A DNA stretch of 64,000 nucleotides from Candidatus Steffania adelgidicola. GTDB lineage: Bacteria > Pseudomonadota > Gammaproteobacteria > Enterobacterales > Enterobacteriaceae. A program made the translations under genes and the position numbers. The stretch spans positions 434,001-498,000 of the forward strand of contig NZ_CP045889.1 in the NCBI RefSeq assembly GCF_020541225.1. Direction: 5' to 3'. The notes beneath the pieces are model-generated. The model had not been told where the DNA came from. It saw nothing but the letters and a program-made list of their open reading frames with translations, and searched no databases. How positions within the stretch are numbered: the stretch's first letter is position 1; each line of letters opens with the position of its first letter. Below are positions 1 through 64,000 of the stretch, one piece after another.

Positions 1-1479
1 TAATCGCGAAATGCGATTCAATTAAGGATAATAGTAGAGTTTCTCTCTTGATAGAGCCAATTACATCTCAGAAAGTGTTGGGATTCATTAAATAACTTGG
101 ATTTGATAGTGCATCAATCTCAAAATATTATAAAATATTTTATTTCTTATAATTAATTAATGAGTGTTGAATTCTAAAATCGAATATATCCATACCATGG
201 ATATGGTATTTAATAAAATGTCTGTTGTTCTATAGTGCTATAAAGCGCGAGAACGTCATGTGTTTTCATATTCAACAGTAAACTAAGAGACTGCTCTTAA
301 TTCGGTTAAGCTGCATGGCTATTTCATAGCGACATGTTTGAGTAGACATAACAGATACTATCTAAACCCTAGACCCATACTAAAAACACTAGAAACCAAG
401 TCAAGATGGTGACAGAATTTAGAAAAAGATTTTTCGTATATATTTTTTATTCAGGAAATTCAGTGAATTGATATCATAACCCATTTTCAGACCCCCTATC
501 AATCACTGTAGATAGTAGGACACTGCCTAGTGTAGGCATTTTTACCTTGAAGAATAGATAATTTATTCTAGGGATATTACTTATGGGAAATTATTGATGG
601 TGATGTTATCGTTAATAGTCGTTCATTAACCTGAGGTTAATGAACGACTATGTTATAAGGGATAGATAACCGGTCTAGCTGTTTTATGCTTATAATTAAA
701 TAATTTTTTCTATACTGGTATATAGCATTCATACTATGGAGTATTTCCAATACTGTTAATTAACATTTCAATATAATTTACTGATAAAGGCAGAGAGGAT
801 TTATGACATCCTTTTAAACTCAGTTAGTGAGAAAGAAAATATGGTCATTAATATTTAGATATTTGATTGGAATATGCTCTGTTACTATTCATTCTTAATT
901 AAAAAAATCTAAGTCATAACCTATCATCAGCATAGCGTAAAGCCTCAATGTTCAAAGAAAGTATATTGGTTTGAATTTTAAAATGTTAACGGTTATTGAA
1001 CCGTATTCTTTTACGACAACTTTACTGATTGGTTTATAAACAATAATTTATCTAAATAAATAACTGATAATACTAGGTAGTAGATTATTTTTATCTTCTA
1101 GCTTCATAAGCTTTTAATTAATGATAACTGGCGCCAAAAATCAGTTGATATTCAACTGTAGTGCCTTTTCAGAACTTTTAGGGAAGCTGATATATTAGAT
1201 TTTATCTCGTATATCTGTTTTATATTTTGATGAAAAACCGAATGTATAAAATCCACTATTCTCCAGACGATAGAATGAATCCGGGGCGTTAATACTATCT
1301 CATTAATTTGTCTCTTTCTGGAGAGACATATTTATTCGATGTATTTCTAACGCTTCTAGTTAGTGATAATCATACATGTAAATAGATCTTTTAATTTTAT
1401 CAAAAGCGATTTTTAATATTAGTATTGAGCGCAGATATTTCTGCAAATCATTTCACGATTTTATTATCAAACTTCAGTA
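1..1479. other. Decayed spacer, no gene assigned
   Basis: No reading frame resembles a protein I know. The stretch is AT-rich with stops in all frames. In E. coli, yebC and nudB lie before ruvC, so decayed copies could be here, but I could not align them. The only clear structure is the palindrome at 615-651. Confidence 0.6.
615..651. repeat. 37-bp perfect palindrome (18-bp arms)
   Basis: The left arm ATAGTCGTTCATTAACCT (615-632) is the exact reverse complement of 634-651, with one central G at 633. As RNA it would form a long hairpin. No T-tract follows on either strand, so it is not a standard intrinsic terminator, and no intact gene is within 3.7 kb. Confidence 0.9.
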
Positions 1480-1960
1480 AACTACCTCTTGGCTCGTGGT
1501 ACTAGAGGAAGAAGATGAGAAGTCTCTCTAGAAGATACAATAAAGCGGAAAGACGAGTCTTTTTTTAGAAGACAACGGTAAAGACTGGGAGCGGTGTTAT
1601 GTGCTGTTTTTTTATATCCAGAGGATATGCTAAGAATCTCCCCTTCCTCGTTTGGGGGGGGTAATAGTCATTTGTTCTATTGAACGCTATAAAAAATTAT
1701 CCGTTAGCGTATTAATTATGGAATGATTTCGTCGTCTTAATCGAGAGTCATACTATATCGTGATCTTAAAATTATCGGTATCAGAACTAGAAATTTTAGT
1801 ATTTGAATATTGCACTCAGCGTTCTTAATACGCGCTCCCGGCTGTTTCTGCGGTATGATTATGTCACTTGTAAGCATCTAGTCTACCTAGACGATGTTTA
1901 GTAATTAATTTGCATATGCTCTTATAACTCTTTCATTGTAAAAAGTTTTTATAACATACA
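1480..1960 (+). pseudogene. ruvC: ruvC fossil (Holliday junction resolvase)
   Basis: The frame around 1768-1830 reads VSELEILVFEYCTQRS, which lines up with the VNQELPVFEYAARQV segment of E. coli RuvC. A later stretch near 1891-1920 resembles the C-terminal DALAIAI motif with two stops. Boundaries are estimates from the 173-residue length of RuvC. The position just upstream of ruvA and ruvB fossils matches the enterobacterial order. Stops and frameshifts exclude a product. Confidence 0.45.
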
Positions 1961-2059
1961 TCAGAAGAAGTATGGTAGAGCTAATGATCTTATAACAGTT
2001 TTAGTTACCGAGCATAACGGTCTGCTGCCAGAAAATAGCAGATTGGTAGCTCCAAGCGC

Positions 2060-2640
2060 TTCTAGCATCAGACCGTGTATGAAGCTACATGTCAGAACAG
2101 TGTTACTATGTGATCCGATGCTAGAGCATGCCTAGATCAATAATGTTTCTGCTGAATCCGAAGCTGTTCAGAAAAATCTATTGCTAATTTACATAATAAT
2201 CATGAAACGACAGATGCATAAAAATACTGATATAGCGTGAATGGAAACAAATAGTACCACTACCCTCCCCTGTAATTTGGTACTCCGATTATTACTATAA
2301 CCGGGTCCTACCACAAGGTAGGATTGTCGTGTAACTCAATCCTATTGGGATAACAATTTTTTCTTGTGAAAAGTGGCCGTATTGATTTGTGAATATGAAT
2401 ACAACAACTTGGAGATAAAGTGCTAGAGAAAAGAGCAGGTACTCATTTCGATAGCTGTATGTTATTAATATTTTTAAATGTTATAAAAAGGTATATACTA
2501 ACGTAATTTACTAGGAAATACAGTCAAATACACAAAAACACTGAATAATAAACAATCAGTCATTTCTCGAAGAGAATGGTGGATCTAGCAGTAGTAAATC
2601 AGAAAGTTCTAAGTGTATATGAGATGGATATACCCCTCAC
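2060..2640 (+). pseudogene. ruvA: ruvA fossil (Holliday junction-binding subunit)
   Basis: Collinear fragments match RuvA. VQKNLLLIYIIIMKRQ (about 2168-2215) corresponds to the REDAQLLYGFNNKQE segment. ETNS followed by NLVLRLLL (2243-2300) corresponds to KTNG..LALAILSG. NPIGIT then, after a shift, AVLICEYEYNN (about 2338-2405) corresponds to the helix-hairpin-helix LPGIGKKTAERLIVEMKDR. Spacing agrees with a 203-residue protein ending where ruvB should begin. It carries several stops and at least one frameshift. Confidence 0.55.
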
Positions 2641-2654
2641 AAAACCAGTTAACA

Positions 2655-3540
2655 AAGAAAAAAAATAGAAATTAATACGTTTAGAGAGACTATCAGATTG
2701 TTTTTTCTGCAGATGTGCAGAGGAACTTCAGCTCCAGTACCAATTTAATTCGCGGTAGACCCCAGTTGATAGTAATAATAGGAAATTTTTCCTGCAGAAG
2801 TGTGCGGAGAGATGTAGTTACACTCATATTGAGATGCCGTTCGCACAGATAAACTTACTACCACGCTAGAAGCATTGTCCGCATATGCAGGCATGGGTAT
2901 GCATTGAGATAAATCGTGATCTCTGTATAGAGATTATCGTTCTCAAAAGCAGGAAAGGTAAAAAAATAATCGATCTCATCGCATAATCAATTCGCAATAT
3001 CTTTTCAAGAGAAACAATAATATGACCTCAGGTAGCTCCGGATGAGATGCCTACTGTATATACAAACTACAATCATCAGGGAAATGCGCTCCTGCGCTCT
3101 ATTAGGAAGGTAAGTCAGTAGTCTGGCTGTGTTGGTCGGACGGAAAGAGTGATGCAGTGATTTATCATCACCTGTGTTGTTTTTGCATTTTTAATAGCAA
3201 TAAAGAGTTCAGTGAGTTTCATGAAATGTAATAGTGGTTAAAGAACATAGAAGACTGCTCATCATATCAGTCATGATAGACTATTCATTGAAAATAAAGA
3301 AGAACATGATGGGAGAATAGAAAGTTAGTAGATTTTATAAGAGTGCGCGGTTTTGAGATTCTGATGCTTGCTTAATAAGCAATAGCGAGGTAAAAACAAC
3401 TGGAATCTACTTAGATTTACATGATATGACATGCCAACTGAACATGGGAATATCGGTAGTGACTCCATCATGTTTATAAAACACTATTGTGGGTTAATGT
3501 CTGATGGGTAAGTTTTCAACTTGATTAACTCGCAAGGTAC
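2655..3540 (+). pseudogene. ruvB: ruvB fossil (branch-migration helicase)
   Basis: At least six fragments fall in the right order and spacing. IRGRPQLIVIIGNFSCRS (2748-2801) matches IRPKLLEEYVGQPQVRS. TTLEALSAYAGMGMH (about 2857-2904) matches the Walker A region GKTTLANIVANEMGVN. IIDLIA (2966) matches Walker B FIDEIH. TTI (3067) falls at TTRAG, RT*KTAHHISHDR (3242) at RGTPRIANRLLRRVRD, and GFEILMLA (about 3353) at GFDYMDRKLLLAV. Many stops are present. It converges on znuB as in E. coli. Confidence 0.7.
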
Positions 3541-4387
3541 CTCAAACATATTGTATGTATAATACATAGGATAGTTCTAGCAATTTAAACGAGTATGTTT
3601 TTCATTTCTTAATATCATTCAGATTCGAGAGTTATATAGATAAACATTCTAGATGGTATCCCGGTTTGAGAATATTAGAAGATCACTACACTTAGTATAG
3701 TATATTCATATTTACTATAAAATATATCATATATATCATATATATCATATATATAATATATAATAGACTTGTTTTTTCAAACATAAATGGATTATTTTTG
3801 TATGCGTGTTATCCCTGCTACGACAAGAGTCTTGTGGCAAGGTGTAGATCTCAGATCTTGTTTATAAGCTGACATAGAATACAGCAACTTTTGTCAAATG
3901 GATTCTTAAAAACTTCGAGAGAGTTATAGGTAACGCTAGAGCGAGAATAAGCGGTGTTATTCTGCATAAGCGATATTCTTTGTTAGACAAAACTCAATGA
4001 AAGATGAGTCATACAGGAAAAATACGCATATGTATTACGATAGAATGAGTACATGCTGCGTCTATGTAACCCAATCACAATAAACAAGTTCATTGGTATT
4101 GTTTTATAGAAGACATATAAGGAATAATGGGGTGGGATCATCTTACAACTGGTGATTGATGAATGGACAAGAAAGTATGGCATGATATGCCAATGCAATT
4201 TTAAATCGCAGCCAATGTTTGTATAATACTCTGTATAAATAGAGCGGTATTTTTGGCATCAGAGTCAGGGAAGAAAGATTTTATAACTTTACTAAAGGTT
4301 GCTTTCTAAGCATTTTTAGAGAAAGTAGTGAGAGGATTGAGTATAAATGTAGTCTTGGATAGGACATTCCATACACTCGAGTATGTG
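3541..4387. other. Decayed spacer between ruvB fossil and znuB
   Basis: No protein match on either strand. A 71-codon open frame at 3983-4198 on the minus strand has no recognisable features and is probably chance. The stretch contains the AT-only 9-mer repeat at 3722-3748. Confidence 0.6.
3722..3764. repeat. Short tandem repeat (ATATATCAT)x3 plus AT tail
   Basis: Three perfect copies of ATATATCAT occupy 3722-3748, followed by a degenerate ATATATAATATATAAT run. It is a simple-sequence tract in a decayed spacer, probably slippage-derived. Confidence 0.85.
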
Positions 4388-5173
4388 TTATAACCGCACT
4401 TTCAGAGTAAGACTCAGCAGAAATAGAATTAATGCACATAATACTATAGACGGGCCCACTGGTGTATCATATACCGCTGAAAACGCTAGTCCAAAAGTAA
4501 TTGAGAGTGCACCGCCTAAGGTCGCGTATACTGCCATTTGCTCTGGGCTATGTGCACAACGGCGGGCGGTAGCGGCGGGAATAATGAGCAGTGAAGTAAT
4601 AATCAACGCACCAACAAATTTCATTGCTAGTCCAATAGTCAATGCCGTGACCAACATTAATAGTAGCTTAATATGGGGTAAACGGATGCCGTCTACATGG
4701 GCCAATTCGGGACTTATAGTTACGGATAATAAAGAACGCCATTGACAGAGAATCAGCGTTAGTACCACTGTTACGCCTATACCCACCAGTAAAATATCCT
4801 GCGGTGTAACTGCTAGCAGATCCCCAAACAGATATGTCATCAGGTCTATTCGGATACCTTGCATCAGGCTCACTACTACTAGTCCCAAAGATAGTGAACC
4901 GTGTGCCATGATGCCTAGAAGAGTGTCAATAGCTAAGTACGGGAAACGTTCTAACCACACGAGCCCGAGTGCCATTGTTAGCATTACCCCGATTATTGCA
5001 TAAAGAAGATTAATGTTTAGTAACAAACCGAAAGCGACGCTTAACAAAGAGGCGTGAGCAAGAGTGTCGCCAAAATAAGACATTTTGCGCCAGACTATAA
5101 AAGAACCGAGTGGACCAGTTGCTAGAGATAGAAGTACACCAGCGCACCAGCCAGGAAACAATAATTCAATCAC
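4388..5173 (-). CDS. znuB: Zinc ABC transporter permease ZnuB
   Basis: Membrane subunit of the high-affinity ZnuABC zinc importer; it forms the inner-membrane channel energised by ZnuC. The 261 residues equal the E. coli length. The protein is almost wholly hydrophobic, with an opening [20 protein letters not shown] and the family's [15 protein letters not shown] segment early on. Its start overlaps the end of znuC by 8 bases, implying translational coupling in a znuCB operon. No truncation is visible. Manganese/iron importers of the same ABC-3 family are alternatives, but the neighbours and gene order settle on zinc. Confidence 0.95.
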
Positions 5174-5933
5174 GGCAAGAAGTTCCGTTTATATGCGTGC
5201 CCCCTACGATCTCCCCTTGTAGATTGTGTCGGTGGTCATGATGATGACGGTAAATAGTGAGTTTTGCTGCTCCGGATTGTCCGAACATGGCGATAAAATC
5301 AGGATGGGCGGAGACTACTTGTGGGGTGCCAGAACAGCAGATATGATGATTGAGACATAATACTTCATCGGTGGTTGCCATTACGAGATGTAAATCGTGA
5401 GAAACCATCAATATGCCGCACCCTATTGTACGGCGAATATTATCAATTAAGTCATAGAGTGCGACCTGTCCATTGATATCAACCCCCTGAGTAGGCTCAT
5501 CCAAGACTAAGAGTTCCGGTGAATTGAGTAGGGCACGTGCCAGCAACACCCGCTGCATTTCACCTCCAGAAAGTTTCTGCATAGGCTCATTATTCAAATG
5601 TTGAGTTTTCACCTGAGCTAGCGCTGGCTTTACATCGCTTTTTTTCACTCCTGGTCGTAGGCGCATAAAGCGTTCTACTGTCAGAGGTAAAGTAGGGTCA
5701 AGGTATATCTTCTGAGGCACATAGCCTACGCGGAGTTTGGACTGGCGCCTTAATATACCAGTGTCGGGGATAACAAGGCCAAGCACTACTTGCACTAAAG
5801 TCGATTTTCCAGCACCGTTCGGTCCCAAAAGTGTTAGAATTTCTCCTTGACGCAAGGTAAAGGAGATATCGTGTAAAACTGATCTTTTATTAAAGGTGAC
5901 AAAAACATGTTGAATGCTTACTAAATTAGTCAT
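5166..5933 (-). CDS. znuC: Zinc ABC transporter ATP-binding protein ZnuC
   Basis: Cytoplasmic ATPase that powers ZnuB. The 255 residues include Walker [10 protein letters not shown] (about 37-45), the ABC signature LSGGEMQRV, Walker B LLVLDEP and the switch histidine in MVSHDLH. The C-terminal tail has the His-rich stretch [10 protein letters not shown], a ZnuC feature that probably senses or binds zinc. It is divergent from znuA across 73 bases that hold a palindrome resembling a Zur operator. All catalytic motifs are intact. Confidence 0.95.
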
Positions 5934-5957
5934 TATGATTACAGTTGTTAAATTACC

Positions 5958-5972
5958 GTGTTATTATAACAC
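5958..5972. promoter_or_regulatory. Putative Zur operator between znuC and znuA
   Basis: The 15-bp palindrome GTGTTATTATAACAC sits midway between the divergent znuC and znuA starts. Its half-sites TGTTAT/ATAACA are those of the gammaproteobacterial Zur box, but the centre is two bases shorter than the consensus I remember. The position matches the shared Zur site of E. coli. Whether this genome keeps zur is not visible here. Confidence 0.5.
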
Positions 5973-6006
5973 AATAATTTAATTTATTGCTGATGAGAAT
6001 CTTGCT

Positions 6007-6981
6007 ATGCCAGCGGTTATAGCCTCTTTTTTTTTGCGTGTTTTTTGTTCTGCTTTTCATTGCGTTTGTTTTATCATTGTTTTGGGAATAATATCGAGCG
6101 TCGATGGGCATGCTACTCTCGTCGCGTCGATTCGTCCACTAGGGTTTATTGCTGCTGCTATCGTTGCTAACGGCGTGATGCCGGTAGAAGTAGTCTTACC
6201 CGACGGGGCTTCCCCTCATCATTACACTTTGCGTCCGACAGATGCGCTACAATTAAAAAAACTTGATCTTTTAATATGGGTGGGACCACAGTTAGAAACA
6301 TTTTTGTCTGGATCAGTATCCTCCTTGCCTTCTAAACGATATATCACTTTGTCTAATTTACCATCTATTATGCCTTTTTTACAAAAAACCAGCGAGGTAT
6401 TCCATAAAGATGATAGGCAAGATGCGGATGGATCGGGTGAAAAAGATCAGCATTATAGTAGATCTAATATGCACGTATGGCTTTCACCTGCTATTGTGCG
6501 GCTTGCAGGTGAGGCGATTCATGATCGTCTTGCCGAATTAATGCCAGAGAAGAAAAAACAATTAGACGATAATCTTCGGATTTTTAATCGCTTATTGACG
6601 AAAAACGACAAAAACATCACTAAAATCCTGGAACCCGTTCTTGCCAAAGAGTATTATGTATTCCATGATGCATTTGGATATTTTGAAGAATATTATGGCC
6701 TGACGCCGTCAGGGTATTTTACCATTAATCCTGAAATACAGCCTGGTGCTCAAGCATTGTATAAAATCAGAACACAGTTACTCAAGAAAAAAGAAATTTG
6801 TATTTTTGCTGAGCCACAATTTAGACCAAGTATTATTAATGCTGTTATCCGTGGGACAGCTGTGCATATTGGTACATTGGATCCATTGGGGATGGGTATC
6901 GCTTTGGATAAGGACAGTTATGCACGTTTCCTATTACAACTATCGCATCAGTACGTGAGCTGCCTGGAGAAGAAGTCATGA
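6007..6981 (+). CDS. znuA: Zinc-binding periplasmic protein ZnuA
   Basis: Periplasmic receptor that hands Zn2+ to ZnuBC. The 324 residues begin with a hydrophobic signal peptide (about residues 5-34), followed by LVASIRPLGFIAAAIV, the usual mature start. The three metal-ligand histidines are visible in ASPHHY, NMHVW and FHDAFGYF. The conserved late cysteines are present in ICIFAEPQF and YVSCLEK. The loop before NMHVW, which is rich in histidine in E. coli, is here mostly Asp/Lys/Gly/Ser with few His. Divergent from znuCB and followed by dead mepM, as in E. coli. Confidence 0.95.
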   Translation: MPAVIASFFLRVFCSAFHCVCFIIVLGIISSVDGHATLVASIRPLGFIAAAIVANGVMPVEVVLPDGASPHHYTLRPTDALQLKKLDLLIWVGPQLETFLSGSVSSLPSKRYITLSNLPSIMPFLQKTSEVFHKDDRQDADGSGEKDQHYSRSNMHVWLSPAIVRLAGEAIHDRLAELMPEKKKQLDDNLRIFNRLLTKNDKNITKILEPVLAKEYYVFHDAFGYFEEYYGLTPSGYFTINPEIQPGAQALYKIRTQLLKKKEICIFAEPQFRPSIINAVIRGTAVHIGTLDPLGMGIALDKDSYARFLLQLSHQYVSCLEKKS

Positions 6982-6999
6982 GGATACTGATTTATGTAA

Positions 7000-8063
7000 T
7001 AATCTTCGGTATATTTTATACAATCCACTAGCAACATCCGCATCGTTGACCAATCAGTCAATAGACATTACTCTATTCAGAGTAATTTGAAAATTAAACT
7101 GGGTATTACGAATAAAAGAGTAAATAAACGTCTTAAATCAAATGCCGATGTGACTGAATATTCAATTCTTATCAGGGTTTTCCCTGAAAAACAAAAAAAT
7201 AAAGTACTGCATTGATATTGTAACTAACAGTATAGTTGCTCATTAAGCATTTTATCATGTACAACTGGTTATCATATACAACTTGAAAATAGACGACCCG
7301 GTTTCTTTGTGACTCATGTCTGAGTTATTTACATCAGATAAGATAAGATCAGATCTTGCTCGACCTGTAATTCATGTCAATTCATGCATTAGGGGTGATT
7401 TTAAGGACAGGATTACCTCGATGACTATCGGATGATATAATATCACTATAACCCGCCAGATAAAGGGTTAGTATGATTGCTAGCGCCTCTCTCCTAAATT
7501 TGACAAAAACTGTGATATTACACAGTAGTTAGTATACCAGAGTGGTGGATTTATCTTGGCTCTTGTCATAAATAGCATCAATTTTAAAATCTAACTTTAA
7601 GAAAACGCTATGCGCGAAGAGCTATCGAAATCAATTTCGGGGTATTTATTTATTATACCGTCGATAAAAATCATTATGATTTTGTATAGCTTCAGTATGC
7701 TTACCGACCCTAAAGAAATTCGCATTTCTTCTACTTTCAATCCGTGAAGGCGTAAACTTAGTTACGGGTTATCTTTCGTTTCATCTATGATAGGACGATT
7801 CGCTACGGTCAACAGGATATAACAAGCTGTGATCACTGGAAAATATGCTCAAATTAGGATAATAAAACATGAAGCGTCACGTTCATATTGATTTTTCTGG
7901 TAATACCGAGCGCTTTACCTGTCTCTATTTATATCATAAACTCTAAATTGACTAGAAAACAGTTAACTTCTTCACCGTTACCTAAAAAGTCTTCAATAGT
8001 GAAGATTTTACTGAAGATCTCAACTAAGTAAAAGAGATGATACCGCAGTTTTGGTTAAATTGA
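7000..8063 (+). pseudogene. mepM: mepM (yebA) fossil, murein endopeptidase
   Basis: MepM is a LysM/M23 DD-endopeptidase that cuts peptidoglycan cross-links. Between znuA and lpxM, exactly its E. coli place, several fragments match in order: NLKI (7280) to the LysM-region NLKIGQQ; KEIRISSTFNP (7712-7744) to KQFRISSNFNP; after one frameshift, VTGYLSFH (about 7761) to VTGRVAPHRG; and the tail VKEMIPQFWLN ending at a TGA (8061-8063), matching AKEIVPQLRFD. Stops and shifts are frequent, and the zinc-site region HRGVDF is destroyed. The 5' end is an estimate. Confidence 0.8.
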
Positions 8064-8522
8064 TAGAGCACTATCGTCATCGCTGTTTAAAGTAATAACT
8101 TTTTATAATATGTTTATTTTGATGGTTAATGATTAGCTCCTCCAGCCATCGACTAGGTTTCTCATAAGATGACTAATGATAGATGTAGTTGCATTATTAA
8201 GTATTATTATGCTCATATCTCCATGGGTAGGCTATAATATCTTTTGGTATTAGACCTTTACTGCAGACAAGGAAAGAATCTTCACACACACGTAAAACGT
8301 GTGTGCTGTTGAGGATTGCAGATATATTCTTCTCTCTTATAAAGAATGCTGTTGCTGATTAAGGAATCAGCGATGGTTTATTTTTTTAATTTTCTGTACT
8401 TTATTACGGATTGTCTGTAGATGATGAAGGATTTTCTATATTCTTCCATATCCTTTTATTGGATATGATGGTTAACTATCGGTGTAGTATATAATTACTG
8501 ATCAATTTTGAGAAAAATACTC
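8064..8522. other. Spacer with two hairpins before lpxM
   Basis: No coding match. Two perfect stem-loops stand out: CACACACGT/ACGTGTGTG (8285-8293 with 8297-8305, loop AAA), and GCTGATT/AATCAGC (8354-8360 with 8365-8371), the latter followed by a T-rich stretch and so possibly an old intrinsic terminator. Confidence 0.6.
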
Positions 8523-9485
8523 ATGAAAAATAAGCAGAATAGACAGATAGAATTCATCCCGATATTTAAAAGTGCGTTCTATTCGCCTCGTTACTGGGGG
8601 ATTTGGCTTGGTATCGGTATAGCTACTGCTGTTGCCTGGATTCCTCCTCGGATGCGTGATCCGATGTTGGGGTGTTTAGGACGAGCGTTGGGACGGTTTG
8701 CCTATAAAGCACGTTTTCGTGCCCATGTTAATTTATCCTACTGTTTACCAGAAATTGATGCGGCAAAGCGAGAAATCATCATTGATGATATGTTTGCGTG
8801 TGTCACGCAGTCCACAATTCTGATAGCTGAGCTAGCTTGCCGTGATCCAAAACGAGTCTTGAGAAGAGTGCGTTGGCATGGGGCTGAGTTCTTAAATCAG
8901 TTGAAAAAGCAAGGGGGTAACGTCATCTTTTTAGTTCCTCACGGTTGGGCGGTTGATATACCAGCTATGCTGATGGCGGCACGTGGTCAGAAAGTGGCGG
9001 CCATGTTCCAGAATCAGCGCAATGCGTTAGTAGATTATATGTGGAACCGTGTACGGCGTCGTTTTGGTGGGCGTATGCACGCTCGTAATGACGGTATTAA
9101 ACCGTTTATTAAGTCGGTGCGTCAGGGATATTGGGGGTATTATTTACCGGATCAGGATCATGGTGCAGAACACAGTGAATTTGTGGATTTCTTCGCTACG
9201 TATAAAGCTACACTGCCGGTTATTAGTCGATTAATGAAAGTCTGTAGCGCGACAGTAATCCCTTTATTTCCAGTGTATTACGGGCGTACTAGCTTATTAC
9301 ATATCCATATGCTTCCGCCTATGGAAGCATTACGAAACGCTGATGAGGCTACTGTCGCACGATGCATGAATCAAGTAGTAGAAACACTAGTTCGTCCGCA
9401 TCTAGAACAATATGCCTGGGTGCTAAAACTACTAAAAACGCGTAAGCCTGGAGATCCTAACCCGTATCAATTACCTGTCCGCTGA
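8523..9485 (+). CDS. lpxM: Lipid A myristoyltransferase LpxM
   Basis: Late acyltransferase that adds the sixth acyl chain (myristate) to Kdo2-lipid A at the inner membrane. The protein has 320 residues against 323 in E. coli. It shows one N-terminal membrane anchor (YWGIWLGIGIATAVAWIPP) and the catalytic HX4D motif HGWAVD in VPHGWAVDIPAML. I take ATG 8523 rather than the in-frame TTG 15 bases earlier, because MKNKQNRQIEFIP matches the usual N-terminus. It is downstream of the mepM fossil, the conserved order. LpxL could be confused with it, but VPHGWAVD and the gene order favour LpxM. Confidence 0.92.
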   Translation: MKNKQNRQIEFIPIFKSAFYSPRYWGIWLGIGIATAVAWIPPRMRDPMLGCLGRALGRFAYKARFRAHVNLSYCLPEIDAAKREIIIDDMFACVTQSTILIAELACRDPKRVLRRVRWHGAEFLNQLKKQGGNVIFLVPHGWAVDIPAMLMAARGQKVAAMFQNQRNALVDYMWNRVRRRFGGRMHARNDGIKPFIKSVRQGYWGYYLPDQDHGAEHSEFVDFFATYKATLPVISRLMKVCSATVIPLFPVYYGRTSLLHIHMLPPMEALRNADEATVARCMNQVVETLVRPHLEQYAWVLKLLKTRKPGDPNPYQLPVR

Positions 9486-10432
9486 TTTTTTCTCTCTCGC
9501 CTGTTCTGGTCTCAGAATTTGTGGGCTGTTATATATCAGCAGATAATATGTTTTTGGAATTTTTAAAGGTTGATTGTGTACGCATCTTTCATAGAGAAAA
9601 AATAGTATTTCACTTTATATTTTTTGATCCAGAAAACGTCTAATAATCTAGTGGATGGGATTAAGGTAGGATAGGCTTTAGTTTTAAAGCATATTTTCTT
9701 TAAATGTATTAAATATCTAGATCATACGGTGTATTTTCAGATGTATTGATAGAGTAACACATCGCCCTTTATAAGATTTTATATAAAAGACCCATATTGA
9801 TATTTGCTATGTCAGTGTTTTTTCTCAAGTGAATATGTAAACAGATAAAGATCTTTGAATCACTGATTTTATGCTTATATAGAGAGAGCTTGAATATTTC
9901 GGATGGCGTTGTGTGATCTTTATCATATTTGAATTTGCATATACCTCAGTAAGGTAAAGTGACAAAATGATTTCGAATGAGACTAAAATCTCAGTGTTAC
10001 CAAAAGATCTCTTTTTTATTTTTTGTCGTTGTCCATGAAGAGGAGATTGAATAAATATTGCTTGCTTCGAAAAACGTGAATGTGTTCATGGCTGTGATAT
10101 GGTTTCTGAAGGGGAGAGTTAAAAAAAAGGAGATGTCTCTGTGCAAGATAGAGTGTTTTGTTAATCTAATATGATAAAACTAAAATTTAGCGATATCTAA
10201 TTAATTATTTAAAATCAAATACCTAGATTTTAGAGATGAATTCTCTAGCATTATCCTAATCCTTTTTTTCTAAAGCTTGGTACATTGAATTAAGAGTAAG
10301 AAAAAAACCCGTTTTTTATTTTCTTTGATATCTATGTAAGAGAAATTGCTCTAATTAGTATGTCTGTCCTAGCGTAGCATCTTGGAATATAAGAGCAATA
10401 AATTTTGCGCTGCGGTGTAGAGGAATATTAAC
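9486..10432. other. Decayed spacer lpxM-glnS
   Basis: In E. coli pykA follows lpxM on the opposite strand. I looked for pykA on the minus strand and could not align any segment. The base composition is very AT-rich, and no stem-loop or RNA gene is apparent. Confidence 0.55.
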
Positions 10433-12103
10433 ATGAGTAAAACTAAAACTCAATTAACTAATTTCATTCGTCAAATTATTGACGAACATTTAACTTCTGG
10501 TCAGTGTAAATCGGTGCATACTCGTTTTCCGCCGGAACCAAATGGTTATTTGCATATTGGGCATGCTAAATCTATTTGTCTAAATTTTGGGATTGCTCAG
10601 GATTATCATGGTCGATGTAACCTGCGTTTTGACGATACTAATCCAGTTAAAGAGAATTTAGTATATATTGATGCTATCAAGCACGATGTGCAGTGGTTGG
10701 GTTTCAAGTGGAGCGGTGATGTTCACTACGCCTCTGATTATTTTGATATTTTGCATGACTATGCACTTGAGCTGATTGATAAAGGATTGGCTTATATCGA
10801 TCAGCTTTCAGGAGATGAAATGCGAGATTTTCGAGGTACTCTTGTATATCCAGGTAAAAATAGTCCTTATCGGGATCGGAGCCCAGAAGAAAACCGGAGA
10901 CTTTTTGCTAAAATGCGCAATGGAAAATTTGCTGAAGGTGACGCCTGTCTGAGGGCAAAAATCGACATGAGCTCACCATTTATGGTGATGCGTGATCCGG
11001 TGTTGTACCGAATTAAATTTGTTGATCATCACCAGACTGGTAAGAAGTGGTGTATTTATCCGATGTATGATTTCACTCACTGCATTTCCGATGCAATAGA
11101 AGGGATTACCCATTCATTATGTACGCTAGAATTTCAGGATAATCGTCGGTTATATAATTGGATATTAGATAATATCACTATTAATGTACATCCCCGGCAG
11201 TATGAATTTTCCCGGCTTAATCTTGAATATGCTATTACATCTAAGCGCAAGCTTAATTTTTTGGTAACAGAAAAAATCGTTGAAGGTTGGGATGATCCAC
11301 GAATGCCGACGATTGCTGGTCTTCGTCGCCGCGGTTATACGGCAGCTTCAATTCGCGAATTCTGCCGACGCATTGGTGTGACAAAGCAGAATAACAATAT
11401 AGAGATGGCTGCGCTGGAAGCTTGTATCCGAGAAGACCTAAATGAGAACGCTCCCCGCGCTATGGCGGTAATCAATCCCGTTCGAGTAGTCATAGAAAGC
11501 TTGCCAGTAGGCTACCAAGAGAATCTTTTGATGCCAAACCATCCGTATAAAGCAGAGATGGGGACCCGTCAGGTTATGTTTACTCGGGAACTCTATATTG
11601 ATCGTGCTGATTTTCGTGAAGTAGCTAATAAGCAATACAAGCGTTTAGTGTTAGGTCAGGAAGGGCGCCTCCGTAATGCATACGTTATTAAAGCTGAACA
11701 TCTAGAAAAAAACAACAATGGGCTAATAACTACTATTTATTGTCGACACGACCCTGAGACACTACATAAACATCCTGTAGACGGTCGAAAGGTGAAAGGC
11801 GTAATCCACTGGGTATCGGCCGCTCATGGTTTGGCGGCAGAATTTCGTCTTTATGATCGATTGTTTAGTATAGTAAACCCAGAAAGCGCTGAAGATTTGC
11901 TCTCTGCTCTGAATCCTAATTCGTTACTTATTTGCCAGGGTTTTGTTGAAGCGAGTGTGACAATGGCTAATGTATATCAACCCTTCCAGTTTGAGCGTGA
12001 AGGCTATTTTTGTGCTGATCCTTCTGACTATAATTCGTTTCGTCCAGTGTTTAATCGCACGGTGACCCTACGAGATACCTGGATTGATAAAGCAGGGATA
12101 TGA
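10433..12103 (+). CDS. glnS: Glutaminyl-tRNA synthetase
   Basis: Class I synthetase charging tRNA-Gln. The 556 residues compare with 554 in E. coli. The HIGH motif is in [15 protein letters not shown] (about residues 34-48). The second signature, VMSKRKL in E. coli, reads AITSKRKLN here, so the Met before SK is replaced by Thr, while the catalytic lysine context SKRK is kept. The C-terminal beta-barrel anticodon-binding region is complete ([14 protein letters not shown]). The start is supported by GAGGAA about 8 bases upstream. It stands alone with about 0.9 kb of spacer on each side. Confidence 0.97.
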
Positions 12104-12984
12104 TTTTCTGTACTATTATTCGTTTGTAATCGTATAAAAAGCGGTATAATGTTTTTTTTCTTGCGAAAAATTGATTAGATAACATCTGTTATTAGTGTTT
12201 TTGATACGAGGATATACTATCCTCATCTTGAGGATGAGGGCATGGAAGAAACCAAACTGCTGATTTAAATAAGCAGTCTGATTTATTCTTTCTGTTAAGC
12301 ATTTTAGGGCGGTGTAAATATACTGTAATATTCGACTTATCATAAACAGGTTTGTATTAGTATTAACGTAGATACGAACTTAGAAAGTTTGCAAAATATA
12401 CGAACGTGTATATTTTGCAAATGTCTGATCAAATATCAGGTCTCGGCCTAGTGGTTTTTATGAATTTCTGTCTAACTTCATGATATGAAGACATCCCTAA
12501 ATACACAATTCTTCTTTTGTGTTTTTATCAAGCCTGTTCCATAAGCATTGCTCATGGTGCTAACAGATAATAGCAAGAAATTTATAAGCTATTTCGCTTA
12601 CAAAGATGCGTTGTTCAATTTAAGATATAACTTCAACTGATTTTGTGTAACTTTTAATATTTAAAAGCATCGTTTACTTAATACTGAATCTGAAATTAAC
12701 AATATAGCTAATCGATTTTATAATGGTCTAAAGAATATAATGTATTATGCTTATTGGGACAAATAAGGTAGTAATTATCTTTACTATACTAGTTTAACTA
12801 AAATTAAAAAATAAAACACTATTTCGGTGAATAAAGGATATACGTAAACTTGAATTGCAATCATTTAATAATACATCTCGACTAGAGATTCAGAGCCAAC
12901 ATCACTTACCGAACAGAGAAACTCTCGTAATCTAAAGATATTCCAGTAGGAAAACCCCAATTACTCTTGAAGGAGTTATTCAAT
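12104..12984. other. Decayed spacer glnS-dapD
   Basis: No intact gene. glnD should precede dapD, and only its extreme 3' end can be guessed (12985-13047). The notable element is the 14-bp perfect stem-loop at 12388-12421. A 75-codon minus-strand frame at 12116-12343 has no recognisable features. Confidence 0.55.
12388..12421. repeat. Perfect 14-bp stem-loop
   Basis: TTTGCAAAATATAC (12388-12401) pairs exactly with 12408-12421 around the loop GAACGT. There is no T-tract on either side. Survival of a perfect inverted repeat in otherwise eroded DNA suggests either recent formation or a function. Confidence 0.9.
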
Positions 12985-13047
12985 GTAAATAACCAAATAG
13001 AATATAAGTACTGTTGTTAATGTCCCTCAACCCGATCAAAAGGATAA
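12985..13047 (+). pseudogene. glnD: Possible 3' tail of glnD
   Basis: The frame from 12985 reads VNNQIEYK and ends SKG-stop (TAA 13045-13047), with LNP visible in the neighbouring frame. E. coli GlnD (the PII uridylyltransferase) ends with LNNELQQE and finishes LNPNDKG-stop, just upstream of dapD. The match is short and contains an internal stop and a shift, so it rests mainly on position. Confidence 0.35.
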
Positions 13048-13053
13048 GACAAG

Positions 13054-13878
13054 ATGCCATCATTACAGCAGATTATTGAAACTGCTTTTGAACAACATAC
13101 TTCAATAACATCAAAGAATGTCAGCTCCTCTACTCGAAATGCAGTGAATGAGGTCATAGCCTCTCTGGATAGTGGGGTGCTACGTATAGCAGAAAAAATC
13201 AGTGGATCTTGGATCACTCACCAATGGCTGAAAAAAGCAGTACTGCTCTCCTTTCGGATTGCTGATAACCAGTTAATGGAAGTTGGAAAAATGCGTTTTT
13301 TCGATAAAATACCTATGAAGTTTACTAACTGGGATCATGATCGCTTCCAGAAGACTGGGTGTCGCGTTGTCCCTCTAGCCAGTGTGCGCCAGGGCTCTTA
13401 TATTGCACATAACGCAGTAGTTATGCCGTCTTATATTAATATTGGAGCCTATATAGATGAGGGAACCATGGTGGATACCTGGGCGACAGTCGGCTCCTGT
13501 GCGCAAATTGGCAAAAATGTTCATTTATCTGGCGGCGTTGGTATTGGCGGTGTACTAGAACCACTACAAAGTAATCCGACTATTATCGAAGACAATTGTT
13601 TTATAGGTGCTCGTTCTGAAATCGTCGAAGGGGTAATTGTACAAGAAAACTCGGTGATTTCCATGGGTGTATTTATTAGCCAGAGTACTAAAATCTTTGA
13701 TCGGGAAACTAGAAAAGTGCATTATGGCTATATTCCTGCTGGTTCAGTCGTAGTGTCTGGTAATTTACCGTCTAAAGATGGCTGCCATAGTCTCTATTGC
13801 GCAGTAATTGTAAAAAAAGTTGATGCAAAAACTCGCAGCAAGGTTGGGATCAATGATCTATTACGTACAATTGATTAA
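13054..13878 (+). CDS. dapD: Tetrahydrodipicolinate N-succinyltransferase DapD
   Basis: Transfers succinyl from succinyl-CoA to tetrahydrodipicolinate in the lysine/meso-DAP pathway, feeding both protein and peptidoglycan synthesis. The 274 residues are identical in length to E. coli. The left-handed beta-helix hexapeptide region is clear at about 103-245 ([20 protein letters not shown], then [13 protein letters not shown] and [12 protein letters not shown]). The start is supported by AAGGATAAG upstream. Retention suggests the symbiont still makes DAP for a cell wall, and possibly lysine for the host. No damage seen. Confidence 0.97.
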
Positions 13879-14439
13879 AATTATTTATTAAGGATGATAG
13901 TCGTTCGTTTGCAATTAACTGTGAGACGATGCATTTATTCTAGTTGTAATAGATAGAATCTTTATGTTATAAGGGAGAACTTTCATATATCTGTTAACTT
14001 TACATATTATTGTTTACTAGTGCTACAGTGAAGATGGAAGTAATGTTTAATTATAGTGAGGTATATATATCGTGTGGTGTACTATTTATCGTATTTACTG
14101 GAATGAGAATAGTGGTTTTTCCGTGTATCACCTTTTTTATAGGTTATCTGGAATCCCATTCCAATCAAGATCTTATCCGGGTAATGTCTATTATCGATGA
14201 TAGTTGTTCTATTTTTACAAGTAAAATTTTATCACTATTCTTCAGATTAAGATTTATAAAGAATAAAGTTCTTCTAAAAGCGATGACGAAATCTCATATG
14301 TTATCTGGAAGAGAAAGATTGCAATATCAAAAAGAATTCTATCAAAAGAGTAAGTGCATTTTTTACAAGGGATGACACACGGGTTGTGTGCAATATAGAA
14401 GCAAGATATAGAGATTGATATTTATATCAGGATTTATTT
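13879..14439. other. Spacer dapD-tldD fossil
   Basis: Holds an open frame of 121 codons (14010-14375, plus) with no family resemblance and no ribosome-binding site. It lies antisense to where the body of tldD would be, so I treat it as chance. No hairpins or RNA genes recognised. Confidence 0.5.
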
Positions 14440-14720
14440 TTGTCGAATCTGAGTGAAACAAAATAAAAGATTGACTGTCCAATGACAGTGCTGATTCTGA
14501 TGTTCACTAAAGTATGCATCGTAGATATTGAGCAGATCTTGGTTGCGCCTATAGAGGTATATAATTAAAAAAAACCTGTTGTGAGAAAAAGCCTATACTT
14601 TATAAGTAATTTAAATGATGTTTTATATGACAAGAAGTGTAAAAAAATCGTAACACCTATCTATTCATAAGGGGTCTAGATAATGATCCAGAATTAAAAA
14701 TCTTTTTAACTAATCTACGG
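14440..14720 (-). pseudogene. tldD: tldD fossil, N-terminal part
   Basis: Reading the minus strand through about 14550-14480 gives NQDLLNIYDAYFSE followed by HWTV. This follows TldD NHQDL, LDYGDLYFQSS and SWVLED, with the residues between NHQDL and LDY deleted. TldD is the metalloprotease partner of TldE (microcin B17 maturation, CcdA degradation). Immediate position downstream of yhdP is the ancestral order. Only the first quarter can be traced. Confidence 0.5.
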
Positions 14721-14751
14721 GAAATAAGTGTTGCGGTTGAATAAGAGGTTT

Positions 14752-17700
14752 TTATTTTAATCGTTGTTTCGGAATGCGAGGTTGGCGTAAAACCTCTTCT
14801 ATTTTCGGCTTTGCCCAGTTTCCGCTTATATGATAACTAATAAGCGATAACTTATTCCATAATGGTGCCAAAACTCTACTGGCAGCAAAGGCTGCCGCGC
14901 CCATCGCCGGATTGATGACGCATGCCGTCGCCATACCAAGCGTAATAGAAATTTTTGGTGCGATTAAAGCTTCGATATCCACTAGGTGTTGAGTAAAATC
15001 TAAATTTCCCATCATAGCAATATCTGCTTCTAAGCCATCAATCAGTAGATTGTTAGTATGTAAAATTCCTTTATGTAATGAGGCGTTTCCTATGATTGAA
15101 TCAAAATAAAATCCTTTCCCGAAAGCATCGTTGAAATCAAATTGAAATTTACGAAATAGCGCATCTAAGCTCAGTAAGCGTAGGATTCGCCCGGCACTGC
15201 TACTGGTGATATTCTCGATTTTTCCTTTTCCACATCGACCATATAGAACTCCATTTAAAAGCGTTAGATCTACCTGCCATGGCGCACCATGCCACTGTAA
15301 ATTATAATTTATATTAAAAGGGGATTCACGAAGCGGTGTATCTATCCCGATAGAATCAGCTATGGCTGCAATATTTTCCCCTTCTACTCTCCCTCTCAGA
15401 GAAGTTTTATTCTCTTGATGATTATTCAGCCAATTACCTTCGACAATCAGACGCGTTCTGCCGTTATCGATAACACCGCCGGTCAGTGTAAGTTGATTCT
15501 GTTTTACCTTGATGTTGGCACTAACCCATCCTAAATTCTGACCTTGAATCCAGCACTGACGGCAAGTGACTTTGAATGTGGTAGGCCAGTTAGCAAAAAT
15601 ATCACTGTACCCAGAGCGTTGCTTCTTGCTCAAGGAGGAACTGGGATTGGCAGTGACGATGGAAAAACCTGGATGATAGTAGAGATAGTCTAGATCGGCA
15701 CGCCAGTGTGCATTCTTAGTTATAGTTAAAATACCATGGATTTCTTGACCCTGTATAATAACTTTATTTCCCTGACTCATATTATGATCAGTCAGATCTA
15801 GATGATGCCAGGTTTGCCCGCCTAGTGTTAGATCTGAGATCCGTATTTTCAGCGTCTCTGGAAAAAAGAAAGGTATATCTGATACTGTACCTCGTGACGG
15901 CGGTAGTGATTGAAGTAGGTGTAGCCATTTATCTCCATCCAGAGTCTTTATCGATAACGTTAGAGCAGCAGTATCAGCGGGAAGTGGAGGTATCTTTCCA
16001 TTGTCTGTCCACGCTCCAAACGCTAGTTGAACTTTTTTTCCTGGCAATAATAGCCATTGGCTATTAAAAGCATTAAGATTGTTCGTGTAGGCACTGAATG
16101 TAAAGGAATACATATTTCCTTTAGCATTTATAACAAGCGTTAAGGGCTGATTTTCTTCTTTATCGAATGGAGCAGGAAACTGACTCTTGATATTTTTTAG
16201 ATCACTCCTCACTATAACTTCATAGTGCATTTTCCCTTTTACCGGTAAAACAACCTTAATATTACTTTCCCAGGGTATATGACCTTTCACTACTTTGGTC
16301 AGTCTATCTGGTATTAAAGGTAACTTTCTAAGTATCCAGTCTCCTTTTAGTCCAACATTAACGTTAAAGCTACCGAACTTTTCTCTCGTTATGAAATTCA
16401 ACACTATAGGTTGTCCGAAGCATGTCCCGTCAAGAAAGGTACTGTCTATATTACGATTAGTATAATGAAAAGTACCGTTTAAATGCTGTAGAGTGATGTC
16501 TAATGATTTTAAATAAAGTGAGTTGTTCTCAAGCGTTATATCACCTGAAGCAGTCACTGCTGGACCGCTAAGTGGGATATCTAGATGCAGGTTTCCATGT
16601 AGTTTCCCTGAAACCCGAAGCTCATTGAGTGTTTTTCCAAGCGATGATTTAAGCGGTGTTTGAAGAAAATAGTTACGAACAGCGTCACCAGTGCCGCTGA
16701 TATTGGCATCGATTAATAATTTCTTTTTAGAATAATTTGGAATGCTAGCGGTGACATTTCGACCTTTGGCTTCGCCAAACATAGTGTGTTTAGCATACAT
16801 AAATAAACCATCGTTAACAAAATTTAGGTCGATTTCTAACCGCTTGAGGGCCGGCCAATTAGATTGAAATTGATACTCCGCATGTCTTAAAGGTAGCCAT
16901 ACCTGAAGATGTCCATCTTTATGTTTAAATGAAAACCGAGTGGGATTGCCTGAAAATAGCATGATGCCATTATCTACTTTGCCGTGCTTAACCGCACTGG
17001 TTAGATACTCCATTAAGCGGATTCCCATCAGTCTTGTGGGAAAATAACGTAAAGTATTGCTAGCGTTGTTTGAGCGTAGACCGGCAAGAACATCTAACCA
17101 AGGTTCCCCTTTTACTGGTTGATGAAAACAAAAATCACCATTAACTGATATTGATGGAGCTTGGGCATGAATATTACGCCCCCAGAGAATTAGCTCTTTT
17201 TTTAGATTATGGTGCCAATAAAAAGTCGCGCACGCATAAAATAAATTTATTGGTTTGCGAAACATCACCTGATAGGGTATTTTGCTATGTTCTATCGTTA
17301 ACTGCAATTCTCCCGTATCTATCGAGCCTTCTACTGATCCAGAGATGTGATCCATGCCAGGCAGCATTTTCCAGCTCTGCCAACTGAGATCGTGCCAGCG
17401 TCCTTGAAAATGCGTGGCAACGACATTACTAAGTGGAATGTCTAAGATTAAGGTTGACAGTTCTCCATGTGGTTGCAGGTCATGCCAGCGTGCACATAGA
17501 GTTGGCGTTACGCATGAGATCAGCGATAGCAATGGTGTTAACCTTTCGAAAACAAGTCCGCTCGCACGCAGACGTATCTCACCTTTTGGATCTTGACTAA
17601 CGAGATACCCCTGTGATGGGCACCAGTAAAATGATAGCGTTGCAGGTGCCCAGGCTTGACCATCTGTGGTAAGATCTATTGTTGGTATATCTATCTTCCA

Positions 17701-18582
17701 AGTATTCTCCTGTTTTCTTAGATGCAGCCTTATCTGATGAATATCAATCCAATGTTTCTGAACATCCTCTTCCCAAAGCATAGATCCCTTGTTGAGTAAA
17801 GCATCTGCGCTTGCAATCTTTCCGTTAGTGATAGTTACCCAACTTGTTAGACCAAAATCAGCACTCTTTAGGTTGATATTCTGTTTTAATAGTTTATTGA
17901 ACCAAGGTTTACAGTTAAAATGCTTGGCTTGTAGAGAGATCTTGCCATGGTCTAGTACCTCTTTTTGATCATACAAATCTATTTGTATCTCGATCTCTCC
18001 TTGCTCTATCTGTCGACTGGAGAGGCGTATCTTTCCTTTAGCAAAATGGTGATTAAGGGTATTAAACCAGGTGACGTGTAGTAAAGAAAGCCGATTCTCT
18101 TCTCCTGATGGGGTTAGAACAGTGATCTTACTGCAGATCAGCATGATCTGATCAAACTGGCGAAGAAAAAAATCAAAAAAATGATAGGCCTTGACAAAAG
18201 CATTATGCTGATCCTGTTGTAACATAGTGGGGTTAACAATTACCTGAAGATTATAAAAGGTTGCATCTCGGAATTTCCAGCGCCACTGCAGAAGCGATTT
18301 CCAGATATCTAGAGCTAGCGTAAGGTGCTCTACATTCAGCAACTCGGTAGAATTCACAGCTTCCAGTCCTCTAATATCCAAAGTGATTCCAAAGGATTCC
18401 CAGCTAGCTTGGAGCCGGTTTATCTGGATATTGGTATGGAAATCGTGATTTAAAATTGCGACTATTTGTGGACGGAAGTGATTTAGATGCGTTATGGCTA
18501 GATTCAATCCGGTAACCGTCAATGCTACAAGGATGATAAGATTGACCCCGATAGCTATCAGGAACTTCGGTAATTGCTTCAC
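14752..18582 (-). CDS. yhdP: AsmA-family envelope lipid-transport protein YhdP
   Basis: Giant inner-membrane-anchored protein of the AsmA/TamB-like bridge family (DUF3971/AsmA_2), known in E. coli to move phospholipid to the outer membrane together with TamB and YdbH. The 1276 residues match the roughly 1266 of E. coli. An N-terminal transmembrane segment (FLIAIGVNLIILVALTVTGL, about 6-25) is followed by a long beta-rich periplasmic region. The C-terminus contains GLEADIAMMGNLDF and DIEALIAPKISIT, typical of the conserved end. It is flanked by tldD and rng fossils, so it alone of the rng-yhdP-tldD block has survived. A 3.8-kb open frame in so decayed a genome implies strong selection. Confidence 0.93.
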   Translation of the reverse strand: MKQLPKFLIAIGVNLIILVALTVTGLNLAITHLNHFRPQIVAILNHDFHTNIQINRLQASWESFGITLDIRGLEAVNSTELLNVEHLTLALDIWKSLLQWRWKFRDATFYNLQVIVNPTMLQQDQHNAFVKAYHFFDFFLRQFDQIMLICSKITVLTPSGEENRLSLLHVTWFNTLNHHFAKGKIRLSSRQIEQGEIEIQIDLYDQKEVLDHGKISLQAKHFNCKPWFNKLLKQNINLKSADFGLTSWVTITNGKIASADALLNKGSMLWEEDVQKHWIDIHQIRLHLRKQENTWKIDIPTIDLTTDGQAWAPATLSFYWCPSQGYLVSQDPKGEIRLRASGLVFERLTPLLSLISCVTPTLCARWHDLQPHGELSTLILDIPLSNVVATHFQGRWHDLSWQSWKMLPGMDHISGSVEGSIDTGELQLTIEHSKIPYQVMFRKPINLFYACATFYWHHNLKKELILWGRNIHAQAPSISVNGDFCFHQPVKGEPWLDVLAGLRSNNASNTLRYFPTRLMGIRLMEYLTSAVKHGKVDNGIMLFSGNPTRFSFKHKDGHLQVWLPLRHAEYQFQSNWPALKRLEIDLNFVNDGLFMYAKHTMFGEAKGRNVTASIPNYSKKKLLIDANISGTGDAVRNYFLQTPLKSSLGKTLNELRVSGKLHGNLHLDIPLSGPAVTASGDITLENNSLYLKSLDITLQHLNGTFHYTNRNIDSTFLDGTCFGQPIVLNFITREKFGSFNVNVGLKGDWILRKLPLIPDRLTKVVKGHIPWESNIKVVLPVKGKMHYEVIVRSDLKNIKSQFPAPFDKEENQPLTLVINAKGNMYSFTFSAYTNNLNAFNSQWLLLPGKKVQLAFGAWTDNGKIPPLPADTAALTLSIKTLDGDKWLHLLQSLPPSRGTVSDIPFFFPETLKIRISDLTLGGQTWHHLDLTDHNMSQGNKVIIQGQEIHGILTITKNAHWRADLDYLYYHPGFSIVTANPSSSLSKKQRSGYSDIFANWPTTFKVTCRQCWIQGQNLGWVSANIKVKQNQLTLTGGVIDNGRTRLIVEGNWLNNHQENKTSLRGRVEGENIAAIADSIGIDTPLRESPFNINYNLQWHGAPWQVDLTLLNGVLYGRCGKGKIENITSSSAGRILRLLSLDALFRKFQFDFNDAFGKGFYFDSIIGNASLHKGILHTNNLLIDGLEADIAMMGNLDFTQHLVDIEALIAPKISITLGMATACVINPAMGAAAFAASRVLAPLWNKLSLISYHISGNWAKPKIEEVLRQPRIPKQRLK

Positions 18583-18754
18583 GCCTATCTCCTTGCTTAC
18601 TGTGGCATGCTTGGTACGTCAGATGTCATGGATCTTTTTAATTATAAATCTAACAGGTAGCAATGAGTTATATCGTTAACACATCCAACAGCTTTTAGCT
18701 ATAGATTAGCTTTATCCAGACTTTGATTGCTATCTTCCAATGTTTCTACCTGTT

Positions 18755-19300
18755 CGCCTGTTGGTTATTCATGGTTTTTTAAGGGTATAGTTATTCTACT
18801 TCACCTTTAAGATAAAAATTTTTTTGCTTTTATAAACAAGGTGCACATGTATTTTTAGTAAAAATTTGACATTCTGTAATATTGTGTGTTTTTGAAGTCA
18901 TTTCGCTTTAATCTTGTACAACTCTTTCAAAGACTAAAATGGCGTTATGCTCCTCAAGACTGATTGTGGCAATGCTTGATTGTTCATGGCAACACATTAA
19001 CTTGATATGATCGCAATTTCTTGACTAAAATGAAACAGTAACTTTGACTATATCTGAATACTGTTTATTCAATAACACGGTCATATTTTTTATATTTTCT
19101 CTTTTCAGTGAAAAGAGCGCTCTAATAAGCTTTAAAACAAGCCATGGAATTTAAGTTTTCTTATAACGCCTTGTTTTTACAAGATTTTTTAAAAGGTTTG
19201 TAAATTTCTTTCCCCTACCTTTTGGCAGCCGATGGAGCGGTATAATGTAGAAATGGATAAAAATTAAGCGAGTTATAAGATTTACACTTAAGCAAGATAA
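18755..19300 (-). pseudogene. rng: rng fossil (RNase G)
   Basis: The minus strand at about 19130-19096 reads LLERSFH*KEK, matching SLEQALSKDR of RNase G. At 18826-18798 it reads KIFILKVK and, after a one-base shift, RITIPLKNHE (18797-18767), matching EIFVGKQVKVQIEPLYNQE near the C-terminus. Order, distance and the place upstream of yhdP all fit. RNase G is the short homologue of RNase E; its loss leaves RNase E (rne, intact at 20877-24251) as the only member visible here. Confidence 0.6.
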
Positions 19301-19464
19301 AGTGATTGGGTTTCATTTCTTTTTTTTAAGAGATTTAGATCCTAACGTAGATAACCGAATGCGTAGTTTTAAACGTTTATGCTTAAGCTTTAGTTTTGTC
19401 TTTATTATTTTATTTATATCCTTCATGCTATACTTTTTAAGATGATTAAATACCGGTGTTTAAG

Positions 19465-19487
19465 ATACTTCATTGTTAATGAAGTAT
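19465..19487. terminator. Stem-loop downstream of pyrC
   Basis: ATACTTCATT (19465-19474) pairs perfectly with 19478-19487, loop GTT. It lies about 60 bases past the pyrC stop and could terminate pyrC, although the following tract is only AT-rich rather than a T-run. Confidence 0.45.
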
Positions 19488-19548
19488 ATTCGTATCCTTT
19501 AATACGCCTCAAGTTTTATGCAAATGTTTTAGGAAAATAACTAGGCTA

Positions 19549-20670
19549 CTAAGGGATGGATCCCATTATATTATCCAGTGAATTGACTGTATATTTATCA
19601 GCGTCACATTCACTGTCATTTAGTACGCTCCAATTGAGCAGCTGGCCAGCAAGGAAGGGTACTAGCGTCTCGAGATCGGAATTTATAAGAGGAATTGTCA
19701 TGGGTTGGCGGTTTGTCTTACGGCCTAGTGTAATAAAATCTTCGTTCAGCGGTAAACCGTAAAAAAATGGACCATTAACCGAACAAAAAGCTTCTAAATG
19801 CGCTAGTGCACCGATCTCTTCGAATATTGTGGCATAAGCCGCTAATGCTGATGGGGCGTTAAAAATTCCTGCACAGCCGCAGTCTGACTCTTTACGCGAT
19901 TGGGTATGCGGCGCGGTATCCGTACCGAGAAACAAACGATTACAGCCGCTTGCGAGAGCTCCGCGCAATGCTTCCTGGTGGATCTTACGTTTTAAGATTG
20001 GTAAGCAGTAAAGATGAGGGTGTAGGCCTCCCACTAGAAGATGGTTACGGTTAAACATCAGGTGTTGTGGAGTGATTGTAGCGCCCAAATAAGAATTACC
20101 GGCAAGCACATATTCAGTGGCCTCTTTTGTGGTAATGTGTTCAAAAACGATCTTTAGCTCTGGAAATTGGCGCCGAATAGGTTCCATGATCTTTTCGATG
20201 AATCGAGCTTCACGATCGAAAATATCGATATCTCTCCCGATCATTTCGCCGTGAATAAGTAGAGGCATGCAAAGTGTTTGCATTGTTTCAAAGAGAGGAT
20301 ACATTGCTGTAATGTTAGTAACAGCATGCTGGGAGTAAGTGGTAGCATTCATTGGATACAGCTTGGCTGCAGTAAATTCCCCCTGTTTGTATCCGTCAAT
20401 AAGTGTTTTCTTTCTTAAGGTATCTGTTAAATAACAGGTCATTAATGGTGTAAACCGGTGTCCATTTGGGAGCGCAGAAACAATGCGTTTTCGATAGGCT
20501 CTCGCCTGCTCGAGAGTGGTTATTGGCACCATTAGATTAGGCATGATTATCGCTCGGCCAAAGTGGCGACTAGTATAGGGCAGCACTGTACGCAATATCT
20601 CATTATCGCGTAAATGCACATGCCAGTCGTCCGGTCGTCGAATTTTGAGTACTGGTGATTGTTGAGACAT
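19549..20670 (-). CDS. pyrC: Dihydroorotase PyrC
   Basis: Zinc amidohydrolase closing carbamoyl-aspartate to dihydroorotate in pyrimidine synthesis. Metal ligands are visible: HVHLRD near residue 16, the carboxylated Lys in TAAKLYP, HGE, EHIT, and GTDTAPH. The protein is 373 residues against 348 in E. coli. The extra length is a 25-residue tail after LLNWSV, where E. coli ends (SVKQ), so the original stop has been lost and translation runs into former spacer. In E. coli the flg cluster separates pyrC from rne; here they are 206 bases apart, pointing to deletion of those genes. Confidence 0.95.
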
Positions 20671-20819
20671 ATTGTCTAGCTCCGGTTAAATTAGGATAAA
20701 GTTATTACTTTGCTTATGAAAGCACTTTATTAGAAGAAGTATAAAGAGAGATGCGTACTTTACCGTACCTTACCGTATTTTACCTTATCTTAATTTAATA
20801 TCTTTATGACCTCATAAAG

Positions 20820-20850
20820 CAGATAAAAAGGACCCGCCGAAGCGAGTCTT
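20820..20850 (-). terminator. Intrinsic terminator of rne
   Basis: On the minus strand, GACTCGC-TTCG-GCGGGTC (20848-20831) is followed by CTTTTTATC. The seven-pair stem has one G-U pair and a stable UUCG loop. It lies about 30 bases past the rne stop, in a textbook arrangement. Confidence 0.85.
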
Positions 20851-20876
20851 GAGTTGGGGGTGGAAAAGAATATGCG

Positions 20877-23800
20877 TTAGCGTAGATCTGGTGAATCTGG
20901 ACGGGTTTCTGGTGCGCTAGAGTGCCTGTCTGCAGTATGACCGCCAGCGCCGCCATTGCCTTCAAATAGGTAATTTTCTCTTTCCCAGTCGCCTCCTGGG
21001 AGAGACGAATCTTTATAATCCGGTAATATAGAGGGTGTAGTTGTTGGCGCGCTAGCATGACGCCTAAAACGAGTTTCAGGGATAACTAGCAACGAACGTT
21101 TATTTTCTGCATGTCTCGTATATTTGTTTCCCTGTACGGTTAGAGGGGAGGAAACTAGCGTTGTTTGACCGATCATGTCACTAGCTTCGCCTAAGATGGC
21201 TGCAGTTAATGCAGCAGCGTTAGAGAATAACTCCGGTGTTTCCGTAGGATTAGTTGTTTTATCAGAGAGTCGTGAGAAGAAGTGTGTTTCAGTTGATCGG
21301 GAGGATTTCTCAAAATCGCAGGTGCCTTTCTGTTTATCTTTAATAGGTGATGTCGTCTTTAAATCTACAGACTCTTGTTGTTGGTTGATAACGTGCGTTG
21401 TTAGCAGCATACTGCTACTAACAGTATGTTGGATCTGTTTTTCTCTCCACGGGGATTGAAGGGATTCAATTATTGGCAGTATCTCAGCATTATATGGTTG
21501 TGAAGGTACAGGATTCTTCAGTGGGATAAGCATTAACTGCGAGAGATGTTCGTGATTTAAGGTTTCTTTCATGGTTAAAGCTATGGCTGTTTCTAATGTC
21601 TGCTGCTGTTGCCCAGAAAATGCTGAAACTGATGATCGATGGACGTGAGAAACCACATGCGTAATTCCATCATTGTCTGTCTGTTGAATAGGACTGATAG
21701 GAGTAATAGGATAGCGAACCCATACTTTACCTGAGGCTATTTCTATAGATACCACTGCCCTGGTCATCGGCATTGGTGATACTAATAGATGAAGTTCATC
21801 ACGGTAACGTCGCCGACGTTGTCCACTAACGCGTAGATGGCGAGGTGAACGACGTAAACGGCGCGGTAGCCCGGTTTTATTACCATTACGGCTGATATCC
21901 ATGCTTCTGGACTGGAGCTCGTTGCTATTCTCAGATTGTAGATGGTTGATTCCATTATCTTGCCTGACTACTGCTGTATTAAAGATAACTGTGGCACTAT
22001 CCGTGATAGTAGAAGTCAGGGTGACAGGGATAGCTGATTTATCGTCAAGATGAATTTTTTGATTCAGCGGTCGGCGTACCTGATGCTGCGGTAACCGCAT
22101 CAGTTTATCGGCCTCATTTGTTTTTTCGCCACTCTTTATCTTTATATCATTGTTAATGATCAGAGCCTTGCTCTCCTGCGCGCTAGGGTCTGTTTTCAGC
22201 GCTTGCTGACGGCGATAGGATGGGGCATCTGGAGGTACCTCACGTTGTAGTGTCTCATTTTCTTCCCGCGGAGTTTTATTTATGAGATTACCCGTTGATT
22301 GTATAGCGGTGAAAGCTTGAATATGCCCTCGGGGGGGGTCGTTACGATTATTGTGTCGCTGATGATTCTCCTGATGAGCATGCTCAGGATCGCCATTATT
22401 GCGCTCGCGTCGTTCTTTGTTGTTCCTGTATAAAGCATGGAGTTTCTGACGCTGTGACATAGCTCCTTCGGGCGGTGTCTCGCTCATCAGAGCATCAGTG
22501 GAATCAGTTTCCTGTTGATGAGGTTGGGTACTAATAAGAGATTTGAAACCAGCAATGAGACGCCAGAATAAACTACGCGACATAAGAGTACCCGTAGAGG
22601 TGTTAGCAGAAACGGGCTTATCGCAGATCAATGAAGGATTGGGCATCATAAAATCCTCTATTGCCGGCTTTTCGGGACGCTTTCGCTCTGTAATAGCATC
22701 CTCTGATGAGTGTGTCGTCATCTCTACTTCATGAAGTTGCGGTAATAGATAGCTCAAAGTAGGGGCATCTTCGCCTTTTCTTACGCGTAAAACCCCATAA
22801 TGTGGGGTCTGCATTTGATCGTTTGGGACGATAATTGCTCTCACTCCGCCTTGACGTTTCTCGATTGCATTGACTGCTTCGCGTTTCTCATTTAGCAAAT
22901 AAGATGCTATGGGAACTGGTACGATCGCATGGACTTCATGAGTATTCTCTTTCAGGGCCTCTTCTTCGATTAGTCGCAATATGGAAAGGGAGAGGGATTC
23001 GTTATCGCGGATACGACCAGTGCCACTACAACGGGGGCAGACGTGATGGCTTGATTCCCCAAGCGAGGGACTCAGGCGCTGACGGGAGAGCTCTAACAAT
23101 CCAAAACGAGATATGCGTCCTATTTGAATGCGGGCACGATCCTGGCGCACTGATTCGCGTAGACAATTCTCTACTTCGCGTTGGTGGCGAAGTGGTGTCA
23201 TATCGATAAAGTCTATCACGATTAAGCCACCCAAATCACGTAGGCGCAGTTGTCGAGCAATTTCATCCGCTGCTTCAAGGTTGGTATTAAAAGCGGTTTC
23301 TTCAATATCGCCTCCGCGTGTTGAACGCGCGGAGTTAATATCAATAGCAGTAAGCGCCTCGGCAGTGTCAATAATAATAGAGCCACCGGAGGGTAATTTT
23401 ACTTCTCGCTGAAATGCGGATTCAATCTGTGATTCGATCTGATAGTGGCTGAACAGGGGGATTTCTCCGCTGTAAAGTTTAATTTTACTATTAAAATCCG
23501 GACGACCCAGTGATACGATATGAGCCTTCGCTAAGTTCAATACCTTTGGATTATCAATTAGGATTTCGCTAATATCAGGCCGTAAATAATCGCGAAAAGC
23601 GCGAACGATAACATTACTTTCTTGATAAATTAAAAATGGTGCAGGACGTCCTGCAGCAGCTTTTTGAATTGCCTGCCAGTGTTTCAGTCGAAAAGCTAAA
23701 TCCCATTGCAGGGCATCCGCAGACTTGCCAACGCCTGCAGTTCGAACAATCAATCCCATACCATCCGGAAGCTCAAGAGAGGATAAAGTTTCTTTTAACT

Positions 23801-24251
23801 CTATTCGATCATCACCTTCGATACGCCGCGAAATACCGCCAGCCCGTGGATTATTTGGCATAAGCACCAGATAGCTTCCAGCCAGGCTTATAAAGGTGCT
23901 TAATGCGGCGCCTTTATTACCCCGTTCTTCTTTATCTACCTGCACTATGACCTGCTGACCCTCCCGTAAAACATCTTTAATGTTGGGTCGGCTACTATAG
24001 TCAGAATATTGAGAAGGAAAATATTCGCAGGAGATCTCTTTGAGAGGAAGGAAGCCGTGTCGCTCTGCTCCATAATCCACAAATGCCGCTTCCAAGCTAG
24101 GCTCAATACGGGTGATTTTACCTTTATAGATATTGGATTTTTTTTGCTTGTGTCCAGGGCTTTCAATATCTAAGTCATATAGTCTCTGGCCATCCACCAG
24201 GGCGACGCGCAACTCTTCCTGTTGAGTTGCGTTAATTAACATTCTTTTCAT
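20877..24251 (-). CDS. rne: Ribonuclease E, full-length degradosome scaffold
   Basis: Essential endonuclease for mRNA decay and rRNA/tRNA processing. The 1124 residues slightly exceed E. coli (1061). The N-terminal catalytic half includes an S1 domain (about 35-125), the DNase I-like part with [12 protein letters not shown] and IVIDFIDM, and the zinc link CPRCSGTG (about 404-411). The membrane amphipathic helix is recognisable ([16 protein letters not shown]). The C-terminal half keeps the arginine-rich RNA-binding stretch [18 protein letters not shown], the enolase-site region [13 protein letters not shown] and a PNPase-site-like end ([15 protein letters not shown]). A C8 run in the coding strand (22331-22338) sits in the linker without breaking the frame. 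Confidence 0.97.
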
Positions 24252-24545
24252 CGTAACTTACTCATTTTTTATCTGTTGGTATCAGAGCTGCGGGTAAAAA
24301 ACGCATGTCAGATAATCACCGAGGATCCCGTAACTTGGTGAAAAGTCGTCAACCTTACCGTGGTTCCTTGCTAAAGAGCGAAATATTTCGGCAGCCTGTT
24401 TTTCATAACAGAAAACGGCGTTTTTTACGGATAGAATAACGTCTGATAGTAATTGCCAGAACGGATTCCCATTACCCACCAAGCTGTAATCGCAGCCCGC
24501 TAACTGCTTGATTAGCCATTACATCTTACGCCATTGCGGCGTTTG
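24252..24545 (-). promoter_or_regulatory. rne 5' leader (autoregulatory RNA)
   Basis: The minus strand upstream of rne preserves blocks of the E. coli rne leader: GCAATGGCGTAAGATGTA (24537-24520), CAGTTAGCGGGCTGCG (24506-24491), GTAAGGTTGACGAC near 24340, and TAAGTTACG just before ATG. In E. coli this roughly 360-nt UTR folds into hairpins (hp2/hp3) that RNase E binds to control its own mRNA. Conservation here is far above that of other spacers. A chance open frame (24282-24482) lies inside and should not be annotated as a gene. Confidence 0.8.
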
Positions 24546-24900
24546 GTCTACATCATATAAATTTAAGGTTTTTTCTGTCATGAATGAGACTATCGTTTGA
24601 TAAGAGTAGAGCGTGATATATTAATTACCATAATGAGTAAATCTGGTTCATGTTTGATTTCTCGTTTAGTTGTTTAAAGTAAAAAAGCGTGGAAAGTAAA
24701 CGTATTATTCCACTGGTGACAGGTGGATAGCAAGATGACTTTAGGCATCAATGATAGGTTTCAGACTTATCCTAAATGGCTTCTTAATCAGAGTGGATAA
24801 CGAGTGAAGAGATTACAGAAGATATTTCACCCATGAACCCATAGTTAAACATATAAAAAGAAGTGGCGCTATGGTGTCGATATATTTACAATCTCATTTT

Positions 24901-25857
24901 ATGAATGCGAATAAACCTAGTGGTTATTTTATCACCATTTCTCTAGATGCAGCTGGTCAGCGGACTGATAATTTTTTGCGTACTCACCTTAAAGGGGTGC
25001 CGAAAAGTATGATTTACCGAATTATTCGAAAAGGTTTGGTTCAAGTTAACAAAAAAAAAGTCAAACCGGAATATAAACTTAAACATGATGATAAAGTGCG
25101 TATTCCTCCAGTACGGCGATCAGAGGTAGAGAAGTCATGTATTTTTACTACATTAGATAATGTGGCGATATTAAATGATGCTGTGCTCTATGAAGATGAG
25201 GATCTTCTGATCCTGAATAAGCCAGCTGGTACAGCTGTGCATGGTGGAAGCGGTCTCAGTTTTGGCGTCATTGAAGGCTTGCGAGTACTTCGTCCCGATG
25301 TACGTTTTCTCGAGCTAGTTCACCGCCTAGATCGAGATACCTCTGGGGTCTTGTTGATAGCCAAGAAGCGTTCGGCATTGTGTTCTCTGCATGAGCAATT
25401 TCGTACTAAAGGGATAAAAAAAGATTATTTAGCGCTAGTAAAAGGTTATTGGAAATCCCGTTCTCAAAAGGTAGTGGCACCGCTACTAAAGAATGCGCTC
25501 ACTAGTGGTGAGCGCATCGTGCGGGTTAATGCTGAGGGTAAGCCGTCAGAAACCCGTTTCAAAGTGGAAGAACGATTTGCGTTAGCAACACTTATTCGAG
25601 CCACTCCGGTTACTGGTCGCACGCATCAGATTCGGGTTCATGCCCAATATGCTGGTCATCCTATTGCGTTTGATAATCGTTACGGGGATGATGCGTTTAA
25701 TCAGACACTAAAAGTGTGTGCCCTAAATCGTCTTTTTCTACACGCCATTTCGCTGTGTTTTGAGCATCCGACTAGCAGAAAAACATTTCGGATAGAAGCT
25801 CCATTAGATATAAAGTTAAATCGGTGCCTTCTTTATCTTCGTGCCAACAAGAAGTAA
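24901..25857 (+). CDS. rluC: 23S rRNA pseudouridine synthase RluC
   Basis: Makes pseudouridines 955, 2504 and 2580 of 23S rRNA. An N-terminal S4 RNA-binding domain (AGQRTDNFLRTHLKGVPKSM, about 18-75) precedes the catalytic domain with HRLDRDTSG, whose Asp is the nucleophile. I chose ATG 24901, giving 318 residues and an N-terminus the same length as in E. coli up to AGQR. The in-frame ATG at 24871 with AGAAG upstream would add 10 residues. It is divergent from rne, as in E. coli. Confidence 0.93.
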   Translation: MNANKPSGYFITISLDAAGQRTDNFLRTHLKGVPKSMIYRIIRKGLVQVNKKKVKPEYKLKHDDKVRIPPVRRSEVEKSCIFTTLDNVAILNDAVLYEDEDLLILNKPAGTAVHGGSGLSFGVIEGLRVLRPDVRFLELVHRLDRDTSGVLLIAKKRSALCSLHEQFRTKGIKKDYLALVKGYWKSRSQKVVAPLLKNALTSGERIVRVNAEGKPSETRFKVEERFALATLIRATPVTGRTHQIRVHAQYAGHPIAFDNRYGDDAFNQTLKVCALNRLFLHAISLCFEHPTSRKTFRIEAPLDIKLNRCLLYLRANKK

Positions 25858-25879
25858 AAATGCTGGTTACGTGCTAACG

Positions 25880-26290
25880 TTAATAGCGCTTTTTCCCGCT
25901 TTCTTGATAAGAAACGGAGAGAGTATTGGTGGTGTTATATTTAAGGAGACTCGTGTGAAGTACTGAATCCGGATTCAGAACAAGCTCCAGATCGCTCAGT
26001 ATGCATTTCTTTGTTTTTTCTATCTAGGTTGTGTATTTTTATGTTTGGTCATGTAAAAAGCACTTACATTTGTAGATAAATACTGTAGTAAATAGCCAAG
26101 TTCAACAATGATGCATAAAATCGCATACCTCTCATGAAAAATAAGAGGTTATTATTGCCATTACATAGTAATTCGGAAGTTAAGAACATAAGAGAGCCTA
26201 CGAGAAAGTAGCCGGATTTTGTTGTAAATTTGTTGTGAATGCCGAGATATAAATCGAGATTATGTTGGGGTACAAAAATCAATATATGGC
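25880..26290 (-). pseudogene. yceF: yceF fossil (Maf-like nucleotide pyrophosphatase)
   Basis: Minus-strand frames give RGMRFYASLLNL (about 26140-26100), resembling SGNIVTFYTGLAL of YceF. Further on, ILSDLELVLNPDSV (about 26003-25960) resembles ITLFERLEGRDPNTL, and ESGKK (near 25900) resembles REGKN. yceF converges on rluC in E. coli at this distance. Another frame over the second region also shows a weak similarity, so the assignment is only moderate. Confidence 0.45.
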
Positions 26291-27779
26291 TGTAGTTTAA
26301 TTTTGATTTCTAATATTAGAATAAAGATAATGGTATAAATTCCGGTAGAATGGCTCGATAATAATGCCTGAGGCTTAGAGGTACAGTAGTTAGCGAAGAG
26401 GGTCATCTGTACAGAAGGAGATGAAAGTATAGTCCTCCTATTTAGGAGCTTCGTCTCTCAGGTTAAAAAAGTAGTTGATACATTGTTGATTCTTGTTTAT
26501 CATTAAATGTTGAATATCTATGCTGATTCTGAGTGCAAATTACACAAGAAGAGTTGTATGTTGGACGGTATTTATAATTTACAGATCTGGATAAAACTTA
26601 TTAAGTTTTAGGAAAAATACCATAAAAATAGATATTTTATATAATGATGTGGAAGATTTATAAATAATACTCTTAGAAAGAGTATAACACTTAGGTAATA
26701 TAAATAAAGCCAGGTTCCATGTTTGGAGTTTTTTCCTGGGTATGGAAAAAGTTTTATCTATATATCTAGAGATGTCATCACGATATTTTATATGGAAGTT
26801 TATTTAGTATCCATACTAATAGTGAATAGTGAATAGTGAATAGTGAATAGTGAATAGTGAATAGTGAATAGTGAATAGTGAATAGTGAATAGTGAATAGT
26901 GAATAGTGAATAGTCTTTCTATATTTTATAGAAAGACATGATTAACGCAGATGAGTGAGCCAGAATTTAGTCTCTTGTTCAGCACTGACAATCACTCTAC
27001 TAAAGAGATAAGAAAAGTATTGATAAAAAAAGAATAGGGATCGCTATATACTAAGGCCCTAGTCTGAGTTTGTTTAAGTTAGTGACCATATGATTATATT
27101 AAAGTATAAGCATGAATAGATTAAAACAGAGATATTGTCTGAAGACGTGCCAGGATGAAGATTAAAGAGAGTAATTTTGTATCTATACGGCGAGTTGAAA
27201 TTTTATGAATTATAAGTGTAAACTTAAAGAACACGATATTTAAATGCGACGCTAGTAATACTATTTTAATATACAGTATACAAATTGTAATGATGTTACT
27301 TAGTTGATGGGTTTGTTTTTTTTCGCGTTCCGGCTCAGATCGTGATTCACAGACGACACGGACGACATTGACGACAAATTTAGCAAGTTTTTAAGGATTC
27401 TTTTTTTGAAAAAAGTTTTCTCTCCTTTCTGAAGATTATCTGGTTATCATCCGTAAATTTCTATACTTTCCAGCTGTATTTTTATCAATCTGTTTATAGC
27501 GCTGTTTATACCGATGTGGTATAAAACGTGTTGATATCCTGTAACAGGAAGCACTAAATTCTGCTGCATAAAGTATTTGAATACGCCGATTTCAGTTTTT
27601 TATATACAATCGAGAGGCATATGCTTCATAAAGATTATAGACAACCAGATAATACTATCTCTTCTTATAGGATTCATTCTTTTTCTCTAATATTGGAATG
27701 GAGCTGATCACATTATTCATCGATAGTTAAAAAGGTGGTCCTTGAAAGCAAGAGGAAATATTTTCCATATAAAATCATA
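26291..27779. other. Decayed spacer with heptamer repeat
   Basis: No protein or RNA gene recognised on either strand. The region contains the 13-copy AGTGAAT tandem array at 26821-26911. yceD-rpmF-plsX would follow yceF in E. coli, but no trace was found. Confidence 0.55.
26821..26914. repeat. Tandem heptamer AGTGAAT, 13 perfect copies
   Basis: Positions 26821-26911 are 13 uninterrupted identical copies of AGTGAAT, followed by a partial AGT; the three bases before (AAT) also match the unit. Complete identity indicates recent expansion. The unit length of 7 would shift any overlapping frame, and no gene crosses it. Confidence 0.97.
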
Positions 27780-28960
27780 CGGTTGTGTTTATCAATTCAA
27801 CTCACAATTATAACGGTGATTATTGTGGTTTTGAGTTACAGAGATAGAATAGGAGTAAGGTGTCTCTTGTACCATGTTTTTCGATATAGATTTCGAACTT
27901 ACTGTGTTCTTTTGGGTTGAAAAAGCCTCAGCAAAACATTGAAATTTATTTATCATTTTCTGATGCATAATTAATATTCTTACGAATAAGTAACTGTAAT
28001 TAAAAGGAATACTGTTATCGTTTATCGGCAGTAAATATCGGGAGGTTTGGAATAATTGGATTATTATACGAATAGACTCTAAGTCTATTTTGGATTGCGG
28101 AATTATATCTATATAAAAGATTATACTTAGCCAACGTCATTTAAGCAGGTTCGAATAAGGCTATACTGTAAAAAAATCAGTATGATTTTTTTTGAGCAAT
28201 TCAAGTTGCGACTGAATTCACGGTGTTTATAAATTGACGTGGGATATCAGATTCCAATGTCCCTATTAGGGATTAGGATAGCATTTTTCTTTTTAAAATT
28301 CAATTGTTGTCTAGATAATCTTCTATATCTGCGCTGAACGCAATAGGTTAGTTTATGACTTTCAAAAGAATCGATAAATTTCTTGTCTTTTCATCTCAAT
28401 ATCTGATAAATGGGAATAGAGAGGAGAATTCTTCTCAATCGCGTAGATGTGTGGGAAAGGCTTTATTTCTATCTGGATTTATCTGCGTTCCTCATACATT
28501 CCTCTCTCTCACGTTTTATGAAAAAATTCTATTTTTATTTATATCAACACTAACTGTCGTTTTATCAAGAAACGCTGAGTTTCCACAGTGCTCGTACGAT
28601 TCTTTAAAAATTGTTCATGCCTAGAAACATGTATTGTCACGGGGAAAACCTCGCGCATTCTTGAATGCGTAATAACGTTATCTAAATAATAACATGGCGG
28701 TTGCCCTCCATGTTATCTGGTGTTACCAGTGTAAAAGTTATTTTTAAGACTTCTCAATACGTTATTGAAGTAAACATGATGTTTTAAAATTACTGGGAGT
28801 GAGCCTTTCTTTTGTTCAGTATTGTTGAACTGGAAAGTGAATAGTCATAATTTCTTCTTCCCAAGAATATTGTCAGTTATTATTTATCCCAAAAAATAGT
28901 TGAAGTTATTGGATTGATATGTAATAGAAAGAGGTTTGTAAGATATCTATGGGGTACTAA
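27780..28960 (+). pseudogene. pncB: pncB fossil (nicotinate phosphoribosyltransferase)
   Basis: PncB salvages nicotinate into NAD and lies directly upstream of asnS in E. coli. Here VYDFQKNR*ISC (28351-28386) matches LMDFGTRRRFSR. Shifted by one frame, FLVFSSQYLINGN (28379-28417) matches WFVGTSNYDLARR, the correct following segment. Weaker similarity near 27865 (RCLLYHVFRYR) fits the N-terminal FHHYYDVHV part. The 89-codon open frame at 28355-28624 is a by-product of this fossil. Confidence 0.55.
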
Positions 28961-29526
28961 TAGATGATATGAGGCGCTTTTTGATACTGGTATATACATG
29001 ATATGTAGAACACTGATTGTAAAACATCTTCTTATACAATTTCCAATATGGTATTAAGGATGGATATGTATATATAATAAATTTGATTATGCTCCTAAGA
29101 AGTTTAAGAGCATACTGCATGAATATATATATTCTACACTCATAATATTTATGATGTAGTCTGAGATATTCAAGGTTCTGACAAGTTTAAAGAGGTGTAT
29201 CTGCAACTAAATCTTAATGATTTACCCAAAATTTGGATTATCTATAAGAATAGAGTATTTTAATATATAAATTTAAAAAAATATAAAATTACTTTTTTTC
29301 ATGTCTTTTCTAAGTATTTTTACGCAACACTGATACTAAAAAGTTACTAAACTCAATTGGATATAAATTCTGCTGTTTATTTATTTTTTTATGATTCTTT
29401 TTAATATCAAAGACGTGAAATATGCGATTTTCCATTCTTGGCTTTCCGATTCGAAGTAACATATTATGTTATCGTTTTTTATTTAATTGAAAATCCTGTT
29501 TTGTTAACTAAGTGGGAGGGAATTTT
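28961..29526. other. Spacer upstream of asnS
   Basis: Very AT-rich and without coding similarity. It must contain the asnS promoter, but several TATAAT-like stretches make a single choice unsupported. The GGGAGGG at 29514-29520 is the asnS ribosome-binding site. Confidence 0.6.
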
Positions 29527-30927
29527 ATGAGCGTAGTATCTGTGGTTGATATACTACAAGGACGAATCCCGCTTGACAGTGAAATTACCGTACAGGGTTG
29601 GGTGCGCACTCGTCGAGATTCTAAAGCCGGCATCTCCTTTCTAACTATCTATGACGGTTCTTGTTTCGATACTTTACAGGTAGTAATTAATAATACTATC
29701 ATACAATATCAGAACGATATTTTGCGTCTAACTACCGGATGCTCTGTATCAGTAAAGGGAAGGGTAGTAAAATCTTTAGGGATCGGTCAGTATTATGAAA
29801 TTCAGACACAGGTCATTCAAGTGATTGGATGGGTGGATAATCCTAATAGCTATCCTATGGCTGCCAAGCCCCATAGTCTCGAATATTTACGCGAATTGGC
29901 GCATCTGCGACCACGTACTAACCTTATTGGCGCGGTAGCGCGAGTACGCCATACCGTCGCGATGGCTATTCACCGTTTTATGGATGTTCAAGGTTTCTTC
30001 TGGGTTTCCACCCCATTAATTACTTCCTCAGATACCGAAGGTGCCGGAGAAATGTTCCGAGTTTCAACTCTCGATTTGGAAAATTTGCCACGTACACCTG
30101 AGGGAAAAATTAATTACGATAAAGATTTCTTCGGGAAAGAGGCTTTTCTGACGGTTTCCGGACAGTTGAACGGTGAAAGTTACGCCTGTGCTTTATCAAA
30201 AATCTATACCTTTGGTCCAATATTCCGAGCGGAAAATTCTAATACTACTCGTCATCTTGCTGAATTCTGGATGGTTGAGCCAGAAGTAGCGTTCGGTACC
30301 CTGGAGGATATTGCTCGATTATCAGAATCCATGTTGAAATATATATTTAAAGCCGTGTTAACCGAGCGTCCTGATGACATGCAATGCTTCGTTAATCAGG
30401 TCCATAAAGAAGTGATTCATCGTCTAAAAAAATTCATTAGTGTAGCTTTTGCACAGGTAGAGTACACCGAAGCGATAAGTATTTTGCAAAAATGCGATAA
30501 GATTTTTGAAAAGCCTGTATCTTGGGGGATGGATTTATCTTTAGAACATGAGCGCTTTTTAGCAGAAGGATATTTTAAAGCTCCTGTAATTGTAAAAAAT
30601 TATCCTAAGGATATAAAGGCATTTTACATGAGGATGAACGATGATGGTAAAACTGTAGCGGCGATGGATGTTCTGGCTCCCGGTATTGGTGAAATCATTG
30701 GAGGTTCCCAGCGTGAAGAACGCTTGGATCGATTAGATATGCGTCTGGCAGACATGGGTCTTAACAAAGAAGATTATTGGTGGTATCGCGATTTACGTCG
30801 GTATGGAACTGTTGCGCATGCAGGTTTTGGATTGGGTTTTGAGAGATTAATAGCTTATATTACCGGGTTGAAAAACATCCGTGATATCATACCTTTCCCT
30901 CGAAGTCCACGTAATATCAATTTCTAA
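29527..30927 (+). CDS. asnS: Asparaginyl-tRNA synthetase
   Basis: Class IIb synthetase charging tRNA-Asn. It has 466 residues, as in E. coli. An N-terminal OB-fold anticodon-binding domain ([20 protein letters not shown], about 18-37) precedes the catalytic core with motif 2 ([21 protein letters not shown] region, around 210-230) and motif 3 ([12 protein letters not shown]) near the end. I start at ATG 29527, preceded by GGGAGGG at 6 bases, rather than the in-frame GTG at 29512 that overlaps that site. The downstream neighbour ompF of E. coli is not found. Confidence 0.97.
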
Positions 30928-32636
30928 AGAAACAGTCTTAATGTAGTTTTGTTGATTGAGTATAAGATGATTTCAATGGCTATTCTAATGGAAACAATAT
31001 CTTAACATACATAAGGCTCATATATAGCCATGGTTACTTATTACTACATGGTATGAAGATACCAATCATAAAAAAATCTTTGGCATTTTTAAAACGATAA
31101 TTTCAATAGTGTTATCTCTATGAGTCAATAAATTATAAGTTTTTATTTATCGGGTAAAATTATTTTTTAGGTATTATTTATGTTGAATGGGTGTGAAAAG
31201 ACTAATAGCGATCTACTATCTAAAGCAGTAGAATTTTAGAGTTATGTAGTGAACAATATTAAATTGATTCTCGTTACCAGAGAGTCCACTGTACATGGAA
31301 AGAAGGTGTATTCAGCTTAATTAACTAACTGACATATAGCGGTATATTCTTAATGAGATACAAGAAGATATATCTTTAATATCAATATATTTTAACGTAC
31401 GACTTTATCACCATGAAAGAAACAATAGAGCATTGACCTATAGCGATATTATTCGATACCATCCTTTCAAACAGTACATAACTTTCATACAATCTCTAAG
31501 AAATTTTATTAATATCTTAGATGAGAGTTTCATCTTCTATATAACCGGTACTGCGAAATATCAAGCAATATAAAAGGTACTAGATATTATCTAAAGATTA
31601 ATTCCTTATATCTATGGGGTCCTCTTTTAAATATATTTCATCATGAGAATAGAAATCTTCTAATCATTAGGTAGCTCTCTTGCATTTAGATTCCACATGA
31701 GAGATTGAAAGGATAATAGCACTCTGGTTCATTGTTTATAACAATGTAACGCTTACTGAAACGTAAGCGTTATTAACTGAGTTAAGTGAAAAATTTTAAT
31801 TTATTTTTCAAGGCGTTAGAGTGTTTATAACAGATTGTTGTTTTATCAGAATCTCTTTTATTTGATCTTAAGTTATATGTTTTTACGTAAATCTAACGAC
31901 GATATAAGTAAGAACATATGCAAGATGCTTAACATGGTAAATAGGTTTTACGGTGTTGTAAGTAGAGTTCTTCATCATGATCATGCAGTTTTAAAGAGGC
32001 GCCGGGATAAATTTTTTGTTACGCAATGCGACCAGAAGTAACAATAGAGAAAAATAGATGAGCTCGAAGAGAGTAAGATTAGCATACATACAATTATGCT
32101 AAGTAGATCATCAAGCGATTTTGAATCGAAGAACTAAGTGTTTTTTGCCAATATATAGAAGTTAAATGTTAATGCTAGTGTATTGTTATCTAATCCGGTT
32201 GAAACGGCACTTGTTTATGGGATAAATGAGTATAATTGTCTGTTGACATTACTGCGTTAGATCTCAAGAGGTAGAGTGTTTTCTGATATAATCAGTACTT
32301 CTTAAGGCCATGGATGACAAGTGAAAAGCAATAAAAAGATATCTGTTGCGATAAAGAAACTTGGTTTTTCAGTTTTAATTATATGATTATAATCAAGTCA
32401 TTTAATCATTTCTGAGAAAAATGAAGATTGCAGCCAGATTGTGATAAGCGCGGTGATACTGTGTTTTTTTATTAACATGGTCGGGTAAGTAAAATATATT
32501 TTACTGTATTAAATTGTTTATAGGATAGATGATAACGCGGCTTTTTAAGAGCCGTTATTAAACTGAATATATTTTTCCGTGACATTTTTTACAGATGATT
32601 TATCCCGTCGATGTCCAAACAATGGCGTAACTCTTT
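30928..32636. other. Decayed spacer asnS-pitA
   Basis: About 1.7 kb with no recognisable gene. A 68-codon plus-strand frame (31835-32041) shows no domain and no ribosome-binding site. I could not align the expected ompF. Contains the hairpin at 31747-31772. Confidence 0.55.
31747..31772. repeat. Perfect 10-bp stem-loop
   Basis: TAACGCTTAC (31747-31756) pairs with GTAAGCGTTA (31763-31772), loop TGAAAC. No T-tract follows; it could be a relic terminator or operator. Confidence 0.8.
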
Positions 32637-34142
32637 ATGCTACATTTATTCACTGGGTTAGAGTTTTATACCGGTTTAATGTTACTGATCGCTTTAATTT
32701 TTGTTCTGGCGTACGAAGCTATTAATGGGTTTCATGATACGGCGAATGCGGTAGCCACCGTCATCTACACTCGGGCCTTAGGTTCTCAGTTAGCGGTGGT
32801 TATCTCCGGAGTTTTTAATTTCCTCGGGGTGTTAATGGGCGGGTTGCGTGTAACCTATGCTATTGTTCATCTGTTGCCTATTGACCTCTTGCTCAATATT
32901 AGTTCTGCTCACGGTTTAGCAATGATTTTTTCTTTGTTACTCGCAGCAATTCTTTGGAATCTCAGCACTTGGTATTTTGGCCTTCCGGCTTCGAGTTCAC
33001 ATACTTTAATCGGTGCGATTATTGGTATTAGCTTAACTAACGCATTAGTTAATAATCTCTCAATCGTGCAAGTGCTAAATCTCCGAAAACTTGTTGAAAT
33101 CTTCCTATCGCTTATTATTTCACCGGTAGTTGGTTTAGTAATTGCAGGAATAATGGTTTTTATTCTTCGTCGCTACTGGAGCAGCACAAAACAACGCTGC
33201 CGTATTCATATGACTCCGACGGAGCGGGAAAAGAAAGATAGTAAGCATACACCGCCGTTTTGGATCCGTATCACCTTAATCTTTTCTGTGGTTGGTGTGA
33301 GTTTTTTCCACGGTGCTAATGATGGACAAAAAGGGATTGGGCTGATCATGCTGGTTTTAATAGGTGTGGCACCAGCAGGATTTGTCGTAAATATAAACGC
33401 TACTGGCTATGACATTAGCCGAACCCGCGATGCTGTAAATCATTTAAAACATTATTATATGCAGAACCCTCATTTGCTCATTTCCAGTAGTAGAATTCTG
33501 TCGATAAGAAACAACCAGTATCCAGATTTGGTAAAGATAAAGCCGACTAAAATCTTTCATTGCGATCTATCTCAAGCGTTATTAACCATTAATCACACCT
33601 CATTATTGTTAAAAAATCTAGATAGTTATGAATCACTTAATTCAGATGAGCGTTCTCGTATACGCCGTCTTTTGATATGCATTGCCGATACCGCTGATAA
33701 AATAGCAAAGCGGCCAGAAACATTAAGTGCTGATAAACAGTTGCTGTTAAACTTGCGCCATGATCTACTTTGTACAGTGGAGTATGCACCGATGTGGATC
33801 ATAGTCGCTGTGGCGTTAGCGTTGTCTTTAGGCACCATGGTTGGTTGGCGGCGTGTGGCTACCACGATTAGTGAAAGAATTGGCAAAAAAGGCATGACAT
33901 ATGCTCAGGGGTTGTCGGCACAAATTACTACAGCTGTCTCTATCGGTATTGCCAGCTATGCTGGCATGCCGGTATCGACCACCCATGTGTTGTCCTCCGC
34001 AGTAACTGGTACCATGTTAGTCGATGGTGGTGGCGTACATGGGAAGACGGTAAAGAAGATTTTGTTAGCCTGGTTACTAACGTTTCCGGTGGCGATTATT
34101 TTAGCTGGTAGTCTTTACTGGATCTCGTTGCAGGTGGTTTGA
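32637..34142 (+). CDS. pitA: Low-affinity inorganic phosphate transporter PitA
   Basis: Proton-coupled importer of metal-phosphate complexes in the inner membrane. The 501 residues compare with 499 in E. coli. Both PiT-family repeats carry their signatures: [20 protein letters not shown]-like sequence near residues 26-45 and [14 protein letters not shown] near 222. Many hydrophobic helices flank a hydrophilic central loop (about 250-385), which diverges most from E. coli. The C-terminal [12 protein letters not shown] motif is intact. Together with znuABC it shows that the symbiont keeps its own ion uptake. Confidence 0.96.
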
Positions 34143-35126
34143 CCAGCATAGAGCGATAAAAACTAGGCTATTGTTCCAGAGAGTAACGTAGACGATGCAA
34201 CTGCACAAAATGAATTTGAAGAAATATGTGTTTCTTTTCTAATCTAATAATTAGATTCGTTTGCTGTATTTTTATAGTACATAAATTACTGATATCTCCT
34301 TTTTTATTCATAGTTGATCTATGTTGTTATATACCTAAGTCAGCTGATATAAGTTCCTAACGTGATGAAAGTTATCATCCATTTTGACACATGTTTTTTC
34401 GCTTTCGGATTATGATCGAGACTTTTAGCGCTAATGTTTTATAGCAAGATAGAGAACTACTGAGCGATATAACAGACTAAAAATACAATAATGATGGACT
34501 TTTGTTGATCATACTATCTCAACTATAAAAAAATCTGTTTACATTAGCGGATACTCTTTTTTATTATTGGTGGTTAATGATTACCAGATCTGGTAATTTT
34601 CTGATATCTGACATATTGATATCATCAGATATTAGTAATAGTTTGTTCCATGAATATATCTAGTGGCACTAGGTCATAGTGCGGTTTATTTTTTATAGGT
34701 GTTTATTTATTTTTAATAAACAATAACGTTACCTGACTTATAAAAATATATTCTTTTTTTAAAAGGTTATGGTTAATCCTAACATCAAATATGTTTTTAC
34801 TAGTATATTGGCGGTAAGCATTCCTTTTGAAATGGGAATGAGGTATCATTTTTTTTCTACACAAGGTCTAATATAACTGGGTACCGGTATTTTTCTTTTG
34901 CCACGTAGAATGAAACATGATGATTATTTAAATCAGATAAGGTTTTACATGACTAATATATAAAATATTGTTAGACATATCAAAACAAAATTGTTTTAAG
35001 TATAGGATAGCGATAAAGAAGGTATTGATAATGTTTATTGCTCCATACTTAATGCTGAAAATTCTTTTGTTTTTTTGGTAAACAATGTGAGTCCGTTCTG
35101 GATTGTAAATCCATAATAGCAACCCT
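34143..35126. other. Decayed spacer pitA-ssb
   Basis: No coding similarity or RNA gene noticed. A 69-codon minus-strand frame (34928-35137) overlaps the ssb terminator and looks accidental. Confidence 0.55.
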
Positions 35127-35157
35127 GAAAAAAGCAAAAGCCTCGTATAATGAGGCT
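35127..35157 (-). terminator. Intrinsic terminator of ssb
   Basis: The minus strand has AGCCTC-loop-GAGGCT (35157-35152 with 35144-35139) followed by TTTTGCTTTTTTC. It lies about 40 bases beyond the ssb stop. Confidence 0.85.
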
Positions 35158-35195
35158 AAGAAGTAATTTTAAGCTAATGGTGTCTTTCTTGAGAT

Positions 35196-35708
35196 TCAAA
35201 ATGGAATATCGTCATCAAAATCTATCGGTAATTCATTATTAGTTACGGATGTCGTGTTTTTCGCTGCTCTTTCTACCGGGGTATTTGCGTTGCTCAATTC
35301 TATGCGATTGCCCTGTAGTTGCTGAGGTTCTATCCAGGTATTGTGCTGTGTGCTTCCCTGGCGACCACCGAGCATTTGCATGGTACCGTTAACATTGACT
35401 ATGATCTCGGTCGTATAACGAACCTGCCCGCTTTGATCCTGCCATTTACGAGTCTGTAGGGATCCTTCGATATATATTTGAGCACCTTTCCGCAAATATT
35501 CACCTGCTACCTCAGCTAGTTTACCAAAAATCACCACACGGTGCCATTCAGTTTTTTCCTTGGTTTCGCCGGTTTGCTTATCGCGCCAGTTCTCCGAGGT
35601 GGCTAGGGTAATATTGGCAACTGAACCACCATTAGGCATATGGCGAACTTCCGGATCGTGACCCAAGTTTCCGACTAGAATTACTTTATTAATGCCTCTA
35701 CTAGCCAT
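35196..35708 (-). CDS. ssb: Single-stranded DNA-binding protein
   Basis: Coats ssDNA in replication and repair and recruits partners through its tail. It has 170 residues. The OB-fold (about 1-112) opens with [20 protein letters not shown] and includes [19 protein letters not shown] shortened Gln/Asn-rich linker leads to the acidic tip DFDDDIPF, the docking peptide for partner proteins. It is divergent from the uvrA fossil, reproducing the ancestral ssb-uvrA pair. The gene is intact although many repair clients are lost. Confidence 0.97.
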
Positions 35709-35839
35709 AAAAGTATCCTGATAATGATAAAATTAATAAGCAATTTTATCATTATAACATGATCAGGGCTCTCACGTAAAGAATATGTTATTAAATTTAG
35801 ACAATATATCAACAAATTAGAAAAATCACAATTATTAAG

Positions 35840-37360
35840 CGCAGGTGGTAGTTTGCTGTGCTGCTGTGCTGCTGTTAAACGTGTAGAACACGAGAATCCA
35901 TGCGGTGTAGTGATCTGGTTCCAGTAAATTATCCGTGGCATTCGATACGCTGTATGATGCCGGGCATCGGTTATATATAGACTTATTTTCTCCCTATCTT
36001 AGATAGTTTTTATCTTTGTTAGATATACAACATCTTGATTATATAGAAAAATTATTGCCTTCTGTATCAATTGAATAAAAGTTCACGTCTTATGATCCTC
36101 GTTTGATAGTAGAAACAATCATCGAGATCTATAATTATCTTTGTCTTTTATGTTTCCATATTGGTATCTCTCGCTTCTTGGATAAGAATGTGCTGATGGG
36201 TAGCAGAGAGTCTCAGATAGATGGTAGAGGGTGTATTTTTACAAGCAGAAGATAAATGGTTAGTCGTCTTAACGACTATTGTTAAATCGTGAAAAGAGGG
36301 GCAAAAAAATATTTGCAAAGCTATCAAGCAGGGCTATATCTGAGTTTTAATCAATAAAGATATCTATATTTTAGTAGCACTACTGAAACTTGCACTACAA
36401 AAACATACTGTTAAAATGGTGGTTAATAGTTTTAAGGTTTTCGAGGGTAGGGGAAAGCGCCTAGCGGGATTTTTTTTTGACATAGTTCTCTATCTTTAAG
36501 GTGGTACCGACATAGTAGCAGATATCGATGATAAAAAAGCGCAAGGATTGGTGTTTTCAGGTCGCTGAGACTACTAATTTATAGTTATTGCCACCTGAGC
36601 TGAATCTAGGTTTTTTTCGGTGATAATCGATTGATTACTTGCCTTATCTGTGAGGGTTGTGGTATTTATCTCAGTTTTAACCAAGATCCAGTATTACCAA
36701 ATATAGATATTTCATTAGCTGATACTGCTCTTCTTGATTGGAAGAGGTATAACATCTTGCATTTTGGGATCCCGTGCTCCTTGTCCAAACACTATCAATT
36801 TAACATTAAGGTACTGTTCCATGCGCTAAGTTTGACGGTTAAGCAAAAAAATATATTGGAATTTAGGTACCGGCCCCCTTGTTTAAAAGCATCTATATCA
36901 CATATAGACCGCCGCTATAAGCCAATCAAGTATCCCGTACTGTGGGAAGAATTAGCAAAATATATTAGTACCTGAGATCGTATTATCTATTCTGGTAGGC
37001 CTCTACGGCGGCGTAGCCAGCCACGTTTTTGTGGGGATTTCCGAAATTAGCATCAGTAACGCACTTAAAATCCTCAAGAATATCTGGAACCGTCTTCATT
37101 GTCTTCTCAATGAGAGATAGTGTGCTTAGGTTTTATGTGCTATTTCCTGAGTAAAATCGATATCACATTTAGATGCCTTCGTGCAGTGATTTTTCAAATT
37201 GTATGCTTTTATATTATTTTTTCAAAATATATTAATAAATTTTTGATTTCATTGGATAAAGCGAAGTGTAAGAAATACAGACATAACCTTCCGGGAATAA
37301 TCTAGGAATGTAATGTATGAGCATGAATTTAGTCATATGACTATAATGTGAAAGATTCAT
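35840..37360 (+). pseudogene. uvrA: uvrA fossil, N-terminal half
   Basis: UvrA is the damage-recognition ATPase of nucleotide excision repair. The translated plus strand follows E. coli UvrA for over 1 kb: AFDTLYDAGHRLYIDLFSPY from 35938, FLSLLDIQHLDYIEKLLPSV (about 36006-36070), VETIIEIYNYLCLL (about 36108), FKVFEGRGKRLAGF (36432) and GGTDIVADIDD (36501). An open stretch from 36631, MITCLICEGCGIYLSFNQ onward, ends EELAKYIS, and LGFMCYFLSK follows near 37121. The N-terminal Walker A reads GSSKLS instead of GSGKSS, and stops are frequent. The C-terminal half is missing. Confidence 0.92.
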
Positions 37361-37753
37361 TACTTTTAATGTGGATAATGAATCGATTTAAAGATTCTAG
37401 AACGTATAGCGAAAATAGGGGAAAGATTTTTATTTAGCTGACGTGAGTCTCTAAAGAAATAATATTTTCCTAACTATATTTCTTGCTAGCTATTTTGTTA
37501 GTTCCAAGGTGTGTGGTAATCAAAGGACAACGTAGATCGTGACTGCGTTTTTCTCATAAAGTTTAAGTGAGTTGTTCATCATGAGTAACATCATGATGAA
37601 ATATAATGATACTTAAGAACACATCATGCCGTAGCTTCGTGATAAATCTAAATGACTCAAAACTAATTATAGGATCTATTTGATTAAATAACTGCCTGCT
37701 ATAGTTTTTGATAAAAAGATTATCAAAAAGAGATGTGCATCGATGATAAATAT
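37361..37753. other. Spacer between uvrA fossil and rplY
   Basis: No similarity to the C-terminal half of UvrA could be found, so about 500 codons appear deleted. No clear terminator for rplY was seen. Confidence 0.5.
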
Positions 37754-38038
37754 TTAGGTGCGAATAAAGTCGATATGACTCAGTTTTGGTTTAAATGGAT
37801 GACGTTGCACCGCTTGTATCTTTACTGTGTTTTTTTTACCATCGATTACAAGAGTGAGAATTTTACTGTAAACACTTTCTTTTTTCTGGACATTTAACAT
37901 TAGATCATGATCCAATTCAATTGTGATCGGGGCTTCAATACCGCCGTAAATGATCGCTGGGAATTTATTTGCAAGCCGTAGGCGGCGGCTGGCACCTTTT
38001 CCCTGGTCTTTACGGATTGTAGCATTAATAGTTAACAT
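37754..38038 (-). CDS. rplY: 50S ribosomal protein L25
   Basis: Binds 5S rRNA in the large subunit. The 94 residues from [10 protein letters not shown] equal the E. coli length and include [20 protein letters not shown] and the ending [12 protein letters not shown] start at 38038, preceded by GAGGAAATT; the longer open frame to 38071 adds 11 residues without family support. It is a single-gene unit. Confidence 0.95.
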
Positions 38039-39051
38039 AATTTCCTCAAAATCCGAAACAAGAGCTACCACAGTCCACCCAGCATTTATCTAAATAGACA
38101 AACCTATAACAAAACGTTAGACATTATACAATAACGATTGGTTCGATACAAACAAAACTCTCTGTTATCAGCGCATTTTATCAATGAGGCAAGTAATCTC
38201 TATTAATGGAAATAATAGGATCTGTAAAAGGACATTGAAAATGATTTACACTTTATTTTTCATCTGATGAGTTTAATTGAGAATTGAAGTATATTGTTAT
38301 AGTTAAGTGTTTTATCTGGAATGATTCCATACTCCTTCTAGCTTAGTTATCAGGATAGAAAATATACCTGTTTAAGGAGGATAAATAAGAGAAAATATCA
38401 TAGGGATTCCTTTTATTGAAGATGATGGTTCTCTGAAGCTCCGATGGTTATTTAGAAAATAAAAACACCATACCCATTACCTGAGTATACCTAGCATTTA
38501 CATGTGTATTTTTATTAGTGGTGTCTTTAGTCTTTTTAGAAGACAATGAACATTCAAATCCCGGTCTTTTTATCTATCCATGACTTTAGATAAAACGATC
38601 TAGGATTTATATTATAAAACTTGAGTGGAGAACATATTCATGTTCGAGAGTTAGAAAAGCATTAAAATAGTATAAAGTATTGTTGTGAAAAATTACTCTG
38701 GTAATTTCAATAACCAATTAAATTACTTATAAATAACAGAGAATATGGCCTACTCATTTAATAGTATGTGGTTTTATTATCTGGCGTGTTTTTAGAATAA
38801 TGTTATTATAATTAATGCATATCAATGACAACGGTATATAACATGATCAGTAATAAAATTATATACTGTAGTATACCGTAACTATCTAATAGAATTTCTT
38901 GCTTTTACCAAAAGAGTGGAAAATAGTCTAGCAGACTAGAGGGGGCATTTTAAATGCCTGTTTATATTTTATTAATTTTATCCCTGAATGAGAAAATTCC
39001 AGGTAGAATAGCTAAATTAAATACAAATATGAAAATGTACTTAAAAAACCA
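38039..39051. other. Decayed spacer rplY-tRNA pair
   Basis: About 1 kb with no coding match. Its end carries the promoter of the tRNA-Val/tRNA-Lys unit. Confidence 0.55.
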
Positions 39052-39079
39052 TTGACTCCTTTTTGCGATAGCCTATAAT
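39052..39079 (+). promoter_or_regulatory. Sigma-70 promoter of the tRNA-Val/Lys unit
   Basis: TTGACT (39052-39057), a 16-base spacer and a perfect TATAAT (39074-39079), ending 19 bases before the tRNA. The bases after -10 (TTCACCCC) are C-rich, suggesting that part of the stable-RNA discriminator survives. Confidence 0.85.
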
Positions 39080-39098
39080 TTCACCCCATACAGCAAAA

Positions 39099-39174
39099 GG
39101 GTGATTAGCTCAGCTGGGAGAGCACCTCCCTTACAAGGAGGGGGTCGGCGGTTCAAGCCCGTCATCACCTACCA
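39099..39174 (+). tRNA. tRNA-Val (anticodon UAC)
   Basis: A 76-nt cloverleaf with anticodon TAC in CCTCC-CTTACAA-GGAGG, nearly identical to the E. coli valT-type gene, with encoded CCA at the end. The first acceptor pair is G1-T72 (a wobble) because the 3' strand reads ATCACCT. The T-loop is TTCAAGC rather than TTCGATC. It is followed 22 bases later by tRNA-Lys, the E. coli valT-lysW arrangement. Confidence 0.97.
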
Positions 39175-39196
39175 TTTTTGATAAAGTTTATAAAGA

Positions 39197-39269
39197 GGGT
39201 CGTTAGCTCAGTTGGTAGAGCAGTTGACTTTTAATCAATTGGTCGCAGGTTCGAATCCTGCACGACCCA
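39197..39269 (+). tRNA. tRNA-Lys (anticodon UUU)
   Basis: A 73-nt cloverleaf with anticodon TTT (TTGAC-TTTTAAT-CAA). The body matches the E. coli lysine tRNA. The encoded 3' CCA of the ancestor is mutated to TCA (39270-39272), so the mature end must be trimmed and CCA added enzymatically. Co-transcribed with tRNA-Val. Confidence 0.97.
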
Positions 39270-39272
39270 TCA

Positions 39273-40089
39273 TTGCTCGATTTTTCTTGATTCTATCAAG
39301 TCCTCTTATTTCGATCAAAAAAAAAGACTGACTTAAAAATTTTTATCATAACAAAGAATCAAATCTCTTTAGTAAAATTATCCGGAATTTTCCCCCTCGT
39401 TGATAGTGAATCGGTTTGTAAGTTTTATATTCATATGGATATAAAAATCCAAGTTATACAGGTAGTCACCCTTATAGGTACGTTTGATATATTATTTTTC
39501 ACCTGAAGGAATATGTGATTTATTTTTTAAATATAGCCTGGTCTAGGTTGGTGCTTTGTCTTGAATAGATATTCAATATGTATTGAATATCTATTTCCTT
39601 TTACATAACATTTTCCTAGACCCAAAAGGTAGTCTACAAATTCTTTGTTTTTAATTATTGGTATTCAATCAATCCTGAAAGGCAATCCTTGGTTAAGATT
39701 GGGCGAAAGTATCGGTGTATTGCTGCTATGCTGAGAGTGCCCTAAAGACACATCACAACCCATTTATCATTTCCAGCTGTAAACAATTCGATTTATAGCG
39801 TGTGCAAATTTATATAATTATCTAAAAGCGAACCGCTATCTCATACATCCTAACAGTCCAACTTACTGTCAAGGTAAATAACCTGTAAGTTTATGAATAA
39901 ATATATCTTTATTTTTTATCTGTCTGGATACTACTACATTTTGTATAAAGCATTTAAAGTTAACCACTTTTAAAGCCTGTAGAAAGATGGATGCTAGTTA
40001 CTGAGACAAAAAAGTGAGGTAAGATGGAAAGGTTAAAATAAAACTCGCTGTATTCGAGAATTATCATTTTCTAAACATTTACAAATCCT
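39273..40089. other. Spacer after tRNA-Lys
   Basis: No gene or riboswitch recognised. I looked for an FMN riboswitch upstream of the putative ribB fossil and did not see one. Confidence 0.5.
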
Positions 40090-40600
40090 GAATTGTTTTT
40101 CAAGCTCTTTTGAAGAAAGGTTGTTTAGCTAAAAAATCATATTTAAGACGAATTTAAATCAACTAAAGGGTGAGCTATGGTTGGGTGGTTATAAACTATC
40201 TAGTGAGGGGGGAGTACTATTTTTGGTATTTTCTGCTACTCCATTCTAACCATCAAATGTTAAGAAAATCGCAGGTGTATAGAGTAGATTACAGAACTAC
40301 AGAAGACATATTTCTGAGGTGTATCCAGCTGACGAGAAAAAACTCAGATATTTATTGACTGTAAAAGATATTATATAGTTTTTAACTAGTTTTAAGAATA
40401 TCACTAGAAATTGTATCAGTTAATAAAAGATACTAGAGCGTCAGAGTGGTTTCCATTATACAATATTAAATTAGCGGGAGAAGGCGCTGTGAAGACCACT
40501 AGCAATCAGAGAAAGGGGGATATCGATCTTGAGGAGTCTTGCTTAGTTACAATCGAAAAACGTTATTCATTACTGAGGGAGATAACCCAAATTTCTTACA
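40090..40600 (+). pseudogene. ribB: Possible ribB fossil (DHBP synthase)
   Basis: Weak but collinear fragments of 3,4-dihydroxy-2-butanone-4-phosphate synthase: NCFSSSFEERL (40091) against LLSSFGTPFERV; DEFKSTKG (40147) against DEDRENEG, the catalytic acidic loop; DYRTT and KNSDI (about 40290-40350) against ADRITT and KPSDL; TRAS (40432) against HTEAT; and LVTIE (about 40543) against LVTIEDL. Many stops and uneven spacing lower the confidence. ribB and ubiK are neighbours in E. coli. Confidence 0.38.
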
Positions 40601-41207
40601 TGTGGTATTTCCTTGTGAAATACGGCTTTTCTTCTGCTAGAGGCTGCTTTTTAGTAAAGGACTCAAGTTGTATTATTAACTGTTTAAAATCAATGACTAT
40701 GGTTACATAAATATATGTGAAGTGTTTTTTTTTAATTCTACATTGTACTTTATAACTCTATTTTTTCATTGGTGTCAAATTATCTGATTTCATCTAATTT
40801 ATCATTTCCTAAGACGCTGAAATTGCATTTCATATATAATATTTTTAGGGTGATATTGATTGATTATTTTTCATGGTTATTTATCCTGCATTATAGGAAA
40901 CAGAAAAAATGATAAACTATAGTTTTGCACTACTCAGATGCACTGTTATAAGGAAATACTAATTCGATTCGTTCTTGAATGGATTAAGTCAGCCGCAAAT
41001 CCATTCTGATTTCTGATAATAAGAGTTAGAAATAATCTGGGGTCTATATATACCTATATAATCAGGTATGGCATCAATTCAAATGGGATGGTAAAGCATC
41101 ATAATACTCTATAAAATATAGATATCCAGTTTGATAAGATTATTTAAAAAATCATATCAAATTATTCAGTATAATTGCATATATTGTGACTAGTTGGGGA
41201 ATTTACT
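40601..41207. other. Spacer upstream of ubiK
   Basis: AT-rich, no coding match. GGGGAA just before 41208 serves as the ubiK ribosome-binding site. Confidence 0.55.
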
Positions 41208-41480
41208 ATGATTGATCCAAAAAAACTTAAACAGCTTGCGCATCAGGTACAGGAATCACTACCCCAAGGTATACGCCACTTGGGCGATGACGTGGAGAAA
41301 AAAATCCGTCAAGTTTTACAAAATCAATTCGCTCGTATGGATTTGGTAAGCCGAGAAGAGTTTGATATGCAGACCCAAATGCTGTTGCATACTCGTGAGA
41401 AATTAAATCAGTTAGAACTGCGACTCAATTCTCTAGAATCTGTAATAAAACACGATAAGGATATTAGAACAGAGACGTAA
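41208..41480 (+). CDS. ubiK: Ubiquinone biosynthesis accessory factor UbiK
   Basis: Small coiled-coil protein (formerly YqiC) that binds UbiJ and helps the hydroxylation and methylation steps of ubiquinone synthesis. The 90 residues are close to the 96 of E. coli. It opens [19 protein letters not shown] and has the membrane-fusogenic family (BMFP) helix [20 protein letters not shown], followed by a leucine-heptad tail. Its retention implies ubiquinone-dependent respiration. Short but clear. Confidence 0.92.
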
Positions 41481-41602
41481 CTTCCTAGTGAGGTCTATGC
41501 TAGTCAAACTAGCACTATTAGATTAGCATATGCCCCTTTAAAGAATTATATAATATAGGTTTCAGTATACGTTCCGTTCCTTCCTCCATTTGAAGAATGG
41601 GT

Positions 41603-43036
41603 CTAACTCTGATTGCTATTCTGAATAGCATTGATAATACTAGTAGTAGAACAGTTCTCTTCAAAATTTAATCGTAACACCTGTCCACCATTCTTCCATA
41701 CTTCTTGGCTGCCGGCGATTTGATACGGTTGATAGTCTCCACCTTTAACCAGTATATCGGGTAGTATATTGGCGATTAGTCGCTGTGGTGTATCTTCGCT
41801 AAAAGGTACAACCCAGTCTACTGCCTCGAGTGCAGCCAGGACGCTCATGCGATTTAGAAGAGGATTTATCGGGCGCTTTTCTCCTTTTAGATGTTTAGTA
41901 GAAGCATCATTGTTTACAGCCACGATAAGTCGGTCGCCTAACCTGCGAGCATTAGAGAGATATCTGACGTGCCCAGCATGTAGAATATCGAAAATACCGT
42001 TAGTCATAACCAACTTCTCGCCTCGCTGACGTGCCAGAACTAACGCTAGTTTTAACTCGTTCTCTGTCATTACACCAAAGCCTATTGCGGCGCGTCCGCG
42101 AATAGCGTTCTCTAACTCGATAGGACTCACACTGGAAGTGCCTAGTTTTCCAACTACTAAACCGGCCGCGCTATTGGCTAAAAAACAGGATTCTTCGAGA
42201 CTATTACCGGCTGCTATTGCCGCCGCTAGCACACCAATAACGGTATCGCCTGCGCCGGTAACGTCATAGACTTCTTGCGCTTGCATTGGTAAATTCAAGG
42301 GGTTCTTGTTAGATTGCAGAAGGGTCATACCTTTCTCCGAACGGGTAATCAACAGCGATGATAGCTGGTAATCAGCAATGACTTTCATGCCACGCTTCAG
42401 TAGTGTTTCTTCATCTTGGCAAGACCCTGCTACTGCTTCAAATTCGGATAGATTGGGGGTCAGTAACGTTGCCCCTTTATAGCGACTAAAATCGTTGCCT
42501 TTAGGATCAACAAGCACGGTTACACCAGCGATATGTGCTAGTGTAATAATTTCACGTATGCACGCTAGTGTGCCTTTCGCATAGTCAGAAAGCACGAGAA
42601 CACCGATTGTTGGTAATGCCATCCGAATTCGTTCTATCATGGGTGTGGTATCGACATCGGAAAAACTTTTCTCCAGATCTAAACGTATAAGCTGTTGATT
42701 TCTAGATAATACTCGAAGCTTAGTGATTGTGGGATGGGTAGGAACGGAGATAAAATCACAGGTTACGTTTAGTTCATTGAGGCGCGTTTCCAGTACCCTG
42801 GCGGCATCGTCAATACCTGTCAGGCCAACTAATCGAGAATGGCAGCCTAACGCCGCAATCGTTCTTGCGACGTTTGCTGCTCCGCCAGGGCGTTCTTCAA
42901 TGGCATCCACTTTTACGATAGGAACTGGTGCTTCCGGTGAGATTCTGGTAGTTTGACCGTATCCGTATCGATCCAACATCACGTCCCCCACCACCAGAAC
43001 GCACGATCCTCGGAAATCAGGCAAGATCACTTTCAT
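41603..43036 (-). CDS. hldE: Bifunctional heptose kinase/adenylyltransferase HldE
   Basis: Makes ADP-heptose for the LPS inner core. The 477 residues are identical in length to E. coli. The N-terminal ribokinase (PfkB) domain has [11 protein letters not shown] near residue 17 and the catalytic [10 protein letters not shown] near 260. The C-terminal nucleotidyltransferase has [16 protein letters not shown] with the HxGH site near 350. Both active sites are intact. With lpxM it indicates that a heptose-containing LPS is still made. glnE, its usual operon partner upstream, is absent. Confidence 0.96.
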
Positions 43037-43570
43037 ACAGTTACTCCAAAGAGTTCCAGTTTAATAAGCGAAATAATATCATAGGTGTTTAAAGTGCTAC
43101 ATCATAAGATAATCAAGAATATGGCGCAACTTGGTGTGAAGAAGTAGCCGTGTTTCTTAATTTCATTAAATTGCTATTTTATAATTTGAAGTTTTCAAAA
43201 TATCGGTATTTTAAATGATTCAAATCTAACCGTAGATTAATTTAATCTGGATTCTAATGGTGTTCTCTTTTTCAATCTTAATTTAGAAAATATTGCATTG
43301 TATAGTGATAACATATTGATGAAATGTGTTACTTAATAACTTATTGAAGAAGCAAAATGCTAACCTGCCGAAATATGGTTATTACTTAAAGTTTATGTGA
43401 GTTTGTTACTTATCTGAAGTGTATATCTACCCCTTTAAATTTTCGTTTTTTTTAGTAAAAGACGAAAACTATTGTGATATGTTAATCATCGATTAGGTGG
43501 TTAACTATCTGTTTTTACGTATTTTTTATGACCTGAATATTTGTCGCAGTGGTTGATAGAAGACATGCAG
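43037..43570. other. Spacer hldE-mutH
   Basis: glnE would be expected upstream of hldE. I could not align any fragment of it in these 534 bases. No RNA gene seen. Confidence 0.5.
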
Positions 43571-44281
43571 TTATGACAAGAAGTGTCGAGCCAGCAATTT
43601 TGCAGTAAAGTGTTTCTTTAGATAGAAACCGAGTGGCACCACCAGGATAATCTGACCAAATTCATCGATAGCTTCGGTTAATGTGCGACAGTTAGCAGCT
43701 TTGGGTCGTAATTGTAAAACCTCCCCATAACGGGCGTTAATCTGTTTTACTTTCCCTAATACAATTAAATCCATCAGTTCTTCCCAGTCATATCTTAACT
43801 GTAGTTCTTCCTTTGTATCGGGGCTCCATAAGAGGGGGGCACCAATACGGCGCTGTGCTAGCGGAATCGTCCGTTTCCCCTCTACTGGAATCCAGAGAAT
43901 TCGTGCTAATTTATAGCGTACATGACTAGTTTCCCAAATCACACCACTATTACCAGTTAGTGGTGCTACGCAGACAAAAGTAGTTTCTAAAGGTATTCCA
44001 TTTTCATCTACTGGGATCGTTTTAAGTTCCACGCCGATGTTAGAAAAATCTCGCTCGGGTTTATTGCCGGCATTGGCTCCCAGGTAACGTTCTATAAGCC
44101 CGCCAATCCATCCTTTGTTATATTTCAGATTAGGGGGAGTTTTTAGAGCAGCATGTGCGGATAACTCACCAATCGTATATCCTGTGAGCATATCCGCGTA
44201 GCGGATTAATTCAATTTCATTGGCGGGCGATTTTTGTGGTAATAAAAGTGAAATAAGTCTTTTTATATTGCGCTCCTGCAT
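43571..44281 (-). CDS. mutH: DNA mismatch repair endonuclease MutH
   Basis: Nicks the unmethylated strand at hemimethylated GATC during mismatch repair. It has 236 residues (229 in E. coli). The nuclease residues lie in [17 protein letters not shown], where the D...ExK pattern is intact. [15 protein letters not shown] and [16 protein letters not shown] are conserved. Function depends on Dam, MutS and MutL, none of which is in this window. Its survival contrasts with the loss of uvrA, ruvABC and xseA. Confidence 0.95.
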
Positions 44282-45072
44282 TTAATAAAAACTAAGTATG
44301 TTAATACCTCTGTTTATCTGAAGTATTTATTTCTCGGAGATAAAAGGTAATGTCTCTATTTTTTTTCGTTCTCTTTTAGTATCCAATATATCATCCTTAT
44401 GAGTTATGCTGTCTTAATATTAGTAGTATCCTGATACTTTAGCTGCGATTTTGTGTTAGATAAATAGGTAAGCAGTAATTAAATCGCAAGATTTATATGA
44501 TTATGAAAAAAGCAATTTCACTAATTAACTTAGTGCGGGAATGCGATCATTGATAAGAAATGTTGATAATATTAATTATCTGGTGATTTAGAGGGATTAT
44601 TTAGCGCTATTGGCATAAACCATGCTGAGTAATGATCATGGGTCCGATATTGAATTAATATATTTGAATTACGGTTAAAAATATCTAGACGACCTTAATT
44701 CCCCTTTTGAAAAAACATCAAAAGTCTCTTGACTATAACTGTTAGGATTGAGAACAGTCACCTTACTATAAAAGTAAGGGTATTTAAGGTCAACATTTTA
44801 TCACAATTGAGTATGTGATATTAAATTAATCGTATAATTACTAGTGGATCAATGGGTTATACCAACCCTGGTGTTATATCATCCTTGATGATATTAAATA
44901 TTAAAATGAGAGTAATGTACTTATTCTAGCTCTCATATATCTGTGAGAGCATAATAAAACTTGTTGTTTTGATGACAAAACATATCGCTTTTATAGAGCG
45001 AGAGCACTGAAATTTACATATTGAGATTCAATAATTTTTAAAAATTGTGTAAGCATGCATTTTATCTTATGG
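44282..45072. other. Decayed spacer mutH-rplI
   Basis: No gene recognised. A short inverted repeat GCTCTCA/TGAGAGC (44929-44935 with 44944-44950) lies downstream of rplI and could be a weak terminator for the ribosomal operon. Confidence 0.5.
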
Positions 45073-45525
45073 TTATGCTTTTGGAGCAATGAGCACATTG
45101 AGAGTGGCGAAAACTTCTTTGTTTACTTGAATTCTGATGCAGAAGTTACCTGTAGTACGTAACACTCCGTGAGGAAGACGTATTTGATTTTTAGTGACGT
45201 TTACGCCGGCATCGGTGATGGCGTCAGCTATGGCACGGGCACCGATAGAACCAAAAAGTTTACCTTCTTCACCTGCTTTAGAAGTGATGGTTATACTGCC
45301 TAGTGCAGTAATTTGTGCGGCGTAGCATTCCGCTGTTGCTTGAGCTTCGGCTAGTTTAGTTTGAAGTTCAGTCCGCTTAGCATTAAAAAACTCCACATTT
45401 TCCTTGGAGGCTAGCACCGCTTTACTTTTTGGCAAGAGATAGTTACGAGCATAACCGGATTTCACGTTTACTTGTTCACCTAAACTACCTAGGTTAGTAA
45501 GTTTATCAAGTAGAATGACTTTCAT
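45073..45525 (-). CDS. rplI: 50S ribosomal protein L9
   Basis: Binds 23S rRNA; two globular domains joined by a long helix. It has 150 residues from [21 protein letters not shown]. The linker helix (about 40-75) and the C-terminal domain ([18 protein letters not shown]) are complete. Of two adjacent ATGs I choose the second (45525), because GAGGAG is then properly spaced and the length fits E. coli (149). Last gene of rpsF-priB-rpsR-rplI. Confidence 0.95.
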
Positions 45526-45561
45526 CATCTGCTCCTCTACAGTTTACTGGAGAATAAAAAA

Positions 45562-46005
<444 letters not shown>

Positions 46006-46010
46006 ACTGA

Positions 46011-46403
46011 TTATTCTTCAGAATCCCTAGCACCAGACTCATTAGTTTCGGCACCAAAATCTTCACGGTGTTCACGGTGTTCGTCTTTCGGTTTCAACAT
46101 TGGTGAAGCTTCAGTTACTGCATGTTTGACGCGCATGATCATACCGCGGATGATAGCTTCATTGAAGCGAAAATCTGTTTCTAGCTCGTCAATTACTTTC
46201 TGCGACGATTCTACGTTTAGTAGAACGTAGTGAGCTTTGTGCAGTTTATTAATTGGGTATGCTAGCTGGCGTCTTCCCCAGTCTTCTAATCGATGGATCT
46301 GACCTTTATCACGCGTGATAAAGGTAGTATAACGTTCGATCATTCCATGAATCTGTTCACTTTGGTCAGGATGAACCATGAAAACTATTTCGTAATGACG
46401 CAT
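46011..46403 (-). CDS. rpsF: 30S ribosomal protein S6
   Basis: It has 130 residues (131-135 in E. coli) from [20 protein letters not shown]. The ferredoxin-like fold is complete ([20 protein letters not shown]), followed by an acidic tail that ends in glutamates (RDSEE), the segment RimK extends in E. coli. The start is preceded by AAGGAGCAA. First gene of the operon. Confidence 0.96.
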
Positions 46404-46875
46404 GAAATTGCTCCTTACGGATTATTTAGCCTCCTGGCATGGTCAACTGCTTTCCATGGAAGCAAGGAACGTGATAATTTACGGTGCGGCTTAGAATTAA
46501 TGTTCTATTCTACTTGTCTTCATTCATCAATACAAGCACAGCGTAAAATTATTTTTGATGTGTACATATGGCAATTGATATGCAATGATCAGTACTGTTT
46601 TAAAGTACGGAAAACTAGCAACAATCGCAGTGATTATGCTTTAGGAATTTCATAGCCAACATTTTTTTGATTGATCAACTCGCTAAGAGCGTTAGGATGA
46701 GGAATCCGTAATAAGCTACAACATAGAGTTGCTCTAAATTGCATATGAATATTACTTTTCTTGGCGTTGAGTTATACTGATTTAATTGGATTTAAAGCTA
46801 GACAAATTATGTCTCTTAATCAGACCTTGGTTTATGTTCCATAAACGCTAGAAAATCGGCATCCTCAACTACATA
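46404..46875. other. Spacer efp-rpsF
   Basis: No protein or RNA match. Must hold the promoter of the rpsF operon, which is read leftward. The plus-strand open frame here is the antisense shadow of rpsF. Confidence 0.5.
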
Positions 46876-47442
46876 TTATTTCACACGGGATACATATTCA
46901 CCAGAACGCGTGTCTACTTTAATCACTTCCCCGATTTGAACAAACAGTGGGACTCGTACCAGTGCACCCGTGATTAGTGTAGCCGGTTTCCCGCCTGTTC
47001 CAGCGGTATCACCTTTCAGACCCGGATCGGTTTTGGTTATTTTTAACTCCACAAAGTTAGGTGGCGTTACAATAATGGGTTTAGCATTCCAGAGAGTGAG
47101 TACACATTCAGTTTGTTCTACAAGCCATTTAGCATTGTCTCCCACGGTTTTAGCATTAGCAGCTAACTGTTCAAAGTTTTTATTACTCATGAAATGCCAG
47201 AATTCACGATCATTGTAAAGATAGGTTAAGTAGACATCTATTACATCAGCGGCTTCTACCGAGTCACCGGATTTAAAGGTTTTTTCCAGTATTTTACCAG
47301 AGACTAGTTTACGCAGACGGACTCGATTAAAAGCTTGTCCCTTCCCAGGTTTTACAAATTCATTATGAATAATTGCGTACGGTTCACCATCAAGTATGAT
47401 TTTAAGACCGGAACGGAATTCATTGGTATTATAAGATGCCAT
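46876..47442 (-). CDS. efp: Translation elongation factor P
   Basis: Relieves ribosome stalling at polyproline stretches. It has 188 residues from [15 protein letters not shown], identical in length to E. coli. The modification-site loop VKPGKGQAF places Lys34 correctly for beta-lysylation by EpmA/EpmB, which are not in the window. The C-terminal OB domain [13 protein letters not shown] and EYVSRVK are intact. The open frame continues 65 codons upstream to 47637, but that part is leader DNA containing the hairpin 47601-47636. Confidence 0.96.
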
Positions 47443-47600
47443 GGTAGTCCTTTTAATCTTAAATGTTACATCTTGAAAAATGGTGTTTTTTAAGCGGGTT
47501 AAATAGTTTACTAAATTAATTCCAGATATAAAAAGTTTTAGTAACCTTGTAGTAAGGTAATAATCTATTTTCTGCATATTTTTCATATACACGTTAATTA

Positions 47601-47636
47601 TGTTTCCTGGCAAAACTCTTCGTTTGCCAGGAAACA
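47601..47636. repeat. Perfect 14-bp stem-loop upstream of efp
   Basis: TGTTTCCTGGCAAA (47601-47614) pairs exactly with TTTGCCAGGAAACA (47623-47636), loop ACTCTTCG. It is unusually GC-containing for this spacer and lies about 160 bases before the efp start. No T-tract, so possibly an operator or relic terminator. Confidence 0.9.
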
Positions 47637-48623
47637 TAGATTTATTAAGTATAGTATTTTAGTGAAATATTTTTGATGTTTTTATTGTGTGTTTTTTCTT
47701 AATTCTACAAATCGCGTTTTATTAGATAGATATCTAATACGAGTCATTAATATTAAAGATAACCCCATAAATAATCTATGAATTAATTGTATAGAAAGCG
47801 ATCAAAAATAATCTAATGGTATTAGTTTATTCTGCTAAGGAATATTGTGTGATTATTTCTTTCTGTTCTATACCCACTCATGATTAAGAGTAATCCATAT
47901 AATAGTTTTACACTATTTTTCTGAGTATTTTATTGAAAATCGGCACATGGTGGTATAAATAATGATACCAATTTCTAATCTTGTTTACATGAGATGATGG
48001 TTATTGGAAAGCGCTCTACAGAGTTCCCTAAAGTAAGGCGTTTTTAACCTCTTGGTAGAAAGCATTTAAATATTGTTGTTTATACATGCTCCATCAATCC
48101 TGATTGCATAATTATGCAATGTGTTTTGTTTGTTTCTATAATATTGAGACAAGCACTCAATCTATGAGTCTTTTTACGCAATTTGAATGGTATATATGTT
48201 ATATAAAAGAGAGTCATAAGATATTTATAGAGTTTTTTAGAACTGTGAAGTTCGCTAATAGTAGAGAAAAATATGCATATGACTGCTTAATGGGCAGAGT
48301 TTGATATAGAACTCACCGTTTGAGTTTATTGTACTATCTCAAAACGAAGAATATAATCAAATACTTTAATTGATGCATAAACCATCGCCATAAAGTTACC
48401 AATTCTATTGTAGTAAAAGAGTGGACTTGATAGTATAGTTGTACTATACGTACTGGAGTATAGTCTCTAGGTTTTTCGGACATTATTAGTATATACGGAT
48501 GCATTAAAATTTATTAAACAGTAAACATAAAACATTAATCTGATCCAGCAAAGAGATTGACGCTTGTTATTTTAGTAACAGCATCATATGAATCTTAGTA
48601 TTAGCATCATATAAAATGTATCG
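47637..48623. other. Decayed spacer efp-tRNA-Pro
   Basis: epmB is divergent from efp in E. coli. I searched the plus strand for its CxxxCxxC radical-SAM region and found none. A 66-codon frame at 48104-48304 has no recognisable domain. Confidence 0.5.
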
Positions 48624-48697
48624 CGGTGAGTGGCGCAGCCTGGTAGCGCAATACGTTCGGGGCGTATGGGTCGGAGGTTCGAATCCTCTCTCACCGA
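48624..48697 (+). tRNA. tRNA-Pro (anticodon CGG)
   Basis: A cloverleaf with the C1 start typical of bacterial proline tRNA and anticodon CGG in the ATACG-TTCGGGG-CGTAT arm; the body matches E. coli proK. The encoded CCA is gone (TAA at 48698-48700). Retention of the CGG isoacceptor is notable, since a UGG tRNA could read CCG. Confidence 0.96.
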
Positions 48698-50349
48698 TAA
48701 TGTCGCAAGAGCAGAATATGAAATTCTCAGCTGCATGATATTACATATCAATATATAATCTTGAAGACTTTTTCTCTTTTGGTTTTGGTATGACGGTTGT
48801 GTAAGATTGCTGATATACTTACAGTGGCTGGATTTTGGATCAAGTATGTAAACACAGAAAAAGTCCTTAGTGTATATTTTTTGGTTTGTTTCTGCTTTTT
48901 CTTCTATTTAGTTTCTTTTCGCATTCCTAAGAGGAAGATTCTTCTTGAAAAGAAGAATGAGTAGGATTTCCTTCGCATTTTTTGTGAATTTCAATAAGAA
49001 TTGATAATTCTTATTGAGTAGAAATATCAAATTAGATTGGGTATCTAACCTTACAGCTACGGAATTTTTATTCCAATGCGATCCAGAGCTAAGATGATTT
49101 TTATATTTATCCCTATAAAAAGTCAAAAATTATTTGTCTTTTTGAGTGCTAATTTTCTTAGATTTAAACGATGATCTGTCAGTCCTGTGACAGGATCGAT
49201 TGGTAAACAACAGGTCCCTATTGGAAATAGGGAAACTAAGATCGTACGAGAAACGTTAGGATTAGATCAGATTATCGCATTATAGGCATAAATGCAAACC
49301 TCTTCAATCTTACTGATCTCTGTACTACTGAAAAACTATTTTACGTATAAAGAATGTATCATATTTATATATCCCTTCTTGGCTATCTAGGAATTCAGTA
49401 GTTTCGATAATGCGCTGTGCTTTAAATTCAGTACTGAACAATAATCGAAGATTATTAAGCACGATTCTGAACAAACAATATATCTTTTTATGATGATGTA
49501 AATTACTTAGTAATTTGTTCATATGCAAGAGTAAGAATTAAATGAAAACTCGATACTGTAAGACTTAGTAAAACGACCTTCATTGTGATGTGACTATCCG
49601 TGTGATATCAGTTAACTTAACTAAGCCCGAAAATTTTAATATAAACTATATATTTTATATTCCATTAGATATCACAAAAACAAAAAAAATTTTATTATAA
49701 CATAGATACTCATCAATATAGTTTATGTAACGTACTTGTAAATATAATCAGTTAAATATATTAATCAGATACTGGAATTTATCCGAGATATCATCTTCAT
49801 ACAAAGGATAGTCTAATTCGCGTTAACAATTTTAATTTGATAAAAATCCCAGAAATCATATTGTATTTGTTATTTTTTTTATAAAAATATATTTTTATGA
49901 GATCAATTGTGATATTAAGTAAATGTAGAACGTTTCTAAAAGATATTAGGGGAATCAAAATATCTAACTTTTTAAAAGTTAGCGAATCTAATCTATTTAT
50001 TGTCTATCACGAGTTAAATTTTATTTGATAGTTTATAACGCTCATGGTTATCTATATTATGTTCTATATGCAGGAAGAGTTAAACTGTATCATATGATTT
50101 TAATCAGGTAATATACCTGCTTAGGTATGTGAAAATTATTTTTTTAAAAGATTAAATATTTTTAATGTGATATTGTGTTAATTATAAAATTTATTAAATA
50201 AGTCAGATTGATTCCTTAATGAAAACCAAAGTAGTCAACTTTATATCCAGAATATACTCTTACACTTTGTAAAAACAAGTCCTGTGCCATTATATGGAAC
50301 AGTTTAGTCGAATGAGAATGGGTGATTAGACATTCCTATAAATAGTTCG
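48698..50349. other. Decayed spacer after tRNA-Pro
   Basis: About 1.65 kb with no gene recognised. A hairpin TCCCTATT/AATAGGGA (49215-49222 with 49226-49233) lies in it. Minus-strand frames at 48908-49126 and 49325-49528 have no family features. Confidence 0.55.
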
Positions 50350-51770
50350 AACCTCATAGGTTGCGGAGTGCTCTGGAATACCTAGTTCTCTACCAAACCA
50401 TCGCTAATCTGGATGGTCAGCTAATTACTATAGCGTATAACTCGTTTTTTTACTACTTCGCCAAAGTTATCGGCGAAGACGCTAACACCCCATTTTTTAA
50501 GGTTTCCAGCGGGCTAAGGCCCGCTAGCCGAGCGGATAAAGTTATAAAATATGATGTTATAAGTTAACGTCGCGGTTTATTCTTTGCGTCCATTGTTAAA
50601 GCAAGACCTGTAGTTGAGTCTTCACCTCGTTTGTAGATAAACATTATGGTATCTTTGCATTTGGAGAAGGTATCTCTCTAAACTGTGATTCAGTTGGCAA
50701 GGCCGTTCTCAATAAGGCGATTTTCTGCTGAGTGAGCTGAGTTCTTGAATGTGGTGGAGGTCGACGGTATTTTAAGGCGACTTAGTCGTTCTGGAGTTAT
50801 GTAAGCAAGTAATCCATTGCTATTTCTAATTTCAATTATTGAGAGTGCAGTTGACCCAGAAGCGTTACCTGATTACGGCTGACTATTTCATCGGACGATG
50901 ATGGTGTTGGCAAATAAAAATTAGCAATAAAATTAGCGATATTTACGTTGGTAACATAGCGGACTACACTCACTACCGGTTGCTTATTATTAAAAATCGA
51001 CTGTGCTAGTTTTTATTATTAAAATAGGCAAGTTTCTCTCGGGAAACCCTCTTAGGACTGAGGAGGGAGAGATTATGCATTCTGTGCGTTTATTAGGAAT
51101 ATCGATAGTACGTATATTCTGTGCTGGTGTGTTCTATTCTTATCCTATACAAAAGATAAAGTATCACTGTGATCGCCAGATCACGTTGTTTTAGAATCTG
51201 TAAAATATTATGTAGCACTGTACCGTTAGCAGTGGTAATCAACCCCCATGCAGCGAATAGAATGGGTAGTGGTTACTGAAAATATTTCTTAAACCACGCC
51301 TTTCATTGCTTAATTGTTGTTTAAGCTGCTAAAACTCTTATTTTAGTAATCTCTCACCACACTTAGTGGCATGTTTTTGTCAAGGCGTTGATAGTTTCCG
51401 CGTGCTTCATAAGGCGTGAGATATACGCGTACTCATACTTATTGACCGTTTCAGGATGACAATTTGGTTTGAGAAAATGGATGTAATACAACATTGTGCG
51501 CTCGGTTATGCGAGATTGGCTTTGAGTGTGAAAAACTAGTAATTAGATGCGGGCTATGATGAAAAAAATAAGATATTTTACCTGCGAACCAAATTTGATT
51601 GAGATTGCTTTCCAGAAGTGTACGCACTATGTGATTCAGTTTGTTAATGGTTAGCACCAGATTAGAAGAAGCACCATGCACATAAAAAAGTTGGACTCTA
51701 TCAGAAAGCTGTAACGGATTTATACTTTTTAAAAAACTATAAGCAAGAATTTTAATAAATAGTGCTGGAG
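50350..51770 (-). pseudogene. xseA: xseA fossil, near full length (exonuclease VII large subunit)
   Basis: The minus strand can be followed along almost all of XseA (456 residues). LVLTINKLNHIVRTLLES and QIWFAGKISYF (about 51680-51580) match FTVSRLNQTVRLLLEH and QVWISGEISNF. VRVYLTPYEARGNYQRLD (about 51430-51375) matches VRANITLYEPRGDYQII. GLITTANGTVLHNILQILKQ (about 51245-51185) matches [33 protein letters not shown] and EIVSRNQVTLL (about 50925-50850) match DFVADLRAPTPSA and EVVSRNQQELL. FGEVVKKRVIR and QISDGLVEN close it near 50355. There are several stops and frameshifts. It is divergent from guaB as in E. coli. Confidence 0.92.
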
Positions 51771-51844
51771 TAAACCGATTGCGTTCTGTATATTGCCACG
51801 GCAATATTTTATTTGTTTCACGTTTACTGTGATGAGATATTGCT

Positions 51845-53308
51845 ATGTTACGTATTCTTAAAGAAGCTCTAACGTTCGATGATGTTCTTCTCCTTCCTGC
51901 TCACTCTACGGTACTACCTAACATGACCAATCTTAGTACCCGACTCACTCAGAAAATTCGTTTAAATATTCCTATCCTATCTGCGGCAATGGATACAGTA
52001 ACTGAATCTAGTTTGGCTATTGCATTAGCGCAGGAAGGGGGGGTTGGTTTCATTCATAAAAACATGTCTATCGCACGCCAGGCAGAGGAAGTGAGTAGGG
52101 TAAAACGCTATGAAAGCGGAGTCGTTACTAACCCACAATGTGTCATCCCCAATACTACTTTGTTTGAGGTTAAAAAACTGACTGAATATCATGGTTTTGC
52201 TGGTTATCCGGTAGTGACGGAAGAACATGAATTGGTAGGGATTATTACTGGCAGAGATGTTCGTTTTGTCACGGATTTAAACCAGCCAGTTTCTGCTGTC
52301 ATGACTCCAAAAAAGCGCCTGGTAACAGTAAAAGAAGGTGAAACTCGTGAAGTTGTGCTTTCTAAAATGCATGAAAAGCGCGTTGAAAAAGCACTAGTAG
52401 TGGATAACCAATTCCATCTTCTTGGTATGATTACTGTAAAAGATTTCCAAAAAGCGGAACGAAAACCTCATGCTTGTAAAGATGAGTATGGCCGTTTGCG
52501 AGTGGGCGTAGCCGTGGGTGTTTCTGCTGGCTATAAAGAACGTATCGCTGCTTTAGTTAAAGCAGGAGTGGACGTCTTGCTTATCGACTCTGCCCATGGA
52601 CATTCCGAAGGGGTGCTACAATGTATCCGTGAAACACGAACCCAATATCCCGATCTGCAAATTGTCGGAGGCAATATTGCCACTGGTTCCGGCGCACTCG
52701 CGCTTGTAGCGGCAGGTGTGAGTGCAGTGAAAGTAGGTATTGGCCCTGGTTCCATTTGTACGACCCGAATCGTCACAGGTGTGGGAGTACCGCAGATTAC
52801 TGCTATCTCTAATGCGGTAGAAGCGCTAGAAGGTACGGGTGTTCCGGTCATTGCTGACGGCGGTATTCGCTTTTCCGGTGACATTGCAAAAGCAATCGCC
52901 GCTGGCGCTGAATGCGTCATGGTAGGCTCGCTCTTAGCAGGTACCGAAGAGTCACCCGGCGAGATTGAACTCTTCCAGGGTCGCTCCTTTAAATCTTATC
53001 GCGGAATGGGGTCGTTAGGGGCGATGTTAAAGGGTTCCTCAGATCGTTATTTCCAGACTGCTAATTGCACTAACAAACTTGTTCCGGAAGGGATAGAGGG
53101 CCGTGTGGCTTATAAAGGCCACCTAAAGGAGATCGTTTATCAACAAATGGGTGGGTTACGTTCCTGTATGGGATTAACCGGTTGTGCTACTATTACAGAC
53201 CTTCGTACTAAATCCGAATTTGTCCGTATTAGCGGCGCTGGTATGCAGGAGAGCCATGTTCATGACGTCGTTATCACTAAAGAATCCCCGAATTACCGCA
53301 TGAGTTAA
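51845..53308 (+). CDS. guaB: IMP dehydrogenase
   Basis: Oxidises IMP to XMP, the first step to GMP. The 487 residues equal E. coli within one. The TIM-barrel core is split by two CBS domains (about 95-205, including GRDVRFV). The catalytic loop [17 protein letters not shown] carries the nucleophilic Cys near residue 304, and the flap region YKGHLKEIV is intact. A G7 run in EGGVGF (52037-52043) leaves the frame unbroken. First gene of guaBA. Confidence 0.97.
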
Positions 53309-53377
53309 TAGAGTTTTTATATTTCCTTTATAGTTGGATAATAATATTTATATGCTATATGTTAGAATGTACCATTA

Positions 53378-54955
53378 ATGATAGAAAATAGTCATCAATT
53401 CCAAATATTAATTCTGGATTTTGGATCACAATACACTCAACTGCTTGGTCGAAGAGTAAGGGAACTAGGCGTCTATTGCGAAGTCTGGCGCTGGGATGCA
53501 ACTGAAGTAAAAATACGAGAATTCAATCCCCGTGGAATTATTCTTTCTGGGGGGCCGAATAGTATCTCGGCACTTGATAGTCCTCGTGCGCCGGAGTACG
53601 TCTTCCAAGCGAGTGTACCGGTGCTAGGAATTTGCTACGGTATGCAAACCATGGCGATGCAGCTCGGCGGAACAGTACAGAGTTCTTCTTCACGCGAGTT
53701 TGGATATGCCCAGGTTGAAGTTTTAATTGATAGTTTTTTATTGAGAGACATTCAGGATGCTATTGATTCTCGTGGGATCCAGTTATTAGATGTTTGGATG
53801 AGTCATAGTGATAAAGTCACCGCTATTCCGGTGGATTTTCTTACTATCGGAAGAACTAAAAACTGTCCATTGGCCGTTATAGCCAATGAAAAAAAACGTT
53901 TCTACGGTGTCCAGTTTCATCCAGAAGTCACTCATACTCATCAGGGCCAGCGCTTGCTAGCACGTTTTGTACTTGATATTTGCCGTTGCAAACCACTGTG
54001 GACGCCCACTAAAATCATTGAAGACTCCGTTTCTCGCATTAGAGAACAGGTCGGTGATTCTCGGGTAATTCTTGCTTTATCTGGCGGCGTAGACTCCTCG
54101 GTTACCGCGATGCTATTGCATCGCGCTATCGGGCAACATCTTATTTGCATATTTGTTGATAACGGCCTTCTACGTCTTAATGAAGCTGGTCAGGTAATGA
54201 AAATGTTTAGTGAGGATTACAATCTAGATATCATTCTTCTTCTAGAAGAAGAAAGGTTTTTTTCCGCTCTAGCTGGTATCAACGATCCAGAGATGAAACG
54301 GAAAACCATTGGTCGGGTGTTTGTAGAAGTATTTGAAGAACAGGCTCTTTATCTTAGCGATGTGAAATGGTTGGCTCAGGGTACTATTTATCCCGATATC
54401 ATTGAATCCGCCTCTTCAACTACTGGTAAATCGCATTTTATCAAATCTCATCATAATGTCGGGGGCTTGCCAAAAGAGATGAATATGGGCTTACTGGAAC
54501 CTCTGAAAGGATTGTTTAAAGATGAAGTTCGCCAGATAGGGTTAGAGTTAGGATTACCGTACAATATGCTTTATCGTCATCCATTCCCTGGGCCTGGTCT
54601 AGGCGTTCGGGTGCTTGGCGAGATAAAAAAAGAATACTGCAATTTATTGCGTTGGGCTGATGCAATCTTTATTGAAGAGCTGCACAAGGAAAATCTGTAT
54701 AATAAACTCAGTCAGGCTTTTACAGTATTCTTACCCGTGCGTTCTGTTGGCGTGATGGGTGATGTTCGTAAATACGACTGGGTGATTGCACTACGTGCTG
54801 TAGAAACTATTGACTTTATGACCGCTCATTGGGCAAAGCTTCCCTATGAGTTTTTGGGGCATGTTTCTAACCGTATTATAAATGAAATAGATGGTATTTC
54901 CCGTGTGGTATATGACATTTCCGGTAAGCCGCCTGCCACGATTGAGTGGGAATAA
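53378..54955 (+). CDS. guaA: GMP synthase (glutamine-hydrolysing)
   Basis: Aminates XMP to GMP. The 525 residues equal E. coli. The class I glutamine amidotransferase domain has catalytic Cys86 in GICYGMQ, with His/Glu in [10 protein letters not shown] near 181. The ATP-pyrophosphatase P-loop LSGGVDSSV lies near 235. The dimerisation domain ends PATIEWE. One oddity: the otherwise conserved MGDGRKYDW reads MGDVRKYDW near residue 457, a Gly to Val change. Downstream of guaB by 69 bases. Confidence 0.97.
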
Positions 54956-55360
54956 CAAATGTGCAGTTTTTATATCATAATTCTTCATCTTCTGCTTCAC
55001 CATTGACTTAGAAATATATTTCTGTACTGTACTTTTCAGGAAAGCTAGTGATAATTATTTTGCTTTTATATCTTTATAAAAAGATAAAGGTTATCATTGA
55101 TTATTTTCTTCAAGACTCAATTTTATAAGATGATTTACAGTATTTAGTCTTATGACCTTAATTTGTTCTAATTTGATCTGGATTTGTAGTACCACGGTAA
55201 TAATTAAATTAATTAAAGTGAGAATCACACTCGATTTTTATTTGGTTGACTGATACAAACGTTGCAAGGGGATATATAACTAAAATCGTCTACTTTTATA
55301 TTTAAGTAAAAATCGAATTTTTAATTGTAATCCCTCCTAGGATAAATCTTGTATTTTAAG
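54956..55360. other. Spacer guaA-ibp pseudogene
   Basis: Convergent spacer with no coding match. It ends at the terminator 55361-55390. Confidence 0.6.
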
Positions 55361-55390
55361 ATTAAGACGCGTCTCTTGGGGCGTCTTAAT
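55361..55390 (-). terminator. Intrinsic terminator of the ibp pseudogene
   Basis: ATTAAGACGC (55361-55370) pairs with GCGTCTTAAT (55381-55390), a perfect 10-bp stem abutting the stop of the frameshifted ibp copy. The GACGC/GCGTC core recalls the terminator after the intact copy (58130-58158), consistent with duplication or common origin. Confidence 0.65.
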
Positions 55391-55886
55391 TAATCCCCAT
55401 TGTACTTCAACACTCCATCTGATTTGTTTGTAGTAATAATTGAAATTTTGGGGGGCTGTTCCTGTGCAGGGATATCATAGGTAAATAGTAGGATTAGTAA
55501 TCCGTTATCGAGATTAACTTGCTGGATCTTTATTCTATGTTCAAGGTTAAAGTTTAAAGAGAATTCACTTTTCTTCATCCCTTCATGTAACCATTGGAGA
55601 TTATCTTTTTCCTTGGTCGATGCTTTTTTCTCAATTTTTGGTTTATCGCTAATGGTTAATTGATGATTTAGCAATGATATATCGATTTCATCTTGAGTAT
55701 AACCTGGTACGCTTACCCTTACTTCATAATGTTCTTTATCTTTCTTTAGGACATTATAAGTAGGCGTATCAGCCACGGGGGTCTTCTCCAGTAAGATGAC
55801 TAAATAGATTATCTATTTGCATAATACGATCAGAAAGCAGATTGTTGCTTAATATTGGTAATAAGAGAGAAAGAACGATAGTTCAT
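55390..55886 (-). pseudogene. Frameshifted second small heat-shock protein (ibp-like)
   Basis: Hsp20/alpha-crystallin paralogue of the gene at 58157-58660. The ancestral ATG (55886) keeps its AAGGAG site and gives MNYRSFSL. After a one-base shift in a CT-rich run the frame continues LLPILSNNLLSDRIMQIDNL. After a second shift at the C5 run near 55777-55781, the alpha-crystallin domain follows (ADTPTYNVLKKDKEHYEVRV to the end at 55390). The last 128 codons are open from a GTG at 55776, but that GTG has no ribosome-binding site and lacks the N-terminal arm. Two shifts make a normal product unlikely. Confidence 0.85.
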
Positions 55887-58129
55887 ATTATGCTCCTTTA
55901 ACATATGTTCAATAAAACTTATCTGCAGGTTATCAATATAAGGTCTATGAGTGATATCACAATTACTGTCATCGAATTATAAAATATAATAACTGTTGTT
56001 ACAGTTACTAGTAATGGTCGTCAAATCACATATTAATGTATTATTTTCAAAAAATAGTGAAGAGGATGTGGTCATCTAGCGATTAAAAATTTCATCACTA
56101 TTTAATTTTAAAACAACATATAACGCATTTTTTAGCATGAGGAATGCTGTTACCGGATTTATTATGAGAATTACTGTACAGCTGTATTGCTGAATATTTG
56201 TATCTACATTCGTTTTAAGTTAAGAAAAATATACAGTGCTTCTTGTTTCTCAATTGGGTATAAGGTTAACTAGTCATGCTCGAGATAGTAAAATATTAGA
56301 AACATTATTTTTTCCGATTTATTTTTGAGTGAGATTATATGGATAATACATTCTTCTGTGTAAAAAAATATGTCTTTAGTCTTTAACTAAGAGTGATGAT
56401 ACTAACATCATCTAGTTAATATAAGAAGCGTCTTTGTTTTAGGATTATGAGGGGGATATTCTTTATTGGTTAAAGACGTTTTTCTATTTTTAAAAGTAAG
56501 ATCGTTTTCCTACGATCAGTACCCTTCTCTCGCTGAATGATTTCTGAACAGAAATACGTAAACATCTATATTCTTTCTGTATCAAAAGAAAGCGTAGTGC
56601 TCTATTTATTTAGATGAATACAGAGTGGGAGAGTTCCTTAAAATAAAACAGAAAGTAGTTACGGAAAATCACTTAAAACAATACAAAATGAAACTTATAT
56701 GTTTTTTATATAAATAATAAAATACTCTACGTATTTCATGTTTTTTTACAAAAACCAAGATTTATAACTAATAAAAAACTATTTTCTTGATACTGAATAA
56801 GTATCTCTTATCGTGAGATAGTGGGTTCTAAAACGATATAGAAAAGCATGTATGGATTGTCTTATGGACCTCAGAAAATATATAACTAGAAGGGAATATA
56901 AATGTGATTGTTTATATGAATTGTTGAACATACTCCCCTTTTATCTATAACTATAAAGTATAGTCAAGTAATGTTGTTGACATGCAGAGGATATGCTGAA
57001 ATTCGTGCGTTTCTTTTCTGTTCAAGGTTTGTAATTACATGGAGTTAAATTACGTGATTTTGGAATTAAAGTGAGAAAATAAAAGAGAAAGATAATTTGC
57101 AAATTATATTGTTTATAATGCGGTCAAATTTAGATTGATAGATGTAGAGATATAGACTACTACGAGCCCAGATTATTTAATCTAATTTTATATAACAGGT
57201 ATTGGTTGATGCTGTATTGACTCTCTTTTAGAGAGAAGTATACCAGCTGAGATCGTTGTTCTTTAAAGCACGTGCTGACATGCATTATCATCGCATCACT
57301 CTCTAACAATTTTAAAGACATGCATGTTTAAGAATTCTAGTCATTGATACTAAAAGAACACGCGAGACCTGGTATAAAAACAGGGTGTTTGCTCAAATCG
57401 TTTCCTATATCTTTTTTACGATACAGTGAACATTCAAAAAAAGAAGAACTCCATTAAAACTAAAATACTCTGTTCTTAATTTAGATTTGGATAGAATTAT
57501 CTAAATGAAAAGATACGTCAGATATTAATTCGAATCAATAGGGATAATATCAAAAAGCATGAAGGAGTAAAAGTTTTTATTCAATGGATACAAAAATATA
57601 TGTTACCGCCTGTATGTTTAAAACATGCCATGATATATTTTGTTAAATTTGATAACCAATAATATCAGGTTAAGAAAAGCAATGATGTCTTTACTTGAAA
57701 GACTATTATCCCCCCATCGGATATTATCCGAGGGTGTTTTAAAGTTGATCTTGAATAATGATTGATTGAGAAATCTTCTCCTTGAAATAAGGAATGAGTA
57801 AAAATATCAAAGACTAGAAATAGTATTTCCAGAGATCATCAAGCGTATTATGTAAAATGAGAAATGATTCCATTTTACCCAGATTTGATAATTTTTTAGT
57901 AGATGTATACTAAAGCATAAACTAGAAAGTACCATATTACATTTTATTCATTAATGTAATATGGTTGTATTTTTGGATGAATATTGGAATCAAAATCAGT
58001 TTTGTTTTTAGATAAAACAAAGAAAAGAATGATGTATGTAATAATATTTAATATCACTTTCATTATATATTTAATGTAAATCTTGCTTACTATAAGCGCG
58101 TTCAGTAATACACTCTTCCTTATGAAGAG
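55887..58129. other. 2.2-kb spacer between the two ibp copies
   Basis: ibpA and ibpB are adjacent in E. coli; here over 2 kb of decayed DNA lies between the paralogues. I recognise no gene on either strand. The perfect stem-loop at 57931-57965 is the only structured element. Confidence 0.55.
57931..57965 (+). repeat. Perfect 13-bp stem-loop, terminator-like
   Basis: ACCATATTACATT (57931-57943) pairs with AATGTAATATGGT (57953-57965), followed on the plus strand by TGTATTTTTGG. It could end a lost plus-strand gene. Confidence 0.7.
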
Positions 58130-58158
58130 AAAAAACGCCCCTGACTGGGGCGTTTTTT
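58130..58158 (-). terminator. Intrinsic terminator of ibpA
   Basis: ACGCCCC-loop-GGGGCGT flanked by A6 and T6, reading as a strong terminator on both strands. It overlaps the last base of the ibpA stop region. Confidence 0.9.
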
Positions 58159-58660
58159 AGTCTTTATTATGCTCAAGTGTTCGACTTGATCTATTTTTTA
58201 AGCCAATGGAGATCTTTTGTGGTTTTTCCTCTTGGGGGAGTTCACAAGTAAATCGAAGCGTTAACAATCCATTGTCTAGATGCGAATCTTGAATGTGTAT
58301 CTTGTGTTCAAGGTTAAAACTTAATGAAAAATTAGTTTTTTTAATGCCACAATGAAACCATTTTACACCGGTTTCTTTTTCAGTCGTTTCAGTTGCTTTG
58401 TTTTCTTCACCTTGAACTTTACCCATGATGGTAAGGTGGTTATTGAGTAAAGAAACATCCAGTTCATCTTGTGTATAACCCGGCACGCTTACCGTCATTT
58501 CATAATGCTCTTTATCTTTTTGTAAAAGATTATAAGCAGGCGTATCAGTTACGGGGTTTTCCCCGGTCAGACGACTAAATAGATTATCTATTTGTGTAAA
58601 GCGGTCCGAAAGCAGATGATTACTCAAGGCCGGGATGAATGAGAAAGAACGATAGGCCAT
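58157..58660 (-). CDS. ibpA: Small heat-shock chaperone IbpA (Hsp20)
   Basis: Holdase that binds unfolding proteins and passes them to ClpB/DnaK. It has 167 residues. The N-terminal arm MAYRSFSFIPALSNHLLSDR resembles Buchnera and Sodalis IbpA more than E. coli IbpA. The alpha-crystallin domain spans about 43-150 (EHYEMTVSVPGYTQDELDVS, then NGLLTLRFTCELP with the family's G-L motif). A C-terminal KISIGL stands in for the IxI motif. The start has AAAGGAG. Its terminator is at 58130-58158. Chaperone retention is typical of insect symbionts. Confidence 0.93.
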   Translation of the reverse strand: MAYRSFSFIPALSNHLLSDRFTQIDNLFSRLTGENPVTDTPAYNLLQKDKEHYEMTVSVPGYTQDELDVSLLNNHLTIMGKVQGEENKATETTEKETGVKWFHCGIKKTNFSLSFNLEHKIHIQDSHLDNGLLTLRFTCELPQEEKPQKISIGLKNRSSRTLEHNKD

Positions 58661-59373
58661 ATTGTACTCCTTTAAAGATATATAAAATAAAACCCACTTT
58701 TATAATGGGATCACTTAGCGATATTTCAAGTACGAATCATCAAGATAAGAAAAACAATATAACCTTAATTATAGATACTATTTGAGAGTTTTTAACGTAT
58801 ATAAATACATAGATTGTTGTATTTGTTAAAAAAATTAGACGGAAACTGTGTTGAGGTTTTTTAGTATCCAAGATTTTTATTAAAGCATGCCGATTTTTTT
58901 GTACAAATTAGTTTTAAAATTCTCCGAGTAGGCTAAGTAAAAAATCCGCTCTGATTTTGTTGAGGCATGAAAGACTAAAAAATATCCATATCTTATATGG
59001 TGTAAATTGACTGTGTTGGATCTTTATCCTGATTTTCGAAAATCAGCAGGTAATGGTAGTGAATTAGCCTCCTAAATGTGTATTTTTTACTGATGTTATA
59101 AGCGCTACCGTTCGAATTAATAAGAGATTAATGCTGTTATCACAAACATATTAAGTGATTGATGAGTGTATTATTGTCACTGGTGATCCGAATGTTTTCT
59201 GGCTTGTCTATCTATTGTAAATCGAGATTTAAGTGTAGTCATAACCTAGAATAGAAAAATTATTATAATATTCTCTGTAAATCATGTAATAATACATGAG
59301 AAAGACTAATTGAAGTCACCTAATGTCACCATTAGGTAACGTATAGCTAATCTAGATATTACAGTGATAACTG

Positions 59374-59409
59374 AAAAAAAAAGAAAAGATAACGCCTTCC
59401 GAAGAAGGC
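59374..59409 (-). terminator. Intrinsic terminator of an unidentified minus-strand gene
   Basis: On the minus strand, GCCTTC-TTCG-GAAGGC is followed by GTTATCTTTTC and a T9 run. It is a well-formed terminator with no intact gene upstream, suggesting a lost leftward gene in 59410-59700. Confidence 0.7.
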
Positions 59410-59605
59410 AAAGTCTCTCAATCTAAAAGTAGTCGAGATCGAAAATATCCTTATGGTAATTAAGCGTTAAAAAGGACATGGGAGTAGAACATTACTTTTT
59501 TCTCTGCTGGGGAATCTATTCGAAATAAAAGCGAAATCCTCTTTCAATTTTATTTCTATGAAGATTTCATTACTTATTCGAAATTCTAATGAATAGTTTC
59601 CGGTC

Positions 59606-59651
59606 AGATAGATAGCTGTATTAGCTATAGATAGATAGCTGTATTAGCTAT
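59606..59651. repeat. Two tandem copies of a 23-bp unit
   Basis: 59606-59628 and 59629-59651 are identical; each contains GATAGCTGTATTAGCTAT. The unit has an internal dyad (ATAGCT...AGCTAT). Perfect identity implies a recent duplication. Confidence 0.9.
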
Positions 59652-59714
59652 ATAGCTATATATTTTTCAGCTAATTAAATTTGCTATTTGTATAGCGGGT
59701 CTCACCAGTAAATG

Positions 59715-60400
59715 AGTGGATAATTTTAAATTATTCGCTAATGGTAACTTGTCTGAAAGTTACTATGCCTATTTTAATAGGCGACAAAACTGTATTTTGG
59801 GATAATTGTCCAGCGTAGTAGTATTTTGATATCGAGAATGCTTAAACAAGCATTCTTTGAGGTTATCTGTTGTTCTGAGATTGCATTATGCTGCTTTATG
59901 TTGTTGGGATAGAAAACGTGCTGCTATAGCGTGATCACGTTTCTCTTTCTTTCATCAAGAGAATGGTTAGCTATCTAAAGTGTTAGTAGAAAGAGCCTCG
60001 CATGGCGCGGTAGCCTTAAAAAGGCTACCGCTTCTAGCGTTTAAAACCTAAATTTCTCGATTAGATTATACATTGTGTGTGTCGATCTATTAAGTATAAT
60101 AAGGTATTAAAAATTCTTTCTTTAAAGAAAGCCCCCCCCCTGAAAATGTATCTGGAACATGGATGTTTACATATTGATTGATAGTAATATCATCTGATTC
60201 AGCGTTATTGACGGAGTCATAGTATTAAACCGTTCTATCCCTATATTAATTTTTATAGGCATCATACCGATGATTGCTTATGGCGTTAAGGAAAAATTTT
60301 TTCAAGGCTATCTATTGAGATATCCTGAGTAACAATGAGAATCTACTTGTTATCATCGTGTTGTCAGACATGGGTAAATCTAGTCTTAAAAGACTATTAT
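59715..60400 (+). pseudogene. tolQ: tolQ fossil
   Basis: TolQ is the proton-channel subunit of the Tol-Pal envelope machine. Collinear fragments: NFKLFANGNL (59722) against NILDLFLKASL; VERASHGAV (59986) against VVEGASRAM; KT*ISRLDYTLCVSIY (about 60043-60090) against ETHIPFLGTVGSISPY; MDVYILI (60159) against MHAFIAL; and, in the same frame, FSVIDGVIV and FIGIIPMIAYGVK (to about 60285) against LQMVAPGIAEA and LFAAIPAVMAYNR. Stops interrupt it. A C9 run (60132-60140) lies inside. Confidence 0.8.
60007..60031. repeat. Perfect 11-bp GC-rich stem-loop inside tolQ fossil
   Basis: GCGGTAGCCTT (60007-60017) pairs with AAGGCTACCGC (60021-60031), loop AAA. It lies inside the decayed tolQ, just after the VERASHGAV fragment, where tolQ normally has no such palindrome. 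Confidence 0.85.
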
Positions 60401-60705
60401 TTAAGTCAGGGGTCAGCCAATCTAAAGAAGTGTTGTATATCATGCGAATATGATACAGTTAAGAGTAATTACTATTTCATTAGGTCAGATATGGAGTGAA
60501 TCGAGCCAATAACTCAGCTTACTGAGGTTTAGCTTATACAGTATATTATTTATTTCTTAAATAGTTTATAACATTTATTGCATTAAAGGGCACATATATA
60601 GAATATATACTATAAAGAGTCATTATTCTATTAATGCACATTAACATCTTTTAATGTTTGTATTGACTTGAAAAGTCGTTTATCTCCAAGAAGAGAATAG
60701 CACAC
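60401..60705 (+). pseudogene. tolR: tolR fossil
   Basis: Position between tolQ and tolA fossils. SESSQ*LS (about 60494) resembles TESQAVSS. Near the end, INIF*CLY*LEKSFIS (60640-60687) follows IKALNLLHSAGVKSVGL of TolR. Only two segments can be aligned, so the assignment relies partly on gene order. Confidence 0.45.
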
Positions 60706-61295
60706 ACGAAAGCCAACAATGATCACAGTAATACTTAGTTTCCAGGCTATAGTTTACTAATATAACTGTTAGTACAATATGGCTGTTCTCAATAAAAAGC
60801 ACAGTATAAATGATATTTCACGGTTAAACTACTTGTTAAGAACATGCTCACCGTCAATTGTATGTGAGGCAAGTAACTGTAATACAAAGTATAACAATAC
60901 TATTTTTTACAGAAATAAATAATATCATCGTTCATCATTAAAATGATACATGGTGAATTTTGTAATCTTTTAAATGTATTTTCAAGAAGTTAACTTTATG
61001 TATTAATTACATATATCGCCTGATACGATGTGGTATTCGGTGAGTTTTGACTTGATAGAACTGACGATTATTATCAGTCGCCTAGCCAGAAAATACAGTA
61101 AGCTATAAGAAGGTAACATTCAAGCGAAACTGAAACGCAGTGCATCATAGTTTGATGTGGTAATTATAAAACGCTCTGTTTTAGATTGAAGATTTTGTAT
61201 AATGGTTGAAAATTGAAGAGGTAATGTGCTTTCACCAGATATATGTACTAATTTTAAATAGCGACGGGTACTCTGGTGGTGTACCGGGAGATACA
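60706..61295 (+). pseudogene. tolA: tolA fossil, C-terminal remnant
   Basis: [15 protein letters not shown] then stop (61162-61209) resembles SYAGKTCTLRIKLAPDG of TolA domain III. A fragment near 61090 (QKIQ*AIRR) resembles QIKSAIESK. About 590 bases remain of a gene of roughly 1.2 kb; the long Ala/Lys coiled coil is gone. Lies directly upstream of tolB. Confidence 0.4.
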
Positions 61296-62591
61296 ATGAA
61301 CCAGGTATTTCGACTATCCTTGGGTATTTTTCTGTCATGGGCATATGTATCATATGCAGGAGTGAGCATACAGATCAATCAAGAGGCATATTCGGCGCAG
61401 CCGATCGGGGTTGTTCCGTTTAAATGGGGTGGGTCCGGTGCTCCACCCCAAGATATCGCTGGAATTATAGCTGCTGATCTACGTAATAGTGGTAAATTCA
61501 AGCCTCTCGATAAGTCTCATCTACCTCAATATCCAACCACTGCATCGGAAGTAACGCCTCTTGCCTGGTCAGGAATTGGCATCAACGCTGTAGTTGTGGG
61601 GAAAATATGGCCAAGCGCCGATGACAGCTATGTCCTTTCTTACCAATTGGTAGATACTTTTCATAATCCTGGCATCGTTTTGTCGGAAAATCAGTTCAAA
61701 GTTTCAGGAAAATGGCTGCGTTATGCTACACATGGCGTCAGTGATGAAACTTTTGAAAAACTTATCGGAATTCAAGGTGCGTTTCGTACCCGTATTGCCT
61801 ACGTGGTCCATACCAGTAGTAGTATGTATCCATACGAACTTCGCGTATCAGATTATGACGGTTGGAATCAAATTCCAGTGCATCGTTCGCCACGACTTCT
61901 AATGTCGCCTGCCTGGTCTCCTGATGCCAGTAAACTTGCATATGTTACGTTTGAAAGCGGTCATAGTGCGCTTGTGATCCAAACATTGGATAGCACCGCT
62001 ATTCGTCAGGTTGCAAGTTTTCCTCAGCATAACGGCGCGCCTGCATTTTCACCAGATGGCAGTAAGTTAGCGTTTGTGTTATCAAAGACCGGCAGTTTGA
62101 ATTTATATATAATGGATCTGTTATCCAATCAGATTAGTGCACTAACCGACAGTCGTAGCAATAATACCGAACCAACCTGGTTTCCTGACAGTCAGACGTT
62201 AGCGTATACTTCTGACCAAGGTGGGTCTCCACAAATTTATAAAATTAATATCAATGTCGGTGTTCCACAACGTCTGTCCTGGACAGGGACCCACAATCAG
62301 AATGCAAATGTTAGCGCAGATGGAAAGTTTTTAGTTATGGTTAGCCGTAATAACAGCATACAGCACATCGCTAAATTAAATTTAATAACAGGAACTGTAC
62401 AGGTATTAACGGATACGTTCATGGATGACACCCCTAGTATCGCTCCTAATGGTAGCATGATTATCTACAGTGCTACACAAAAAGGGACAACTTGTATATT
62501 ACATTTAGTCTCGGCTAATGGGGATTTTAAAGCACATTTTCCAGTCATTCATGAATCAGTTAAGTTTCCTGCGTGGTCGCCGTATCTATAA
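61296..62591 (+). CDS. tolB: Tol-Pal system protein TolB
   Basis: Periplasmic beta-propeller that links TolA to the lipoprotein Pal. The 431 residues equal E. coli within one. Signal peptide [23 protein letters not shown]-terminal domain ([17 protein letters not shown]), then TolB propeller repeats with [34 protein letters not shown] and [21 protein letters not shown] start at ATG 61296 (GGGAG 7 bases upstream); the open frame extends 30 codons further up into the tolA fossil. Its partners tolQ, tolR, tolA and pal are all broken here, so this frame may be functionless and only not yet decayed. Confidence 0.95.
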
Positions 62592-62621
62592 TATACGTGT
62601 GAATATGTAAGGAAGAGAAAG

Positions 62622-63135
62622 ATGCCAGTCAATAAAGGGTTCAAAGAGATTTTCTTGAGCATGACATTAATCATGATCGGTGGATGTAGTTTACATCAAC
62701 ATACTAATAATGCATACATACCAGGTATGGGGGCAAAAATAAACATAGAGAATCTCCACAACAGTATCTCGCCGGAAAAGCAGGTAACTCCGGAGATGCA
62801 AAATCTTCAGCGAAATAATGTTGTTTACTTCGATGTGGATTAGTATAATACTAGCCTTACCCTTTTATAAAAGGCTTAACGCTCATGCCAGTTTTTTACG
62901 TAGGAATTCATCACAAAAAGTAGTTATTGAAGGTTATATAGATCAAAACGAGACACCGGAATATAATATTGCTCTATGTGAGTGCCGTGCTGATGCCGTG
63001 AAGATATATCTTCAGAGTAAGGGTGCCGCTGCTAAGTAGATCTTTATTGTATCTTACGGTAATGATCAACCCATTTCATTTTATCGCGATAAATTAGCTA
63101 ATACCAAAAACCGTCGCGTTATACTGGTCTATTAA
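62622..63135 (+). pseudogene. pal: pal pseudogene (peptidoglycan-associated lipoprotein)
   Basis: Outer-membrane lipoprotein with an OmpA-like peptidoglycan-binding domain. The lipobox (IGGC, followed by SLHQ) and VVYFDVD are present, then an in-frame TAG (62841-62843) replaces the Lys of DLDKYD. A plus-one shift follows within about 15 bases (frame resumes LPFYKRLNAHASFLRRN). A second TAG (63037-63039) replaces Gln before ISIVSYG, and the end NRRVILVY-stop (63133-63135) is intact. HADERGTPEYN reads YIDQNETPEYN, so binding residues have also changed. Confidence 0.95.
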
Positions 63136-63144
63136 GAGTCTTTC

Positions 63145-63822
63145 ATGAGTAAGAATTTTACAGTTTATTTCTTCAGTCTGTTATTATTAGTTAGCCCCCC
63201 CCTCCAAAAGTCTGCTGCGGCGAATGTGATAATTAGTAATATTAGCTTCAATTCGCTAGAAGATCGAGTTACTCAACTCGAGCGTATTGCTAATGCGCAT
63301 AGGCAACTACTAATTCAGATATATCAGCAGTACCGAAATCAGCAGCATGATGTCGATTTACTTCGAGGTCAGATTCAGGAAAATCAACACCGGTTATTTC
63401 AACTGCTTGAGCAGCAAAAACAGCTCTATCAAAAGATAGATGGTCTCTCAAATCAAATTCCGGCTGCTATTTTCACGGACCATAAGTCTAAAGCGATCTG
63501 TTTATCAAGAAAGTTGGCTGGAAGTCAGGATAAGGTGACTGCTATGAACACTGGCGTTAATATAGATTATAACCAAGGGGGGGGTAGTGTAGCAGCGCTA
63601 CTGAAAAAAGTTTTCTAAAATCTTATCTCACACAATGTTATTTATTAGTTAAGGTTGCTTACTTGTTATCAAGTTACAAAAAGATAATTCAACTAGGTTT
63701 TACTCTAGTGATAAATGAAAATCATTGGAAAGATACAGCTTAGTGGATTTGTTCATATCCCAGATAATGAACAGTATCCTGACACTTTGAATAAAGTCAC
63801 TATTATGGCTATAACAAGTTAA
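63145..63822 (+). pseudogene. cpoB: cpoB (ybgF) truncated by frame loss
   Basis: CpoB coordinates peptidoglycan synthesis with Tol. The open part (63145-63618, 157 codons) has a signal peptide and the coiled-coil trimerisation domain (SLEDRVTQLERIANAHRQLL, RGQIQENQHRL). It then reaches DYNQGGG at a G8 run (63577-63584), where E. coli has DYNAAIALV at the start of the TPR domain, and stops. Residual TPR similarity continues (about 63656 onward; QYPDTLNK near 63773 against KYPGTDGAK) to a TAA at 63820. A C8 run (63195-63202) also lies in the signal-peptide region. Confidence 0.85.
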
Positions 63823-64000
63823 ATTCATTTAAAAATAACCTACTTATTTTCTGCAATCCTAATTTTATTACTTCTGCTTCATTAGCAGAAACTTCTAGCT
63901 ATTTAAGCGATTTTATCGTGTAGATTACTTGAATCAATACATCCTAGGCTAGAGAATGTAAGAAAACGTTGATGCTCCAGTATTTGGAGTAGTTTATCCA
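63823..64000. other. Spacer at window end
   Basis: No gene recognised in the last 178 bases; a lysine/valine tRNA cluster follows cpoB in E. coli, but none starts here. Confidence 0.5.

Follow-up and report, generated by a model that had tools for sequence, protein, structure and literature searches.

The DNA directly upstream of rne in the window (the whole 64,000-nucleotide stretch that was analysed) is best read, with a probability that we put at about three in four, as a divergent RNase E autoregulatory leader of the E. coli type, probably working and of a kind already known. RNase E sets the decay rates of mRNAs, and its feedback loop is well studied; the names P1, hp1, hp2 and hp3 of the E. 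coli rne work are applied here to the corresponding parts. The sequence itself shows homology, position, preservation of the hp2 core and of the P1 block, constraint, and an uninterrupted rne frame in which the residues checked are intact; transcription start, binding, cleavage and feedback were carried over from work on E. coli. By that analogy, a transcript from P1 would carry a leader of about 446 nt, and RNase E probably still binds its hp2; at high RNase E activity this binding would cause the rne mRNA to be cleaved and degraded, and less RNase E would be made, as described for E. coli rne in passages of PMC6850036 and PMC3997798. Coordinates are collected in Table 1.

Table 1. Features of the rne leader region and its neighbours, in positions of the window.
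Feature	Position	Strand	Basis or remark
rne open frame encoding RNase E (1124 aa)	20877..24251	-	ORF; catalytic half and recognisable scaffold motifs; Pfam RNase_E_G, RNase_E_G_Thio, S1, PNPase_C
Predicted rne 5′ leader, about 446 nt, P1 to ATG	24252..24697	-	P1 spacing compared with the E. coli UTR
RF00040 rne5 match, model 1-333	24276..24602	-	5′ part (hp1) forced onto inserted stretch
Long-range closing helix of the leader: 5′ arm starting at 24498, GGGCTGCG, 3′ arm CCCGCAGCTC ending 24285	24285..24498	-	8/11 pairs standard
Stem-loop after hp2	24433..24469	-	10/10 model pairs standard
hp2 hairpin region, putative RNase E binding element by homology	24500..24562	-	covariance model R1, 47.1 bits, E 1.2e-8
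hp2 core ACGCCGCAATGGCGTAAGATGT, model 65-86	24521..24542	-	2/22 sites differ from L033
P1-to-hp2 stretch, 89 nt longer than in the Sodalis symbiont and without a BLAST match to it	24567..24683	-	hp1 unrecognisable
P1 promoter block AAAGTCATCTTGCTAT 24742-24727; -35 TTGCTA 24733-24728; -10 AATAAT 24709-24704	24704..24742	-	conserved across relatives
rluC-like ORF, divergent neighbour	24871..25857	+	ORF; aligns to sequence adjoining rne in relatives' genomes

The original prediction had placed a conserved rne leader at 24252-24545 and had proposed a covariance search with the Rfam rne 5′ UTR family. With cmscan that family, RF00040 (rne5), was matched over its full model at 111.6 bits (E 9.3e-34), in the correct place and on the correct strand, the match stopping 24 nt short of the rne ATG. 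The score lies under the curated gathering cut-off of 180 bits; no rne5 was called when the window was scanned at Rfam curated cut-offs, and an E-value threshold was needed to recover the leader. The leaders of the symbiont Candidatus Sodalis sp. SoCistrobi (L033) and of Escherichia (L059) reach 239 and 263 bits against the same cut-off. By the strict Rfam rule the element is uncalled; its homology and its position identify it with rne5, in a divergent form. A weak match to Diantho_3_UTR on the opposite strand (E 0.014; 20 bits, the cut-off being 100) was taken as chance. Two blocks that had been named as nearly identical to the E. coli leader are indeed so: CAGTTAGCGGGCTGCG, read on the minus strand from 24506, has 0 mismatches to L059, and GCAATGGCGTAAGATGTA, from 24537, has one in 18 sites; the latter sits in the hp2 core, and the former starts at the 3′ edge of hp2 and enters the 5′ arm of the long-range helix. 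Over 24252-24545 as a whole, 203 of 274 aligned sites are identical to L059, with a score of 157 compared with a maximum of 8.5 in 100 shuffles. The predicted interval itself was too short, for the Rfam match reaches 24602 and the P1 block lies at 24742-24704.

We assessed hp2 with a covariance model (R1) built without the window from an hp2 alignment of 47 leaders, these being the 50 candidate named leaders less three duplicates; the symbiont L033 was included, and the window, L075, L080, L083 and the non-Enterobacterales loci were left out. The 18 pairs of the structure, drawn by hand on these aligned sequences and guided by the Rfam fold, fit 88.2% of the alignment cells. Both-sided changes occurred in 11 of the 18 pairs (43 distinct sequences; 7.0 in shuffles), and the covariation score was 0.285 compared with a shuffled mean of 0.131, none of 500 shuffles scoring as high and the score falling to 0.04-0.07 when the structure was slid. 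Over 624 kb of the genome, R1 found nothing at E up to 1 other than the hairpin in the rne leader; the next-best match in the window reached 15.6 bits, compared with 47.1 for the hairpin. From these comparisons, the hp2 hairpin with its conserved core is retained. In RNAfold the lower stem of the window hp2 carries two bulges, and the hp2 tip folds as ACGCC/GGCGU at a probability near 1, a form that excludes the covarying ACG/CGU helix; of four relatives, L034 and Escherichia L059 preferred a similar ACGC/GCGU tip, L033 took the covarying form, and L035 was divided. The folding energies of the leader, hp2, the 3′ part and the insertion were no better than those of shuffles, and covariation was used in their place.

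Outside hp1, 59 of 73 model pairs are standard in the window. When the 72 such pairs that are standard in L033 were followed, the window breaks 12, with one on a gap; over the RF00040 fold 59 of 71 pairs were thus kept, compared with a null mean of 56.1 (P 0.07, not significant), and base-pair upkeep over the whole leader is suggestive only. Set against the E. coli rne leader (361 nt, RF00040), the window has the same position before rne, the divergent rluC, the P1 block, the hp2 core sequence, the stem-loop after hp2 and the long-range closing helix; it differs in scoring under the curated cut-off, in being about 85 nt longer, in an hp1 that is unrecognisable, in a lower hp2 stem that is shifted and has bulges, and in one inner helix of the rne5 fold that is mostly lost (3/7 pairs). 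The SoCistrobi leader, from the nearest named relative among the loci listed, has the same hp2 core at 20 of 22 sites; it differs in lacking the P1-hp2 insertion (116 compared with 205 nt) and in scoring above the Rfam cut-off.

The window belongs to a single-contig genome of 1,369,541 bases. Residues 1-517 of its RNase E are 93% identical to those of SoCistrobi, the best among at least 80 named loci, and because RNase E is closest to this symbiont among the matches listed, we call this reduced genome Sodalis-allied, as judged from RNase E identity rather than from a tree. The gene order is that of E. coli, where rne and rluC also form a divergent pair. All 17 of the RNase E residues checked are identical to those of an Escherichia RNase E; nine of them are catalytic, zinc and 5′-sensor positions. 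The other eight are groove residues given in a passage of PMC9841416. The catalytic half agrees with the Escherichia enzyme at 450/510 residues and the scaffold half at 167/512 aligned residues; stretches of the scaffold half resemble AR2 and the sites for enolase and PNPase (site coordinates as given in PMC4435900). In E. coli, according to PMC3997798, the scaffold half and the 5′ sensor of RNase E are both of importance to autoregulation. Elsewhere in the window, 25858-29511 and about 47638-51450 are long stretches without ORFs of at least 100 aa, which suggests decayed genes.

Sequence constraint on the rne leader is supported by comparison with L033. Outside hp1, 67 of 288 aligned leader sites have changed (29/144 paired, 38/144 unpaired), compared with 134 of the 219 fourfold-degenerate sites that rne codons 1-520 contain (Fisher P 5e-18), in a comparison with one relative whose fourfold GC is 0.77 compared with 0.42 in the window, which may inflate the fourfold divergence. 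The hp2 core, with 2 of 22 sites changed, is likewise slower than fourfold sites (P 3e-6). Compared with the remainder of the leader, its lower rate of change is not significant (2/22 compared with 65/266, P 0.12), and the rluC-P1 spacer is conserved to about the same degree as the leader (83/104 identical); selection on other signals therefore contributes. The earlier claim that feedback control is under purifying selection holds insofar as the leader is constrained and hp2 retained; it falls short insofar as feedback itself is only a probable reading and hp2 is not significantly slower than its surroundings. The hp2 rate and the conserved rluC-P1 spacer favour the alternative that survives best, and that we consider unlikely: that the leader is homologous and the regulation lost, hp2 still looking good owing to a recent split or to pinning by promoter or translation signals. 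This alternative also gains from reduced relatives in which the leader remains alignable and hp2 has decayed, for example G148 (80 bits to Rfam, 15 bits to the hp2 model) and G079 (46 bits to Rfam, nothing by the hp2 model at E up to 10). Such relatives show that retention of hp2 in the window was not automatic. Against lost regulation, divergence at the fourfold sites far exceeds that of the leader, which therefore had time to decay, and the hp2 core still agrees with L033 at 20 of its 22 sites. We keep to a leader that is probably working.

We examined how far such leaders extend among relatives. Of 392 genomes of the family, 290 gave an rne5 match (E up to 0.01) and 240 scored above the cut-off. 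Thirty-nine hand-chosen small genomes were searched again with looser filters: 22 of the 23 matched genomes of at most 2.4 Mb (besides G000) and 17 unmatched ones; G051 (2.2 Mb), with a strong match (E 1e-61), was omitted. Within these 39, rne5 was found at E up to 1 in 22 and below 1e-6 in 16, each of the 16 upstream of rne and on the same strand, and above the cut-off in none; this points to an annotation gap at the curated rne5 cut-off. The rne gene was sought in 80 of 124 genomes (the 22, plus 102 unmatched) and was present in 73 (E up to 1e-30); the 73 upstream regions were taken and one (L159) was dropped for a contig edge, leaving 72 for the hp2 search. There 13 of 72 regions had hp2 at E below 0.01, upstream of rne and in the sense direction; by size these were 10 of 16 genomes of at least 1.1 Mb compared with 3 of 56 smaller ones (P 3e-6, relatedness ignored). 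In these counts AT drift hampers detection when the genome is small, and rne5 matches partly decided which genomes entered the set. In two loci, L167 (G037) and L162 (G173), hp2 is kept at a much shorter distance from the gene, with its core about 75 nt upstream of the rne ATG. In one 1.4 Mb genome with an hp2 match, the rne match (G135:C1:944757-946002) comes in two pieces, the second with an internal TGA.

The P1 block at 24742 fits the motif with 0 mismatches, and the block is conserved in the alignment of relatives. Taken as a bare consensus match (9/12), its hexamers do not exceed chance, 1.9 such sites being expected in the region and 2 present, so the support for P1 is its conservation. 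The E. coli rne UTR is 361 nt in the text of PMC6850036, and fitting this length to the P1 spacing of L059 puts +1 near 24697; transcription probably starts there, at P1, and the leader would run to about 446 nt because the P1 block and hp2 stand 86 nt farther apart than in the median of 50 other leaders. The P1-hp2 distance is 205 nt in the window, compared with a median of 119 nt in the 50 others (the 47 of the alignment with L075, L080 and L083; range 26-252, the lowest values, L083 at 26 and L077 at 47, looking like misplaced motifs) and with 116 nt in L033, that is, 89 nt more. When the region was compared with the SoCistrobi genome by BLAST, the match ended at 24566 and resumed at 24684, leaving 117 bases in the window compared with 28. 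The Rfam match starts at 24602 because hp1 of the model was forced onto this inserted stretch, and at the position so placed only 5 of 11 hp1 pairs are standard. As to where the stretch came from, the rest of the genome gave only short weak matches to it; no tandem repeat was seen, and there was one weak plasmid match (E 0.1). Long P1-hp2 distances also occur in Erwinia and Winslowiella (L050 252, L061 241, L069 240, L054 177, L062 171 and L056 142 nt), which are other lineages and are likened to the window by spacer length alone. In E. coli, hp1 is not known to be needed for rne regulation, and the stretch between P1 and hp2, where hp1 stands elsewhere, is probably not needed here. An 8-codon open frame at 24625-24651 (-), in the region of the inserted stretch, is probably chance.

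The insertion could have brought a promoter of its own (ATGACA-18-TATGAT, 24581-24552), with a transcript start within hp2 that would let rne mRNA escape feedback. The site lies at the insertion edge and fits the consensus at 10/12, one above P1, but two such sites stand in the region compared with 1.9 expected by chance, and P1 is conserved across relatives; we hold this very improbable. That the region is a short coding sequence and not leader RNA is scarcely credible: a 20-codon frame (24519-24581, -) does run open through hp2, but its start is in the inserted stretch, the same frame in L033 is stopped just before the hp2 core, no ribosome-binding site was seen by eye, and variation among relatives tracks base pairing. 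The frame is probably chance.

An E. coli-type leader in a genome of this kind leads us to a tentative proposal, which we would not rate as high as an even chance: hp2-based RNase E homeostasis may be among the last post-transcriptional circuits to be lost in genome erosion, often persisting in reduced symbionts of about 1.1 Mb and more, surviving the loss of hp1 and the stretching of the leader, and then going piecemeal while rne stays. If this is true, surveys at the Rfam curated cut-off may have scored the rne leader as lost too early. In one Serratia symbiotica survey with Infernal at curated cut-offs (PMC5013485), the portion on features conserved across strains lists no rne leader, and a literature search over titles and abstract openings found no paper on rne leaders in symbionts. 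A genome that is losing regulation would also serve as a natural test of the parts of the loop, hp2 and P1 staying and hp1 going.

The rne leader had further been described as an island, with other spacers unalignable, in a genome that had shed much other regulation. Spacers were compared over 40 kb of the 64 kb window (14001-54000) and read by hand against ORFs and tRNAs. Against the Sodalis symbiont genome (G392) the rne leader (315 nt) was the longest aligned non-coding stretch found, followed by the P1-rluC part of the rne spacer (187 nt) and by five more stretches of about 80-122 nt; in the comparison with an Escherichia genome (G394) the leader gave 292 nt, followed by the rpsF leader (74 nt) and a stretch of 72 nt. 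The leader is thus the longest, and shorter spacers align too. At Rfam curated cut-offs, a scan of the window and 28 further stretches (624 of 1,370 kb) called no sRNA gene, in line with shed regulation; besides tRNAs and one 16S rRNA, it gave six other cis-regulatory leaders, four of them on ribosomal or ribosome-maturation genes as judged by family names. The rne leader is therefore one of a small surviving set and no lone island. The six are the RpsF leader (RF02893) in the window at 46401-46485 (-), with 75.9 bits compared with a cut-off of 37; the alpha-operon RBS (L231 8191-8301) and the cspA thermoregulator (L231 13726-14123); the rimP leader (L232 10866-10969) and the S15 leader (L232 16973-17089); and the Rev39 5′UTR (RF02744), a family named for soft rot Enterobacteriaceae, which reaches its cut-off at L244 18143-18445, about 1118143-1118445 of the genome.
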